Shown piece after piece: positions 1 through 55,156 of a DNA stretch of 55,156 nucleotides. The DNA is from Bacillota bacterium (GTDB lineage Bacteria > Bacillota > UBA4882 > UBA10575): contig JAKOVI010000133.1 in assembly GCA_029782135.1 (NCBI GenBank), positions 74,176-129,331 of the forward strand, given 5' to 3'. The notes beneath the pieces were generated by a model, which saw nothing but the letters and a program-made list of their open reading frames with translations, did not search any database and was not told the origin of the DNA. The position numbers and the translations under genes are program-made. Positions within the stretch are counted from its first letter, which is position 1; every line of letters begins with the position of its first letter.

Positions 1-1113
1 GGTATTGAGTAAAGGTGCAACAATCGGCGTTACCCCAAGGCTAATAATCCGCTCCAGATCAAGCCGGACCGGTTCGGCGCCCTCCTGGGCGTAAACCTCC
101 TTCACCGCCGGGGGCACCTCTTGGTTATTGATGATCATATAGTCCACCAACCGTGGAGCAGTATGGTCCAAGAGCGCCTGGAGATGATCGGCGGCGGTAA
201 AACCGTCGGTCTCACCGGCCTGGGTCATCACATTACAGATGTAAACCTTCGCGGCCGGGGAAGCTTTCACCGCTTCCAAGATCTCTTTCACCAGCAACGG
301 CGGGATGATACTTGTAAACAGACTTCCCGGGCCAATGATAATCAGATCGGCCTCTTTAATCGCCTGTAAACTCGCCGGAACAGCACGCGCTTCAGTCGGC
401 TCCAGATAGATCCGGCGGATTGGCTTTTTGCTTTTCCCGATCGTCGACTCGCCCTTAACAATCGTCCCGTCTTTCAACTCCGCCCACAATTTGGCATTGT
501 CAAGAGTAGCAGCAAAGATCTGTCCGCGGACAGCCAATACCTTGGCCGATGCTTCGATCGCTTTTTGAAAATCACCGGTGATTCCGGTCATCGCCGTCAA
601 AAAAAGGTTTCCGAAACTGTGCCCGGAAAGACCCGTTCCACAGTCAAACCGGTATTGCATCAACTGTTCCATCAGCGGTTCGAGGTTAGCCATCGCAATC
701 AGGCAGTTCCTGATATCCCCGGGGGGAAGAATCCCGAATTCTTCCCGGAGACGCCCCGAACTCCCGCCGTCGTCCGCCACCGTGACAATCGCCGTCAAGT
801 TCGAGGTCAGTTTTTTTAACCCGCGGAGGATCGTCCCCAGACCGGTCCCCCCGCCGATCACGACAATTTTTGCCTCCCTGTCCAAGAGTTTGAACAGTCC
901 TTTATACTCGTTGGCGTTCGATGTCTCGAAAACCTCTTCGTTAACCTGTCCCGAAGCGAAAGAAAGCAAGAGAATGAGGCCGGTTAAGAAGAATAAACTG
1001 CCCACCCACAACTGGAGATTGCCTTTGTTAATCCCTAAAGACAAACCGGAAATGATCAACACCAACGCGAGCAAAAGCAGTCCCCATTGGTGCTTAACCC
1101 TTCGCCAGGGCAT
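1..1113 (-). CDS. yvcK: YvcK/CofD-like protein (gluconeogenesis factor), 3' end outside window
   Basis: Reading the minus strand from ATG at 1113 gives an open frame to the window edge, so the C-terminus is missing. Residues about 1-55 hold two hydrophobic segments not present in the short YvcK form. After a linker comes the family core: the nucleotide-sugar/phosphate loop IGGGTGLG, then TVADDGGSSGRLR, PGDIRNCL and GHSFGNLF. YvcK proteins bind UDP-sugars and are needed for growth on gluconeogenic carbon and for normal cell-wall synthesis in Bacillus and Listeria (family knowledge). The gene starts 11 bp after the rapZ stop with a GGGGGAAGG ribosome binding site, matching the conserved rapZ-yvcK(-whiA) operon of Gram-positive bacteria. 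The N-terminal membrane anchor suggests it works at the membrane (inference). Confidence 0.92.
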   Translation of the reverse strand, partial: MPWRRVKHQWGLLLLALVLIISGLSLGINKGNLQLWVGSLFFLTGLILLLSFASGQVNEEVFETSNANEYKGLFKLLDREAKIVVIGGGTGLGTILRGLKKLTSNLTAIVTVADDGGSSGRLREEFGILPPGDIRNCLIAMANLEPLMEQLMQYRFDCGTGLSGHSFGNLFLTAMTGITGDFQKAIEASAKVLAVRGQIFAATLDNAKLWAELKDGTIVKGESTIGKSKKPIRRIYLEPTEARAVPASLQAIKEADLIIIGPGSLFTSIIPPLLVKEILEAVKASPAAKVYICNVMTQAGETDGFTAADHLQALLDHTAPRLVDYMIINNQEVPPAVKEVYAQEGAEPVRLDLERIISLGVTPIVAPLLNT

Positions 1114-1124
1114 CAGCCTTCCCC

Positions 1125-1985
1125 CTAACTTATATCACGGTGTTCAACCAGAACTTTATACCCTTTAGCTTTCAGAAACTCCCGCAGTTGGTTGGCGATC
1201 GTCACCGAGCGGTGTTTCCCTCCGGTGCAGCCAATCCCGATCACCAATTGTAACCGTCCTTCATTGATATACTGCGGAAGGCAAAACTCCATAAAGCGGT
1301 AGAGTTCGGTTAAAAACTTCGCCGTCACCGGCCATTTTAAGACGTAATCAGCAACTTCCTGGTAGTTGCCGTCCAACTCTTTTAAAGAGTCGACGTAGTG
1401 CGGGTTGGGCAGGAAGCGCACATCAAAAATAAGGTCCGCATCAAGCGGCAACCCGTTCCGGAACCCAAACGAAACAATCGTGATGATCATCTTTTCCCGC
1501 TGCTCTAACTCACTAAAGCGCGCGGTAATCTCTTCCCGTAACTGATGAACGGTCAGGTTGCTGGTATCAATGATCAAGGAGGCTTTTCCCTTTAGTTTCT
1601 CCAACCGTGATTTTTCGGCTTTGATCCCGTCAAGGATTCGCCCCTCGCCGGAGAGCGGATGACGGCGACGGGATTCCTTAAACCGCCGGATCAGAACTTC
1701 GTCACTGGCCTCCAAATAAAGGATCTGATAGCTGTAACCCGCTTCCTCCAGCGCTTCAAGGGAGGAAAAAAGACTGTCAAAAAAGTCTCCGCCACGGATA
1801 TCAACTACCAGTGCTATTTTATTAATCCGACCTTCAGATTGTGCGCAAAGCTCAGCAAATTTGGGGAGAAAGACCGGCGGCAGGTTGTCAACACAGAAAT
1901 ACCCCAAGTCTTCAAAAGCCTTCATGGCTTCCGACTTTCCCGCTCCGGAGATCCCGGTGATGATGACAAAATTGATCAACTGCAT
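1125..1985 (-). CDS. rapZ: RapZ/YvcJ family nucleotide-binding protein
   Basis: A 286-residue P-loop protein of the RapZ (YvcJ) family. The Walker A motif GISGAGKS is at residues 11-18, followed by EDLGYFCVDNLPP, and the C-terminal domain carries GIGCTGGKHRSV, the family's ligand-binding signature. In E. coli RapZ delivers GlmY/GlmZ small RNAs to RNase E to control amino-sugar synthesis; in Bacillus the orthologue hydrolyses ATP/GTP and affects competence. The frame extends to a TTG at 1991, but GGGGGAAG sits 6 bases before the ATG at 1985 and almost touches the TTG, so ATG was chosen. It is cotranscribed with yvcK downstream. Confidence 0.95.
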   Translation of the reverse strand: MQLINFVIITGISGAGKSEAMKAFEDLGYFCVDNLPPVFLPKFAELCAQSEGRINKIALVVDIRGGDFFDSLFSSLEALEEAGYSYQILYLEASDEVLIRRFKESRRRHPLSGEGRILDGIKAEKSRLEKLKGKASLIIDTSNLTVHQLREEITARFSELEQREKMIITIVSFGFRNGLPLDADLIFDVRFLPNPHYVDSLKELDGNYQEVADYVLKWPVTAKFLTELYRFMEFCLPQYINEGRLQLVIGIGCTGGKHRSVTIANQLREFLKAKGYKVLVEHRDIS

Positions 1986-2222
1986 CTTCAACTTCCCCCA
2001 ATACTACCCGGAACTTTGACCTTCTGTTATTTTATGCTGACGGAGAACGAATTTTTTACGGTGTGCTTTGCTCCAAGCGGGTGGATACCTGATCGGAAAC
2101 GGCTCTGCAGACAACCCCAACCTTGGCCCCTAGAGAAGTGACCCTCTTTCCCATGGTATTAATTTCGTGAAGGAGATCCTTTCTCCTCCCGGTAATTACT
2201 AGTATTCTGTCAAGATGTCGCC
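1986..2222 (-). other. Upstream region of rapZ, no confident gene
   Basis: This gap between rapZ and the terminator of the upstream gene holds a 73-codon minus-strand frame (2056-2277) with no recognisable domain. That frame runs into the terminator hairpin and its internal ATG at 2155 lacks a convincing ribosome binding site, so it is not called. On the minus strand there is a TTGACA at 2212-2217 without a good -10 at 17 bp, and an AT-rich TAAAAT near 2036 that could be a rapZ -10. A small AGGAG/CTCCT inverted repeat lies near 2170-2187. The rapZ promoter is presumably here but is not pinned down. Confidence 0.4.
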
Positions 2223-2287
2223 AAAAAAAAGAAAAACCGGGGCGAAGGTTGCCGGTAAGCATCCGTTTCTCCGGCAACTTTCCCCGG
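2223..2287 (-). terminator. Rho-independent terminator of the nucleotidyltransferase/mutase gene
   Basis: On the minus strand a two-part stem (CCGGGG...CCCCGG outside, GTTGCCGG...CCGGCAAC inside, loop about 15 bases) is followed by a T-rich run of 14 bases (2223-2236). It lies 40 bp after the stop of the gene ending at 2327. Confidence 0.85.
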
Positions 2288-2326
2288 CCGCGTGCATCCT
2301 GCGCTCTAATTGGCTAGCTTTGACCG

Positions 2327-4810
2327 TTAACTCTGTAGTTTAAGCTCACTAATCCGGTTCGAGTACAAACTGGTAAGGGTCTCCGCTTCTTCTTGCGAAC
2401 CGGCTTCGCTGTATACCTGAAAGACCGGCTCTTCCGCATCAGGAAGGACCAAGGCCCAGCCTTGCTCATGATAGACTTTAAGCCCGTCGATGATCTCGAT
2501 CCTTTTCTCTTTATTCTCTTCGAAGAGGCTGCGCATAATCCGCCCTTTATCCTCCCAAGAACAATCGACCGCTTTCTGCGCCGTATAATAAGGAGGAAGC
2601 GCCGCCACCAACTCCGAAAGACCGACTTTTTCCTGCGCCATCAATTCCAGAAGCTTGGCCAGGGAATAGATCCCGTCGAACGCCGGTTGAAAATGCGTCC
2701 GCTCATGACCACCCGGAAACAACCGTTCCTCGACTACTTTTTCCATGAGGGCGCGGGGATTTGCCTTTGTCCGCACCACCTTTCCTTGGTAGGCGTGGAC
2801 GACCTCCTCGTAAAAGTGCGGCGCTGTCACCGGGACCGCAATTGTCTTCACCGGTGAGTATTTAAGTATCCCCAGAGCGAGCAAGGCGAGCAGTTGTTCC
2901 TCTTTGAGGATCCGTCCCTTTTCGTCAACCAGAATCAGGTGCTCCCCGTTTTGGTCGATCACTACCCCCAGGTCGGCTCCTTCCCTCTTCACCTGTTGCG
3001 CAAGCTCGGCAGCCCAGGCCGTCCGTTCCGGCAGACTCCAGGGGCGCAACCGGGAGGCGCCTTCCGGTCTGTAAGTTAAGATCTCACAACCCAGGCCGGA
3101 CAAAAGCGCCGGAAGGACAAGCGAAACCGCCCCCTCATCATAAGCCACGACCACGCGGAAAGCAGCTTGTTTAATCGTCTCCGCCGCGGTCACTTTCATA
3201 ATCTCTTCCAGGTAATGGCGGTGGGCCTCGTCCACCCGGATGATTGCGCCCAGATGCTCCGCCGGCATATGCCGGAATTCTTCGGTGAAAAAGGCTTGTT
3301 CCAACTTTCTTTCCAGATCGCGGTTGATCGTTAATCCTTGCCCGTCGATAAACTCCACGCGCATGTTTTCGCCATTCAGCGGAGAAAGACGCAGGTGGAC
3401 GCCTGATTTCGCTTGGAGCAAGACAACGGCGTGCCTGGCCACCGCTGTCGTCATCACCCCCAAATCGTAAACATTAACCCCCGCCCCTAAACAACCGCAA
3501 ACAAAAGCTGTCTTCAGTACCCTGGTCGGGAGGAAATGATCGGTGCTGACAACAAGGTGGCTTTTCTCTGGCAAGATCGTTCCCACTGCCGCCCCCAATC
3601 TCGCGGCAAACTCCGGTGTAAACTCCAAATTGGCAATCTTTTCGATCCCCTGCCGGCCAAAGAGGGTGGTTCCCCAGCGGAGTCCCCAGACCAGACTGGA
3701 ATTGACCACGGAACCGCTTTCGATATATTTCTCCGGCCAGATTTTAATCTCCGGTTTAATCACAGCCTTAGAACCGACCGTGCAGCCTTCGCCCAGAACG
3801 GCGCCCTCGTAGACGGCCACACAAGATTTGAGGTGGTTATGGTGGGCGAGGATCGCTCCTCTGAGCTCGGTTTCATAACCAAGATAGTTATGGTTCCACA
3901 GGATCGAGCGTTTGAGCGAAGCTTGCTCATTCACCAAGCAGTGGTCGCCAATCACACTGTAGGCTCCGATCTTTGCCCCTTTACACACCCGGACATATTT
4001 CCCCAAGACCAGCGGTGGTTCCAAACTGCTTTCCTGATCAATCTCCGTCCCCTCGCCCGCCCAAATGCCAGGGGCGATCTCCTGCCCCGGCGGCTTAAAC
4101 TGAATCTTCCCGGCCAGTAAATCATAGTTGGCTTGCCGGTATTGATTGAGGTTGCCGACATCGGACCAGTAGCCGCCGGCCACATACCCATAGAGCGGTT
4201 GTCCGGCGGCCAGGAGAGCGGGGAAAAGATCCTTGCTAAAATCGACCGCTTTATTCTTCTCGTAAAACCGGAAAACTTCCGGTTCGATGAGATAAATACC
4301 GGTATTGACCGTATCGCTGAACACTTCGCCCCAGCCCGGTTTCTCGAGGAAGCGTTTAATCCTCCCGTCAGCCCCGGTGATGACCACCCCGTAATCCAAC
4401 GGGTTACTCACCTTCGTCAGGACAATCGTAACGAGCGCTTTGCGCTCCCGGTGAAAAGCCAAAGCCTCCGCCAGGTTAATATCGGTCAAGGCATCACCGC
4501 TGATCACCAAGAATGTTTGATCGAGAAATTCTTCGGCGTTCTTTACACTTCCGGCGGTCCCCAAGGGTGTCTCTTCCACAAAATATTGGAGGGAAACCCC
4601 GAAATCCTTCCCGTCACCAAAATGATTCACAATCAGCTCCGGAAGATAAAACAGGGTGACACCGATCTCCGTGAAGTTGTACCTTTTTAACAGTTCGATG
4701 ATGTATTCCATCATCGGCCGGCCGGCCACCGGCACCATCGGTTTTGGCTGTTTGCAGGTGAGCGGTTTTAGTCTTGTCCCCTTTCCCCCAGCCATTACAA
4801 TTGCTTTCAA
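2327..4810 (-). CDS. Sugar nucleotidyltransferase fused to a degenerate phosphohexomutase domain
   Basis: An 827-residue three-part protein. Residues 1-230 are a nucleotidyltransferase (MAGGKGTRLKPLT, then KPMVPVAGRPMMEY), which makes NDP-sugars such as GDP-mannose or a UDP/ADP-glucose. Residues about 250-370 look like a left-handed beta-helix. Residues about 375-815 resemble alpha-D-phosphohexomutases. In the mutase part the expected catalytic serine loop reads STDHFLPTR and the metal loop DGDxDR reads DQNGEH, so this half is probably not a working mutase; similar long fusions in other Firmicutes and cyanobacteria share this. Start: TTG at 4810, 7 bases after TGAGG. It follows the glycosyltransferase gene by 31 bp, so the two probably make one polysaccharide or glycogen-like product (inference). 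Which sugar is used cannot be told from sequence. Confidence 0.85.
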   Translation of the reverse strand: MKAIVMAGGKGTRLKPLTCKQPKPMVPVAGRPMMEYIIELLKRYNFTEIGVTLFYLPELIVNHFGDGKDFGVSLQYFVEETPLGTAGSVKNAEEFLDQTFLVISGDALTDINLAEALAFHRERKALVTIVLTKVSNPLDYGVVITGADGRIKRFLEKPGWGEVFSDTVNTGIYLIEPEVFRFYEKNKAVDFSKDLFPALLAAGQPLYGYVAGGYWSDVGNLNQYRQANYDLLAGKIQFKPPGQEIAPGIWAGEGTEIDQESSLEPPLVLGKYVRVCKGAKIGAYSVIGDHCLVNEQASLKRSILWNHNYLGYETELRGAILAHHNHLKSCVAVYEGAVLGEGCTVGSKAVIKPEIKIWPEKYIESGSVVNSSLVWGLRWGTTLFGRQGIEKIANLEFTPEFAARLGAAVGTILPEKSHLVVSTDHFLPTRVLKTAFVCGCLGAGVNVYDLGVMTTAVARHAVVLLQAKSGVHLRLSPLNGENMRVEFIDGQGLTINRDLERKLEQAFFTEEFRHMPAEHLGAIIRVDEAHRHYLEEIMKVTAAETIKQAAFRVVVAYDEGAVSLVLPALLSGLGCEILTYRPEGASRLRPWSLPERTAWAAELAQQVKREGADLGVVIDQNGEHLILVDEKGRILKEEQLLALLALGILKYSPVKTIAVPVTAPHFYEEVVHAYQGKVVRTKANPRALMEKVVEERLFPGGHERTHFQPAFDGIYSLAKLLELMAQEKVGLSELVAALPPYYTAQKAVDCSWEDKGRIMRSLFEENKEKRIEIIDGLKVYHEQGWALVLPDAEEPVFQVYSEAGSQEEAETLTSLYSNRISELKLQS

Positions 4811-4841
4811 GTTTAATCCTCACTTCCTCCCATGCTTATTC

Positions 4842-6137
4842 TTAAACCGGAGTTGCCTCTCTGGCGACCGGAGTATACCGGTCATAAGGATCCGTCGCGT
4901 CCATACCGGACTGCGCAAACGGCGCGCGGTGGCCGGCCGGCGTCCACCGCCACGGCGACCGCTGGTATTCCTCCTCTACTTCCTGATAAACCCGGATCGT
5001 TGCCCTGGCAATCTTCTCCCAGTTATACTCGGTTTCGACATCCCGGGAAGCCTGTGCACTCAGCGCCCGGGCTTGTTCGGGGTAAGAGAGCATCCAGATG
5101 ATATTCTCCGCCAGCGAGGCCGGGTTGCCGGCCATCGCTTTCAGTCCGTTTTTCCCGTGTTGTACCACTTCGCCCAGGCCTCCGGTGTCGGTCACGACCA
5201 CCGGTGTTCCGGCGGCCATTGCTTCCAACGCGACAATCCCGAACGGCTCATACAAACTGGGGAAAACAGCGACGGCCGCCGCCCGAAAGAGAGCGTTCCT
5301 GGTCTGGTCATCAATGAACCCGGTAAAGTAGCATTTTTCGTAAATCCCGAGTTGCTTGGCTTTGGCATGAAGATCTTCGGCATAAGGACCTTTCCCGGCA
5401 ATCACAAACTTTACTTGCGGATCGGCCGCAAGAATACGCGGTGCCGCCTCTAAAAGTTGATCCAGTCCTTTCTCAATTACCAGCCGGCCGACATAAAAAA
5501 TGATCTTCTCATCCGGAGCGGCATACTGGTCCCGGATCGAAGCAAACCCTGGGGGGACACTCCGGAAGGTTTCCGGATAGACCCCGTTGGGGATAATTCT
5601 TAGTTTGTCTTTCGGGAGCTGGAAAATATTCTGCAGTTCGTTAAACATGTAGCGGCTGCAACAGATGATCCGCCAGGCTTCATAGGCCAGCCACCACTCC
5701 ACATCGCTGATATAACGTTGCAGGTCATTGTGGAGCCCGTTATTTCTTCCCCATTCGGTGGCATGGATCGTGGCCACCAACGGTTTTCTCAGCGCATGTT
5801 TGAGCATTTTTCCGGCGTAAGCAACCAGCCAGTCATGGGCATGGATCAGATCAAAATCGGCGCCTTCCTGGAGCAACCGGACCGCTTTTTCCACTAAATT
5901 AAGGTTAAACTGTAAGACCCAAGAGATAAAATCCGGCGGATGGGGGTTACTGGATTTAACGCGGTAAACGTTAACCCCTTTCCAGTTCTGCTCTTCTGCA
6001 GTCTCCGGCGTCCCGATGGTCAGGACGGAAACCTCCTGTCCCTGTTCATGTAAGGAAAGGGAAAGATCATGAACATGGGGAGCAATCCCACCGACCACTT
6101 TCGGTGGAAACTCCCAACTTAACATCAGAATTTTCAT
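4842..6137 (-). CDS. Family 4 glycosyltransferase, glycogen-synthase-like
   Basis: A 431-residue GT-B fold enzyme. The N-terminus MKILMLSWEFPPKVVGGI is the acceptor-side signature of starch/glycogen synthase-like GT4 enzymes, and the C-terminal half carries the donor-binding motif EPFGIVALEAMAAG (EX7E), preceded by FYVGRLVIEKGLDQL. It should transfer a sugar from an NDP-sugar to a growing glycan in the cytoplasm. The open frame begins 31 codons earlier, but GGAAGGAGTG lies 5 bases before the ATG at 6137 and homologues begin at this methionine. Its neighbour downstream is the nucleotidyltransferase fusion, a likely donor supplier. Substrate unknown; a glycogen/ADP-glucose role is the first guess. 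Confidence 0.85.
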   Translation of the reverse strand: MKILMLSWEFPPKVVGGIAPHVHDLSLSLHEQGQEVSVLTIGTPETAEEQNWKGVNVYRVKSSNPHPPDFISWVLQFNLNLVEKAVRLLQEGADFDLIHAHDWLVAYAGKMLKHALRKPLVATIHATEWGRNNGLHNDLQRYISDVEWWLAYEAWRIICCSRYMFNELQNIFQLPKDKLRIIPNGVYPETFRSVPPGFASIRDQYAAPDEKIIFYVGRLVIEKGLDQLLEAAPRILAADPQVKFVIAGKGPYAEDLHAKAKQLGIYEKCYFTGFIDDQTRNALFRAAAVAVFPSLYEPFGIVALEAMAAGTPVVVTDTGGLGEVVQHGKNGLKAMAGNPASLAENIIWMLSYPEQARALSAQASRDVETEYNWEKIARATIRVYQEVEEEYQRSPWRWTPAGHRAPFAQSGMDATDPYDRYTPVAREATPV

Positions 6138-6261
6138 CCGTTCACTCCTTCCGGGCTTCTGTTGGATAAAATGCCCTCCTTTGGCAGAAAGCCGCTCTTG
6201 TAGGCTTATTCTTCCCCGCTTTCCAGGCAATAATTCCCGAAAAAACCCTGGTTTCAGGCAT

Positions 6262-6292
6262 AAAAAAAGCCTTCTCCCCTTGTGAAGGCTTT
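6262..6292 (-). terminator. Rho-independent terminator after folB
   Basis: AAAGCCTTC/GAAGGCTTT, a 9-bp perfect stem with a 9-base loop, followed on the minus strand by seven T. It lies about 90 bp past the folB stop. A weaker GGTTTTT tail exists on the plus side. Confidence 0.85.
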
Positions 6293-6384
6293 GGTTTTTG
6301 GCCGGTCTTTCCCGACCCGGCTCCCCGGAAAAAGGCGGTATCCAATTTAAGCAACACCCAGGCGGATCCCCTCCGCCACTTAAA

Positions 6385-6771
6385 TCAGACGTTTTCTAAG
6401 GGCCACCCCGAATCCGGCCGGCGGTTAATCTCGACGGCAAAATAGTCCATGACGCCCCCGACCGGCGGGTTTGGCTTTCTCACCCGGACGGTTATTTCCG
6501 TAAGGGAATACGTGGACAAAATCGCCTCGGCAATTGCATGGGCAAGGGCCTCGATTAAATTAAAATCCTTCTCTTCCACAAGTTCTTTGATTAAACTGTA
6601 TACCTCTGCATAATTAATGGTCGTTTCCAGGTCATCATTCACACCGGCGGCATGAAGCGCAAGCTCCATCTCCACATCAACCTCAATTCGTTGCCCCAAT
6701 TCTTTTTCCGCAGCGTAAACGCCATGATATCCGTAGAAGATCATGTTTTTTAAGATTAACTTATCGGCCAT
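6385..6771 (-). CDS. folB: Dihydroneopterin aldolase
   Basis: A 128-residue FolB. It cleaves 7,8-dihydroneopterin to 6-hydroxymethyl-dihydropterin and glycolaldehyde in folate synthesis. Visible family features: the N-terminal strand with FYGYHGVYAAEKELGQ (substrate-binding Tyr and Glu), TINYAEVY, and the catalytic lysine region RVRKPNPP followed by MDYFAVEI. Length is normal (about 120-130). ATG at 6771 is chosen over a TTG one codon upstream because AAGGGGAG is better spaced to it. The gene stands alone, without folP or folK, and is divergent from nadA. Confidence 0.93.
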   Translation of the reverse strand: MADKLILKNMIFYGYHGVYAAEKELGQRIEVDVEMELALHAAGVNDDLETTINYAEVYSLIKELVEEKDFNLIEALAHAIAEAILSTYSLTEITVRVRKPNPPVGGVMDYFAVEINRRPDSGWPLENV

Positions 6772-6882
6772 CAATCTCCCCTTCTTTCTACATCAATTTT
6801 ACTGCAGAAGACGGAGGATGTGAAGTGAACCCTTTTTAAGGTAAAGTTAGTGTTAAGCTCTTTTCAGATGGTTACGATAGAA

Positions 6883-6910
6883 TTGACAAACCCCAAAATA
6901 ACGGTAAAAT
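6883..6910 (+). promoter_or_regulatory. Sigma-A-type promoter of nadABC
   Basis: TTGACA (6883-6888), 16-bp spacer, TAAAAT (6905-6910), about 24 bp before the nadA start. No clear palindromic operator for a NiaR-type repressor was seen in the 162-bp intergenic region. Confidence 0.8.
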
Positions 6911-6933
6911 TAAACCTGAAGAGGTGGTAAAAT

Positions 6934-7845
6934 ATGTCCTCCCTTGATTTAAAACAAGAAATCCAAGAGTTGAAAGCAAAAGCCAACGCCCTCATTTTAG
7001 CCCATACTTATCAGATTGATGAAGTTCAAGACATTGCAGATTTTGTTGGCGATTCTTTGGAACTCAGTCGCTTGGCAGCAACTACCCCTCATCAGGTCCT
7101 TGTCTTCTGTGGCGTCCATTTCATGGCGGAAAGCGCCGCCCTGCTTTCCCCGGAAAAGACTGTCCTGCTGCCGGCCCCGGATGCCGGTTGTCCCATGGCC
7201 GAAATGGCGGATCCCGAAACCGTCCGGGAATGGAGGCAGAAATATCCCAAGGCTGCCGTTGTTGCTTATGTCAATACCTCGGCCGCCGTCAAAGCCGAAA
7301 GCGATATCTGTTGTACCTCATCAAACGCGGTCAAAGTGGTTCGTTCTTTAAAAGAAGAGGAGATTATTTTTCTGCCTGACCAAAACTTAGGGGGTTACGT
7401 CGCCGCACAGGTGCCGGAGAAGAAGTTTCATTTCTGGCCCGGTTTTTGCCGCACCCACCACCGGGTCACCGTGGAAGAAGTAAAAAAAGCCAAAGCAGCC
7501 CACCCGGATGCCAAGGTGTTGATCCACCCTGAATGTCCCCCGGAAGTGGTTGCCCATGCCGATTTTGTCGGCAGTACAAAACAGATCATTGAGCAGGCTG
7601 GTAAGATCCCAGCTTCTACTTTTATTATCGGTACGGAAATGGGCGTCATCCATGGTTTAAAAAAGCGCTACCCGGATAAAAAGTTTTACCTGCTCTCGCC
7701 AGGTCTAATCTGTCCGAATATGAAAAAAACAACTTTAAAAGAGGTGGTAGCGGCGCTTCGCCGGATGGAACCGGTCATTACCGTTCCCGAACTGGTCCGG
7801 ACCCGCGCCCGGTTGGCCTTGGAACGGATGCTGGCCCTGAGTTGA
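6934..7845 (+). CDS. nadA: Quinolinate synthase
   Basis: A 303-residue NadA, condensing iminoaspartate with dihydroxyacetone phosphate to quinolinate using a [4Fe-4S] cluster. By spacing, the three cluster cysteines are C86 (GCPMAEM), C172 (GFCRTHH) and C260 (ICPNMKKT). Other family marks are LAHTYQIDEVQD at the N-terminus and TSSNA near residue 130. Length fits the short form found in thermophiles and Firmicutes. ATG at 6934 is preceded by GAAGAGGTGG. First gene of nadA-nadB-nadC. The cluster enzyme is typically oxygen-sensitive. Confidence 0.97.
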   Translation: MSSLDLKQEIQELKAKANALILAHTYQIDEVQDIADFVGDSLELSRLAATTPHQVLVFCGVHFMAESAALLSPEKTVLLPAPDAGCPMAEMADPETVREWRQKYPKAAVVAYVNTSAAVKAESDICCTSSNAVKVVRSLKEEEIIFLPDQNLGGYVAAQVPEKKFHFWPGFCRTHHRVTVEEVKKAKAAHPDAKVLIHPECPPEVVAHADFVGSTKQIIEQAGKIPASTFIIGTEMGVIHGLKKRYPDKKFYLLSPGLICPNMKKTTLKEVVAALRRMEPVITVPELVRTRARLALERMLALS

Positions 7846-7902
7846 CGGTTCGCCCTCGCAACAGCTACTCCCACTTTTATCAACAAGGGGGCTCCTTGAT
7901 CG

Positions 7903-9501
7903 ATGAAAATATCCGCCAACGGCCTGCAAAGCACAGCCTATCTAATCATCGGCAGTGGGATTGCCGGCCTTTATACTGCACTGAAACTCTCCGAGTTGGG
8001 CGAAGTTACGTTACTGACCAAGGATACCTTGGTGGAAAGTAATACCAGCTATGCGCAAGGGGGGATCGCCGCCGCGATTGACCCTGGCGACTCGCCGGAA
8101 CTGCACTTTCAAGATACAATAACCGCCGGCGCCGGGCTTTGTCTCCCGGACGCGGTAACGGTCCTGGTCAACGAGGGCCCGGCACGGATCAAAGAACTAA
8201 TGGAATTAGGGGTCCCTTTTGATACACAAGCCGGAAAACTCGCTTTAACCCGGGAAGCCGCCCATCACTACCCACGCGTACTCCATGCGGACGGTGATGC
8301 TACTGGGCGCGAGATCAGCCATACCCTGATCAAACAGGTTCTGGCCAATCCCCGGATTAAGTTCGTGGAAAATATGTTTGTCGCCGCCCTCTTGACTGCC
8401 GGAGGACGCTGTTATGGGGCACTTGCCATCGACCCGGCCGGCCGCCGCCATGGTTTCCTTGCTAAGGCGACAGTCTTGGCGACCGGTGGTTGTGGACAAA
8501 TCTATACAGACACCACCAACCCCGAAGTGGCAACCGGCGACGGCCTGGCGATCGCCTTCCGGGCCGGCGCCCCTTTAGCCGACCTTGAATTTGTGCAATT
8601 TCACCCCACTGCCCTGTACCTGCCGGGGGCGCCACGCTTTCTGATTACCGAAGCCGTCCGCGGGGAAGGCGGGATTCTCCGTAATCAACAGGGAATCCGC
8701 TTCATGCCTGCTTACCATGGAGCAGCGGAGTTAGCCCCCCGCGATATTGTTTCCCGTTGTTTACTGGCCGAAATGGAGAAGACCGGCACCGACCACGTTT
8801 ATCTCGACTTATCAGCTTTGGAGCCTTCCCGGATCAAATCCCGTTTCCCCAATATCTATGATACTTGTCTGGCTTATGGCCTTGATATAACCAAGGAACC
8901 GATTCCGGTCGCTCCGGCCATGCACTATATGATGGGTGGCATTGCAACGGATCTTTACGGCCGAACCGCCTTACCAAACCTTTTCGCCTGCGGCGAAGTC
9001 GCCTGCCCCGGGGTGCACGGCGCCAACCGCTTAGCCAGCAATTCCTTACTAGATGGTCTGGTCTTTGGCCACCGGATTTATACGCTCCTCGCCGGCCAGG
9101 AACATGCCGCCCTCCCGGTCCCTCCGGAGCTGGAGGTTAATCTTCCCGCCGAAACCGCTCCGGAACAGGTGGAAGCAGACCGGAAAGCATTAAAGAAACT
9201 GGCCGCCGCAAAACTCGGGATCATTCGCCGGGAGGCGGATCTGCTGACCGCCGTTCAACTCCTTGCCCCGGTCGTTGCCCGGCAAGAACCGGTTTTGAAC
9301 CGTGAATACTTAGAGTTGCAAAATATGCGCCTGATCGCCCGGCTCATCGCAAACGCCGCCCTCCAAAGAACCGAGAGCCGGGGCAGTCATTACCGTGCCG
9401 ACTATCCGGATCCCGACCCAAACTGGCAGAAACGTCTTCTCCATTACCCCGGCAAAACGGAGATGCTCTCCGCGATCTCTCCCTTCCATTGGCACTGGTG
9501 A
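7903..9501 (+). CDS. nadB: L-aspartate oxidase
   Basis: A 532-residue FAD enzyme that oxidises L-aspartate to iminoaspartate for NadA. The dinucleotide-binding motif is IIGSGIAGLYTAL at residues 13-25, followed by SYAQGGIAAA; the active-site region HADGDATGREI and the FAD-contact region HGANRLASNSLLDGLVFG are intact. ATG at 7903 follows AAGGGGG. It lies 57 bp after nadA. In anaerobes the electron acceptor is usually fumarate rather than oxygen (family knowledge). Confidence 0.97.
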   Translation: MKISANGLQSTAYLIIGSGIAGLYTALKLSELGEVTLLTKDTLVESNTSYAQGGIAAAIDPGDSPELHFQDTITAGAGLCLPDAVTVLVNEGPARIKELMELGVPFDTQAGKLALTREAAHHYPRVLHADGDATGREISHTLIKQVLANPRIKFVENMFVAALLTAGGRCYGALAIDPAGRRHGFLAKATVLATGGCGQIYTDTTNPEVATGDGLAIAFRAGAPLADLEFVQFHPTALYLPGAPRFLITEAVRGEGGILRNQQGIRFMPAYHGAAELAPRDIVSRCLLAEMEKTGTDHVYLDLSALEPSRIKSRFPNIYDTCLAYGLDITKEPIPVAPAMHYMMGGIATDLYGRTALPNLFACGEVACPGVHGANRLASNSLLDGLVFGHRIYTLLAGQEHAALPVPPELEVNLPAETAPEQVEADRKALKKLAAAKLGIIRREADLLTAVQLLAPVVARQEPVLNREYLELQNMRLIARLIANAALQRTESRGSHYRADYPDPDPNWQKRLLHYPGKTEMLSAISPFHWHW

Positions 9502-9576
9502 CTTTTTTCCCTCGCCGTCAACGCCGAGGTAACGCGATCCGCATTCGTTAAGTTCATGAAAAGAGAGGTGCACACG

Positions 9577-10425
9577 ATGGTTAATCCACCAAAACAGGCC
9601 TGTACGGAGCTGGTAAGTCTGGCGCTCCGCGAAGATCTGGGAATCGGTGACCTCACCTCCGAATTAACCATCCCCCCAGGCGTCACTAGAACCGGCCGGT
9701 TTATTGCAAAAGCGCCGGGGGTGATCTGTGGGTGGGCATTGGTTGAAGAAGTCTTCCGGCAACTTAATCCAGGAATTTTTCTCAACATATATCATCCCGA
9801 CGGTTCGCTGGTTGGTCCCGGGGACCTGCTCGCCGTGGTTTCCGGTCCGGTTAAAGACCTGCTGAGCGGGGAACGTGTTGCCCTTAATTTTCTCCAGCAT
9901 CTCTCCGGGGTGGCGACCTGCACCCGGCACTTGGTAGAACTGGTCGCTGATTTTCCCCATGTCCGGGTTGTTGATACGCGCAAAACCATCCCCGGACTAA
10001 GGCTCTTTCAAAAATACGCCGTCCGCGTAGGCGGCGGTTATAACCACCGTTTTAACCTGGCCGATGCGATCTTAATCAAAGATAACCATATCGCCGCCTG
10101 TGGGGGGATCAAACCCGCCGTGGAAAAAGTGCGCGCCATGGTTCCGCACACAATGAAGATCGAAGTGGAAGTGGAGACCGAAGAGCAGGTGCGGGAGGCC
10201 CTGGCCGCCAAAGCGGATATCATTATGTTGGATAACATGGCTCCGGAGTTAATGGCAGAGATGGTCCGCCTGATCAACGGCCAGGCGATCGTTGAGGCCT
10301 CGGGGAATGTCTCCCCCGAGAATATCAGGGCGATTGCCGCCAGCGGCGTCGATATTATTTCGGCAGGCATGATCACCCATTCGGCACCCGCGCTGGATAT
10401 AAGTTTAAAGATTAGCCAGGAATAG
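9577..10425 (+). CDS. nadC: Nicotinate-nucleotide pyrophosphorylase (carboxylating)
   Basis: A 282-residue quinolinate phosphoribosyltransferase, producing nicotinate mononucleotide, CO2 and PPi from quinolinate and PRPP. Motifs: EDLGIGDLTSE near the N-terminus, DTRKTIPGLR, GGGYNHRFNLADAILIKDNH, and the C-terminal SGGV-like loop SGNVSPENI. The frame opens at 9556, but AGAGAGGTG is 6 bases before the ATG at 9577, so that is the start. Completes the pathway with nadA and nadB in the same operon; a terminator follows. Confidence 0.97.
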   Translation: MVNPPKQACTELVSLALREDLGIGDLTSELTIPPGVTRTGRFIAKAPGVICGWALVEEVFRQLNPGIFLNIYHPDGSLVGPGDLLAVVSGPVKDLLSGERVALNFLQHLSGVATCTRHLVELVADFPHVRVVDTRKTIPGLRLFQKYAVRVGGGYNHRFNLADAILIKDNHIAACGGIKPAVEKVRAMVPHTMKIEVEVETEEQVREALAAKADIIMLDNMAPELMAEMVRLINGQAIVEASGNVSPENIRAIAASGVDIISAGMITHSAPALDISLKISQE

Positions 10426-10523
10426 CTGTTCCTTGGCATAAACTCCGTACAATGTTCACAATATAACGGGTTTATTCTGATACCTGGTGTCATATTTTCC
10501 TCTTTATCCACAAGGCAGTTATT

Positions 10524-10553
10524 AAAAAAGAACCGCCAGCGGCGGTTCTTTTT
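10524..10553. terminator. Bidirectional terminator between nadC and the outer-membrane protein gene
   Basis: AAGAACCGCC-AGC-GGCGGTTCTT stem with A-run before and T-run after, so it can stop transcription from both converging genes. Confidence 0.9.
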
Positions 10554-10574
10554 CTGATCGTACCAGGATAATGC

Positions 10575-11517
10575 TTAAAACTTGAGACCCAGGGCAGCTT
10601 GATAAACCGGATTTTCCTTGTTCAAAGCGGCGGCGGTATCCACCACGACCGGGCCCAACTTTAACCCCAGACCGGCCGTGAAATTAAGGTTTTCTTCCTC
10701 TTTATAGCCCCCGGCGCGCAGGAAAACAAAACCGAAGATTGGTTGTTCGACGCCGAAGCGGTAAAGAAAGTCTGTTTCTTCACCCTTAAACGGTTTTTCC
10801 AGATCGAGCGCCACCAGCGTCCCCAGGAGCGGAACCTTCACAGCGCCACCGAACGCTACCCGCGTCGGCAACTCGTAAACCTGATCATTATCCAGTTTTA
10901 TCTTCGTCAGTGGGTAATCCTTAAGGACGGCGCCAACCCGCACCAGTTTCCCCACTTTCGCCATTGCCCCTAAATCAACGGCAAAACCGGACCCTTTGCC
11001 AAGACTGGCCACCTCATTCAGGGCATCGATCGTATCTGTTTTGACGGAAACATATTTGGCGTTCACCCCGACGGCCAACAACCCGGTAAACTCCTTCGCA
11101 AGCGTCAGGTTACTCCGCATCACATGGTCAAGCACCAATACGGGTTGTCCACTTATTTGCGCAACATGGCCGTTGAACTCACCAAAGACATTCAAGCCAA
11201 ACGACCGCAAGGTTAAGCCGGCGCCGTAGTTTACTCTCAGATAACCATCCAAGTCCGTAAATTCCTGATTGAAGATTACTTCTTGGATTTCACTAATCTT
11301 CCCTTGTACCCCTACGGTTGGCATCAAACCAAATTTTACCTGTGTAATCCCGGCCGGATTCCAATAGGCTGCTGCACCATCATCAGCAACGGCAGTATAG
11401 GCGCCCCCCATTCCGACAGCCCGGGCGCCACCGCCAAGCGTTGCGGCGTGACAAAGCTGACCGGCAATCAGGACAAACAAGATGGCGATAACAAAAGTAA
11501 TAAGAACGTTTAACCAT
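10575..11517 (-). CDS. Outer-membrane beta-barrel-like exported protein (UPF0164/PorV-like), apparent frameshift in signal peptide
   Basis: The mature part reads ATLGGGARAVGMGGAYTAVADD, then AAYWNPAGI, alternating hydrophobic strands and a final LGLKF with C-terminal Phe: hallmarks of the FadL/PorV/UPF0164 type of outer-membrane barrel found in diderms. A good start (ATG at 11517, GGAGG ten bases upstream) encodes MVKRSYYF, but the hydrophobic signal core VIAILFVLIAGQLCHAA is in another frame. Dropping one base of the four-A run at 11493-11496 joins them into a textbook signal peptide. As written, the only start in the barrel frame is TTG at 11480, which removes most of the signal. So this is a frameshifted gene, a sequencing error, or a weak TTG start. 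No known function beyond the fold. Confidence 0.7.
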
Positions 11518-11677
11518 TTTACACTTTCCTCCTTTCAATCCTTGTAGAACTGAGTTCGACATCGATGAGTCGTTTCCTTTCCGCCAAATCACCCCAGAGA
11601 AAATTTTTTGGCCTTGGTTCTCGGTAATAATATTACTTCTGCAGTATCCATCCCTAAGGTCTGCACTTTTAACCACA

Positions 11678-11709
11678 CGCGGACATATTCTATGATCAGT
11701 TAGTCCGCG
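11678..11709. other. Inverted repeat in the feoA upstream region
   Basis: CGCGGAC and GTCCGCG, a perfect 7-bp inverted repeat with an 18-base loop, in the 276-bp gap before feoA. It lacks a U-tract, so it may be a leader hairpin. A second small palindrome, AACCTGAAGGTT, lies at about 11758-11769, close to the feoA ribosome binding site. No function can be assigned. Confidence 0.4.
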
Positions 11710-11793
11710 ACAAATCTGTTTCCCTTTTCTTAGAAGTTTTTCCCTTGCTAAACAATGAACCTGAAGGTTAACACGGAAGGAGGTCGCAGGCCG

Positions 11794-12030
11794 GTGGCGG
11801 AAAAGATCAATCTTGCCCAATTGCCGGTCGGAGGGCGTGGGAAGGTGATTTCTTTGCAGGCTGAAGGTTTAATCCGCAGTCGCCTGTTAGATCTAGGGTT
11901 AATTCCGGATACGGTCGTAGAGGTCATCCGGCGCAGCCCAGCCGGCGACCCGGTCGCTTACGGGATTCGAGGGGCAGTGATTGCCCTCCGCTCCGAAGTC
12001 AGCAGGTTAATCACCGTCAGTCCGCTTTAA
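11794..12030 (+). CDS. feoA: FeoA-domain protein
   Basis: A 78-residue SH3-like FeoA domain protein: LAQLPVGGRGKV, LIRSRLLDLGLIPDTVVEV and AVIALRSEVSRLI follow the family pattern. FeoA is a small cytoplasmic partner of the FeoB ferrous iron transporter, and the same fold serves as the C-terminal domain of DtxR regulators. The open frame begins at 11755, but AAGGAGGT lies 9-10 bases before the GTG at 11794, and similarity begins there. No feoB is in the window; the next gene is a DtxR/MntR-family regulator, which fits metal-linked control. A terminator follows directly. Confidence 0.85.
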   Translation: MAEKINLAQLPVGGRGKVISLQAEGLIRSRLLDLGLIPDTVVEVIRRSPAGDPVAYGIRGAVIALRSEVSRLITVSPL

Positions 12031-12031
12031 G

Positions 12032-12065
12032 ACCGGACCGTTTACTGCCCCTCCGGTTCTTTTTT
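12032..12065 (+). terminator. Terminator after feoA
   Basis: ACCGGA...TCCGGT stem (6 bp, loop 14) followed by TCTTTTTT, starting two bases after the feoA stop. Confidence 0.75.
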
Positions 12066-12073
12066 CCCTGGTC

Positions 12074-12092
12074 TTAGCATAGGCTAAAATGA
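12074..12092 (+). promoter_or_regulatory. DtxR/IdeR-like metal-regulator box
   Basis: The 19 bases TTAGCATAGGCTAAAATGA match the DtxR/IdeR consensus (TTAGGTTAGGCTAACCTAA) at 14-15 positions by eye, with the core TTAG..TAGGCTAA intact. It lies 30 bp before a gene for a regulator of that family, suggesting metal-dependent autoregulation. Confidence 0.55.
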
Positions 12093-12121
12093 TGATATTT
12101 CGCTAAACAAAGGAGTTAATA

Positions 12122-12598
12122 ATGATTTTTTTAACGGAAAGCATGGAAGATTATCTGGAGATGTTCTACCGGATCATTCAAGAACAAGGTTATATCCGCC
12201 CCATCGATCTCTCAAAAGCGATCCAGGTCAAGCCCTCCTCGGTAACCCGGATGATCAAAAAACTGGACGAAGCACAGTTTATCGTTTATGAAAAATACCG
12301 GAATATTGCCCTGACGCCCAAGGGGTTACGTTACGGCGAATTCCTGGTCTGGCGGGATGAAACTTTAAAAGAGTTCTTACGTTTACTCCAGACGAAAGTC
12401 GGGGTTGACGAGCAGGTGGAAGGGATTGAACATTACATTACTCCCCCGACCATGAACATCATCCATAACCTCATACTCTATTTCAAGACGAATCCGGAAC
12501 GCCTCAAGGAACTGGAAGCCCTCCGCCAGGCCAATCGGAACCATCACGATACCGACCTCAAACAGTTACGGGCCTGGTTATTCAGGCACAATAATTAA
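12122..12598 (+). CDS. mntR: DtxR/MntR-family metal-dependent transcriptional regulator
   Basis: A 158-residue protein that aligns along its length with Bacillus MntR: TESMEDYLE at the N-terminus, winged helix with VKPSSVTRMIKKL and YEKYRNIALTPKG, then the dimer domain with VEGIEHY. Metal ligands D10, E13, E100, E103 and H104 match MntR D8, E11, E99, E102 and H103. The sixth ligand, MntR H77, is replaced by Asp (D79, in VWRDETL), so metal choice may differ from Mn. No SH3-like C-terminal domain is present; feoA next door encodes that fold separately. ATG at 12122 follows AAAGGAG. It likely binds the box at 12074. Confidence 0.85.
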   Translation: MIFLTESMEDYLEMFYRIIQEQGYIRPIDLSKAIQVKPSSVTRMIKKLDEAQFIVYEKYRNIALTPKGLRYGEFLVWRDETLKEFLRLLQTKVGVDEQVEGIEHYITPPTMNIIHNLILYFKTNPERLKELEALRQANRNHHDTDLKQLRAWLFRHNN

Positions 12599-12612
12599 AC
12601 TGCACGCGCTTT

Positions 12613-12647
12613 AAAGCCGGGGTTCACACCCCGGTTTGAATTTTTTT
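12613..12647 (+). terminator. Terminator after the DtxR/MntR-family gene
   Basis: AAAGCCGGGGT and ACCCCGGTTT form a stem of 10-11 bp (one bulge) with a TCAC loop, followed by GAATTTTTTT. Confidence 0.9.
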
Positions 12648-12703
12648 CTCAAAAAAATATACGCCAAGCTATATAAGCAACTGTATCGAACAATTAGATC
12701 AGT

Positions 12704-12731
12704 AGGGGAAATAATTTGGGGCATTTCCCCT
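12704..12731 (+). other. Hairpin in the leader of the M42 operon
   Basis: AGGGGAAA/TTTCCCCT, a perfect 8-bp inverted repeat with a 12-base AT-rich loop, 59 bp before the first M42 gene. A TATAAT (about 12754-12759) lies just downstream, without a good -35 at 17 bp, so the hairpin may be an operator next to the promoter rather than a transcribed leader. Confidence 0.45.
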
Positions 12732-12789
12732 CTACATTAACAAGAAAAAGGATTATAATAAAGAAAGTTAGAAGAAAGGAGGCCGGCAT

Positions 12790-13854
12790 ATGAATCTGGA
12801 AACGCTATTGACGGAATTATCCAACGCCGCAGGTATCTCCGGGCGCGAAGACCGCGCCGCGCAGATCATTACCGATCTGTTCACGCAGGGGGAGGGTGTC
12901 CAGTGGATTACGGACTTCTCCCGGGACCGCCTCGGCAACATCATTCTCCGGAAGCAAGGCCAAGGTCCTCACCCCCCGCGCCTGATGTTAGCCGCGCATC
13001 TTGATGAGATCGGCCTCATCGTCTCAGAGATCGACCAGGGATTTCTCCGTTTTTCCACCGTGGGCGGGATTGACCAGCGCGTCCTCCTTGGTCAAGAGGT
13101 GATCGTGCACGGGCGGGAAAATCTGCCGGGGATCATCGGGGCGAAACCGCCCCATCTCCAGGAACCGGAAGAAAAGAACAAGGCGGTCAAACTCCAGGAC
13201 CTGATGATTGATCTGGGGTTGCCGGAAGAAAAGGTCCGCGCTTTGGTGCAGATCGGCGACCCGGTTACCTTCCGCCGGGATTGTTGTGCCCTGAAGAACG
13301 GGCTGTATACGGGCAAGGCAATGGATGACCGGGCTGGTGTGGTCGCCATGGTCGACTGCCTCCGCCGCTTAAAGGACCTCCATCACCAAGCCGAGGTGGC
13401 CGCGGTGGTAACCGTCCAAGAAGAACTGGGGGTCCGGGGGGCCTTTGTCAGTTCCTACGGGCTCAATCCCGACCTTGGGATCGCACTCGATGTCACCCAC
13501 GGGGAGATGCCCGGCCTGACTGAATATGAGGCCTTTAAATTGGGGAAAGGCCCGGTCATTGTCACCGGTCCGCAGGTCCACCCGCAGATCTTTAAAACCT
13601 TAAAGGAAGCAGCGGAAGCGGCCAATATTAAATACCAGGTAGAAGCGGAGGTTACCCCCCGCGGTACTGATGCCTACGCCCTGCAGATTGCCCGGGCCGG
13701 GGTAGCCACCGGACTGGTCTCCATCCCGCTCCGCTACATGCATACTGCGGTCGAAACTGTCTCCCTGAAAGATCTTACCGAAACAAGCCGGCTGCTCGCT
13801 GAATTTATCATGCGGATCGACCGTGCATTCGTGGAGGGATTAAAATGCTACTAA
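12790..13854 (+). CDS. M42 family metallo-aminopeptidase, first of three
   Basis: A 354-residue M42 (tetrahedral/TET aminopeptidase) enzyme, a cytoplasmic di-metal exopeptidase that trims peptides released by proteases. Metal and catalytic residues are all present: AAHLDEIGLIV (His, and the Asp next to it), GKAMDDRAG (bridging Asp), TVQEELGVRGA (catalytic Glu pair), ALDVTHG (Asp) and YMHTAVE (His). The conserved GGTD loop reads RGTDAYALQ, a small departure from its two neighbours. GAAAGGAGG is well placed before ATG 12790. The gene overlaps the next by 10 bp, so the three are translationally coupled. Confidence 0.93.
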   Translation: MNLETLLTELSNAAGISGREDRAAQIITDLFTQGEGVQWITDFSRDRLGNIILRKQGQGPHPPRLMLAAHLDEIGLIVSEIDQGFLRFSTVGGIDQRVLLGQEVIVHGRENLPGIIGAKPPHLQEPEEKNKAVKLQDLMIDLGLPEEKVRALVQIGDPVTFRRDCCALKNGLYTGKAMDDRAGVVAMVDCLRRLKDLHHQAEVAAVVTVQEELGVRGAFVSSYGLNPDLGIALDVTHGEMPGLTEYEAFKLGKGPVIVTGPQVHPQIFKTLKEAAEAANIKYQVEAEVTPRGTDAYALQIARAGVATGLVSIPLRYMHTAVETVSLKDLTETSRLLAEFIMRIDRAFVEGLKCY

Positions 13855-14870
13855 AAGAGCTCTCGGAATTAAACGGCGTTTCCAGCCGTGAAGAGGCGGT
13901 CCGGTCCTATCTGCGGGGCCGGATTCAAGACAAAGTGGAGAGCATCTACACTGACCATCTCGGCAATCTCCTGGCTGTCCAGGGAAGTAAAAAACCGGGG
14001 CCGAAAATAATGCTCAGCGCCCACATGGATGAGGTGGGCCTGATGGTTGTCGGGATCGACTCCAGCGGCTTGTTGAAGATTAAACCTTTGGGTGGGATCG
14101 ACGAACGGGTCTTACTGGCGAAACGGGTTGTCATCGGCGAGCAGCGGATTCCCGGTGTGATCGGCGCCAAACCAATCCACCTGCAGGAAAAGGAAGAACG
14201 GGAGAAGCCGGTCAAACTCTCCGCTCTCTTTGTTGATATCGGCGCGCGCGACCAAAAAGAAGCGGAAGAAATGGTCCAGATCGGTGATGTCGCCGCCTTT
14301 GATGTCAAAGCCGAAGAGTTCGGTGACCGGCTCTTTAAAGGAAAGGCCTTGGACAACCGGGTGGGCTGCGCCATCCTCCTCCACCTGTTGGAGAAGGAAT
14401 ACGCTTTCCCCCTGTATTATGCTTTCACCGTGCAGGAAGAAGTCGGTTTGCGCGGCGCCACCGTCGCCGCCTATGGGATCAACCCGGATTTGGCCTTAGT
14501 CTTTGAAGGAACTTCCGCCGGCGATCTGCCCACCGCCAAAAAGCACCAGCAATCGACCCGTCTCGGCCGGGGACCGGCGATTACGTTTATGGACCGGACG
14601 GTCATTGTCAACCAGGCATTGCTTGACCGGTTGGTGGAAACTGCGAACGAAGCTCAGATCCCGTTCCAGTGGCGGGAAGCTACCACCGGAGGCACGGAAG
14701 CCGGGGCGATCAACCTGACCCGGACCGGCATCATCGCCGGTACGCTCTCCGTTCCCTGCCGGTATATCCATTCTCCGGTCTCGGTCCTGAGCTTGGATGA
14801 CTTCGAAAATACGGTCAAACTTGCCGATGCGTTTTTAAAAAGCATTGAAAGAAAGGGGTTACCGGCATGA
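13845..14870 (+). CDS. M42 family metallo-aminopeptidase, second of three
   Basis: A 341-residue M42 enzyme with SAHMDEVGLMV, GKALDNRVG, TVQEEVGLRGA, LVFEGTSAGD and YIHSPVS. The fourth metal ligand position is Glu (VFEG), where the first and third copies have Asp, as in TET subtypes of differing specificity. The GGTE loop is intact (TGGTEAGAIN). It begins inside the end of the first copy (10-bp overlap) and ends overlapping the third by 4 bp (ATGA). Divergence between copies suggests different substrate residues or hetero-oligomeric complexes (inference). Confidence 0.93.
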   Translation: MLLKELSELNGVSSREEAVRSYLRGRIQDKVESIYTDHLGNLLAVQGSKKPGPKIMLSAHMDEVGLMVVGIDSSGLLKIKPLGGIDERVLLAKRVVIGEQRIPGVIGAKPIHLQEKEEREKPVKLSALFVDIGARDQKEAEEMVQIGDVAAFDVKAEEFGDRLFKGKALDNRVGCAILLHLLEKEYAFPLYYAFTVQEEVGLRGATVAAYGINPDLALVFEGTSAGDLPTAKKHQQSTRLGRGPAITFMDRTVIVNQALLDRLVETANEAQIPFQWREATTGGTEAGAINLTRTGIIAGTLSVPCRYIHSPVSVLSLDDFENTVKLADAFLKSIERKGLPA

Positions 14871-15853
14871 AAGAGTTAATCCGCAAGTTAACCTCCATCA
14901 GTTCGCCCTCCGGCCGGGAAGAGCAGGTTCGCGCCGTGATCAAAGAAGAGATCGCCAGTTCCGTCGATGAAATATACGAAGACAAACTGGGGAACCTGAT
15001 CGCCGTCAAACACGGCGGAAAGACCAAGGTTCTCCTGGCCGCCCATATGGATGAGATCGGGATCATCGTCACCGACATCGATGAGCAAGGATTTCTCCGT
15101 TTTGGTAATGTCGGCGGGATCAATCCCCAGCGCCTGGTGGGACAACGCGCCCGCTTCACCAATGGAACGATCGGGGTCTTCGGCGTGGAAAAACTGGAAG
15201 AGAATGAGAAACTGACGCTGAGTAAACTATACCTTGATATCGGCGCCCGTTCTGCGGAAGAAGCGCGCCAGAAAGTTATGGTCGGGTCGGTCGCCACTTA
15301 TTACCATGAATTTTGTGACCTCGGCGACCGGATTGTGGCAAAAGCCCTGGACGACCGGATCGGCTGCGCGATCTTGATTGAAGCCCTGAAACGGGTCACC
15401 AAACCGCAAAATGATCTCTACTGTACCTTCACCGTCCAGGAGGAGGTCGGCCTGCGGGGCGCCCGGACGGCCGCGTTCGGGATCGAACCGGATTACGGGA
15501 TCGCAATCGACGTCACCGGGACCGGGGACACCCCGGAGGCGGAAAGGCTGGCCATTAAATTGGGGCACGGCGCGGCAATCAAGGTCAAGGACAATTCCCT
15601 CATCACCCATCCCAAGGTGAAGGATCTCCTCACCGGTCTTGCCGTCAAGAATAAGATCCCATATCAGTTCGAGGTCTTACCCTTCGGCGGGACCGACTCC
15701 GGCGCGATCCATCTCACCAAGGAGGGGGTCCCGTCCGGTGTGATCTCCATTCCGTGCCGTTACCTCCACACCCCGTCGGAAATGGTGGACATGAATGATG
15801 TTGAGGCGGCGGTCCGCCTGGCCGTTGCCGTCATGGAGACAAAGCTTGACTAA
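14867..15853 (+). CDS. M42 family metallo-aminopeptidase, third of three
   Basis: A 328-residue M42 enzyme, the shortest of the three. Active-site motifs: AAHMDEIGIIV, AKALDDRIG, TVQEEVGLRGA, AIDVTGTGD and YLHTPSE; the FGGTDSGAIH loop is canonical. It lacks part of the mid-region insert (PHLQEPEEK-like) seen in the first two, where it reads GVEKLEENEK. GAAAGGGG lies before the ATG, which overlaps the stop of the second copy. Last gene of the operon, followed by a terminator. Confidence 0.93.
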   Translation: MKELIRKLTSISSPSGREEQVRAVIKEEIASSVDEIYEDKLGNLIAVKHGGKTKVLLAAHMDEIGIIVTDIDEQGFLRFGNVGGINPQRLVGQRARFTNGTIGVFGVEKLEENEKLTLSKLYLDIGARSAEEARQKVMVGSVATYYHEFCDLGDRIVAKALDDRIGCAILIEALKRVTKPQNDLYCTFTVQEEVGLRGARTAAFGIEPDYGIAIDVTGTGDTPEAERLAIKLGHGAAIKVKDNSLITHPKVKDLLTGLAVKNKIPYQFEVLPFGGTDSGAIHLTKEGVPSGVISIPCRYLHTPSEMVDMNDVEAAVRLAVAVMETKLD

Positions 15854-15921
15854 CCGATTTATTCACGATGCATAATTGACTTGGTGAAGCTGATAAAATA
15901 TAAAACGCTTTAACATCAAGC

Positions 15922-15952
15922 AAAGAGGCTGTCGAAGCACAGCCTCTTTTTT
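15922..15952 (+). terminator. Terminator of the M42 operon
   Basis: AAAGAGGCTGT/ACAGCCTCTTT, an 11-bp perfect stem with a 6-base loop and a run of six T. Confidence 0.92.
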
Positions 15953-15973
15953 GCCACACCCGCAGCTAACGGT

Positions 15974-16846
15974 TTAAGCGATGATCTTCCGCTCGGCCAG
16001 CAGTTTTTCAAGCTCAAACGCGATAAAATCCTGATCATTCGAGCGTGCGGAGACGATTCCGGCCTGGGCCTTCACTTCCGGGACGGCATTGGCCGGCGCC
16101 ACCGCAAGGCCGGCCACACGGAAGAGGGGAAGATCATTCAACCAGTCGCCAAAGGCAATCGTCGCGGAGATGCTGATTCCTAAAGCCTTGGCCATCTGGG
16201 ATAAGCCACTCCCTTTGTCCACCCCCGGGGGACGAATCACCAACTGATAATATCCGGGACGCAAGGAAGGACTCATCTCGAGCGGGAGCCCCGGCAAGGC
16301 GGTACTCAGCGCTTTATAAATACCGCGCGCCTTTGGGGCCCGGTCGATGATGATCATCTGCTCGACTTGTTCCAGTGCTTCCAGTGTCGGGCAATCACAA
16401 CAACAGGAAAGGGCGAACCCCCATGCTCTAATCCCGGGATTGGGTGCGGCGGCCCGGGTATAGAGCCGGTCATTACTCACCAGATAAAGCGCATCCAACG
16501 CCTCGCGAAGGGTATATAATACGGCTTTCACGATCGACGGTGGAATGGTCTGCAACACCGGGCGGTCAGCCAAGGCCGGACGTAAATATGCACCATCAGT
16601 ACAGATGAAGTTCAGTGGAAATCCTAAAAGATCCTGGACATGTTGCGAGGAATGATACATCCGGCCGGTCGCGATCGTAATCGCGATCCCCCGCCGGTAG
16701 AGCTCGTGAAGCAACCGTTGCGTCGCCGGACCAATCGTTTTGTCCTTTCGCAATAACGTACCATCAAGGTCAAGGGCGATCAGTTTTAAAACTTCGATGC
16801 CGACCTCTCCTTTCTTTAAAACATCGAATCCTGCCCGGTAGTTCAT
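15974..16846 (-). CDS. Cof-type HAD phosphatase
   Basis: A haloacid dehalogenase superfamily phosphatase of the Cof/YidA type, 290 codons from ATG 16846. Motif I is LIALDLDGTLL, motif II is ITIATGR, the lysine motif is GVDKGSGL and motif III is FGDWLNDLPLF. A cap domain lies between. These enzymes dephosphorylate sugar phosphates, FMN or similar small molecules; the substrate is not predictable. The start is odd: the ATG has only a weak ribosome site, while AAAGGAGAGG lies inside the frame, 5 bases before ATC at codon 17, just where family members normally begin. Either ATC/ATT-type initiation, a mutated ATG, or a longer N-terminus. Confidence 0.88.
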   Translation of the reverse strand: MNYRAGFDVLKKGEVGIEVLKLIALDLDGTLLRKDKTIGPATQRLLHELYRRGIAITIATGRMYHSSQHVQDLLGFPLNFICTDGAYLRPALADRPVLQTIPPSIVKAVLYTLREALDALYLVSNDRLYTRAAAPNPGIRAWGFALSCCCDCPTLEALEQVEQMIIIDRAPKARGIYKALSTALPGLPLEMSPSLRPGYYQLVIRPPGVDKGSGLSQMAKALGISISATIAFGDWLNDLPLFRVAGLAVAPANAVPEVKAQAGIVSARSNDQDFIAFELEKLLAERKIIA

Positions 16847-17018
16847 CTTATCTCTTCATGCCGGGGAAAGCGCCTACGCCATTAGCCTGTTTTCCCTGGC
16901 GGATTTGGTTTTTACCATCCTTTTCTTGGGATAGCTTGTCCGCTTTCCGCCCGGCGTATGACTTTATAAGCAACCAGTTCCCAGGGAGAACCTTTCTTTC
17001 TCCCAAAGATGACTAAGG

Positions 17019-17047
17019 TTGGAGCGGGAGAAAATTTTTGTTATAAT
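17019..17047 (+). promoter_or_regulatory. Sigma-A-type promoter of helD
   Basis: TTGGAG (17019-17024), 17-bp spacer, TATAAT (17042-17047), about 25 bp before the first leader ORF and 97 bp before helD. Confidence 0.75.
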
Positions 17048-17072
17048 AAATGAATGTAATTAAGGAGAACCC

Positions 17073-17096
17073 ATGACTGATGTCATTATACCATAA
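17073..17096 (+). CDS. Leader mini-ORF 1 of helD (7 codons)
   Basis: ATG ACT GAT GTC ATT ATA CCA TAA, encoding MTDVIIP, with a good AAGGAG ribosome site 7 bases upstream and directly downstream of a promoter. Its stop overlaps the ATG of the next mini-ORF (TAATG). Such spacing suggests a translated leader that could couple helD expression to ribosome behaviour. Too short to confirm by sequence alone. Confidence 0.4.
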   Translation: MTDVIIP

Positions 17097-17134
17097 TGGA
17101 ACCGCTGAAAACAGAAACGACGGAACCGGCCTAA
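17096..17134 (+). CDS. Leader mini-ORF 2 of helD (12 codons)
   Basis: ATG at 17096 overlaps the TAA of mini-ORF 1; it encodes MEPLKTETTEPA and stops at 17132-17134, where the stop codon merges into the helD ribosome site (TAAGGAGG). It is in the same frame as helD. It has no ribosome site of its own and would depend on re-initiation. Confidence 0.35.
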   Translation: MEPLKTETTEPA

Positions 17135-17143
17135 GGAGGAACT

Positions 17144-19396
17144 ATGAGGAGCAACGTTTCTGACCGTAGTTATGAAGAAAGCCGCTTAAGAAGTGTCTTA
17201 ACCGAAGTCCGACGGCAATTCACGGAAAAAGTGCAGTTCTTAAATAAAATACAGAAAAACGTCTTCACTGAAAGAAAGTCAGTGTGGGAGGAAGGCCCCC
17301 GTGTCGTAACCAGTTTCGATTCCGCGGTCAACCTGTCCCAGCAGGTCAATCAGTTGCGCCACGCCGAAATGGCTCTGGCCAACACACGGCGCTTGGTCTA
17401 TAAACTCCAAAAAATGCTGGCCTCCCCTTATTTTGCACGGATTGATTTCCGGGAAACCGGCGCATCCCAACCCGAGCAGATCTATATCGGGATCGGCTCT
17501 TTGTTCACCCCTGATGGCAAACCCCTGGTCTACGACTGGCGTACCCCCGTGGCCAGCCTGTTTTATGATTTCGAATTAGGCCCGGTGTACTACTGGTGCC
17601 AGGCCGGAAAGATCACTGGTGACCTCACTCTCAAACGGCAGTTCAAGATTGAAAACGGCCGTTTAATCTACATGCTTGACAGTAATTTAAAGATCGATGA
17701 CGAGATTCTGCAGGAGATTTTAAGTCAACAGACCGACGAGAAGATGCGGACAATCGTCACCAGTATTCAAAGGGAACAAAACCAGGTGATCCGGGATGAG
17801 CAGCACCAGATCGTTTTGGTCCAGGGGCCGGCCGGCAGCGGTAAAACTTCAATCGCGTTGCACCGTGCCGCCTATTACCTCTACAAAGAACGGGATGCGC
17901 TCACCAGTAAAAATATCCTGATCTTCTCCCCCAACCGCCTGTTCACTGATTATATCGGCAATGTCCTTCCTGAACTGGGGGAAGAACCGGTGGCCAGTAT
18001 TACCTTTCAGGAGTTGGCGGAGAAGCGGTTACCGGCCAACCTGACGATTGAGGATTTTTATACGCAACTGGAGGCCATCTTTTCCGGGACCGCCACCGAT
18101 CAAGACCAACTCCGGGCGGAAAACATCTATTTTAAATCATCCCCCGCGTTCATCACTCTTCTCGAACGTTATATCCAGCATTTATCAACGCACGGCTTCT
18201 CCTTTAACGATCTTAAATTCCTGGATAAGGTCATCCTTAGTAAGGAACAACTCCGGAAGCTTTTTCAGCATGACTTTGCTTACCTGCCCCTGAAAAAAAG
18301 GTTGAACCAGATCCAACGCCGGGCGTTCTACCTCCTCCGTCCGCTGGCCAAAGCCAGAATGGAATATTACCGGAAGACGCTGGCCGCGGAACGGAGCATT
18401 CTGACGGAGAAGGAGCGGAAAGCCCGCAGCCGTTTGGCGACCAGACAAGACCTGCTGCCCGCCTGGCAAGAGATCCGGTCCTGGAAAGTCGACACTTTCA
18501 AACTTTATAAGGAACTCTTCGCCCAGGACGAACTCTGGCGAAAACTCGCCGCCGGGATCGCGCTACCGCCCTCGATTGACCAGCTCAGAAGGGAAACCCT
18601 GTATACACTGGAACTGGAAAAACTGCGCGCGGAGGAGCTGGCCCCTTACCTTTATTTCCAGGGTAAGATCGAAGGCTTTCCCGCCGCCCGGCAGATTAAA
18701 CACGTAATTATTGATGAAGCTCAAGATTATACCCTTCTTCATTATAAGGTCTTCAACGAAATGTTCCCGGCGGCGACCTTTACCATCCTCGGAGACCGCA
18801 ACCAAGCGATCCACCCGCGGCAATACCCGGCCTCCTTCGCGGAGATCCAGGCGGTCTTTAAAGAACGCTCTTCCAAACTCTTTACGCTCAATAAAAGCTA
18901 CCGGGCGACCAGAGAATTAACCGCTTTTACCAATCAGCTTTTGCCGGCGGAGAAACAGGCAGAGTTTATTAACCGGCCCGGACAGCCGCCCTTGCTCGTC
19001 AAGGTGAATGAAGCCGGGCACCTTCCGGTTGCCATTGCGGAGAAGATCCAGGCCCTGCAGGCCGAAGGATGGGGTTCGCTTGCCGTGATCACCAAAACCG
19101 CCCGGCAAGGCCAGTCCCTGTACCAGCAGTTGAAAGAGCTGGTCCCGGTCCGTTTCCTCAGCAAAGAAGAACAGCATCTGACGCGCGGAACGGTCATCAT
19201 CCCTTCCTACCTGGCTAAGGGGTTGGAATTCGACGCCGTGCTGATTGCGGCCGATCAGTACCAGGAAGAAGAAGAGACCCTCTTTTACATGGCTTGTACC
19301 AGAGCACTCCATCGCTTGGTGCTCTTTCTTCCTGCTTCTGCTTCCTTGCTCGCCAAGATCGACCCCCAACTCTACCGGCAGGAAGTTTACGCTTAA
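17144..19396 (+). CDS. helD: HelD-type RNA polymerase recycling helicase
   Basis: A 750-residue superfamily I (UvrD/Rep-like) ATPase of the HelD family. An N-terminal coiled-coil arm (residues 10-95) is followed by the HelD-specific block (YIGIGSL, DWRTPVASLFYDFE, GPVYYW, LKRQFKIE, KIDDEILQEIL, IVTSIQREQN) and Walker A GPAGSGKT around residue 228. Later motifs include HVIIDEAQDYT (Walker B) and LNKSYRAT. HelD inserts its arms into RNA polymerase and uses ATP to release stalled enzyme; some versions protect against rifampicin. GGAGGAACT precedes ATG 17144. Two tiny ORFs sit between promoter and gene. Confidence 0.94.
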   Translation: MRSNVSDRSYEESRLRSVLTEVRRQFTEKVQFLNKIQKNVFTERKSVWEEGPRVVTSFDSAVNLSQQVNQLRHAEMALANTRRLVYKLQKMLASPYFARIDFRETGASQPEQIYIGIGSLFTPDGKPLVYDWRTPVASLFYDFELGPVYYWCQAGKITGDLTLKRQFKIENGRLIYMLDSNLKIDDEILQEILSQQTDEKMRTIVTSIQREQNQVIRDEQHQIVLVQGPAGSGKTSIALHRAAYYLYKERDALTSKNILIFSPNRLFTDYIGNVLPELGEEPVASITFQELAEKRLPANLTIEDFYTQLEAIFSGTATDQDQLRAENIYFKSSPAFITLLERYIQHLSTHGFSFNDLKFLDKVILSKEQLRKLFQHDFAYLPLKKRLNQIQRRAFYLLRPLAKARMEYYRKTLAAERSILTEKERKARSRLATRQDLLPAWQEIRSWKVDTFKLYKELFAQDELWRKLAAGIALPPSIDQLRRETLYTLELEKLRAEELAPYLYFQGKIEGFPAARQIKHVIIDEAQDYTLLHYKVFNEMFPAATFTILGDRNQAIHPRQYPASFAEIQAVFKERSSKLFTLNKSYRATRELTAFTNQLLPAEKQAEFINRPGQPPLLVKVNEAGHLPVAIAEKIQALQAEGWGSLAVITKTARQGQSLYQQLKELVPVRFLSKEEQHLTRGTVIIPSYLAKGLEFDAVLIAADQYQEEEETLFYMACTRALHRLVLFLPASASLLAKIDPQLYRQEVYA

Positions 19397-19479
19397 GCCA
19401 GGACAGAATTAAACCGTGAGACCTGGTCTTCCCGGCAAGAGCGGCGGAATTAGCAATTTTAGATAAAGGAGTGGCCCGC

Positions 19480-20790
19480 ATGGTTAAACAAACGGAATTT
19501 CCTGTCCAACCCCCGGTTGTCCTTTTGCCTTCCCCCGGGATCGACTGGCAAAAATGGGCGGTGATCGCCTGCGACCAGTATACTTCCAACCGTGAATACT
19601 GGGAGAAGGTCCGGCGTTTTGTCGGCGATCATCCTTCTACCCTCAACTTGATCCTCCCTGAAGTCTACCTGGAAGATCCGGACGTGGAAGAGCGGCTCCA
19701 ACGGATCAAGGCGACAATGGACGACTATCTCCAAACCAAGGTTCTAACCCCCCTCGCCCCCGGTTATATCTTAATTGATCGCCAAACCCCCCATGTACGT
19801 TCCAGGAAAGGGTTGCTGGCGGCGATCGATTTAGAGCAATATGACTGGCGCCCCGGGGCGAAGAGCTTGATTCGTTCCACTGAAGAGACGATTGCTTCCC
19901 GCCTTCCGGCGCGAATCAAGATCCGGCAAGGCGGCGCACTCGAATTGCCCCATATCCTGCTTTTGCTGGATGATCCCGGGCAAACGGTGATTGAACCCTT
20001 GTTCCAACAACGGGAAAAATTACCGAAAGTCTATGACTTTGACCTCATGATGCAGAGCGGTCATCTAACCGGTTATCACCTCACCAACCCGGAACTTATT
20101 AGACAGCTCAACCAGGCTTTAGCCAACCTGGCCGCCCCGGCGGCCTGCGCCCAAAAGTACGGGATTGAAGGGGAAACGCTCCTCCTGGCGGTGGGCGATG
20201 GCAACCATTCGTTGGCCACCGCCAAAGCCTGCTGGGAAGAGATCAAAAAGAAGGCGGCCAACCCGGCAGAAATCGCAAGCCACCCGGCCCGTTTTTGCAT
20301 GGTGGAGATCATCAACCTTTATGATGAAGGTTTAACCTTCCACCCGATTCACCGGGTCCTGTTTAAGGTTGATCCCGCCGACTTCTTCGCCGCTTTACAA
20401 GCTTACTACGATTGCCGGATCGAGGATGCGCCGGCGCCGTCCGCCCCAATACCGCCCGGGACTCACGCTTTCTCCTTTGTCACCAACGCCGCAGCCGGGC
20501 GCGTGCTCATTCATAACCCCGGCTCCAACCTTGTAGTGGGCAGCCTGCAAAAATTTGTCGATCATTATTTGGCCGGCCATCCGGAAGCGAAAATAGACTA
20601 TGTCCATGGTGACCGGGAAGCGGAGACGCTCGGCCGGCAACCGGGGAATATCGGTCTCTTACTCCCCGCCATGGACAAACACGAACTTTTTAAAACCGTC
20701 ATCCTGGACGGGGCTTTACCCCGCAAGACCTTCTCCTTGGGCGAAGCCGATGAAAAACGCTTCTATCTCGAAGCGCGGAAAATTCTCTGA
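19480..20790 (+). CDS. DUF1015 family protein
   Basis: A 436-residue DUF1015 protein. Family marks are VIACDQYTSNREYW near the N-terminus, LILPEVYLE, and VGDGNHSLATAK in the middle, with HPIHRVLF and YVHGDREAE toward the C-terminus. No biochemical role is firmly established; the conserved GDGNH..A pattern with several His and Asp suggests a nucleotide- or metal-binding enzyme (inference). The frame extends to GTG 19471, but that codon overlaps the AAAGGAG ribosome site, so ATG 19480 is used. It stands alone after helD. Confidence 0.85.
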   Translation: MVKQTEFPVQPPVVLLPSPGIDWQKWAVIACDQYTSNREYWEKVRRFVGDHPSTLNLILPEVYLEDPDVEERLQRIKATMDDYLQTKVLTPLAPGYILIDRQTPHVRSRKGLLAAIDLEQYDWRPGAKSLIRSTEETIASRLPARIKIRQGGALELPHILLLLDDPGQTVIEPLFQQREKLPKVYDFDLMMQSGHLTGYHLTNPELIRQLNQALANLAAPAACAQKYGIEGETLLLAVGDGNHSLATAKACWEEIKKKAANPAEIASHPARFCMVEIINLYDEGLTFHPIHRVLFKVDPADFFAALQAYYDCRIEDAPAPSAPIPPGTHAFSFVTNAAAGRVLIHNPGSNLVVGSLQKFVDHYLAGHPEAKIDYVHGDREAETLGRQPGNIGLLLPAMDKHELFKTVILDGALPRKTFSLGEADEKRFYLEARKIL

Positions 20791-20866
20791 TTCTTCCCGC
20801 TTTTTTACAACGGAAACAAGACAAGCGGGACCCTGGAAGCTGCGAATTTAAAATACTTAAAAAAAT

Positions 20867-20944
20867 AACCACCGCCGTTCTTTCCCTTTGGGTACAGCTT
20901 AGTTTTGGGCGTTTACCCTCCGGGAGAATTTACAGGCGGTGGTT
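20867..20944. terminator. Bidirectional terminator between DUF1015 and guaB, with long internal segment
   Basis: AACCACCGCC and GGCGGTGGTT form a perfect 10-bp inverted repeat separated by 58 bases. On the minus strand it is followed by ATTTTTTT and on the plus strand by TTATT, so both converging genes may end here. The enclosed 58 bases can form further small hairpins. Confidence 0.7.
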
Positions 20945-20973
20945 TTATTAATCGCGCAACCAGTCCGCTGGCT

Positions 20974-22482
20974 TTAGGAGAAGTTCATCTCGTCTTCTTT
21001 TTTGAGGATAACATCATGGGCGCCGCCTTCGCGGAGACTGAGCGGGGAAACCAGAGTAATCCGGGCTTTGGTCTGTAATTCCGGGATCGTCAACGCCCCA
21101 CAGTTGCACATCGTCGATTTAATCTTAGCCAGCGTAACATCCAAATTATCCTTCAGTTTCCCGGCATAAGGAACATAGGAGTCGACCCCTTCTTCAAAGA
21201 CCAGATGGTCATCACCGCCCAGGTCATAACGGGCCCAGTTCCGCGCTTTATTCGATCCTTCGCCCCAGTATTCCTTCACATAATTCATCCCCCGTCGGAT
21301 CTTCGGGGAGGGGCTTTCATCAAACCGGGCAAAATACCGGCCCAACATGAGAAAATCGGCCCCCATCGCCAAGGCGAGAACCATATGATAGTCATGGACA
21401 ATCCCGCCGTCGGAACAGAGCGGAATGTACTCGCCGGTCCGTTTAAAGTATTTATCCCTGGCTTTCGCCACTTCAATAACGGCCGTGGCTTGTCCGCGCC
21501 CGATCCCTTTTTGTTCCCGGGTGATACAGATCGAACCACCGCCGATTCCTACTTTAATAAAATCGGCCCCCGCTTCCGCCAGGTATAAAAAGGCCTCGGC
21601 GTCCACAACATTTCCCCCGCCGACTTTAACCTCGCCGTTATACTTCTCCTTGATGTATTGGATCGTCTCGTACTGCCATTCGGTAAAGCCATCGGAGGAA
21701 TCGACACAAAGGATATCCGCCCCCGCTTCGATCAAGGCGGGAACCCGGTCCCGGTAATCCCGGGTATTGATCCCGGCCCCGACGACCAGCCGTTTGTGTG
21801 CATCAAGCAATTCGAGGGGGTTTTCTTTATGGGCGGTATAATCTTTGCGGAAAACCAAATATCTTAACTTCTGGTCTTGGTCAATGATTGGCAAACAATT
21901 CAGTTTATGCTCCCAAATCAAGTCGTTGGCTTCGGATAAAGTAATCCCTTCCATGCCGTAAACCATTTCCGAAAAAGGGGTCATGAAATCTCGTACCGGA
22001 GTATCGAGCGGTGTCCGACTGGGCCGGTAGTCCCTGCTGGTCACAATCCCGACCAGTTTTCCGTTGGCTGTCCCGTCCTCGGTGATGGCAATGGTTGAAT
22101 GCCCGGTCCGCTCCGTGAGGGCGATCACATCCCGGAGGGTGTGGTCCGGCCGTAAATTGGAGTCGCTCTGGACAAAACCGGCTTTGTAGCTTTTCACCTT
22201 ACGGACCATCTCCGCTTGGTCCTCGATCGGTTGCGAGGCGTAGATGAACGAGATCCCGCCGCATCTCGCCAGTTCAATCGCCATCCGGTGATCGGAGACC
22301 GCCTGCATGATCGCGGAAGCAAGCGGAATGTTGAGATATAAAGCTGAATTCTCCCCTGCCTTGTACCGGACAATCGGTGTCCGCAGGCTGACTTTATCCG
22401 GGGTACAGTCTTTGGTCGTTAAGTTCGGCAGCAGTAAATACTCACTGAAGGTTCTACTCGGTTCATTATAGTAAAAGGCCAT
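20974..22482 (-). CDS. guaB: IMP dehydrogenase
   Basis: A 502-residue IMPDH, oxidising IMP to XMP with NAD, the committed step of guanine nucleotide synthesis. The barrel is interrupted by a tandem CBS regulatory insert at about residues 103-225. The catalytic cysteine is C319 in [15 protein letters not shown], the IMP-binding region is [23 protein letters not shown], and the mobile flap region follows WARYDLGG. A perfect promoter and AAGGGGG precede the ATG at 22482. The long C-terminal tail ([20 protein letters not shown]) is typical of the family form that keeps a flexible flap. Confidence 0.95.
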
Positions 22483-22521
22483 TTTTTAACCCCCTTGTCG
22501 ACTTGACTCTAAATTTTTTCA

Positions 22522-22550
22522 ATTATAAAGGAGTTTCCCGGCAATGTCAA
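22522..22550 (-). promoter_or_regulatory. Consensus sigma-A promoter of guaB
   Basis: On the minus strand TTGACA (22545-22550), 17-bp spacer, TATAAT (22522-22527), 40 bp before the guaB start: a perfect consensus, suggesting strong expression. Confidence 0.92.
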
Positions 22551-22713
22551 GGGCCCGCCGGATTAATAATCCTTGAATAATATCCCCCTGAATTCCTTCG
22601 TTTAATGGTTTTTGTCCATCGCCAAGGAACGGAATTAACTGAATATCATGGTCGGGCCGGGGAATATTACTTATGAAATGCTCTATTTTATGCACGAAAG
22701 GAAGGTAAAAAGA

Positions 22714-24153
22714 TTGGCGGAAGAAGAAAGAAGAAGCGGTCGCGCTTTTGAAAGGTTTACCGTCCCCCTGTTGGCCGTGGCCTTAGTCGCTTCTTTGGCC
22801 TGGGGTTACAGCGAATACCGGAGCCGGCGGGGGTGGGAAATCAGAGCGGAAAACCAATACAATCGCTCTTTTTCCGAATTATCCACCCATGTCGGTGAAT
22901 TGGAGACGCAACTGGGAAAAATAATGGTCTCGAACTCCCGTCCTTATCTAGTAAAGAGCCTCAGTGACATTTGGCGCCAGGCTTACCTTTCCCAAGAGGA
23001 TATTGGCCAGTTGCCCCTTTCGTATGTTGAATTAACGAGGACGAAGGAGTTCTTGGCAAAAGTTGGTGCTTTCTCCCACAGCCTGGCTGTCCGCTTGAAC
23101 CGGGCAGATACGGAGGATACCGGACAAGGCGAAGGAAACTACCAGTATCTAACGGATAAAGACCGGCAGACTCTGAAGGGCTTATACCAACAAGCCCGTT
23201 ACCTCTCAGCCCAACTTGTTAACCTCCAAGAAGAGATGCTCGAAGCCGGCGAAAAATGGTCCCGGGTCGACCGGCTCGCGATGACTTCAATGGTCGCCGA
23301 TGTTTCGAAACGGATGGAAACCAATAAGATTACCAAAGGGTTTATGATGATGGAGGACGGGTTCAAACGCCTGCCTGAACCGGAAATGGAAGGGAATCTG
23401 ATTAGCTTCCAACCAACCCCCAAAGGGATCACCGGTCAAGAGGTCAGTATGGAACAGGCACGGGAAATCGCCCTTGATTTTGTCGATAAAGGAGCATCCC
23501 GCTATCAGATTACCTATGACGAACAGATTAAAGGCGACTACCCCCTTTATCTCTTCAACATCGTCGCCAAGAACGAAACGGAGCGCCAACGCCAGGCTCA
23601 GAATAAACCGTGTATCGCCGTGACGGTGAAAGGCGGTCATGTTGCCTGGATGTTAAAAGAGCGGGACGTCCAAGAAAGTAAGCTCTCGCTCGAGGAGGCG
23701 AAAGAGAAGGCCCAGGCTTACCTGGCGGAACGCAACTACCGGGAAATGACGCCGGTGGGGGTGGAAGCATACCGGAACATCGCCCTGGTCTCCCTCTGCC
23801 CGGTCGTCCGGCAAACCATTTTTTACCCGGAGATGATCAAGGTACAAGTCGCTTTGGATAACGGAGAAGTGATGGGCGTTGAACTGATGCCCTACTTAAC
23901 CTTCCATGATCCAAACCGGCAACTCGCCACCCCCCGTTTTGGGGAAGGAGAGATCCGGAAGCGGCTGAATAAAGACCTGAAAGTCGAACGGATCCAGCCG
24001 GCGGTGATCCTTAATGATCAGTACCAAGAAGTTTTAACTTATGAATGCACCGGAACGCTCGAGCAAGACCGCTACCGTGTCTATATTAACGCCGCGACCG
24101 GGGAGGAGGAGAAGATTCAACGGATCGATGCCTACGGTGTCGAGATTAAATAA
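22714..24153 (+). CDS. ypeB: Germination protein YpeB
   Basis: A 479-residue YpeB homologue. A basic N-terminus precedes one membrane anchor (FTVPLLAVALVASLAWGY), then a helical region rich in Gln/Glu, and C-terminal PepSY-like repeats (EARE.ALDFV, EAKEKAQAYL, the last ending in an AATGEEEKI block). In Bacillus YpeB is needed for stability and localisation of the spore cortex-lytic enzyme SleB, so it marks a spore former. The frame reaches up to ATG 22648, which has no ribosome site; AAAGGAAGG lies 8 bases before TTG 22714, which is used. sleB, its usual operon partner, is not next to it. Confidence 0.85.
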   Translation: MAEEERRSGRAFERFTVPLLAVALVASLAWGYSEYRSRRGWEIRAENQYNRSFSELSTHVGELETQLGKIMVSNSRPYLVKSLSDIWRQAYLSQEDIGQLPLSYVELTRTKEFLAKVGAFSHSLAVRLNRADTEDTGQGEGNYQYLTDKDRQTLKGLYQQARYLSAQLVNLQEEMLEAGEKWSRVDRLAMTSMVADVSKRMETNKITKGFMMMEDGFKRLPEPEMEGNLISFQPTPKGITGQEVSMEQAREIALDFVDKGASRYQITYDEQIKGDYPLYLFNIVAKNETERQRQAQNKPCIAVTVKGGHVAWMLKERDVQESKLSLEEAKEKAQAYLAERNYREMTPVGVEAYRNIALVSLCPVVRQTIFYPEMIKVQVALDNGEVMGVELMPYLTFHDPNRQLATPRFGEGEIRKRLNKDLKVERIQPAVILNDQYQEVLTYECTGTLEQDRYRVYINAATGEEEKIQRIDAYGVEIK

Positions 24154-24186
24154 CTACGGAAAGATGGTAAAATAATGATGATTTAT

Positions 24187-24217
24187 GAAAAACCGGCCTG
24201 AGCCGGTTTTTTTTCCT
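24187..24217 (+). terminator. Terminator after ypeB
   Basis: AAAACCGGC-CTGA-GCCGGTTTT, a 9-bp perfect stem with tetraloop, followed by TTTTCC. Confidence 0.9.
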
Positions 24218-24278
24218 TTATTATCTTTAAGAATTGGCCGATTAGATATATTGTAGTTATTTTTTAGGAGGTACAAAC

Positions 24279-24647
24279 TTGAGCCATCGCATCTTATTGG
24301 TGGACGACGCAATAGTTATCCGTTATCTGCTTGCCAGAATCCTGAAGGCCGGCGGTTACCAGATCGCCGGGGAAGCCAGCAATGGCTACGAAGCCTTCGA
24401 ACAATACAAAAAGCTGCAGCCCGATCTAGTGACCATGGATATCACGATGCCCGAAATGTCTGGGATCGAAGCAATCCGGGCGATCAAGAACTATGACCCG
24501 GAAGCCAAGATTATCGTCTGCTCCGCGCTTGGTCAGCAAGCCTTCATTGATGAAGCCCTTGAAGCGGGAGCGGCCAATTACATCCTCAAACCTTTCCAAC
24601 AAAAACAAGTCCTCGATGTCGTTTCCGCCGTTTTAGCCGAACGCTAG
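24279..24647 (+). CDS. CheY-like single-domain response regulator
   Basis: A 122-residue receiver domain with nothing attached. Acidic pocket DD at residues 9-10 (LLVDDA), phospho-acceptor Asp in VTMDITMPEM, and the conserved Lys in ILKPF. TTG start at 24279 after GGAGGTACAAAC. There is no histidine kinase or other chemotaxis gene nearby, so its partner and output are unknown; a role as CheY or as an Spo0F-like phosphorelay protein are both possible. Confidence 0.88.
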   Translation: MSHRILLVDDAIVIRYLLARILKAGGYQIAGEASNGYEAFEQYKKLQPDLVTMDITMPEMSGIEAIRAIKNYDPEAKIIVCSALGQQAFIDEALEAGAANYILKPFQQKQVLDVVSAVLAER

Positions 24648-24653
24648 CGGTGC

Positions 24654-25094
24654 TTATTTCTTCAGTAAAAGGAAAGCTCCGCCCACCATCAAAACCACGC
24701 CAATCGCTTTTCCCACGGTAAAAGGAAGCGTTTCCTGGTTAAAAAGACCAAAATGGTCGATCAGGTAGGCCGTCAGCAGCTGGAAAAAGATGATGCCGGT
24801 GGTCGCATTACCTACCCCCAGTTGCGGAATTGAGACCGCCACGGTATAAGTGATCGCGACGCCAATGGGGCCGCCTAACCAATAGTAAAGGGGAATTGAT
24901 GATAATTCCTGCAAGAAGGATCCTCCCCGGGCACTGACAAGCAGTAAACTTCCGGCGGTTATAGCCCCCAGTAATTGTACGCTGAATGTCGCCGGTAAGA
25001 GGCCCAGTTTTTCTCCCAGGTAAGAGTTTAAGCTTCCCTGTACTGCCATCAAAGCGCCGGCCAAACCGGCGACCAGCAAGTAAAGCAACTCCAA
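24654..25094 (-). CDS. DMT-family (YdcZ/DUF606) membrane protein
   Basis: A 146-residue small drug/metabolite-transporter-superfamily protein with about five hydrophobic helices: LLYLLVAGLAGALMAVQG, FSVQLLGAITAGSLLLV, PLYYWLGGPIGVAITYTVAV, GIIFFQLLTAYLIDHF and GKAIGVVLMVGGAFLLLKK. The GxxNxxLG motif after helix 1 (GSLNSYLGEKLG) is typical of YdcZ. The substrate is unknown. The start is uncertain: the frame opens at TTG 25118, but homologues begin near LELLYLL, so TTG 25094 (with AAAGG 12 bases before) is preferred. Convergent with cheY, divergent from the ZIP gene. Confidence 0.78.
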   Translation of the reverse strand: MELLYLLVAGLAGALMAVQGSLNSYLGEKLGLLPATFSVQLLGAITAGSLLLVSARGGSFLQELSSIPLYYWLGGPIGVAITYTVAVSIPQLGVGNATTGIIFFQLLTAYLIDHFGLFNQETLPFTVGKAIGVVLMVGGAFLLLKK

Positions 25095-25202
25095 ACAGTG
25101 ATCCAACCTTTCTGCCAAATCTTAGTTTTTTTTATCTTCCCCGACTCACGAAAGGCATATCCGGCAATTGTCTTTGAATAAGATGGAAACCGGGGGAGCA
25201 TA

Positions 25203-25934
25203 ATGGGAATAATTCTGGCGGCGTCATTCCTGGGTCTACTGGTCGGGGTCGGCGGGGCCGGGTTGGGCGGTTTGGTCGCCATCTTTGTGCCCCGGATCAC
25301 CAAGCAGCAACAGAGTTTTCTGCTTGGCTTCTCCGGCGGGATCATGTTAGGGGTGGTCGGTTGGGATCTTCTCCCTGAAGCATGGGGGCTTGCCCCAAGC
25401 TATGGGTTGGGCGGGTTACTGGCCGGCGTCCTCTTTATCCTTTGTTTACGCCGGTTTTATCAAACCCCCACCCAGGATGAGACCAGCCGGTTTTCGCAAG
25501 CCGGAATCCTGCTCGGTGTCGGAATGGCTTTGCATAACTTCCCGGAAGGAATCGCCGTGGGTACTACTTTCTCCCATGATCCCCTCTCGAAACTCTGGTG
25601 GGAACTCTCCCTTTTAATGGCTGTTCATAATATCCCGGAAGGACTGGCGGTTGCGACAACCTTACGCTTGGGGAAGACCGGCTGGGCAAAGATAGCCTTG
25701 GCGTTAATCCTGGCCGAAGTACCGATGAGCATCGGCGCTCTTTGTGGCGGGGTGCTTGGGATTGCCACCACCCCCTGGACCGCCTCCGCCCTTGGTTTTG
25801 CCGGTGGCGCCATGCTGGTTTTGGTGGGAACCGAAGTACTGCCCTTAGCCCGGCATTTAGCCGGAGGGGCTTCCGTAATGACCGGCCTGGTTGCGGGAGC
25901 CGGAACTGCCTGGCTCCTTAGTGTCTTGCTTTAA
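25203..25934 (+). CDS. ZIP family metal transporter
   Basis: A 243-residue ZIP permease with eight predicted membrane segments. The metal-binding signatures of helices 4 and 5 are both present: HNFPEGIAVG and HNIPEGLAVA, with a further EVPMSIGAL in the next helix. It should import divalent metals such as zinc, iron or manganese. ATG 25203 follows GGGGGAG. It is monocistronic and no metal-regulator box was found in the short 84-108 bp upstream region. Confidence 0.9.
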   Translation: MGIILAASFLGLLVGVGGAGLGGLVAIFVPRITKQQQSFLLGFSGGIMLGVVGWDLLPEAWGLAPSYGLGGLLAGVLFILCLRRFYQTPTQDETSRFSQAGILLGVGMALHNFPEGIAVGTTFSHDPLSKLWWELSLLMAVHNIPEGLAVATTLRLGKTGWAKIALALILAEVPMSIGALCGGVLGIATTPWTASALGFAGGAMLVLVGTEVLPLARHLAGGASVMTGLVAGAGTAWLLSVLL

Positions 25935-26018
25935 TCCATTCTCCCAACCGGCGTTCAACCCAAAATGCATAAACCCCCTTGCTCTGGAGAAAATACAGAG
26001 GAAGGAGGTATTTAATGT

Positions 26019-26240
26019 ATGCATAAAAGTAACGTCAATGTCAAGTGTTATGTGGACAGTTGCTACTATTGGGGCCAAAACAATTTCTGCGAGGCAGAGA
26101 CGATCGAGGTCGACAACCAAACCGTCGGTGACCGGAGCATGGAGATCGGTAGCTTAGGCGATGCGCAGAATGAAGCAAAAACCTCCAAGGAAACTTATTG
26201 CCGGACCTTCAAGCCTAAAAACCAGGAGAAAAATTTTTAA
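26019..26240 (+). CDS. DUF1540 domain protein
   Basis: A 73-residue protein with one DUF1540 domain: VKCYVDSCYYWGQNNFCEA, then TIEVDNQ, and a final TYCRTFKPK. Four cysteines (spacings C-x4-C, C-x8-C and a distal Cys) suggest metal binding. DUF1540 proteins are common in clostridia and spore formers; their function is not known. GGAAGGAGG precedes it; an ATG four bases earlier opens only a 3-codon frame, so ATG 26019 is the start. A terminator overlaps the stop codon. Confidence 0.82.
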   Translation: MHKSNVNVKCYVDSCYYWGQNNFCEAETIEVDNQTVGDRSMEIGSLGDAQNEAKTSKETYCRTFKPKNQEKNF

Positions 26241-26266
26241 CCGCCCAACAATGGGCGGTTCTCCTT
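26239..26266. terminator. Bidirectional terminator between DUF1540 and vanY-type gene
   Basis: AACCGCCC/GGGCGGTT stem of 8 bp with a 6-base loop, followed by CTCCTTTTT on plus and by AAAAATTTTT on minus. It lies between two converging stops. Confidence 0.85.
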
Positions 26267-26267
26267 T

Positions 26268-27038
26268 TTATTTAAACCCCACATATTCTTCGAGGGTTAT
26301 CCCCTCTTCTTTAATTCTCTGCGCCGCTTGGCGGCCGACATAGCGAAGATGCCAAGGTTCATACTGGTAACCCGTGATCTCCTCTTTTCCCTTCGGGTAA
26401 CGGATAATAAAACCATATTCCGCAGCATGGTCGGCCAGCCATTTTCCTTCCTTTGTTTCACCGAATTCCTCGATTAATTGGTATTTAACAGACGCACACG
26501 AGACATCGATCGCCAAACCCGTTTGATGCTCACTTTCCCCGGGCCGGGCGCTGACCTGGTTTGCTACTTCTTCTCCGCGCTGGCGGGCGTTATACGCAAA
26601 AATCTCAGCCTGTCGTTCATACGACCGGTAAGCCGATACACCAACCAACTCTATCCCTTCGCGGCGGGCGGCGTCAAATAATTCCTCCAGCGCTTCTGCG
26701 GCTTCCTTCCGCATCCGCTTTTTCGGAAGATCCTCCGTAAAAGAAAACGGAACCTTCGGAACGGTCAGATCCGGAGGGATATATTCCGCCGTCAGATGAT
26801 GTTTCTTATTGACCACTAACGTAAAGGCCAACTCCTGCTCTGCCTCCCGCCCCGTGGTTTTCGTTGGCTCATCCCCAGGTAAGCGCGGAGAATGTTCCCT
26901 GTCGCCCGGAGGGGACACCTTAAAACCTGTGATCACTAATCTATTTATACTGCTTTGCCCGCTAAGCGAAACAAAGAAAGCAAGAAGGATTGTAAGGAAA
27001 CAGATCCCTCCGATCGAAAACCGGTAAGCCTTTTTCAT
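26268..27038 (-). CDS. D-alanyl-D-alanine carboxypeptidase, VanY/M15B family
   Basis: A 256-residue exported zinc peptidase. Residues 1-28 are a signal peptide or anchor (MKKAYRFSIGGICFLTILLAFFV by pattern). The M15B motifs are GESEHQTGLAIDVS (zinc His and Asp) and EPWHLRYVG (catalytic Glu and zinc His). It removes the terminal D-Ala from peptidoglycan stem peptides outside the membrane. The linker between the anchor and catalytic domain is low in structure. It is a single gene, divergent from ilvD; there are no vancomycin resistance genes nearby, so a housekeeping or sporulation wall role is more likely. Confidence 0.92.
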   Translation of the reverse strand: MKKAYRFSIGGICFLTILLAFFVSLSGQSSINRLVITGFKVSPPGDREHSPRLPGDEPTKTTGREAEQELAFTLVVNKKHHLTAEYIPPDLTVPKVPFSFTEDLPKKRMRKEAAEALEELFDAARREGIELVGVSAYRSYERQAEIFAYNARQRGEEVANQVSARPGESEHQTGLAIDVSCASVKYQLIEEFGETKEGKWLADHAAEYGFIIRYPKGKEEITGYQYEPWHLRYVGRQAAQRIKEEGITLEEYVGFK

Positions 27039-27140
27039 TTATATCTTCCCCCACACGGATTCATGTCTTTAACTGTGATTTTTTAAGGTCAACCTGTAAG
27101 CCATTATAACATCATAAGGGACAAAAATGAATATGTTAAT

Positions 27141-27162
27141 CACAGTCAGAATCTGACTTGTG
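27141..27162. promoter_or_regulatory. Candidate operator between vanY-type gene and ilvD
   Basis: CACA-GTCAGA-A-TCTGAC-T-TGTG is a near-perfect 10-bp-arm inverted repeat in the 234-bp divergent intergenic region. It has the size and symmetry of a dimeric repressor site. No T-box or leader-peptide terminator was seen before ilvD. Confidence 0.45.
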
Positions 27163-27272
27163 ACAACCAATGATTTCATGGATAAAGCTTATGTTGGATA
27201 AAGGATTTTGCCTACTAATCGCGAAAAGAGAAGAAACTCTAGCGTAGTATCCTTAACCACAGGGGAGGTATT

Positions 27273-28937
27273 ATGATGCGTAGTGATCAAGTGAAAACAG
27301 GGGTAACCCGGGCACCCCACCGTTCTCTCTTCAAAGCAATGGGGTATACCGATCGGGAACTGGAACGGCCTCTCATCGGAATTGCCAATTCCTTTAATGA
27401 AATAATCCCCGGCCATATTCACCTCCGGACCATCACCGAAGCCGTGAAAGCCGGCATTCGCCTGGCCGGCGGAACACCGGTCGAGTTTGGCGTAATTGGT
27501 GTCTGTGACGGGATTGCGATGGGGCATGAGGGTATGAAGTACTCCTTGGCCAGCCGGGAGTTGATTGCCGACTCGATTGAAACGATGGCCAATGCCCACG
27601 CGTTCGACGGTTTAGTCCTGATTCCGAACTGCGATAAGATCGTCCCAGGGATGCTGATGGCCGCCGCGCGCCTTAATCTCCCGGCGATCGTCGTCAGCGG
27701 GGGGCCGATGCTCGCCGGCGAACTGAACGACCAACGGCTCGATCTCAACTCGGTCTTTGAAGGGGTTGGTGCGCAGGCCGCCGGGAAGATTTCCGAAGAA
27801 GAGCTGGCTGCCATTGAAGAAAGGGCCTGTCCGGGCTGTGGCTCTTGCTCCGGGATGTTCACTGCCAACACAATGAACTGTTTAACGGAAGTATTAGGAT
27901 TGGCCCTGCCCGGGAACGGGACGATCCCGGCGGTGGACGCCCGCCGCCTCCGGCTGGCCAAAGAAACGGGTTTTCAGATCATGGACCTGGTCAAAAAGCA
28001 GCTTACACCGCGTTCCATCTTAACGAAGGCATCCTTCACCAATGCGCTCACTGTTGACATGGCGATTGGCGGTTCCACTAATACGATTTTACATCTGCCC
28101 GCAATCGCCCACGAGGTGGGGATTAAACTTGAACTCAACTGGATCAACGAACTGAGTGCCAAGGTCCCTCACCTTTGCCACCTCCGGCCGGCGGGTCCCC
28201 ATCATATTCAAGATTTGGATGCCGCGGGCGGTATTCCGGCGCTCCTCGCCACCCTGGCGATGCAAAACCTGCTTGATCTTAACACCATGACGGTTGCCGG
28301 GCGGACGATTGGAGAGAATATTAAAGGAATAAAATTACGGGAGCAAAAGGTGATCCGGCCGGTGCACGATCCTTACCACCAAACAGGCGGCTTGGCTGTT
28401 CTCTTCGGATCCTTAGCACCGGACGGGGCGGTGGTTAAACAAGCAGCCGTCGATCCGGAGATGTTGGTCCATCAAGGACCGGCCCGTGTTTTCGACCAGG
28501 AAGAAGCGGCGGTTCAGGCCATCTTTGGCGGTCAGATTAACCCCGGTGATGTGATTATCATCCGCTACGAGGGACCGCAAGGCGGGCCCGGGATGCGGGA
28601 GATGCTCTCGCCGACCTCTGCGATCGCCGGAATGGGCTTGGACCGGACGGTTGCTTTGGTGACCGACGGGCGTTTTTCCGGCGCCAGCCGGGGTGCATCA
28701 ATCGGCCATGTCTCGCCGGAAGCGGCCAGTGGTGGTCCTTTAGCCCTGGTTAAGGAAGGCGACCTCATCCAGATTGATATTCCGGCCCGGCGCCTTGATC
28801 TCCTGGTTGATCCGGAGGAACTGGCGAAGCGGAAGGCCGCCTGGCGTCCGCCAGCGCCGAAAGTAACCCACGGTTATCTTGCCCGTTATGCCAAACTGGT
28901 CAAATCCGCCAATACAGGAGCGATTATTGATGTCTAA
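27273..28937 (+). CDS. ilvD: Dihydroxy-acid dehydratase
   Basis: A 554-residue IlvD, converting 2,3-dihydroxy-isovalerate and -methylvalerate to the keto acids of valine and isoleucine. Cluster cysteines C120 (PNCDKIVPG) and C192 ([11 protein letters not shown]) are present. At the third cysteine position of [2Fe-2S] enzymes this protein has Gly ([10 protein letters not shown]), as in E. coli-type oxygen-labile [4Fe-4S] enzymes, in keeping with an anaerobe. GGGGAGG precedes the first of two adjacent ATGs. The stop overlaps the start of the next small gene. No ilvB, N or C is in the window. Confidence 0.96.
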
Positions 28938-29145
28938 ATCCGCGGCGTTCGTGACCGTTCATGAAGTGCAAAACCCATCAACGGCCGAGTTGATCAAGAG
29001 TATTCTGGAGAGCGCCGGGATCGAATGTTTTATCCCTGACCACAACCTTGGCCTCCTCTACGGTGGGGCGCTCGGCCTGAAAATTCAGGTACGCCCGGAA
29101 GATGTGGAGAAGGCCAATACCATCATCGCCCAACTCGATCTCTAG
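28930..29145 (+). CDS. DUF2007 domain protein
   Basis: A 71-residue protein. The pattern [20 protein letters not shown], then [12 protein letters not shown], and a final [17 protein letters not shown] is that of DUF2007, a ferredoxin-like fold described as a putative signal-transducing or regulatory domain, function unknown. Its ATG lies inside the last codons of ilvD (8-bp overlap), with ACAGGAG 7 bases upstream, so it is translationally coupled to ilvD. The frame extends 17 codons further up, but that part is simply ilvD read in another frame. Confidence 0.85.
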
Positions 29146-29397
29146 GGATGCCACTGTTTCGCGCTGCCGCTCCCTTACCCCTGCAGGACACGGCGTCAAT
29201 CCTTTTCCCTCCCAAACAGGAAGTAACGGGAACGGTCAACTTCGATCCCAACCGGACCAGGGAGATCTCTATTTAAATTAAGTATAATTATGGAACGCCC
29301 CACCGGGCGTTCTATATTTATACGTTATAATCTCTACAGAGACCCTTTAGCTTGGGTGTTTAATAGATATTTATACATTATTTTTGCATAATAATTA
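29146..29397. other. Intergenic stretch between DUF2007 gene and the arg promoter
   Basis: No gene is seen. A GAACGCCC-CACC-GGGCGTTC hairpin (29293-29312) followed by TATATTTAT may be a weak terminator. After it the sequence becomes very AT-rich (29313-29400), with several TATAAT-like hexamers (about 29284 and 29329), leading into the argC promoter. Confidence 0.5.
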
Positions 29398-29426
29398 TTG
29401 CATAAATTCCACCAATCCGTTATAAT
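29374..29426 (+). promoter_or_regulatory. argC promoter with candidate ArgR-binding region
   Basis: TTGCAT (29398-29403), 17-bp spacer, TATAAT (29421-29426). The -35 lies in an AT-rich tract with two direct copies of TTGCATAA (29384-29391 and 29398-29405) and the palindrome AATAATTATT between them. This resembles arginine-repressor ARG boxes, AT-rich 18-mers often found in pairs, but the match is only approximate. Confidence 0.55.
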
Positions 29427-29533
29427 GACAGCAGATCCTTAATGTTATACATAGGCGACACGCCGCTAAAGACGATCATTTGCGCCGGCAGGTTTTGCCC
29501 GGCAATTTCGGAAAAAGAAAGTAGGATTGCACA

Positions 29534-30577
29534 ATGATTAAAGTTGGAATTATCGGTGTCAACGGTTATGGTGGCGGAGAACTCCTCCGGCTCCTCGCCG
29601 CTCATCCGGAGGCTGAAGTAACAGTTGTCGCTTCCCGTTCCCAGGCCGGCCGGACCATTGCGCAGGTTTTTCCGTCTTTTCGCGGTACCCGTTGGGGGCA
29701 CCTGGTCGTCAGTGACCAGTCCTCACCGGAGTTTGACGAATGTGATCTGGTCTTTTTAGCCCTCCCCCACGGCGTCTCCGCGGCTTGCGCTCCCACCTTT
29801 TTGGCAAAGGGAATTAAAGTTATCGACCTGGGTGCGGATTTCCGCTTGAAAGAAGCAGCCGTTTATGCGGAGTGGTACAATCAACAGCACCCCCATCCGG
29901 AACTGTTGCAGGAAGCGGTCTACGGGTTACCGGAATTAAACAGGGAGGAGATCAAGAAGGCCCGCTTGATCGGGAATCCCGGCTGTTACCCGACCAGTAT
30001 TTTATTGGCTTTAGCGCCGCTCCTGCCAACGGATCTCCGCGCGGACGGTGTGATCATCGTTGACTCCAAATCCGGGATCTCCGGCGCCGGGCGCACCACC
30101 AAGGATGAGCTCCATTTTCCCGAAGCCGACCAGGATTTCCGGGCCTATGGGCTGGTGAAACATCGCCACCTTCCGGAGATTGAACAGGAAGCTTCGAAAC
30201 TGGCCGGAAAGGAAGTGCTGGTCTCTTTCACCCCGCATCTGATTCCGGTCAGCCGCGGGATCTTCTCCACCCTTAATCTAGCCGCCGGGCGGGCAACTTC
30301 CACCCAAGAGTTGACAGAACTTTATCAAGCATTTTATAAAAAAGAACCGTTTGTCACGGTCCTTACCGGGAATGACCTGCCGCAAACCAAAGCTGTTCTT
30401 TATACTAACCGTGTGCAACTGGCCGTCCGCTACGACAGCCGGACCAACCGGATCATCATCCTCTCTGTCCTGGATAACTTGGTGAAGGGTGCCGCCGGGC
30501 AGGCGATCCAGAATATGAATCTTCTTTTTGGCCTGAAAGAAACCACCGGCCTTGACGCCCCGGGCCTCTGGCCTTAA
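29534..30577 (+). CDS. argC: N-acetyl-gamma-glutamyl-phosphate reductase
   Basis: A 347-residue ArgC, NADPH-dependent reduction of N-acetylglutamyl phosphate to the semialdehyde (third step to ornithine). The Rossmann start is VGIIGVNGYGGGELLRLL, and the catalytic cysteine is in GNPGCYPTSILLAL. The LFLALPHG block and the final DNLVKGAAGQAIQNMN are typical. ATG 29534 follows GTAGGA. First gene of argC-J-B-D with argG after it. The 2-kb order C-J-B-D is the standard Firmicute arrangement with a recycled acetyl group. Confidence 0.97.
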   Translation: MIKVGIIGVNGYGGGELLRLLAAHPEAEVTVVASRSQAGRTIAQVFPSFRGTRWGHLVVSDQSSPEFDECDLVFLALPHGVSAACAPTFLAKGIKVIDLGADFRLKEAAVYAEWYNQQHPHPELLQEAVYGLPELNREEIKKARLIGNPGCYPTSILLALAPLLPTDLRADGVIIVDSKSGISGAGRTTKDELHFPEADQDFRAYGLVKHRHLPEIEQEASKLAGKEVLVSFTPHLIPVSRGIFSTLNLAAGRATSTQELTELYQAFYKKEPFVTVLTGNDLPQTKAVLYTNRVQLAVRYDSRTNRIIILSVLDNLVKGAAGQAIQNMNLLFGLKETTGLDAPGLWP

Positions 30578-30587
30578 ACCACCGGCT

Positions 30588-30612
30588 CCGGCCTGACCCC
30601 CGGTCAGGCCGG
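30588..30612 (+). other. Stable intercistronic hairpin between argC and argJ
   Basis: CCGGCCTGACC-CCC-GGTCAGGCCGG is a perfect 11-bp stem with a three-base loop, with no T-run after it. It may protect or process the arg mRNA; it is not a terminator. Confidence 0.7.
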
Positions 30613-30675
30613 CAAGCTACTGGATTGGGCTAAAAAAGGGAATGCGATATTATCAATCAAGCAAAGGAGCGACAA

Positions 30676-31875
30676 ATGATGTCAACAACCGTTAATGGAA
30701 TTACTTTTCCCCGCGGTTTTAAAGCAGCCGGCCTGGCTTGCGGGATCAAAAAAGATAGCCGGCCCGATCTCGCACTGGTCTATTCTGAAGTTCCGGCCGC
30801 GGCGGCCGCCGTCTTTACCACCAACCGGGTACAGGCTGCGCCCGTCACCGTCAGCCGCGAACATATAAAAAGTGGTTCCGCGCAGGCCATCTTACTGAAC
30901 AGCGGGAATGCCAATGCCTGTACCGGTGTCAAGGGGTTGGCCGACGCGAAAACAACGGCGGGCGCCGTGGCAAGCCTGCTCAATTGCCGCCCGGAAGCCG
31001 TTTTACTCGCCTCGACCGGGGTAATCGGTGTTCCCCTCCCCCTCCAGGCGATTCTTGATTCATTATCCGCCCTCACCACCCGGCTGTCAACCGAAGGCGG
31101 GGCGGAGGCCGCCCAGGCGATCATGACCACCGATACTTTCCCCAAAGAAGCAGCGGTCACGGTCGAGCTCGGAGGAAGAGAGGTCCGGATTGGCGGAATG
31201 GCAAAAGGGTCGGGGATGATCCACCCACAGATGGCTACGTTGTTAGGGGTAATTACCACCGACGCCCCGCTCGGCCATGAAGTCTTAAACGCTGTCTTAC
31301 ACCAGGTCATCGACCAGACTTTTAACCGGATTACCGTGGACGGCGATACCAGTACCAACGATACCGTCTTTTTACTGGCCAACGGCTGCGCCGGGGGAGA
31401 AAAGATTAACGGGGGCAAGGAACTGGAGAAGTTCAGCGCTGCCCTCTATCAAGTCGCTTCGCGTCTCGCCCACATGATTGTGAAAGACGGCGAAGGCGCA
31501 ACGAAATTTCTGACCATCCAGGTCGTGGGGGCCCGGACGGAAAAAGAAGCGGAGACCGCCGCCCGGGCGGTGGCCAACTCCAATCTGGTCAAGACCGCTT
31601 TCTTTGGCGAGGACGCCAACTGGGGACGGATTTTGGCGGCCGTCGGTTACTCCGGGATTGATTTTACCCCGGAGAAAACCGAAATCTTGTTGGCGGGTCT
31701 TCCAGTCTTTGCCGGCACTGGACTGCCGTTTAGCGAGGAAACCGCCAAAGCGCTCTTACAGCAAAAAGAGGTTACAGTAAAGATCAACCTCCACCAGGGA
31801 GAAGCGGAAGCAACCATTTGGACTTGTGACTTATCATATGATTATGTGAAGATCAACGGCTCTTACCGGAGCTAA
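30676..31875 (+). CDS. argJ: Bifunctional ornithine acetyltransferase/N-acetylglutamate synthase
   Basis: A 399-residue ArgJ. It moves the acetyl group from N-acetylornithine to glutamate, and in bifunctional forms also uses acetyl-CoA. The precursor cleaves itself before a threonine to give two chains; the site is recognisable around residue 188 in KGSGMIHPQMATLLG. The DGDTSTNDT block after it is also conserved. AAAGGAG lies 6 bases before the first of two adjacent ATGs. Whether it is mono- or bifunctional cannot be told; no argA is in the window. Confidence 0.96.
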   Translation: MMSTTVNGITFPRGFKAAGLACGIKKDSRPDLALVYSEVPAAAAAVFTTNRVQAAPVTVSREHIKSGSAQAILLNSGNANACTGVKGLADAKTTAGAVASLLNCRPEAVLLASTGVIGVPLPLQAILDSLSALTTRLSTEGGAEAAQAIMTTDTFPKEAAVTVELGGREVRIGGMAKGSGMIHPQMATLLGVITTDAPLGHEVLNAVLHQVIDQTFNRITVDGDTSTNDTVFLLANGCAGGEKINGGKELEKFSAALYQVASRLAHMIVKDGEGATKFLTIQVVGARTEKEAETAARAVANSNLVKTAFFGEDANWGRILAAVGYSGIDFTPEKTEILLAGLPVFAGTGLPFSEETAKALLQQKEVTVKINLHQGEAEATIWTCDLSYDYVKINGSYRS

Positions 31876-31913
31876 GTCTGTTAGAAAGGTGTTGTTTCCG
31901 TAACCGGCTCTCT

Positions 31914-31933
31914 CCTAGTCATCGATGATTAGG
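31914..31933. promoter_or_regulatory. 20-bp palindrome upstream of argB
   Basis: CCTAGTCATCGATGATTAGG is palindromic except for one base pair. It lies in the 164-bp gap between argJ and argB, where a TATAAA-like -10 is also visible near 32014. It could be an operator or an intercistronic hairpin. Confidence 0.4.
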
Positions 31934-32039
31934 TGATTAATCGAAAACTGTCTTTCCTTTGGGGCCGGGTCCATAGGAACTGTTATGGTGCTTGGCCTAA
32001 TGAGCTTATTTTGATTATAAACGTAAAGGAATGATTGGC

Positions 32040-32915
32040 ATGAATTTTACAGACCGCGCCCAAGTTTTGATTGAAGCGATCCCCTATATTCGCTCCTTTT
32101 ACGGGAAAACTTTTGTCATTAAGTACGGCGGCAGTGCCATGTTAAATGAGGAGCTCAAGCAAGCGGTGATCCTTGATTTGATTCTCCTTAAATATTTGGG
32201 ATTAAATCCGGTCGTCGTCCACGGCGGCGGCCCGGAGATCTCCTCCCTCCTCAAGCGGCTCGGGAAAGAGACCGTCTTTGCCCATGGACAACGCGTTACC
32301 GATGCCGAGACCATGGCGCTCGTGAATATGGTTTTGGCCGGCAAGATTAATAAAGAAATTGTCGCTTTATTCAACCAGTTAGGCGGCAAAGCAATCGGTC
32401 TTTCCGGCCAAGACGGCAGCTTGCTCGTCGCAAAGAAAAAGCTCCTCCCCGGGGAGGAGATCGATTTAGGCTTTGTCGGCGAAGTGGAGACAATCCATAC
32501 TTCCTTGATCCATACCTTGCTCGAGAAGAGTTATATCCCGGTGGTTGCGCCGGTTGGCGTCGGCCGGGACGGACATTTTTATAATATTAACGCCGATACC
32601 GTCGCCGGTGAACTGGCCGGCGCTTTAAAGGCGGAAAAGTTGATCTTGCTCACCGACACCGAAGGGATCCTGGCTGATCCGGCCGACCCGGCCAGTCTGA
32701 TCTCGGTGCTCACCACGAAAGAGGCCCAATGTTTAATCGAAGCCGGCCGGATTGACGGCGGGATGATCCCCAAGGTCGAGGCCTGCGCCTCCGCGCTCCG
32801 CCAGGGGGTCAAGCGCACCCATATTATTGACGGCCGCCGCCTCCACTCTCTTTTACTCGAAGTTTTAACCGACCAAGGAATAGGCACGATGGTCGTCGAA
32901 GAGAAGGAGGAATAA
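32040..32915 (+). CDS. argB: Acetylglutamate kinase
   Basis: A 291-residue amino-acid kinase family enzyme, phosphorylating N-acetylglutamate. Motifs: VIKYGGSAM, VVVHGGGPEIS, GLSGQDGSL and the ATP-binding LTDTEGILAD. The N-terminal helix before the core (RAQVLIEAIPYIRSFYGKT) is the segment that links hexamers in arginine-inhibited forms, so feedback inhibition by arginine is likely (family knowledge applied by inference). The frame opens at 32031, but AAAGGA nearly touches that codon; ATG 32040 has the right spacing. Confidence 0.96.
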   Translation: MNFTDRAQVLIEAIPYIRSFYGKTFVIKYGGSAMLNEELKQAVILDLILLKYLGLNPVVVHGGGPEISSLLKRLGKETVFAHGQRVTDAETMALVNMVLAGKINKEIVALFNQLGGKAIGLSGQDGSLLVAKKKLLPGEEIDLGFVGEVETIHTSLIHTLLEKSYIPVVAPVGVGRDGHFYNINADTVAGELAGALKAEKLILLTDTEGILADPADPASLISVLTTKEAQCLIEAGRIDGGMIPKVEACASALRQGVKRTHIIDGRRLHSLLLEVLTDQGIGTMVVEEKEE

Positions 32916-32919
32916 TAAG

Positions 32920-34107
32920 ATGGATGACTTGTTAGCGCGGGCGGAAAAAGTGCTCTTCAACAATGTCCGGCGCTACCCGGTTGTCTTCACCCGGGCTGAA
33001 GGGTCACGGGTTTATGATGCCGCCGGGCGGGAATATATCGATTTTCTCTCCGGAATTGCCGTCCAAGCGGCCGGCCATTCCCACCCGCGGATCGCGGCTA
33101 CCATCCGGCGACAAGCGGAGAAGATCATACACGTCTCCAACTATTTTTATCTCGAAGAACAGATCGCGCTCGCCGAAAAACTCGTCGCCCTCTCCGGGAT
33201 GGACCGCGTCTTTTTCTGTAATAGCGGGGCAGAGGCCAATGAAGCAGCGATCAAATTGGCCCGTAAATACGGCCGCCAGCAACTCGGCGGCAAATATGAG
33301 ATCGTCAGCGCCCTTAACTCCTTTCACGGCCGGACTTTAGGGGCCTTAGCCGCCACCGGGCAACCGAAATACCAGGAATCCTTTGGCCCCCTCCCCGCCG
33401 GGTTCAAGTATGCGCCATTTAATGACCTCGCGGCGTGGGAGGCGGCCGTCACCGACCAAACCTGTGCCTTCCTTCTCGAACTGGTCCAGGGTGAAGGCGG
33501 TGTCCATCCGGTCTCCCGCGCGTTCCTGGATGGAATCGCTACCCTCTGCCGCAAACACCAGATCCTGCTCATCCTGGATGAAGTCCAAACCGGGCTCGGC
33601 CGGACCGGGAAATTCTTTGCCTGGGAACATTTCGGGATTAAACCGGATATCCTCACGACGGCCAAAGCATTAGGCGCCGGGGTTCCCCTCGGGGCAATGC
33701 TGGCGACCGGAAAAGTTGCATCCGTCCTCGCCCCGGGCGACCACAGCACCACGGTGGGCGGCGGCGGCCTTGCCTTTGCGGTTGGCCTTGAAGTACTCCG
33801 TCTCCTGGAGGAGGAGAACCTTCCGGCCCGGGCGGCCCGCTTGGGCGCCGAACTACAGACACTCTTTCGATCCTGGCAACAGGAACTGCCGGTCATCAAA
33901 GAGGTCAGGGGGTGGGGTTTAATGCTTGCCCTGGAGTTAACAGTCCCGTCCGGACCGGTTGCCCAACAATGTTTTGAAAACGGTTTGCTGATTAATGCGG
34001 TTTCGCCCACCGCGCTGCGTCTTCTGCCCGCCCTGAACATTGATCGTTCCGACCTTGAAGCGGGGCTCTCAATCTTAAAGGCTGTCCTAAAGGAGTTTGT
34101 CAAGTAA
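32920..34107 (+). CDS. argD: Acetylornithine aminotransferase
   Basis: A 395-residue class III PLP aminotransferase that makes N-acetylornithine from the semialdehyde and glutamate. Motifs: [32 protein letters not shown], the PLP-contact [14 protein letters not shown] and the Schiff-base lysine in [16 protein letters not shown]. Four bases separate it from argB; GAGGAATAATAAG precedes ATG 32920. ArgD enzymes often also serve in lysine synthesis as succinyl-DAP aminotransferase. Confidence 0.96.
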
Positions 34108-34262
34108 GCGCCGAACAAAGATCTGCGCAAACAAGGAGAAGCAATCAGCTAATTTTTTGTTTGAAGGAGTTACAGAAGACAGACAAAAGCCTGCTCCCGG
34201 GGTTACGAGACCGGGTTAGTATAGGGTTTTTCCAAAAGCCCAATTTTGAGGAGGTTGTAGTA

Positions 34263-35465
34263 ATGAAAGTTTCCAAGGTTGTCTTAGCCTACTCCGGAGG
34301 ACTCGACACTTCCGTCATCATTCCCTGGTTGAAGGAGAATTACGGTTGTGAAGTCATCGCTTATGCCGCCGATGTCGGACAAGGCGAGGAATTGGCGCCT
34401 TTGCAGGAAAAAGCGATCAAAACCGGAGCCAGCAAAATCTATATTGAAGACCTGCGCCGCGAATTCGTCACCGATTATATCTTCCCCATGCTCAAGGCGG
34501 GCGCTATTTATGAAGGGAAGTATTTGATGGGCACTTCCGTCGCCCGCCCGCTCATCGCCAAAAAACAGGTTGAGATTGCAGCCAAGGAGGGGGCGGATGC
34601 CGTCGCCCACGGTTGTACCGGGAAAGGTAACGACCAGGTCCGTTTTGAGCTAACCTTCCGTTCCTTGAATCCAAACCTGAAAATAATCGCTCCCTGGCGC
34701 GAATGGTCGATCCGGTCCCGCCAGGAAGAGATTGATTATGCCCGCGCACATGGGATTGACGTCCCGGTCACCAAAGAAAAACCTTACTCCATGGACCGGA
34801 ACCTCTGGCATATCAGTTACGAGGGTGGTATTTTGGAAGATCCCTGGCAGGCCCCGCCGGAGGATATGTTCCTGTTGACCGTCTCTCCCGAGAAAGCCCC
34901 GGATACCCCGGAATATGTGGAGATCGAATTTGAAAAAGGGATCCCGGTGGCCTTGAACGGTCAGGCCTACGATCCGGTTGCGCTCCTGGAAAAACTCAAT
35001 AGCCTCGGCGGCAAACATGGAATTGGCCGGATCGATATCGTCGAAAACCGCCTCGTCGGGATGAAATCGCGCGGTGTCTATGAGACGCCGGGGGGCACCA
35101 TCCTTTATGTCGCCCATCAGGAACTGGAAGCCCTAACCCTCGAGCGGGAAACAATGCACTATAAAGAGTTAATCAGCAAGAAATACGCCGAATTAATTTA
35201 CTATGGCCAGTGGTTTTCACCCTTGAAGCAAGCGCTCGATGCTTTTATCGATCAAACCCAGGAACGGGTGACCGGCGTTGTCCGGTTGAAACTGTGGAAA
35301 GGCCATTGCCTCCCGGTCGGCCGGAAATCCCCCTTCAGCCTCTACCGCCAGGATTTTGCCACGTTTGAGGCAGATCAGGTCTATAACCAGAAGGACGCCG
35401 AAGGGTTTATCAAACTCTTTGGGTTGCCACAACAGCTCTGGAACGCTGTTAAAAAAGAAGACTAA
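34263..35465 (+). CDS. argG: Argininosuccinate synthase
   Basis: A 400-residue ArgG, joining citrulline and aspartate with ATP. The PP-loop AYSGGLDTS is at residues 9-17; other motifs are [13 protein letters not shown], and the C-terminal [18 protein letters not shown] lies 9 bases before ATG 34263; the frame continues up to 34161 but has no ribosome site or similarity there. The gene is in the same direction after argD with a 155-bp leader containing small GC-rich inverted repeats. argF, argH and carAB are not in the window. Confidence 0.97.
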
Positions 35466-35489
35466 TAGACATTCGCTTAAAAACAAGTT

Positions 35490-35540
35490 CCCCTTTTCGT
35501 GTGCAGGCGGCCCCACCGCCTCCCGGAAAGGGGTTTTTTT
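35490..35540 (+). terminator. Terminator of the arg cluster
   Basis: CCCCTTT..CG and CGgAAAGGGG enclose an inner AGGCGG-CCCCA-CCGCCT hairpin, followed by seven T. It begins 25 bp after the argG stop. Confidence 0.9.
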
Positions 35541-35665
35541 GTCCGTTCTTAAGCAGACCCGGTCCTTAGTAAGCATTAAAAATTTCATCAAAAAAAGAAT
35601 CAACATTCCCGCTAGCAAGATTCTCTTCCAGATAATTATTTACTTTTTTTGCCTCAGCTATAAAA
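35541..35665. other. AT-rich intergenic spacer before repeat element A
   Basis: About 125 bp of AT-rich sequence with no gene, terminator or clear promoter. It separates the argG terminator from the repeat element. Confidence 0.5.
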
Positions 35666-35884
35666 GATAGCCCTCAATAAACCTTACCCAACCCGCCAGA
35701 ATGGTGTTCTCCCGTGAATTGAATTTCATGGCTAAGTATTCTTCGCGAAGCGGAGATTGAAAGCGGGTCGCGCGACAGGGAAGTCGCACGCCGCTTTTGG
35801 TTCAGGGGGAACCATCAAGCGGAACTGAGCGATAGAATACTCCAGGAAATTCACCGGAAAAGGAGAACACCATTTTGCCCGGCG
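35666..35884 (+). repeat. Structured intergenic repeat, copy A
   Basis: About 219 bp, related to copy B at 50550-50781 (opposite orientation). It begins with GATAGCCCT. A perfect 13-bp inverted repeat, AATGGTGTTCTCC (35700-35712) and GGAGAACACCATT (35862-35874), bounds the structured part. The arms continue pairing: GTGAATT (35714-35720) with AATTCAC (35848-35854), and AGTATTCT (35735-35742) with AGAATACT (35834-35841). Inside are two hairpins: AAGCGG/CCGCTT with GCGAC/GTCGC (35761-35796), and GGTTC/GAACC (35799-35813). The core 35760-35813 matches copy B at 47 of 54 positions by eye. It could be a MITE-like element or a structured RNA; no protein is encoded. Confidence 0.8.
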
Positions 35885-35907
35885 GAGAATCTTTCTAAGG
35901 TCAAGTT

Positions 35908-35962
35908 AAGAGAATTTAAGAGAATATAATATCTTGACAAGAGAATTTATCCCCCGTATAAT
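35908..35962 (+). promoter_or_regulatory. Promoter of the HTH/methyltransferase gene with phased direct repeats
   Basis: A perfect sigma-A promoter: TTGACA (35934-35939), 17-bp spacer, TATAAT (35957-35962). Three copies of AAGAGAAT(T/A)TA start at 35908, 35918 and 35939, that is 10 and 21 bp apart, on one face of the helix; the third overlaps the spacer. These look like binding sites for a regulator, possibly the HTH protein encoded next. Confidence 0.75.
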
Positions 35963-35986
35963 TGTTCTCAAGAAAAGAGGTAATTA

Positions 35987-36817
35987 ATGATGCAAAAGGA
36001 AGTTCTTAACTTGGAAGAAGCCAGCGAATTGCTGGGGGTGAGTACGAAAACCCTCCTAAAGATCCTGCGGGAGGAGGAGGTACCGGCCCGGAAAATCGGA
36101 CGCGAATGGCGTTTTTCCCGCCAGGCGCTCCTCCAGTGGTTAGCGTCCGGTAATTCGTTGGCTTATACTACCGCCGCCGAACAAGGGGTGAAAGAATATT
36201 TCGACCAGGTAGCCCCCAGTTATCACGAAACCCGTGTCCAACAATATAGCAAGGACTTTTGCGATCTCGTTTTTGCCCAAGTCCCCCTCGCGCCAGAGAT
36301 GGTGGTCGCGGATATCGGCTGCGGTACCGGCTACTTAACGAAAGCCCTGGCCGAACGGGTAGAAAAGGTCACGGGGGTCGATGCTTCCACCGAAATGCTG
36401 GCGATCGCCCACCGGGAGATGGCACAGGCCAACTTAACAAATGTCGAGCTGGTCAATGCCGAGGCTGCCCATTTACCCTTCCCCGCCGGCAGCTTTGATC
36501 TGGTTTTTGCCAGTTTATTACTGCACCACATCAGTGATCCGGTCGAAGTATTAACGGAATTTCACCGGGTTCTGAAAACAAACGGTCAGGTCGTAATTAT
36601 TGATGTAAACGAACATCAACACCATTGGGTAAAAACCGAAAAGCACGATCTGTGGCTCGGCTTTTCCCCGGCGGAATTGGCCGAATGGCTTCAGGAGGCC
36701 GGTTTTCGCGAAGTACATGTTCAGGATCTGGGTTGTGACTGCTATACCACGAACAGCCAAGGGCGGGCCGCCCAGATTAAAATGCTCATCGCTACTGGAA
36801 GAAAACCGGCAGCTTAA
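35987..36817 (+). CDS. Excisionase-type HTH domain fused to SAM-dependent methyltransferase
   Basis: A 276-residue two-domain protein. Residues 1-53 are a MerR/excisionase-like helix-turn-helix (LNLEEASELLGVSTKTLLK, ARKIGREWRFSRQALLQWL). Residues about 60-270 are a class I methyltransferase: SAM-binding motif I VVADIGCGTGYLTKAL, motif II GVDASTEML, then FDLVFASLLLHHI. The methyl acceptor is unknown; the fold group includes small-molecule and quinone methylases. GAGG lies 6 bases before the first ATG. It is followed after 56 bp by leuC with no terminator, so it is likely the first gene of the leu operon, perhaps a SAM-responsive regulator (inference). Confidence 0.85.
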   Translation: MMQKEVLNLEEASELLGVSTKTLLKILREEEVPARKIGREWRFSRQALLQWLASGNSLAYTTAAEQGVKEYFDQVAPSYHETRVQQYSKDFCDLVFAQVPLAPEMVVADIGCGTGYLTKALAERVEKVTGVDASTEMLAIAHREMAQANLTNVELVNAEAAHLPFPAGSFDLVFASLLLHHISDPVEVLTEFHRVLKTNGQVVIIDVNEHQHHWVKTEKHDLWLGFSPAELAEWLQEAGFREVHVQDLGCDCYTTNSQGRAAQIKMLIATGRKPAA

Positions 36818-36873
36818 CGCCGGAATCTTTCGTTACCGCCCTTGGAAAGGAATAAAGAAGGTAGGTGAGGAAA

Positions 36874-38145
36874 ATGGGGATGACAATCTCTGAGAAGATC
36901 CTGGCCGCCCATGCCGGGAAGAAGGAAGTCCGTCCGGGTGACTTAATCCAGGCCCGGATTGATCTGGCTTTGGGCAATGACATTACCGCCCCGGTCGCCA
37001 TTAAGGAGTTTGCCCGGATCGGGGTGGACCGGGTTTTTGACCCGGAGGCAATCGCTTTGGTTCCCGACCATTTCACCCCGAATAAGGACATCAACTCGGC
37101 CGAGCAGGTGAAAATCCTGCGGGAGTTTGCCCGGCAGTATGGGATTAAGCATTACTTTGAGGTCGGAAGGATGGGTGTTGAGCATTGTCTCCTTCCGGAA
37201 CAGGGATTGGTCGGCCCCGGCGATCTCGTCATCGGCGCCGACTCGCACACCTGCACTTACGGGGCGCTCGGCGCCTTCTCGACCGGCGTGGGGAGCACCG
37301 ATCTCGCAGCGGCGATGGCCTCCGGTGAGGTCTGGCTCAAAGTCCCGCCCTCCATTAAGTTCATCTATTACGGAAAGCTCCAGCCGTTTGTCGGAGGAAA
37401 AGACCTCATTCTTTATACCATCGGCCAAATCGGGGTGGACGGCGCTCTCTACGCGGCGATGGAGTTTACCGGCGAAACAATTGCTGCTCTTGGAATGGAC
37501 GACCGCTTCACCATGGCGAACATGGCGATTGAGGCCGGCGCCAAAAACGGGATCTTTGCCGTGGATGAACGGACGATCGAGTATGTTACCGGCCGCTACA
37601 AAAAACCCTATACCATTTATTCCAGCGATCCGGATGCCGAATACCGTCAAACTTATCAATGGGATGTTTCAACCCTTGAACCCCAGGTCGCCCTCCCGCA
37701 CCTCCCGGAGAACGTCCGGCCGGTCCGTACGGTGGGTAACATTGAACTGCAACAAGTGGTGATTGGCTCCTGTACCAACGGACGCCTCTCCGATCTGCGG
37801 ATCGCCGCGCAGATCCTGAAAGGCCAAAAGGTCCACCGTAATCTGCGGTTAATCATTATCCCTGGGACACCGGAGATTTACCGCCAAGCAGTCCGGGAAG
37901 GTCTGATCGAGATCTTCATCGACGCCGGTGCTGCGGTCTCCACCCCCACCTGCGGGCCTTGTTTAGGCGGGCATATGGGCATCCTGGCCCGGGGAGAACG
38001 GGCGCTCGCCACGACCAACCGGAATTTTATCGGGCGGATGGGGCACCCGGAGAGTGAAGTTTACCTGGCCGGTCCGGCGGTCGCGGCCGCGTCGGCTGTG
38101 AAAGGCCGGATTGCCCATCCCGAGGAGGTGTTGCAAAGTGCTTAA
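36874..38145 (+). CDS. leuC: 3-isopropylmalate dehydratase large subunit
   Basis: A 423-residue aconitase-family subunit of the LeuC/HacA prokaryotic type. It carries the [4Fe-4S] cysteines in [12 protein letters not shown] and CGPCLGG, and the substrate region [21 protein letters not shown]. With LeuD it isomerises 2- to 3-isopropylmalate. The frame opens at 36865, but the ATG at 36874 gives better spacing to AGGTGAGG and fits family N-termini ([15 protein letters not shown]). It overlaps leuD by 8 bp. The same family includes homoaconitases, but leuB next door decides for leucine. Confidence 0.95.
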
Positions 38146-38641
38146 AGGAAAAGTCTGGCGTTTTGGCGCGGATGTTGATACCGATATGATCATTCCCGCG
38201 CGCTACCTTAATACAACCGATCCGGCGGTCCTCGCCGCCCATTGTTTCACGGATGTGGCCCCGGAATTTGCCCGGCAGGTCGTTCCAGGAGAGATAATCG
38301 TCGCCGGCAAGAATTTCGGCTGCGGGAGTTCCCGCGAACATGCCCCCATCGCCTTGAAAGCCGCCGGCATTTCCTGTGTGATCGCCGCCTCCTTTGCCCG
38401 GATCTTTTACCGGAATGCGCTCAATATCGGACTGCCGATCCTGGAATCGGAGGCCGCCGCGGAAGAAGTCAAAGCCGGCGATCTGCTCCAGGTTGACCTG
38501 GCCGAAGGTGTAATTACGAACCTGACGAGCGGCCGGGTTTACCAGACCACTCCGTTTCCACCTTTTATGCGTGAACTGATTAACGGCGGCGGGCTGATCC
38601 CTTATCTCCGGCAAAAACTGGCCGGCAACCAGGAGGTTTAA
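38138..38641 (+). CDS. leuD: 3-isopropylmalate dehydratase small subunit
   Basis: A 167-residue LeuD. Family marks: [17 protein letters not shown], then [18 protein letters not shown], and [13 protein letters not shown]. It forms the swivelling domain of the dehydratase with LeuC. GTG start at 38138 with GAGGAGG 9 bases before; the start lies inside the end of leuC and its stop is 2 bp before leuB. Confidence 0.95.
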
Positions 38642-38643
38642 CC

Positions 38644-39720
38644 ATGGATCAAATTGCCGTTTTACCAGGTGACGGAATCGGCCGTGAGATCATCCCGGTA
38701 GCCGTCCAGATCATGAAGCAGACGGCTGATCTTTTCCGGTTTAATCTCCAGATTGAGCATGGACTGATCAGTGAAGATGCCTACACCCGCGAAGGCCATC
38801 CGCTTCCGCCTTCAACCTTGGCTTTGTGCCAAAACTCGGTCGCCGTTCTCCTGGGCGCGGTCGGCAGTCCCCAGATGGACCGCCTGCCGCCGGAGTTACG
38901 GCCGGAACGCGCGGCTTTGCTTCCGCTCCGGAAAATACTTGGCTTGTACGCCAATTTCCGGCCGGTCAAAGTTTTCCCGGAACTCATCCCGGCCTCCCCG
39001 TTGAAGAAAGAAATAATTGCGAACGTCGATTTGGTCGTGATCCGTGAATTGACCGGCGGGCTCTACTTTGGGGAAAAAACCCGCGTCAAAACGGCGGAAG
39101 GGGAAGAAGTCGCCACTGATCTCTTGTCCTATTCGACCGGGGAGATCCGGCGGATCCTCCATTTCGCCTTTGCCGTCGCCCGCCGGCGCCGCTGCAAACT
39201 GACTTCTGTCGATAAAGCGAATGTCCTAACCAGTTCGCAATTATGGCGTGAAACTGCGGAGGATCTCCGCCGGGCTTACCCCGAAGTGGTTTTGGAACAT
39301 ATGTATGTTGACAACTGCGCCATGCAACTGGTGAAGAATCCCGCCCAGTTCGATGTGATTGTCACGGAAAATATGTTCGGCGACATCCTCACCGATCAGG
39401 CTTCCGTCCTTAACGGTTCCTTAGGGATGCTGCCCTCCGCCAGTCTCGGCGGGAAGACCAGCCTCTATGAACCGGCCCATGGTTCGGCGCCGGATATCGC
39501 CGGGCAAAATATCGCGAATCCCATCGCCGCCATTCTCTCGGTCGCCCTTTTGTTCCGGTATTCCCTGCAACACGAGGCTGCTGCCCAGGCAATCGAAAGA
39601 GCAGTCGCCCGGGTCCTGGCTGCGGGTTACCGGACTCCCGATCTTTATACGGAAGGAACGACCCGCGTCGGCACCGAAGAGATGGGCGCGCTGGTCGGAC
39701 GGTTCTTAACCGCCGGGTAA
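38644..39720 (+). CDS. leuB: 3-isopropylmalate dehydrogenase
   Basis: A 358-residue LeuB, oxidative decarboxylation of 3-isopropylmalate with NAD. Motifs: [28 protein letters not shown] (the LeuB-specific loop), the substrate-binding [13 protein letters not shown] and the NAD-binding [18 protein letters not shown]. Last gene of the leuCDB group. No leuA is in the window, so the first step is encoded elsewhere. Confidence 0.97.
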
Positions 39721-39828
39721 ACAATCTCCCCCCGTAACCATTTACATCCAAGTTTACATATACTAAAGCAGGATCAATTCATCCTTTGCCACTTCGCCAT
39801 CACCATCGAGGAGAAGGGGGGACTCGAT

Positions 39829-40182
39829 GTGGAAAAAGGGCAAAAGGTTATTCAATTAATCGTGAATAAACAATGGACCACGGAAACGATCGCCTCTTTA
39901 GGCGGCGGGCACCTTTACCATCTGTCCTATCCGGTCGCGATGATCGAACCCGAACTCCTTGCCGATTTACGCAATAACGCAGTCCCTGAGGGCACAGAGA
40001 TGGAAGTGGTTTTCCGGACCGAACAGGAACGCAAAAGAGTTGCCCTGACCGAACTGGAAAAATTCACTGATTTCGGCTCTTTTGTCCGGTTGGAATTCCG
40101 GTTGCTCCAAACCCCGCCTTCCTTAAAGGAGCTCAAGTACGAACCGGAGAATGGCTACCTGCTTCAGTATAAAAAGTCCTGA
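39829..40182 (+). CDS. Hypothetical protein, 117 residues
   Basis: Not recognised. It has no signal peptide or membrane segment and seems a small cytoplasmic alpha/beta protein, with alternating hydrophobic strands (KVIQLIVNKQW, MEVVFRTEQERKRVALTEL, VRLEFRLL). It starts with GTG 39829, 6-7 bases after AAGGGGGGA; the overlapping ATG two bases earlier opens only a short frame. A terminator overlaps its stop codon, so it is a single-gene unit between leuB and ftsE. The good ribosome site, terminator and neighbour-like codon use support it as a real gene. Confidence 0.65.
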   Translation: MEKGQKVIQLIVNKQWTTETIASLGGGHLYHLSYPVAMIEPELLADLRNNAVPEGTEMEVVFRTEQERKRVALTELEKFTDFGSFVRLEFRLLQTPPSLKELKYEPENGYLLQYKKS

Positions 40183-40207
40183 CCATCGCCAGATGGTCTT
40201 TTTTATT
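40181..40207 (+). terminator. Terminator after the 117-residue hypothetical gene
   Basis: GACCATC-GCCA-GATGGTC stem with TTTTTTTATTT after it; it overlaps the TGA stop. Confidence 0.9.
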
Positions 40208-40304
40208 TCCCGGAGACTTCTCGCATCGCACGGGATTTCCCTGAAGGAAATAGCCCTGCCCTGTCGAAGAAAGAAGCAAATAACGCGTCAGAGGTGTGTT
40301 TCCC

Positions 40305-40991
40305 TTGATCTTGACGAAGGATCTTACCAAGATCTATAGTAACGGTGTTGTCGCTTTAGACCATATATCATTGACCATTAACAAAGGGGATTTTGCCTTT
40401 TTGGTCGGTCCCAGCGGCGCCGGTAAGTCAACCTTTTTAAACCTGATCATCCGTCGTGAACTGCCCACCTCCGGCCTGCTCGCCGTTAACCAGAGAAACC
40501 TCGCCACCTTAAAGCAGAGTGAAATTCCGTTCCACCGCCGCAGCATTGGCGTCGTCTTTCAGGATTTTAAATTATTGCCCCGAAAAACAGTCTACGAAAA
40601 TGTCTCCTTTGCTTTAGAGGTCATCGAAACTCCCCCGAAAGAGATCAAAGACCGGGTTTACTCCGTCCTTGAACTGGTCGGTTTACTCAACAAAGCGCAT
40701 GTCTTCCCCTCCGAATTATCCGGCGGGGAACAACAACGGGTCAGCTTGGCCCGGGCGATTGTGAACCGCCCGTTGCTTCTCCTGGCCGACGAACCAACCG
40801 GCAACCTTGATCCGGATACCTCCTGGGAGATTATGGATCTGCTCAAAGAGATAAACAAGCGCGGAACCACGGTAGTGATGGCCACACACAACCGGGAGAT
40901 CGTCGATCATCTCCGGAAACGGGTGATCGCGCTGGAACATGGGAAATTGGTCCGTGACGCTCCGAAAGGAGGTTATACCCTTGAAAATTAG
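40305..40991 (+). CDS. ftsE: Cell division ATP-binding protein FtsE
   Basis: A 228-residue ABC ATPase. Walker A GPSGAGKST, Q-loop VVFQDFKLLP, signature LSGGEQQRVSLARAI, Walker B LLLLADEPTGNLD and the H-loop ATHNREI. FtsEX is a membrane complex that does not transport but gates peptidoglycan hydrolases at the division site or side wall. Three in-frame starts are possible (GTG 40296, TTG 40305, TTG 40311); AGAGG is 10 bases before TTG 40305, which also gives the usual N-terminus (MILTKDLTKIY). It overlaps ftsX by 11 bp. Confidence 0.93.
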   Translation: MILTKDLTKIYSNGVVALDHISLTINKGDFAFLVGPSGAGKSTFLNLIIRRELPTSGLLAVNQRNLATLKQSEIPFHRRSIGVVFQDFKLLPRKTVYENVSFALEVIETPPKEIKDRVYSVLELVGLLNKAHVFPSELSGGEQQRVSLARAIVNRPLLLLADEPTGNLDPDTSWEIMDLLKEINKRGTTVVMATHNREIVDHLRKRVIALEHGKLVRDAPKGGYTLEN

Positions 40992-41847
40992 AACCTTTCC
41001 ATATTTCTTGCGGGAAGCTTTCCGCAGCCTTTTCCGGAACAGTTTACTCTCCCTCGCCTCCGTCGCGATCATCACCATCGCGCTCCTTCTTTTTGGGCTG
41101 TTTTTCCTGTTCATTGCCAACCTACAGCATTTGGGCGAGTTGGCGTGGGAGCAAGTTGAAATCCGTGTCTTTTTGGAGCAAGGGTATAAAAATCCCCAAA
41201 CCGTCGGTCAGCAACTGGCCGCCCTCCCCGGCGTGAAAAACGTTACTTTCATCCCTAAGGAGGAAGGAGCCATCTTCCTCGAAAAAATCTTAGGGGAGAA
41301 GAATCTCTTTAGCGCGGAGGAGAACCCCTTGCCCGACTGCTACCGCCTTTCCCTGACCGGGACGGCGGAACCGGCGGCGATCGCCCGCCAGGCCGCCTCT
41401 CTCCCCGGGGTGGAGGAAGTAGTTTATGGACAAGCCTTTACCCGGTTTCTCCGGCTCGTCCTCCGTTTGGGCTTGGTGGTTGGCGTTGTCCTTTTATGCT
41501 TAACCGTGCTGGGTGTCTTGTATTTAGTAATCAATACAATCCAACTGACCGTCTTTGCCCGCCGCCAGGAGATCGAGATTATGAAGTTGGTGGGGGCAAC
41601 AAATGCCTTTGTCCGTTGGCCATTTTTCCTCGAAGGGATCATCCTCGGGTTGGGCGGAGCAATGTTGGCCTCTGTGCTGTTAACGAAAGGTTACAGCTTC
41701 TTGCTCCAGCAACTCAGCTCCTACAGCCGGTTTATCCCCCTTCTCTCCGGAAACGGGATTAACCGGACTTTAATCCTCGCCTTAACGGCGATGGGTCTCT
41801 GTTTCGGCGGGTTGGGCAGTCTTTTTTCCGTGAGAAGGTATCTCTAG
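40981..41847 (+). CDS. ftsX: Cell division protein FtsX
   Basis: A 288-residue membrane partner of FtsE with four segments: one after the N-terminal FREAFRSLFRN motif (ASVAIITIALLLFGLFFLF), an extracellular domain of about 120 residues, and three at the C-terminus. The final SVRRYL and EIEIMKLVGATNAFVRWPF are typical. TTG start at 40981, with AAAGGAGG 8 bases upstream and inside the ftsE end. The extracellular domain normally contacts a hydrolase activator (EnvC) or a CwlO-type hydrolase; neither is adjacent. Confidence 0.93.
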   Translation: MKIRTFPYFLREAFRSLFRNSLLSLASVAIITIALLLFGLFFLFIANLQHLGELAWEQVEIRVFLEQGYKNPQTVGQQLAALPGVKNVTFIPKEEGAIFLEKILGEKNLFSAEENPLPDCYRLSLTGTAEPAAIARQAASLPGVEEVVYGQAFTRFLRLVLRLGLVVGVVLLCLTVLGVLYLVINTIQLTVFARRQEIEIMKLVGATNAFVRWPFFLEGIILGLGGAMLASVLLTKGYSFLLQQLSSYSRFIPLLSGNGINRTLILALTAMGLCFGGLGSLFSVRRYL

Positions 41848-41937
41848 GTTATATCCTCCTTCCTCCGCACATATGCTCTTAAGGAAAATTAGTCTGCGGC
41901 GGCCGCCAAGGGCAAGCGGAGGAAAGGAGCGAATGGC

Positions 41938-43179
41938 GTGACAAGAATCGCCAACAACCGGTTCCTTCCTTGGATTATATGCTTTTTAATTTTAACAACC
42001 TTCTTCGGTCTTGGTTTGGAACTTGCCCGGGGGAAATACCATGATTTCCTCCTAGCCTGCCAGGTGATCCCCTTACTCAGACTCAAATATTATCAACCGC
42101 TCAGTCTTGGCCAGTTAATCACGGTATACTGGCAAACCGGGAACATCCATGACCTTCTGGCCAGTCTGGGGGATCCTTACACCAGATACCTCAGTCGGCA
42201 CGCATACACCAAGCTGCTTGAGGAGAATAAAGGAACCTACGGCGGGGTGGGGATTTATCTCGAGTATAAAGAGAACGAACTGGTTATTTTTAAACCAATG
42301 AAAAATTCCCCTGCCGAGCGTGCAGGTTTATTGCCGGGGGACCGGATCATCGCCATTGATCACCAACCGACGAAAGAGATGTCGAAGGAAGTGGCCACCG
42401 CGAAAATTCTTGGTCAACCCGGCACGAAGGTGGTCCTGACGATCGCCCGGACGGACGGACAGCAGCAGGTAACGATAGATCTTACCCTTACTCGCGCTCT
42501 GATCGATCCTTCACTCGAATGGGAAATTAGAAACGACCCGGTCGCCGGTCCGATCGGCTGGATTACCCTCTCGCAGTTTTCCGAAAAAACTGCCCAGGAC
42601 CTGGGCCGGGCACTCGAGGAGATTGCCCGTGCCGGAGCGGCAGGGCTCGTGGTGGATTTACGTTATAACCCCGGCGGGTTACTGATTTCTGCGGTGGAAG
42701 TCAGCAGCCAACTTCTCCCGTACCGGCCCGGAACACCGGTCGTTTCTTTAAAATACCGTGACCAGCGGACCCAAACTTTTACGGCTTATCCCCACCCGCA
42801 TCCGCCATTCCCTTTAGTGGTCCTGGTCAATGAATGGAGTGCCAGTTCCGCCGAGATCGTCGCCGGAGCCATCAAAGATTTGCGTGCCGGCGTCCTCGTT
42901 GGGAACACCACATTCGGCAAAGGTTTGGTCCAGGATGTTATCCCGTTACCGACCGGGGGCGCTTTATATTTGACGGTTGCTACTTACTTGACCGCCGGCG
43001 GGCACTCGATCCATCAGACCGGAATCCGTCCGGATGTGGTCGTCACCCTCCCCGAGGCGGCTGATCTTTTTATACCGCCGGATCCGGCCACCCGCCAGCA
43101 GATTGACCACCTGCAAACCGAGACCGCCCTCCGTGTTCTACGGAACCTCATCCGGGCCCGTCAATCTCCGGCAGCTTAA
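41938..43179 (+). CDS. ctpA: C-terminal processing (S41) peptidase
   Basis: A 413-residue exported protease. One N-terminal membrane anchor (residues 9-25) is followed by an S41 N-terminal domain, a PDZ domain (YGGVGIYLE ... SPAERAGLLPGDRIIAIDH) and the catalytic domain with Ser in NEWSASSAEIVAGAI and Lys in FGKGLVQ. GTG 41938 has AAAGGAG upstream; the earlier ATG opens only two codons. CtpA-type enzymes cleave secreted or wall-associated proteins, often hydrolases or their activators, in keeping with the ftsEX neighbours (91 bp upstream). Confidence 0.94.
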   Translation: MTRIANNRFLPWIICFLILTTFFGLGLELARGKYHDFLLACQVIPLLRLKYYQPLSLGQLITVYWQTGNIHDLLASLGDPYTRYLSRHAYTKLLEENKGTYGGVGIYLEYKENELVIFKPMKNSPAERAGLLPGDRIIAIDHQPTKEMSKEVATAKILGQPGTKVVLTIARTDGQQQVTIDLTLTRALIDPSLEWEIRNDPVAGPIGWITLSQFSEKTAQDLGRALEEIARAGAAGLVVDLRYNPGGLLISAVEVSSQLLPYRPGTPVVSLKYRDQRTQTFTAYPHPHPPFPLVVLVNEWSASSAEIVAGAIKDLRAGVLVGNTTFGKGLVQDVIPLPTGGALYLTVATYLTAGGHSIHQTGIRPDVVVTLPEAADLFIPPDPATRQQIDHLQTETALRVLRNLIRARQSPAA

Positions 43180-43272
43180 GTTGGCCTGGTAGTACTATTT
43201 CCCGCGCCAAGAAAGGTTCATGAAAGTAACGAATAAATCCCTTCGGTACCAGGCAATTCCCGCAACTTTAAG

Positions 43273-43303
43273 AAACCGGTGGCTCCCGACGATCCACCGG
43301 TTT
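43273..43303 (+). other. Hairpin between ctpA and the divergent polysaccharide deacetylase gene
   Basis: AAACCGGTGG/CCACCGGTTT, a perfect 10-bp stem with an 11-base loop, followed by ATGAATTT: a weak terminator or an mRNA-processing hairpin 25 bp before the next gene. Confidence 0.6.
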
Positions 43304-43328
43304 ATGAATTTCCGCAAGGAGGGATCCT

Positions 43329-44273
43329 ATGGCGCCTTTCCCGCAACCCCGCATTCCATTTTCACAGGGCAGGATTCCCTTACGGATCGGGTTCCATCTC
43401 TTGTTCATCCTTTTCCTCTTCTCCCAGATCCTCCTCTTTTCTTCCCTGGAAGCACCCCAACCAACGGCGCCGCCTTCCACCCAAGCACCGGCAGCCATCA
43501 CTGCCTTTACGCCCCAGATCCTCAGAGAGTTACCGGCAAAAGACCCAGCCCCTTTGGTTCCGCCCCGCGTCTTACGACCCGGCACCCCCGCGCGGCGTCC
43601 CGCCGATCCCGGCGGGAAACCGAAAATTGCGATCATCATCGATGATCTTGGCTTTGTCCGTCAACCAACGGAAGCCTTTTGGGAGCTGGATATTCCATTG
43701 ACCTTTGCCGTCCTCCCCGGGGGCGAATACTCACGCCTTCACGCCGAACAGGCCCTGGACCTTCAGCAGGAGGTGATTTTGCACCTTCCTTTGGAACCGC
43801 TCGATCCATCGATCGACCCCGGCCCCGGAGTTATCCGCGGCAGTTTTTCTCCGGAAGAAGCCTTGGCCCAACTCCGGGAGAACCTGCAAGCCGTTCCCGG
43901 AATTATCGGGGTCAACAACCACATGGGCTCGAAAGGAACTCAGGATCCCGTTCTTCTACGGCTGATTATGGCGGAATTAAAGAAGCAAGGGCTTTTTTAC
44001 ATTGACAGCAGGACGATCGATACTTCCCTCGGGGCCAAGATCGCCCGCGAAATGGGTGTCCCGACCGCCGAACGTAACGTTTTTCTTGACGGGTTAGGAA
44101 CCGAAGGAATTCCAGGACAGGTTAAGATCCTCATTGAGAAAGCGCGTGCGCAAGGAAAGGCGATCGGCATTGCGCACACCCGTCCCGGCGTCGCTCAAGC
44201 AATTGACGCTTGTCTGCCCCTCTTTGCCGCGGCAGAGGTGGAGCTGGTCCATGTTTCAACCTTAGTTGAATAA
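43329..44273 (+). CDS. Divergent polysaccharide deacetylase family protein (DUF610/YibQ-like)
   Basis: A 314-residue exported protein. Residues 20-40 form a signal or anchor (FHLLFILFLFSQILLFSS), followed by a Pro/Ala-rich linker to about residue 95. The domain begins with KIAIIIDDLGF, then LPLEPLD, NNHMGSKGT, FYIDSRTID and IGIAHTRPG: the divergent polysaccharide deacetylase family, whose E. coli member YibQ lies next to envC. The conserved Asp pair and His suggest a metal hydrolase; substrate is unproven. GCAAGGAGGG precedes ATG 43329. Its place after ftsEX-ctpA mirrors wall-remodelling clusters of diderms. Confidence 0.88.
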   Translation: MAPFPQPRIPFSQGRIPLRIGFHLLFILFLFSQILLFSSLEAPQPTAPPSTQAPAAITAFTPQILRELPAKDPAPLVPPRVLRPGTPARRPADPGGKPKIAIIIDDLGFVRQPTEAFWELDIPLTFAVLPGGEYSRLHAEQALDLQQEVILHLPLEPLDPSIDPGPGVIRGSFSPEEALAQLRENLQAVPGIIGVNNHMGSKGTQDPVLLRLIMAELKKQGLFYIDSRTIDTSLGAKIAREMGVPTAERNVFLDGLGTEGIPGQVKILIEKARAQGKAIGIAHTRPGVAQAIDACLPLFAAAEVELVHVSTLVE

Positions 44274-44323
44274 GATGTGAACTTCTCCTCCGTAGACAGG
44301 ATTTCCCGGCGGACCGTCGAATA

Positions 44324-44337
44324 CGAATGTATGTTCG
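44324..44337 (+). promoter_or_regulatory. LexA (DinR-type) box upstream of uvrBA
   Basis: CGAATGTATGTTCG matches the Gram-positive LexA consensus CGAACNNNNGTTCG with one mismatch and lies 5 bp before the -35 of the uvrB promoter. Confidence 0.82.
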
Positions 44338-44342
44338 GGAGA

Positions 44343-44371
44343 TTGCATTCGTTTTTCCTTTTTGCTATACT
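44343..44371 (+). promoter_or_regulatory. Sigma-A-type promoter of uvrBA
   Basis: TTGCAT (44343-44348), 17-bp spacer, TATACT (44366-44371). The 130-bp leader that follows contains a 13-bp palindrome, CGGGTTCAACCCG (44400-44412). Confidence 0.8.
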
Positions 44372-44502
44372 TCTTTTGACTTGGAAAAAAATTTGCGTAC
44401 GGGTTCAACCCGGATAAGGATTCCATGTAATCTCCATATTCGACCGGCAAAGTCGATCATAATGATCATAGCTTAATTTGCCGCCGCGGAGTGAAGAAGA
44501 AG

Positions 44503-46476
44503 ATGAACACCTTTAAACTGGTCGCTCCCTACAGCATGAGCGGGGACCAACCGGAGGCCGTCGAAAAGCTGACCACCGGATTGCTGCAGGGCGCCCGGAG
44601 CCAGGTTTTATTGGGGGTCACCGGTTCCGGTAAGACGTTTACCATGGCCAACATTGTCGCCCAGGTAAACCGTCCGACGCTGGTGATTGCCCATAACAAA
44701 ACGCTTGCTGCCCAGTTATACAGCGAATTTAAGGAGTTTTTCCCCGAAAACGCCGTCCATTATTTCGTCAGCTATTACGATTATTACCAACCGGAGGCCT
44801 ATATCCCGCAGACCGATACCTATATCGAAAAAGATGCCAGTATCAATGATGAAATCGACCGGTTGCGCCACGCCTCAACTTCGGCCTTGTTCGAGCGGCG
44901 TGATGTCCTCATTGTGGCCAGTGTCTCCTGTATTTACGGCCTGGGTTCCCCGGAAGATTACCAGGGAATGACCCTCTCGCTCCGCCATGGCGATTTCCGC
45001 GACCGTGATAAAATCCTCCGCCGCTTGGTCGGTATTCAATACACCCGTAATGACATCGGTTTTACCCGCGGCACCTTCCGGGTGCGGGGCGATGTCATTG
45101 AGATCATTCCGGTTTATAGCGAAACGGTCTTCCGGATCGAACTGTTCGGGGATGAGGTGGAGCGGATCCTGGAGGTCGATCCCATAACCGGAGAAATTTT
45201 AGGGGAAAAAGAGTCGATCACCATCTATCCGGCAACCCACTACGTGACCAGTGAGGAGAGAATGAAGGCCGCCATTGTTTCGATCGAAGAGGAACTGGAG
45301 GAAGAACTGGCGCGCCTCCGGCGTGAGGGTAAGCTGCTTGAGGCGCAACGCTTGGAACAACGCACCCGCTTTGACCTTGAGATGCTGCAGGAGGTTGGGT
45401 ACTGTCAGGGGATCGAGAACTACTCCCGCCACCTGACCGGAAGAAGGCCAGGGGAAGCCCCGGCCACGCTGCTTGACTATTTCCCCGGTGATTTTCTCCT
45501 CTTCATTGATGAATCCCACGTTACGATCCCGCAACTGCGCGCGATGTATGCCGGCGACCGCTCCCGGAAGGAGACTTTAATCAAGTACGGTTTCCGTTTA
45601 CCGTCCGCTCTGGATAACCGTCCTTTGCGCTTTGAAGAGTTTGAAAAGGCGATCAATCAGGTAATCTATGTCTCCGCCACCCCGGGGGCTTATGAATTGC
45701 AACGGGCGGAGCAAGTCGTTGAGCAAGTGATCCGCCCGACCGGGCTGGTCGATCCGGAGATCGAGGTGCGACCAGTAAAGGGGCAAGTCGATGATTTAAT
45801 GGAAGAGATCCGGATCCGGGTCGCCAAACAAGAACGGGTCCTCGTCACGACGCTGACCAAACGGATGGCGGAAGATTTAACCGAATACCTTGAGGAGGCC
45901 GGTTTTAAGGTCCGGTACCTCCATTCCGAAATTCATACTCTGGACCGGGTCGCCATTCTCCGCGACCTCCGCCTCGGCAAGTTCGATGTCCTGGTCGGCA
46001 TTAACCTCCTCCGGGAGGGGCTGGACCTACCTGAAGTATCTTTGGTCGCCATCCTCGACGCCGACAAAGAAGGGTTCCTCCGTTCGGAAACGACACTGAT
46101 CCAGATCATCGGCCGGGCGGCCCGCAATGTCGAGGGGAAAGTAATTATGTACGCCGATCAGATCACGGAATCGATGGACCGGGCGATTAAAGAAACCAAC
46201 CGGCGCCGGGCTAAACAACTCCGGTATAATCAGGAACACAACATTACGCCGGAGACGATCCGGAAGGCGGTTCATGCTCTGATCAGCGCTGAACAGGTAG
46301 CCGAGGACAAAATAACTTACCAAGTGAAAAAACAGCAGTTAACCCTCCCCGAAATCGAAGAAAAGATTAACCGTTTAGAAGAAGAGATGCTAGCCGCCGC
46401 CGGCCGCCTGGAATTTGAACTCGCCGCCCAACTGCGTGATGAAATAAAGGAATGGCGCAAACTACTGGAGGAATAA
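44503..46476 (+). CDS. uvrB: Excinuclease ABC subunit B
   Basis: A 657-residue UvrB helicase-like subunit of nucleotide excision repair. Walker [10 protein letters not shown], the beta-hairpin region [12 protein letters not shown] that clamps DNA, DESH box ([11 protein letters not shown]), motif VI IGRAARN and a C-terminal UVR motif ([16 protein letters not shown]) that binds UvrC. The frame opens with GTG 44491, which overlaps the GGAG; ATG 44503 is preferred. Directly followed by uvrA after 2 bp and preceded by a LexA box, so SOS-inducible. Confidence 0.97.
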
Positions 46477-46478
46477 AC

Positions 46479-49334
46479 GTGAGTAAGGACCGGATTATTA
46501 TCAAAGGTGCGCGTGTGCATAATTTAAAGAATATCGATGTGGAGATTCCCCGGAACCAACTGGTGGTCGTCACCGGCCTTTCCGGTTCGGGCAAATCCTC
46601 CCTTGCTTTTGATACGATCTACGCCGAAGGGCAACGGCGTTACGTCGAGTCCCTCTCCGCCTACGCCCGTCAATTTTTGGGACAGATGGACAAGCCGGAT
46701 GTCGATTACATTGAAGGCCTTTCGCCGGCGATTTCGATCGACCAAAAAACCACTTCCAATAATCCCCGTTCCACTGTGGGAACAGTTACGGAGATCTACG
46801 ACTATTTACGCCTGCTCTACGCCAGGATTGGCCATCCGCATTGCCCGAATTGCGGCCACGAGATTACCAAGCAGACCGTTGAACAGATTGTTGACCAGGT
46901 GCTGGCGCTCCCGGCCGAAACCAGGTTTCAGGTCCTCGCTCCGGTGGTGCGCGGGCGGAAAGGCGAATACGGCAAAGTCTTTGCTGATCTGCGTAAAGAC
47001 GGTTTCACCCGGGTCCGGGTCGACGGGGAAATCCGCCTCCTCGAGGAAGAAATCACCCTTGAACGGTACAAACAGCACTGGATTGACGTGGTTGTCGACC
47101 GCTTAATTCTCCGTCCCGGGATAGAGCAGCGCCTCGCCGATTCGATTGAGACCGCACTCAAGCTCGGTAAAGGCTTGGTGACGATCGCCACCGGCGAACA
47201 GGACTATTTGTACAGCGAAAACTTTGCCTGCCCGGATTGCGGCTTCAGCTTCGAGGAGTTCACGCCCCGGATGTTTTCGTTCAACTCTCCTTACGGCGCC
47301 TGCCCGTCCTGTGACGGTTTGGGTTTTAAAATGGAGATTGACCCGGAAAAGATTTTGGATCGCGAAAAATCAATCCTCGAAGGAGGAGTCCGCCCCTGGA
47401 GCGCCTACCAGGGTTCCTGGTCGCTCCAGTACTTGAGCTGTGTCGCGAAGTTTTACGGGCTGGATCCTGCCCTGCCTCTAAAGTATGCCACCCCGGCCCA
47501 GCGCGAAGTGTTGCTCTATGGTTCGGGGACAGACAAGATTCCGGTCGTCTACCGGAGCAAGGACGGCCGCGAATGGCGGCAACAAGCGCGGTTTGAAGGG
47601 ATTGTCAACAATCTGAACCGTCGCTACCGGGAGACCAATTCCGAACAGATGCGCCGCGAGATCGAAGAGAAATATATGACCATTCGCCCCTGCACCACCT
47701 GTGCCGGTACCAGGTTACGCCGGGAAAGCCTGGCGGTGAAGGTTGGCGGTCTGAATATCAGTGAATTAACCGCGCGCTCTATTACCGAAGCCCACTCTTT
47801 CCTGGCCAACTTGGAACTCACCGCGAAAGAAAAAGTAATTGCCCGCCAGATCCTGAAAGAACTTGACCAACGGCTGCGCTTTTTAATCGATGTCGGTCTG
47901 GAGTATCTGACCCTCGACCGGGCTTCCGGGTCGCTCTCGGGCGGGGAAGCGCAACGGATCCGCCTGGCGACCCAGATCGGTTCGGCTTTAGTCGGTGTCT
48001 TGTATATCCTCGACGAACCAAGCATCGGCTTACACCAACGGGACAACCAGCGCTTAATTGACAGTTTGAAAGGCCTCCGTGATTTGGGGAACACGCTGAT
48101 CGTCGTCGAGCATGATGAAGAAATGATCCGGGCGGCCGATTATATCATCGATATCGGCCCGGGGGCCGGCGCCCACGGCGGGGAGATCGTGGCCGCCGGG
48201 AAACTGCCGGCGATCACCGCTTGTCCGTCCTCGCTGACCGGCGCTTACCTCTCCGGAAAACGCCGGATCCCGGTCCCCTCCTACCGCCGGACCGGCAATG
48301 GACACTGGCTGACGATCAAAGGCGCCCGCGAACATAATCTGAAGAATATCGATGTGGCGATCCCCTTAGGCTGTTTTGTCGCCGTCACCGGTGTTTCCGG
48401 TTCGGGGAAGAGCACTTTGGTAAACGAAATCCTCTACCCCGTCCTCGCCACCAAACTCAACCGGGCAACAACCCTCACCCCCGGCGCCCACGAGACCATT
48501 GAAGGGGTCGATTTTTTGCAAAAAGTGATCAATATTGACCAGTCCCCGATTGGGCGGACCCCCCGTTCAAACCCTGCCACTTACACCGGGGTCTTCGATG
48601 AAATCCGCGCCGTCTTTGCCGAAACCCCCGATGCCAAAATGCGGGGTTACAAACCGGGGCGCTTCTCCTTCAATGTGAAGGGCGGGCGCTGCGAGGCCTG
48701 CTCCGGGGATGGGATTATCAAAATCGAGATGCACTTTCTCCCTGATGTCTATGTCCCTTGTGAAGTCTGCAAAGGGAAGCGCTACAACCGGGAGACGCTG
48801 GAAGTAAAGTACCGGGGGAAAACGATCGCCGACATTCTGGCGATGACGGTCGAAGAAGCGTTAGAGTTTTTCCAAAACCACCCGAGCATTAAACGGCACC
48901 TACAAACATTATATGATGTCGGTTTAGGCTACATTAAACTGGGGCAACCGGCGACCACCCTCTCCGGGGGTGAAGCCCAACGTGTGAAGCTCGCCACCGA
49001 GCTTGCCAAACGCAGCAATGGGCGGACCTTCTATATTCTGGATGAGCCGACGACCGGCCTCCATTTTGCCGATGTGGAAAAGCTCCTGCAAATCCTGCAA
49101 CGCCTGGTTGATAGCGGGAATACAGTCCTGGTCATCGAACACAACCTGGATGTGATCAAAACCGCAGACTATTTAATCGATCTCGGACCGGAGGGCGGTG
49201 CCCGCGGCGGACAAGTTGTCGCCACCGGCACGCCGGAGGAACTGGCCGCCCATCCGGCATCCTATACCGGACATTTTCTCCGGCAAATTTTGGCGGAGAA
49301 CACAGCCCCGGAAGTACTCCAACTCTCAAACTAA
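46479..49334 (+). CDS. uvrA: Excinuclease ABC subunit A
   Basis: A 951-residue UvrA, the damage-sensing dimer. Two ABC modules: Walker [19 protein letters not shown] and [15 protein letters not shown], signatures [11 protein letters not shown] and [12 protein letters not shown]. Zinc modules are visible as CPNCGHE, CPDCGF...CPSCDG and CEACSGDG...[12 protein letters not shown] start 46479 with GGAGG 8 bases upstream at the end of uvrB. Length is normal. uvrC is not in the window. Confidence 0.98.
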
Positions 49335-49346
49335 GGAGGTCATAAC

Positions 49347-50522
49347 GTGAAGCCACAGGAGATAATTTTAAGGTACGGGAACAACCCGCACCAAATCCCC
49401 GCCCGGATCTACTCGAAAGAAGGCGTTTTACCGTTAACCGTACTGAACGGTAGTCCCGGTTATATTAACCTCTTGGATGCCCTCAACGCTTGGCAGCTTG
49501 TCCGGGAACTTGATGAAGCCCTCGCCTTACCGGCGGCCGCCTCCTTCAAACATGTCAGCCCGGCCGGCGTGGGGATCGGTTTACCCGTCAACGCGGCTTT
49601 CCGCCAAGCCTACCTGCCGGAAGAGTTTGAACTTTCACCCCTGGCCGCTGCCTATCTGCGCGCCCGTTGCGCCGACCGCGTCGCTTCCTTTGGGGACTGG
49701 ATCGCGTTAAGCCGGACGGTTGATCTCTCCGCGGCACGCTTGATCGCGCGCGAAGTCTCGGACGGGATTATTGCACCCGCTTATGAACCGGAAGCACTGG
49801 AAGTGCTCAAAACAAAGAAAAAAGGAAATTACGTTGTCCTGGCAATCGACCCGGAGTATGAACCCCGGGAGATTGAAACTCGTGATGTCTTCGGCATTAC
49901 TTTTGAACAGAAACGGAATAACATCAAGATTAACGAAAGCCTGCTCCAAAAGGTCGTCACGGCCAACCAGGACCTTCCGGCCTCCGCCCGTCGCGATCTG
50001 ATCATCGCGCTGATCACCCTCAAATATACCCAATCCAATTCGGTCTGCTTTGCCTACGACGGGCAAGCGATCGGAGTTGGGGCCGGCCAGCAGTCGCGGA
50101 TTCTCTGCACCCGTTTGGCCGCCGCGAAAGCCGAGAATTGGTTCTTACGCCAACACCCGGCCGTCTTGAATCTCCCGTTTAAAGAAGGACTGTCGCGGGC
50201 GGAACGGGATAATGCGGTCGACCTTTACTTAAGGGAAAACCTCAACCCAATCGAGGAGCAGTTCTGGCAGAAAAACTTTACACAAGTACCCACACGTTTA
50301 TCCCCTGCCGAAAAGCGCGCCTGGCTCGCTCAGTTCCGCGAAACCGCCCTGGCTTCCGATGCTTTCTTCCCCTTCCGTGATAATATCGACCGGGCGGCCG
50401 ACTGCGGCGTCAAATACATCGCCCAGCCCGGTGGGTCAATCCGCGATCAGGAAGTGATCGACGCCTGTAACGAATACGGAATGGTTATGGTCTTTACCGG
50501 AGTGCGTTTGTTCCATCACTAA
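49347..50522 (+). CDS. Stand-alone AICAR transformylase (PurH C-terminal domain type)
   Basis: A 391-residue protein equal to the formyltransferase half of PurH, without the N-terminal IMP cyclohydrolase. The catalytic Lys-His lies in SFKHVSPAGVG; QSNSVCFAYDGQAIGVGAGQQSR and DAFFPFRDNIDRAADCGV plus the C-terminal PGGSIRDQEVI are typical. It should formylate AICAR with 10-formyl-THF; ring closure to IMP would need a separate PurO- or PurH-type enzyme. GTG start 49347 after AAGGAGG. It lies 12 bp after uvrA and is cotranscribed with it, an unusual setting. A specialised paralogue next to a full PurH elsewhere is also possible. Confidence 0.88.
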   Translation: MKPQEIILRYGNNPHQIPARIYSKEGVLPLTVLNGSPGYINLLDALNAWQLVRELDEALALPAAASFKHVSPAGVGIGLPVNAAFRQAYLPEEFELSPLAAAYLRARCADRVASFGDWIALSRTVDLSAARLIAREVSDGIIAPAYEPEALEVLKTKKKGNYVVLAIDPEYEPREIETRDVFGITFEQKRNNIKINESLLQKVVTANQDLPASARRDLIIALITLKYTQSNSVCFAYDGQAIGVGAGQQSRILCTRLAAAKAENWFLRQHPAVLNLPFKEGLSRAERDNAVDLYLRENLNPIEEQFWQKNFTQVPTRLSPAEKRAWLAQFRETALASDAFFPFRDNIDRAADCGVKYIAQPGGSIRDQEVIDACNEYGMVMVFTGVRLFHH

Positions 50523-50549
50523 AACCCGCTGTCCGGAAACCTTGCCAGA

Positions 50550-50781
50550 CGCCGGACAAATGGCGTTTCTTTGTTCCAGTGAGTTTCTCGGAGTATTCCA
50601 AAGCTCGCTTCGCTTAAAAGCGGGCAACCGCTTTACGGTTTCTCCTGAATCTAAAGCGGCTCGCGACTTCCCTGTCGCTCGACCCGCTTTTACCTCCGCA
50701 TCGCTAAGAATACTTTACCAGGAAATTCAAGTCACTAAAAAACACCATTCGTCCAGCTAGGGAAGACTTATAAGGGCTATC
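50550..50781 (-). repeat. Structured intergenic repeat, copy B
   Basis: About 232 bp, inverted relative to copy A. The end boxes are AATGGCGTTTCTTTG at 50559 (left) and AACACCATT at 50741-50749 (right), imperfect inverted repeats; GATAGCCCT appears (minus strand) at 50773-50781, as outside the arm in copy A. The conserved core is 50637-50690. Compared with copy A it has an extra hairpin (AAGCGG...CCGCTT type, about 50602-50636). Both flanks (GGCGTC/GGCGGA side and GATAGCCCT side) are shared with A, so the unit is larger than the inverted arms. A TGTCCGG/CCGGACA hairpin (50530-50557) links it to the upstream gene end. Confidence 0.78.
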
Positions 50782-50833
50782 ATTCTACGGGTTAATTGGC
50801 GGGAGGCCCTTTCACTCTGCAATTCAAAAAAGA

Positions 50834-50868
50834 AAGGGACAGTCCGGACTGAGCCGCGACTGTCCCTT
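50834..50868. terminator. Bidirectional terminator after the GNAT-like gene
   Basis: AAGGGACAGT/ACTGTCCCTT, a 10-bp perfect stem; T-rich TTTCTTTTTT follows on the minus strand and TGTTTATTTT on the plus. Confidence 0.88.
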
Positions 50869-50897
50869 GTTTATTTTGAGAGCAGAAACGAGATCAG

Positions 50898-52019
50898 CTA
50901 TATTTCTTTCTGGTAAATCCGGTAGATCCGGTAGAGCCTTCCGCCGGCTCCTTCGACCGACCGGATCGACTCCAGATTCATCTCTGCAATCGCCGATCCT
51001 TCCCCATAGGTATAACCCTTGCGGCGCGCTTCCAGCATTAAACGGTGGAAAACCGCACCGTTTACGGCTTTATTGCGGTATTTGGGGACAACAAACTGGA
51101 TAAAGACCCGTGCTCCAGTGATTTTGCGCCGGTACCACAGGTACTTGAGCCAACCAAACGGCAACAAACGGCCATTCAGCTTTTTCATTACCTGGTTATA
51201 GTCGGGTAAAGCCACAACAAAACCGATCGGGTCCTCTCCTGCCCGGGCGATGTATACCAGGTCCGGATCCATATACTGGGCTAAAGTCTGCACTTCCGCC
51301 CGGATCTCCGCCAAAGAGGGCGGCGTCAAATGCTCCCAGGAAGCCGGCATCGCCAAATCAAGGATCTTTTTAATATCCCGGATTTCCCGTTCCATCTGCC
51401 GGCGGTCGAAACGGTCGATGCGAAAGCCGAATTTTTTCATCGCATAGGCGACCACCCGGCCGTACCGCTCCTCGTCAAGCTGTTTAACATCGAAATGGTA
51501 GGCAAATAAATCCATGTGCTTGGCAAAACCGTAATCAACGAAGAGCTGTTCATAATAAGGCGGATTGTAAGAGTTCATTAAGACCGGAGGGCCGTCAAAC
51601 CCTTTGATTAAAATCCCGCGGTTGTCATCCCCATTCGTGGGGGAAACCGGCCCGACGACCCGCGTTAAGCCTCTCTCCCGCAACCATGCGGTCGCCGTCT
51701 CAAATAAGGAATTGGCCACCGCTTGCTCCTCAATTGATTCAAAGAGACTGATATATCCTTCGTTCTTCCCCTTTTCCCGGTTGAGTTTTGTATTTACCCC
51801 GACCAGGATCCGTCCAACCACTTGCCCATCCTTGACGGCTAAAAAGAAAGCATGTGGTTCATCCGGCGCCAACAAAGGATTATTCTTTCCTTGCAAAGTC
51901 CGGAGGAGGGAGGTCCGCAAGGGCGGCACCCAAAACGGATCTTTTTTATACAACTCCCAGGGCAAAGCGATAAATTTCTTTAATCCGCGCGCATCATGGA
52001 TTTCTTCAATTCTAATCAT
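50898..52019 (-). CDS. GNAT-superfamily-like protein of unknown function
   Basis: A 373-residue cytoplasmic protein. The N-terminal half (FIALPWELYKKDPFWVPPL, FFLAVKDGQVVGRI, RGLTRVVGPVSPTNGDDNRG) and the C-terminal half (VYIARAGEDPIGFVVALPD, FVVPKYRNKAVNGAVFHRLM, GEGSAIAEMN) each resemble an N-acetyltransferase fold, giving a tandem GNAT-like arrangement seen in a widespread uncharacterised family. Substrate unknown. Start ATG 52019. It follows the DUF819 gene by 21 bp on the same strand, so the two form an operon. Confidence 0.75.
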   Translation of the reverse strand: MIRIEEIHDARGLKKFIALPWELYKKDPFWVPPLRTSLLRTLQGKNNPLLAPDEPHAFFLAVKDGQVVGRILVGVNTKLNREKGKNEGYISLFESIEEQAVANSLFETATAWLRERGLTRVVGPVSPTNGDDNRGILIKGFDGPPVLMNSYNPPYYEQLFVDYGFAKHMDLFAYHFDVKQLDEERYGRVVAYAMKKFGFRIDRFDRRQMEREIRDIKKILDLAMPASWEHLTPPSLAEIRAEVQTLAQYMDPDLVYIARAGEDPIGFVVALPDYNQVMKKLNGRLLPFGWLKYLWYRRKITGARVFIQFVVPKYRNKAVNGAVFHRLMLEARRKGYTYGEGSAIAEMNLESIRSVEGAGGRLYRIYRIYQKEI

Positions 52020-52040
52020 CTTTCTGCTCCTATCAGTTGA

Positions 52041-53147
52041 CTATGGCATTAATAACCAGGCAATGGCGAATCCCAAATAGTTGCCAATCGCATACCCAAC
52101 CAATCCGGAAGTTAAACCCGGGATAATTACTTCCCGGTTGTCCAGCGCTTCCGCCACCGGGCCAATAAAGGCCGGCCCAAAGATCCCGGCAGTTGATGTA
52201 ATAATCGCCGTATCAGTATCAATCCGGAAGAAATAAGCCAGGATGAAATGGATAACAATCGCCGTTGTCATCACAAAAGCCGTATACATAAAAACCTTTG
52301 AGGAGGAAGCCAACAACTCGTACAGGTTGATATTGGTCCCCAAGGCCAGTGAAAAGACGAGCAAGGCATACTGACCAGCTTTATAGGTGCCCGGGATCTC
52401 CCGGATCTTCCGCAGAAATGAAGCGGCAATCCCTAGCGTGGTCAACATCAGCATCACAATACTAACCTCGATCCGGCCGGTGAAAAGTAATGAGGTACCC
52501 ACGCTGAGGGCAACGATTACTAAAGAGAGCAGTACGGCGAAGACCAACCCCCGCCGGTCCGTCTTTTCTTTGGCCGCCGCAACTTGCGGCACGGCACTTG
52601 TTCCGATAAACTGTGGCAAAAACTTACCGGCTAACCATTTGGCCCCGGTGATCAGAAAGAGAAAGTAAAGCCCCCCTAGGATCGCATCCGCCGTGTTGGT
52701 CAGGATCAATGTCCCTTCGTTGACTTTTAGCCCCATCCCGATCGCCATCAAATTGGGGGTACCGCCGGTATAGACACCAACCAGCATCCCGGATACTTTC
52801 CAGGATTCGTCAACCAGACCCTTAAACAAATATCCGGCGAGTAAGGCACTGGCCATGGCGGCCACAGTTACCAAGAGAAAGGAGATGATCGTCTTTTTGG
52901 CCAACCCGAACCAGCCTTTAAAATCCGTGGCAAAAAGGATCAGCGGAATGGCCACCGGCACCGAATATTCGGACAGGGAAAAAGCCAACTCTCGATCGAT
53001 AGGAAGAAAGCTTAGATTCCCAATGATAATCCCGATCACATAGCACAGAAGAATCGGACTAAGGAAGCTCAACTTTTTCCATTTTTCCAACGCTTTTGTG
53101 ATGAAAAAGGGCATTACCAAATAAAAAACGACTTGTAAGACCTCCAC
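52041..53147 (-). CDS. DUF819 family membrane protein
   Basis: A 368-residue polytopic membrane protein with about ten helices and the DUF819 (YjcL) signatures GVYTGGTPNLMAIG and GIFGPAFIGPVAEAL. The two related half-repeats resemble secondary transporters of the CPA/AT type, so a transporter role is likely but the substrate is unknown. GTG start at 53147, with AAGGG upstream. A good promoter (53177-53206) precedes it; the GNAT-like gene is downstream. Confidence 0.88.
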   Translation of the reverse strand: MEVLQVVFYLVMPFFITKALEKWKKLSFLSPILLCYVIGIIIGNLSFLPIDRELAFSLSEYSVPVAIPLILFATDFKGWFGLAKKTIISFLLVTVAAMASALLAGYLFKGLVDESWKVSGMLVGVYTGGTPNLMAIGMGLKVNEGTLILTNTADAILGGLYFLFLITGAKWLAGKFLPQFIGTSAVPQVAAAKEKTDRRGLVFAVLLSLVIVALSVGTSLLFTGRIEVSIVMLMLTTLGIAASFLRKIREIPGTYKAGQYALLVFSLALGTNINLYELLASSSKVFMYTAFVMTTAIVIHFILAYFFRIDTDTAIITSTAGIFGPAFIGPVAEALDNREVIIPGLTSGLVGYAIGNYLGFAIAWLLMP

Positions 53148-53176
53148 CTCATCCCTTCTTTCTGGCTTTTTCTTTG

Positions 53177-53206
53177 ATTCTATAATTTCCTGTATTATTC
53201 TGTCAA
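53177..53206 (-). promoter_or_regulatory. Promoter of the DUF819-GNAT operon
   Basis: Minus strand TTGACA (53201-53206) followed by TAGAAT (53177-53182) with an 18-bp spacer, or TATAGA with 16 bp, 30 bp before the GTG start. Confidence 0.75.
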
Positions 53207-53330
53207 GGTAAAATCAGTGTCAATCTCCCTTTTCAAGATTAAGTCCGGCACAACGTCCGCCTCCAACCTCCCAAAACAGACTCTCAAGCGCTTTTCCGTA
53301 ACCAGCGGAGCTCGCCGCTTGTCAACAAGC

Positions 53331-53359
53331 TTTACAGCGCGCCGATAATATCATATAAT
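53331..53359 (+). promoter_or_regulatory. Promoter of the HAD gene
   Basis: TTTACA (53331-53336), 17-bp spacer, TATAAT (53354-53359), 40 bp before the start codon. Just upstream, a GCTTG-TCAA-CAAGC hairpin (53318-53331) touches the -35 and might be regulatory. Confidence 0.75.
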
Positions 53360-53398
53360 TCGTAATAAGTGTCGACCACAGCAGGAAGGAGCGAGAAG

Positions 53399-54106
53399 AT
53401 GATTAAACATCTCCTTTTTGATCTAGACGGGACTCTACTCCCGCTCGACCTGGATTTCTTCTTTCAAAATTATTTATCGGCCTTAAGTGCCAAATTCACC
53501 ACCTTTATTCCGGCGTCCGAATTTAAAGAAAAACTGATCGCCAGTACGATGGTGATGGTCCAGAACCAGGATCCCAACCTCACCAATGAGGAGGTCTTTT
53601 GGCAGGACTTCCCCGCTCGGGTCGGTTTTTCCCGCTCTTTCCTTGAGCCAATTTTCCTCCGTTTCTACCAGAACGAGTACTGTGCTTTGGGCAAGAACAT
53701 CCCCGCCACCCATCCGGTTCGCGAGCTCCTCACCTTTGCGTTGGCGAAAGGCTTTAAGCTTACAATCGCCACCAACCCAATCTTTCCCCATTATGCCCTC
53801 GTCGAACGGCTCGCCTGGATCAACTGCCACGATTTACCCTACGAGATGATTACCGCCATGGAGCGGATGCACTTTTGTAAACCCAATCCTGCCTATTATC
53901 AAGAAGTGCTTGATCTGCTCGGCGCGCAGGCGGAGGAATGTTTAATGATCGGCAACGATGTCGAAGAAGATCTGGTCGCCGCCACCCTGGGGATCAAAAC
54001 CTGCTTGGTCACTGATCTTTTGATCAGCCGGGGTAAATTACAAATTGAGCCGGACTATCGCTGCCGGCTCAATGAATTGAAGACGGTTATCGCAAGTTTA
54101 CGATAA
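53399..54106 (+). CDS. HAD superfamily hydrolase
   Basis: A 235-residue phosphatase-like protein with motif I LLFDLDGTLLPLD, motif II TIATNP, a Lys in HFCKPNPAYY and motif III MIGNDVEEDLVAA. The helical cap after motif I marks subfamily IA. Substrate unknown. The frame extends ten codons up, but AGGAAGGAG sits 8 bases before ATG 53399. Its 3' end overlaps the convergent oxidoreductase gene by 9 bp. Confidence 0.88.
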   Translation: MIKHLLFDLDGTLLPLDLDFFFQNYLSALSAKFTTFIPASEFKEKLIASTMVMVQNQDPNLTNEEVFWQDFPARVGFSRSFLEPIFLRFYQNEYCALGKNIPATHPVRELLTFALAKGFKLTIATNPIFPHYALVERLAWINCHDLPYEMITAMERMHFCKPNPAYYQEVLDLLGAQAEECLMIGNDVEEDLVAATLGIKTCLVTDLLISRGKLQIEPDYRCRLNELKTVIASLR

Positions 54107-54975
54107 CGTAATCCACTTTTGTTTTTGCGCCGCTTCGGCAACCTTTTCCATGATATACTGGATATACGCTCCTTCGTATAAGGAAGGCGCGGCCGGTATG
54201 CCGGCATCGACACATTGGAGAAAATTATATAAGCTATGGACATGTGCTCTGGTCCAGCCAATAGCCACTTTCGGACTGGGAAAGACGCCCCCGGGTTTCT
54301 CATATTTTTGTCCACATTCGATTTTCGTAAATCCCCTAAACCCTCCAAAAGGAGTTTCCGGTTGGGTCTGATCAAAATATTCCAACCAATTCGGTTGCAT
54401 TAAATTAAAGCGCAGCGCCCCCTTCGTACCGTAAAGCTCAAAACGCAACTCATCTTCGGTCCCGGTCGCAATTTTGGAGGCGGCGGCCATTCCGGTTGCC
54501 CCGTTTTTAAGTTTTAAGATCATATAGACGGCGTCTTCCGCCGTGACTTCAACCATTTTCCCCTCTTGATCCGGACGTTTAGCGTAGAGGATCTGTGTTT
54601 CCGCAAATACCGCAGAGAACTCCCCCAGGAAGTAATAGATCAGGTCGAGCACATGCGAGCCAAGATCGAGCAAGACTCCCCCGCCAAACCTTTTTTCCTG
54701 TTTCCACCCTAAGGGCTTGCCGGGATCAACCGACCCTGAATGGAGATATGAAACCTGAAAAGAAATTACCTTCCCAAGGCGGCCTTCATCAATCAACTCT
54801 TTCGCCCGGATGGTGGCCGGGAAAAACCGGTAGTTCATCGCCATCTGCGTAATCACCCCGGTTTGGTCCAAGTGTGCCACTATTTCCTCCGCCTCCTGGT
54901 AGTTTACGGCAAGCGGTTTGTCACAATAAATATGCTTCCTTTTTTGTAAGGCCTTAAAGTTGAGTCCGTATAATG
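54098..54975 (-). pseudogene. Gfo/Idh/MocA oxidoreductase, 5' end removed by insertion sequence
   Basis: The protein reads like a Gfo/Idh/MocA dehydrogenase from TPLYGLNFKALQKRKHIYCDKPLA onward (the EKP-type catalytic lysine region), followed by GVLLDLGSHVLDLIYYFLG and the C-terminal sheet domain. The N-terminal NAD-binding GxGxxG part (about 65 residues) is absent. The homologous frame breaks off at about 54975, where GTGTAAAAATGG, an IS-end-like sequence, begins. An open frame continues into the IS to a TTG at 55018 (giving MLMALLFFQKTIF), which would make a protein without a Rossmann motif. The remaining part is intact, so the insertion may be recent. Confidence 0.82.
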
Positions 54976-55156
54976 GTGTAAAAATGGTTTTCTGAAAAAA
55001 TAGGAGAGCCATTAACAAATTCCTCAGTTAGAATAGAAGTTGGACAAACCAGAATTCTAAGAGGAGGAATTTGAATGGCTCAATACCAGATTACCGTAGA
55101 TCAAGAACTTTTGCACCGTCTATTTTTAGGAAATAACAAGGATGCCGGCGTGTCAG
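54976..55156 (+). mobile_element. Left end of an IS256-type insertion sequence (cut by window edge)
   Basis: From about 54976 the sequence GTGTAAAAATGG reads as a possible terminal inverted repeat, followed after 99 bp by a transposase start codon. The other end and the target duplication lie outside the window. Confidence 0.75.
55075..55156 (+). CDS. IS256 family transposase, N-terminal fragment
   Basis: ATG 55075, with GAGGAGG 9 bases before it, starts MAQYQITVDQELLHRLFLG, closely resembling the N-terminus of Mutator/IS256-type transposases of clostridia. Only 27 codons are inside the window, so the DDE catalytic residues cannot be checked. Confidence 0.75.
   Translation, partial: MAQYQITVDQELLHRLFLGNNKDAGVS

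Follow-up and report, generated by a model that had tools for sequence, protein, structure and literature searches.

The window analysed here, a stretch of 55,156 nucleotides of Bacillota DNA, contains two copies of a non-coding unit that forms long hairpins. Copy A (219 bp, 35666-35884) lies between the argG terminator and the promoter of an HTH/methyltransferase gene, and copy B lies at about 50553-50784 in the opposite orientation. Both had been noticed in a preliminary description. Their features are as follows.

35666-35885, minus strand: copy A, probable relic of a hairpin-bearing element; the canonical orientation is the minus strand, with the B arm at high and the A arm at low coordinates
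35666-35693, minus strand: copy A, remnant of the A-side tail (..GGTTGGGTAAGGTTTATTGAGGGCTATC on the minus strand), a tail conserved in relatives
35694-35712, unstranded: copy A outer stem, A arm CGCCAGAATGGTGTTCTCC, pairing with 35862-35885
35721-35742, unstranded: copy A middle stem, A side (GAATTTC and AGTATTCT blocks), pairing with 35834-35852
35756-35770, unstranded: copy A inner stem, A strand only (TTGAAAGCGGG region), the partner strand (about 18 nt) being deleted
35772-35787, unstranded: copy A inner hairpin 2 (GCGAC-loop-GTCGC), paired
35791-35822, unstranded: copy A inner hairpin 1 (CCGCTT..GGTTC-loop-GAACC..AAGCGG), paired
35834-35852, unstranded: copy A middle stem, B side, pairing with the A side
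35862-35885, unstranded: copy A outer stem, B arm GGAGAACACCATTTTGCCCGGCGG, pairing with the A arm
50553-50784, plus strand: copy B, probable relic of the element seen in copy A; the plus strand is the canonical one, the core is complete and neither end can be recognised

The pairing described earlier for copy A is present. The perfect 13-bp inverted repeat is formed by AATGGTGTTCTCC (35700-35712) and GGAGAACACCATT (35862-35874), the 7-bp block by GAATTTC (35721-35727) and GAAATTC (35846-35852), and the 8-bp block by AGTATTCT (35735-35742) and AGAATACT (35834-35841). The two inner hairpins pair GCGAC (35772-35776) with GTCGC (35783-35787) and CCGCTT..GGTTC (35791-35803) with GAACC..AAGCGG (35809-35822). 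The 13-bp repeat had been called terminal, which does not hold: the complete element extends beyond it, and copy A is truncated at both ends. The strand of the inner stem that copy A lacks is present in intact copies, as seen by alignment. Whichever strand was folded, copy A did better than each of 200 dinucleotide-shuffled sequences (z = -4.4 for plus and -6.3 for minus). Close to copy A, a tandem decamer (TTAAGAGAAT, 2.4 copies, 35906-35929), which looks like an operator, lies just upstream of the TTGACA-TATAAT promoter of the HTH/methyltransferase gene, and the sister species has a similar repeat in the corresponding position. Another short tandem repeat (GGTAGATCC, 2.7 copies, 50912-50935) lies beyond copy B, close to where the gene at 50898 ends.

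All genomes compared were draft metagenome assemblies, the host genome consisting of 163 contigs and 2.38 Mb. A search of the whole genome with a window copy, as had been proposed, gave 28 matches; with a consensus built from the best copies it gave 55, pieces counted, nine of them near full length. The sister species, the sole congener of the host, contained 45 matches to the consensus. Across the family, matches were found in 12 of 16 genomes and four of six genera, with up to 93% identity to the consensus for copies in a different genus, the core being well conserved between genera. No big hairpin was found in 13 other genomes of the class, plasmids and phages gave no match, and viral contigs searched with two patterns gave no exact match. 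The named matches were Bacillota metagenome assemblies (UBA11021, AS09scLD_265), whose isolate names point to an origin in anaerobic digesters.

Many copies are halves, which keep one outer arm, are cut at varying inner positions and often lie beside a gene end; in some copies the core has been lost between short direct repeats. Truncations of the attC or retroposon type were considered for the halves and rejected because halves of both kinds occur, the breakpoints vary and the core is lost between short direct repeats. These patterns argue for plain decay, as far as it can be read from the sequences. In one pair of orthologous copies (L085 at G006:C120 and L086 at G008:C10), inner hairpin 1 is replaced by about 90 nt of other sequence, with the arms kept. 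Assembly gaps and contig ends of genome G015 fall inside elements (L078-L083, L153). Copy numbers in draft genomes are therefore minimum values, and such assemblies might lack an autonomous copy.

Conservation in the flanks of copies across the family extended beyond the hairpin. The complete hairpin-bearing element is about 330 nt long and consists of GTAG and a left-end hairpin (TCGCYCACSCYGGC...), a module, a tail, and TATTTTCTAR followed by GTAG, the module being a 200-nt interrupted stem that ends in the two hairpins. Upstream of the B arm we found GTAGTCGC(C/T)CAC... with a small hairpin such as CCCCAGCAAGCTGGGG, and GTAG adjoins a palindrome, GTAGTCGCCCACCCCAGCAAGCTGGGGCAAGCG and variants. 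The A arm is followed by GGCTGGGTAAAGGCTTACGAGGGCTATC, then by degenerate 7-nt units (GYRACGA) in a row, and then by TATTTTCTARGTAG. An example of such a run between the A arm and the right end is GTGACGAGTAACGAGCGACGAACAACGAG, and such runs were seen in A-side flanks, for example at L033, L038, L041 and L010.

The right-end motif TTTTCTARGTAG occurred 51 times in G015 versus two for the reversed control. It bounds complete elements of 95-330 nt with common left ends, often arranged head to tail: elements of 95 nt, of 121-137 nt without the big hairpin, of 166-173 nt with small hairpins, and of 223-330 nt with the big hairpin. Overall, complete units ranged from 74 to 330 nt. The left-end hairpin was present in several element types; a right-end hairpin was seen by eye in the 166-173-nt type only, and minimum-energy folds gave no clean sign of one. 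The left flanks are themselves similar to the right end (about TTnTAAGTAG). Neighbouring pairs on G015 contigs were more often alike than unlike in orientation (10 versus 6), a bias too weak to be used. When these ends were sought at the two window copies, the best matches were no better than those to shuffles, and we therefore regard both copies as relics.

The 121-nt form had 33 strong matches in each of G014 and G015, and its left end was also found in G019, G020 and G021, three genomes that belong to a different family within the class. There it is followed by unrelated long hairpins, e.g. CCCGCAGAGGCGCAAAGACGCAG...CTGCGTCTCCGCGTCTTGGCGGG, several of which have a right end too, such as TTTATTTTCTGAGTAG or TATTTTCTAAGTAG. 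Four loci (L224, at G019:C2:254700-255400, L225, L227 and L228) carry GTAG left ends with unrelated long hairpins of the CGCAGAGGCGCAAAGACGCAG and CCGCGGGTTAAAAACC types. Among 399 genomes drawn across the phylum, the strict left-end pattern was found in three members of this class only. Since the same ends enclose the big hairpin, small hairpins, none, or unrelated long hairpins, the ends constitute the system and the hairpin is a swappable module. We tentatively suggest, while thinking it rather less than probable, that this one pair of ends (GTAG and the left hairpin; TATTTTCTAR and GTAG) is a class-wide platform that takes up unrelated long hairpins and disperses them as passengers by means of an enzyme other than a recognised Y1 or DDE transposase.

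Insertion was assessed by searching the joined flanks of elements in eight species of a sister genus. The gene names used here (gatC, gatA, tktN) are putative, as read from the encoded gene ends. Between gatC and gatA, three species (G004, G008, G009) have an empty site reading ATGGA/ATAG/GAGG, whereas G006 reads ATGGA/GTAG-element-TTATTTTCCAG-GTAG/GAGG, slashes marking the boundaries. The G006 element is complete (337 nt including both GTAGs) and contains a hairpin of the copy A type; the TAG stop codon and the GAGG before gatA are kept. Near the end of tktN, the sister species have the empty site TTTAGGTAG/TTTAGAA, one of seven having GTAA, and G008 carries a short element of 167 nt, bounded by ends of the same type and inserted exactly behind GTAG, which provides a new stop codon. 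A third site (L174, on contig C6 of G008) contains an insertion relative to four species, with less exact edges; at L046, L047 and L059, alignment across the sister species was too poor for exact boundaries. The empty sites at gatC/gatA and tktN thus demonstrate insertion at GTAG. The hairpin-bearing element is a dispersed sequence with fixed ends and no coding capacity, and the GTAG sites where it inserted remain unoccupied in sister species.

The preliminary description had left open whether the unit is a MITE-like mobile element or a structured RNA family. The structure is real, as indicated by pairing and compensatory changes: in 23 full-length copies from nine genomes, a structure of 63 pairs was 91.7% paired, and 27 of the 63 pairs showed at least one compensatory double change, compared with a mean of 10.1 after shuffling and 4-11 for slid structures. 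Such covariation, together with the strong folding and a core consensus well conserved between genera, is what a non-coding RNA family with dispersed gene copies would show. Yet the mismatches were symmetric (53 G.T versus 49 A.C cells), so that neither strand displays RNA-like wobble tolerance; in an RNA under selection, G.U is expected to be far better tolerated than A.C on its own strand. Furthermore, orthologous hairpins in the two closest species were 83% (HtrA-RlmH) and 75% (window copy A) identical, versus 83-87% for coding DNA further out. Individual copies therefore show no visible protection, a pattern suggesting that copying renews the conserved form. Compensatory changes could also arise, in the absence of any RNA function, when template switching corrects imperfect palindromes. 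The comparison with Rfam that had been advised gave no match at gathering score for the window copies and nothing credible at E<=1 for the copies of relatives. With the mismatch symmetry and the decay of orthologous copies, nothing points to RNA-level selection; the many halves cut at varying positions and the empty sites also speak against an RNA family, which we consider very improbable. The covariation is real but is consistent with a DNA hairpin that is used, or renewed, as the element moves. Of the two readings offered, the mobile one is thus borne out by the dispersal of the copies, the constancy of their ends and the clean empty sites, and the RNA one is not: the finding is mobile DNA of a new family, not a new RNA class. 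It also illustrates a trap for the discovery of non-coding RNAs, as strong covariation can arise in DNA elements without any sign of RNA function.

Within the mobile reading, we considered the possibility that the element is a MITE of a DDE transposase with a 4-bp target duplication, GTAG. The tetranucleotide does flank inserted copies on both sides and (G)TAG occurs once in empty sites. Yet the letters of the target are the same almost everywhere, no target duplication varying with the site was seen, and a deviation in one flank is not matched in the other (TTAG/GTAG, TGAG/GTAG), as it would be in a target duplication. Moreover, the insertion boundaries carry no terminal inverted repeats: the empty sites give GTAGTCGC and TATTTTCTAR-GTAG as ends, so that the left-end hairpin and TATTTTCTAR are not inverted repeats of each other. 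We therefore find a DDE MITE unlikely. Less likely still would be repeats of the REP/BIME type, kept for a role in the host, for instance to terminate transcription or to protect mRNA at the 3' ends of genes. In a mechanical test, the TAG of GTAG was the stop codon of the upstream frame at 10 of 55 non-tandem left ends, and further left ends fell just after a stop codon; GTAG-tagged REPs likewise sit mostly downstream of genes (PMC3733652). However, any target that includes TAG would by itself lead to stop codons, with no host function needed, and most copies are truncated and decay about as fast as the surrounding DNA.

We are thus nearly certain that the element is mobile and non-autonomous, and its decayed insertions are very probably what copies A and B represent, this being the best explanation for them. 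Transposition of single strands, carried out in trans in the manner of IS200/IS605, is the candidate mechanism that fits best, because GTAG is fixed, the ends are unlike, the left flanks resemble the right end, arrays are head to tail and the flanking letters do not covary. In this mechanism, an enzyme supplied in trans would recognise the ends in their folded state, most likely on single-stranded DNA as IS200/IS605 and TnpAREP enzymes do, and would cleave beside GTAG both in the target and at the right end. The big hairpin would be a passenger, exchangeable for others between the same ends, and copies would decay after insertion. That the enzyme is of the HUH type appears to us an even bet. 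The fixed GTAG on both sides is also compatible with another type of transposase making a 4-bp duplication, or with site-specific recombination within GTAG.

A Y1 transposase was sought as the parent in the family and nine genomes of the class, and none had matching ends. Y1 transposases were absent from 14 of the 16 genomes of the family; the copy in G014 is a broken IS200-like gene and that in G011 a short RAYT-like frame. Neither a left nor a right end was found within the fetched flanks of any of 15 Y1 loci examined in the class. The long spans between ends in G015, searched for an autonomous element, contained only host genes or assembly gaps and no enzyme.

Among known systems, GTAG-tagged REPs and REPINs with their TnpAREP (RAYT) (PMC3733652, PMC8266576) are similarly non-coding, multicopy and lineage-restricted, with GTAG directly before a hairpin and often near gene 3' ends. 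REPs, however, measure 20-40 bp, whereas the present units measure 74-330 nt and have GTAG at both junctions, a fixed right end and insertion at GTAG; in REP systems the RAYT gene is flanked by repeats, unlike the 15 Y1 loci mentioned above. Neither Firmicutes nor Clostridia are mentioned in the survey of GTAG families. Non-autonomous elements derived from IS200/IS605 (such as PATEs, named in PMC3119063) share the unlike left and right ends and, at least on the left, the hairpins near them. They also share a short fixed target similar to the right end, arrays of copies placed head to tail and the lack of a variable target duplication; insertion 3' of such a target is what we observed, though formally it is also compatible with a fixed 4-bp duplication. 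The present family differs from them by its long, exchangeable central hairpins, and no parent IS with its ends was found. The target sequences of the known IS200/IS605-derived members also differ. Classical bacterial MITEs (Bcr1, RUP, NEMIS, ERIC; PMC3733652) are likewise non-coding and dispersed, often lie beside genes and contain inverted repeats, but these form their termini, whereas the big inverted repeat of the present element is internal and its two ends differ. The earlier remark that the unit was not recognised as a known class thus stands for the family but not for the kind. What we describe is a new family of mobile DNA in uncultured Bacillota, confined to one lineage and devoid of genes. 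Its insertion sites are defined almost to the base, its target overlaps stop codons and its hairpin modules can be exchanged, features that make its enzyme a definite object of search; in kind, it is a GTAG-bound, hairpin-carrying, non-autonomous element, and this kind is already known.
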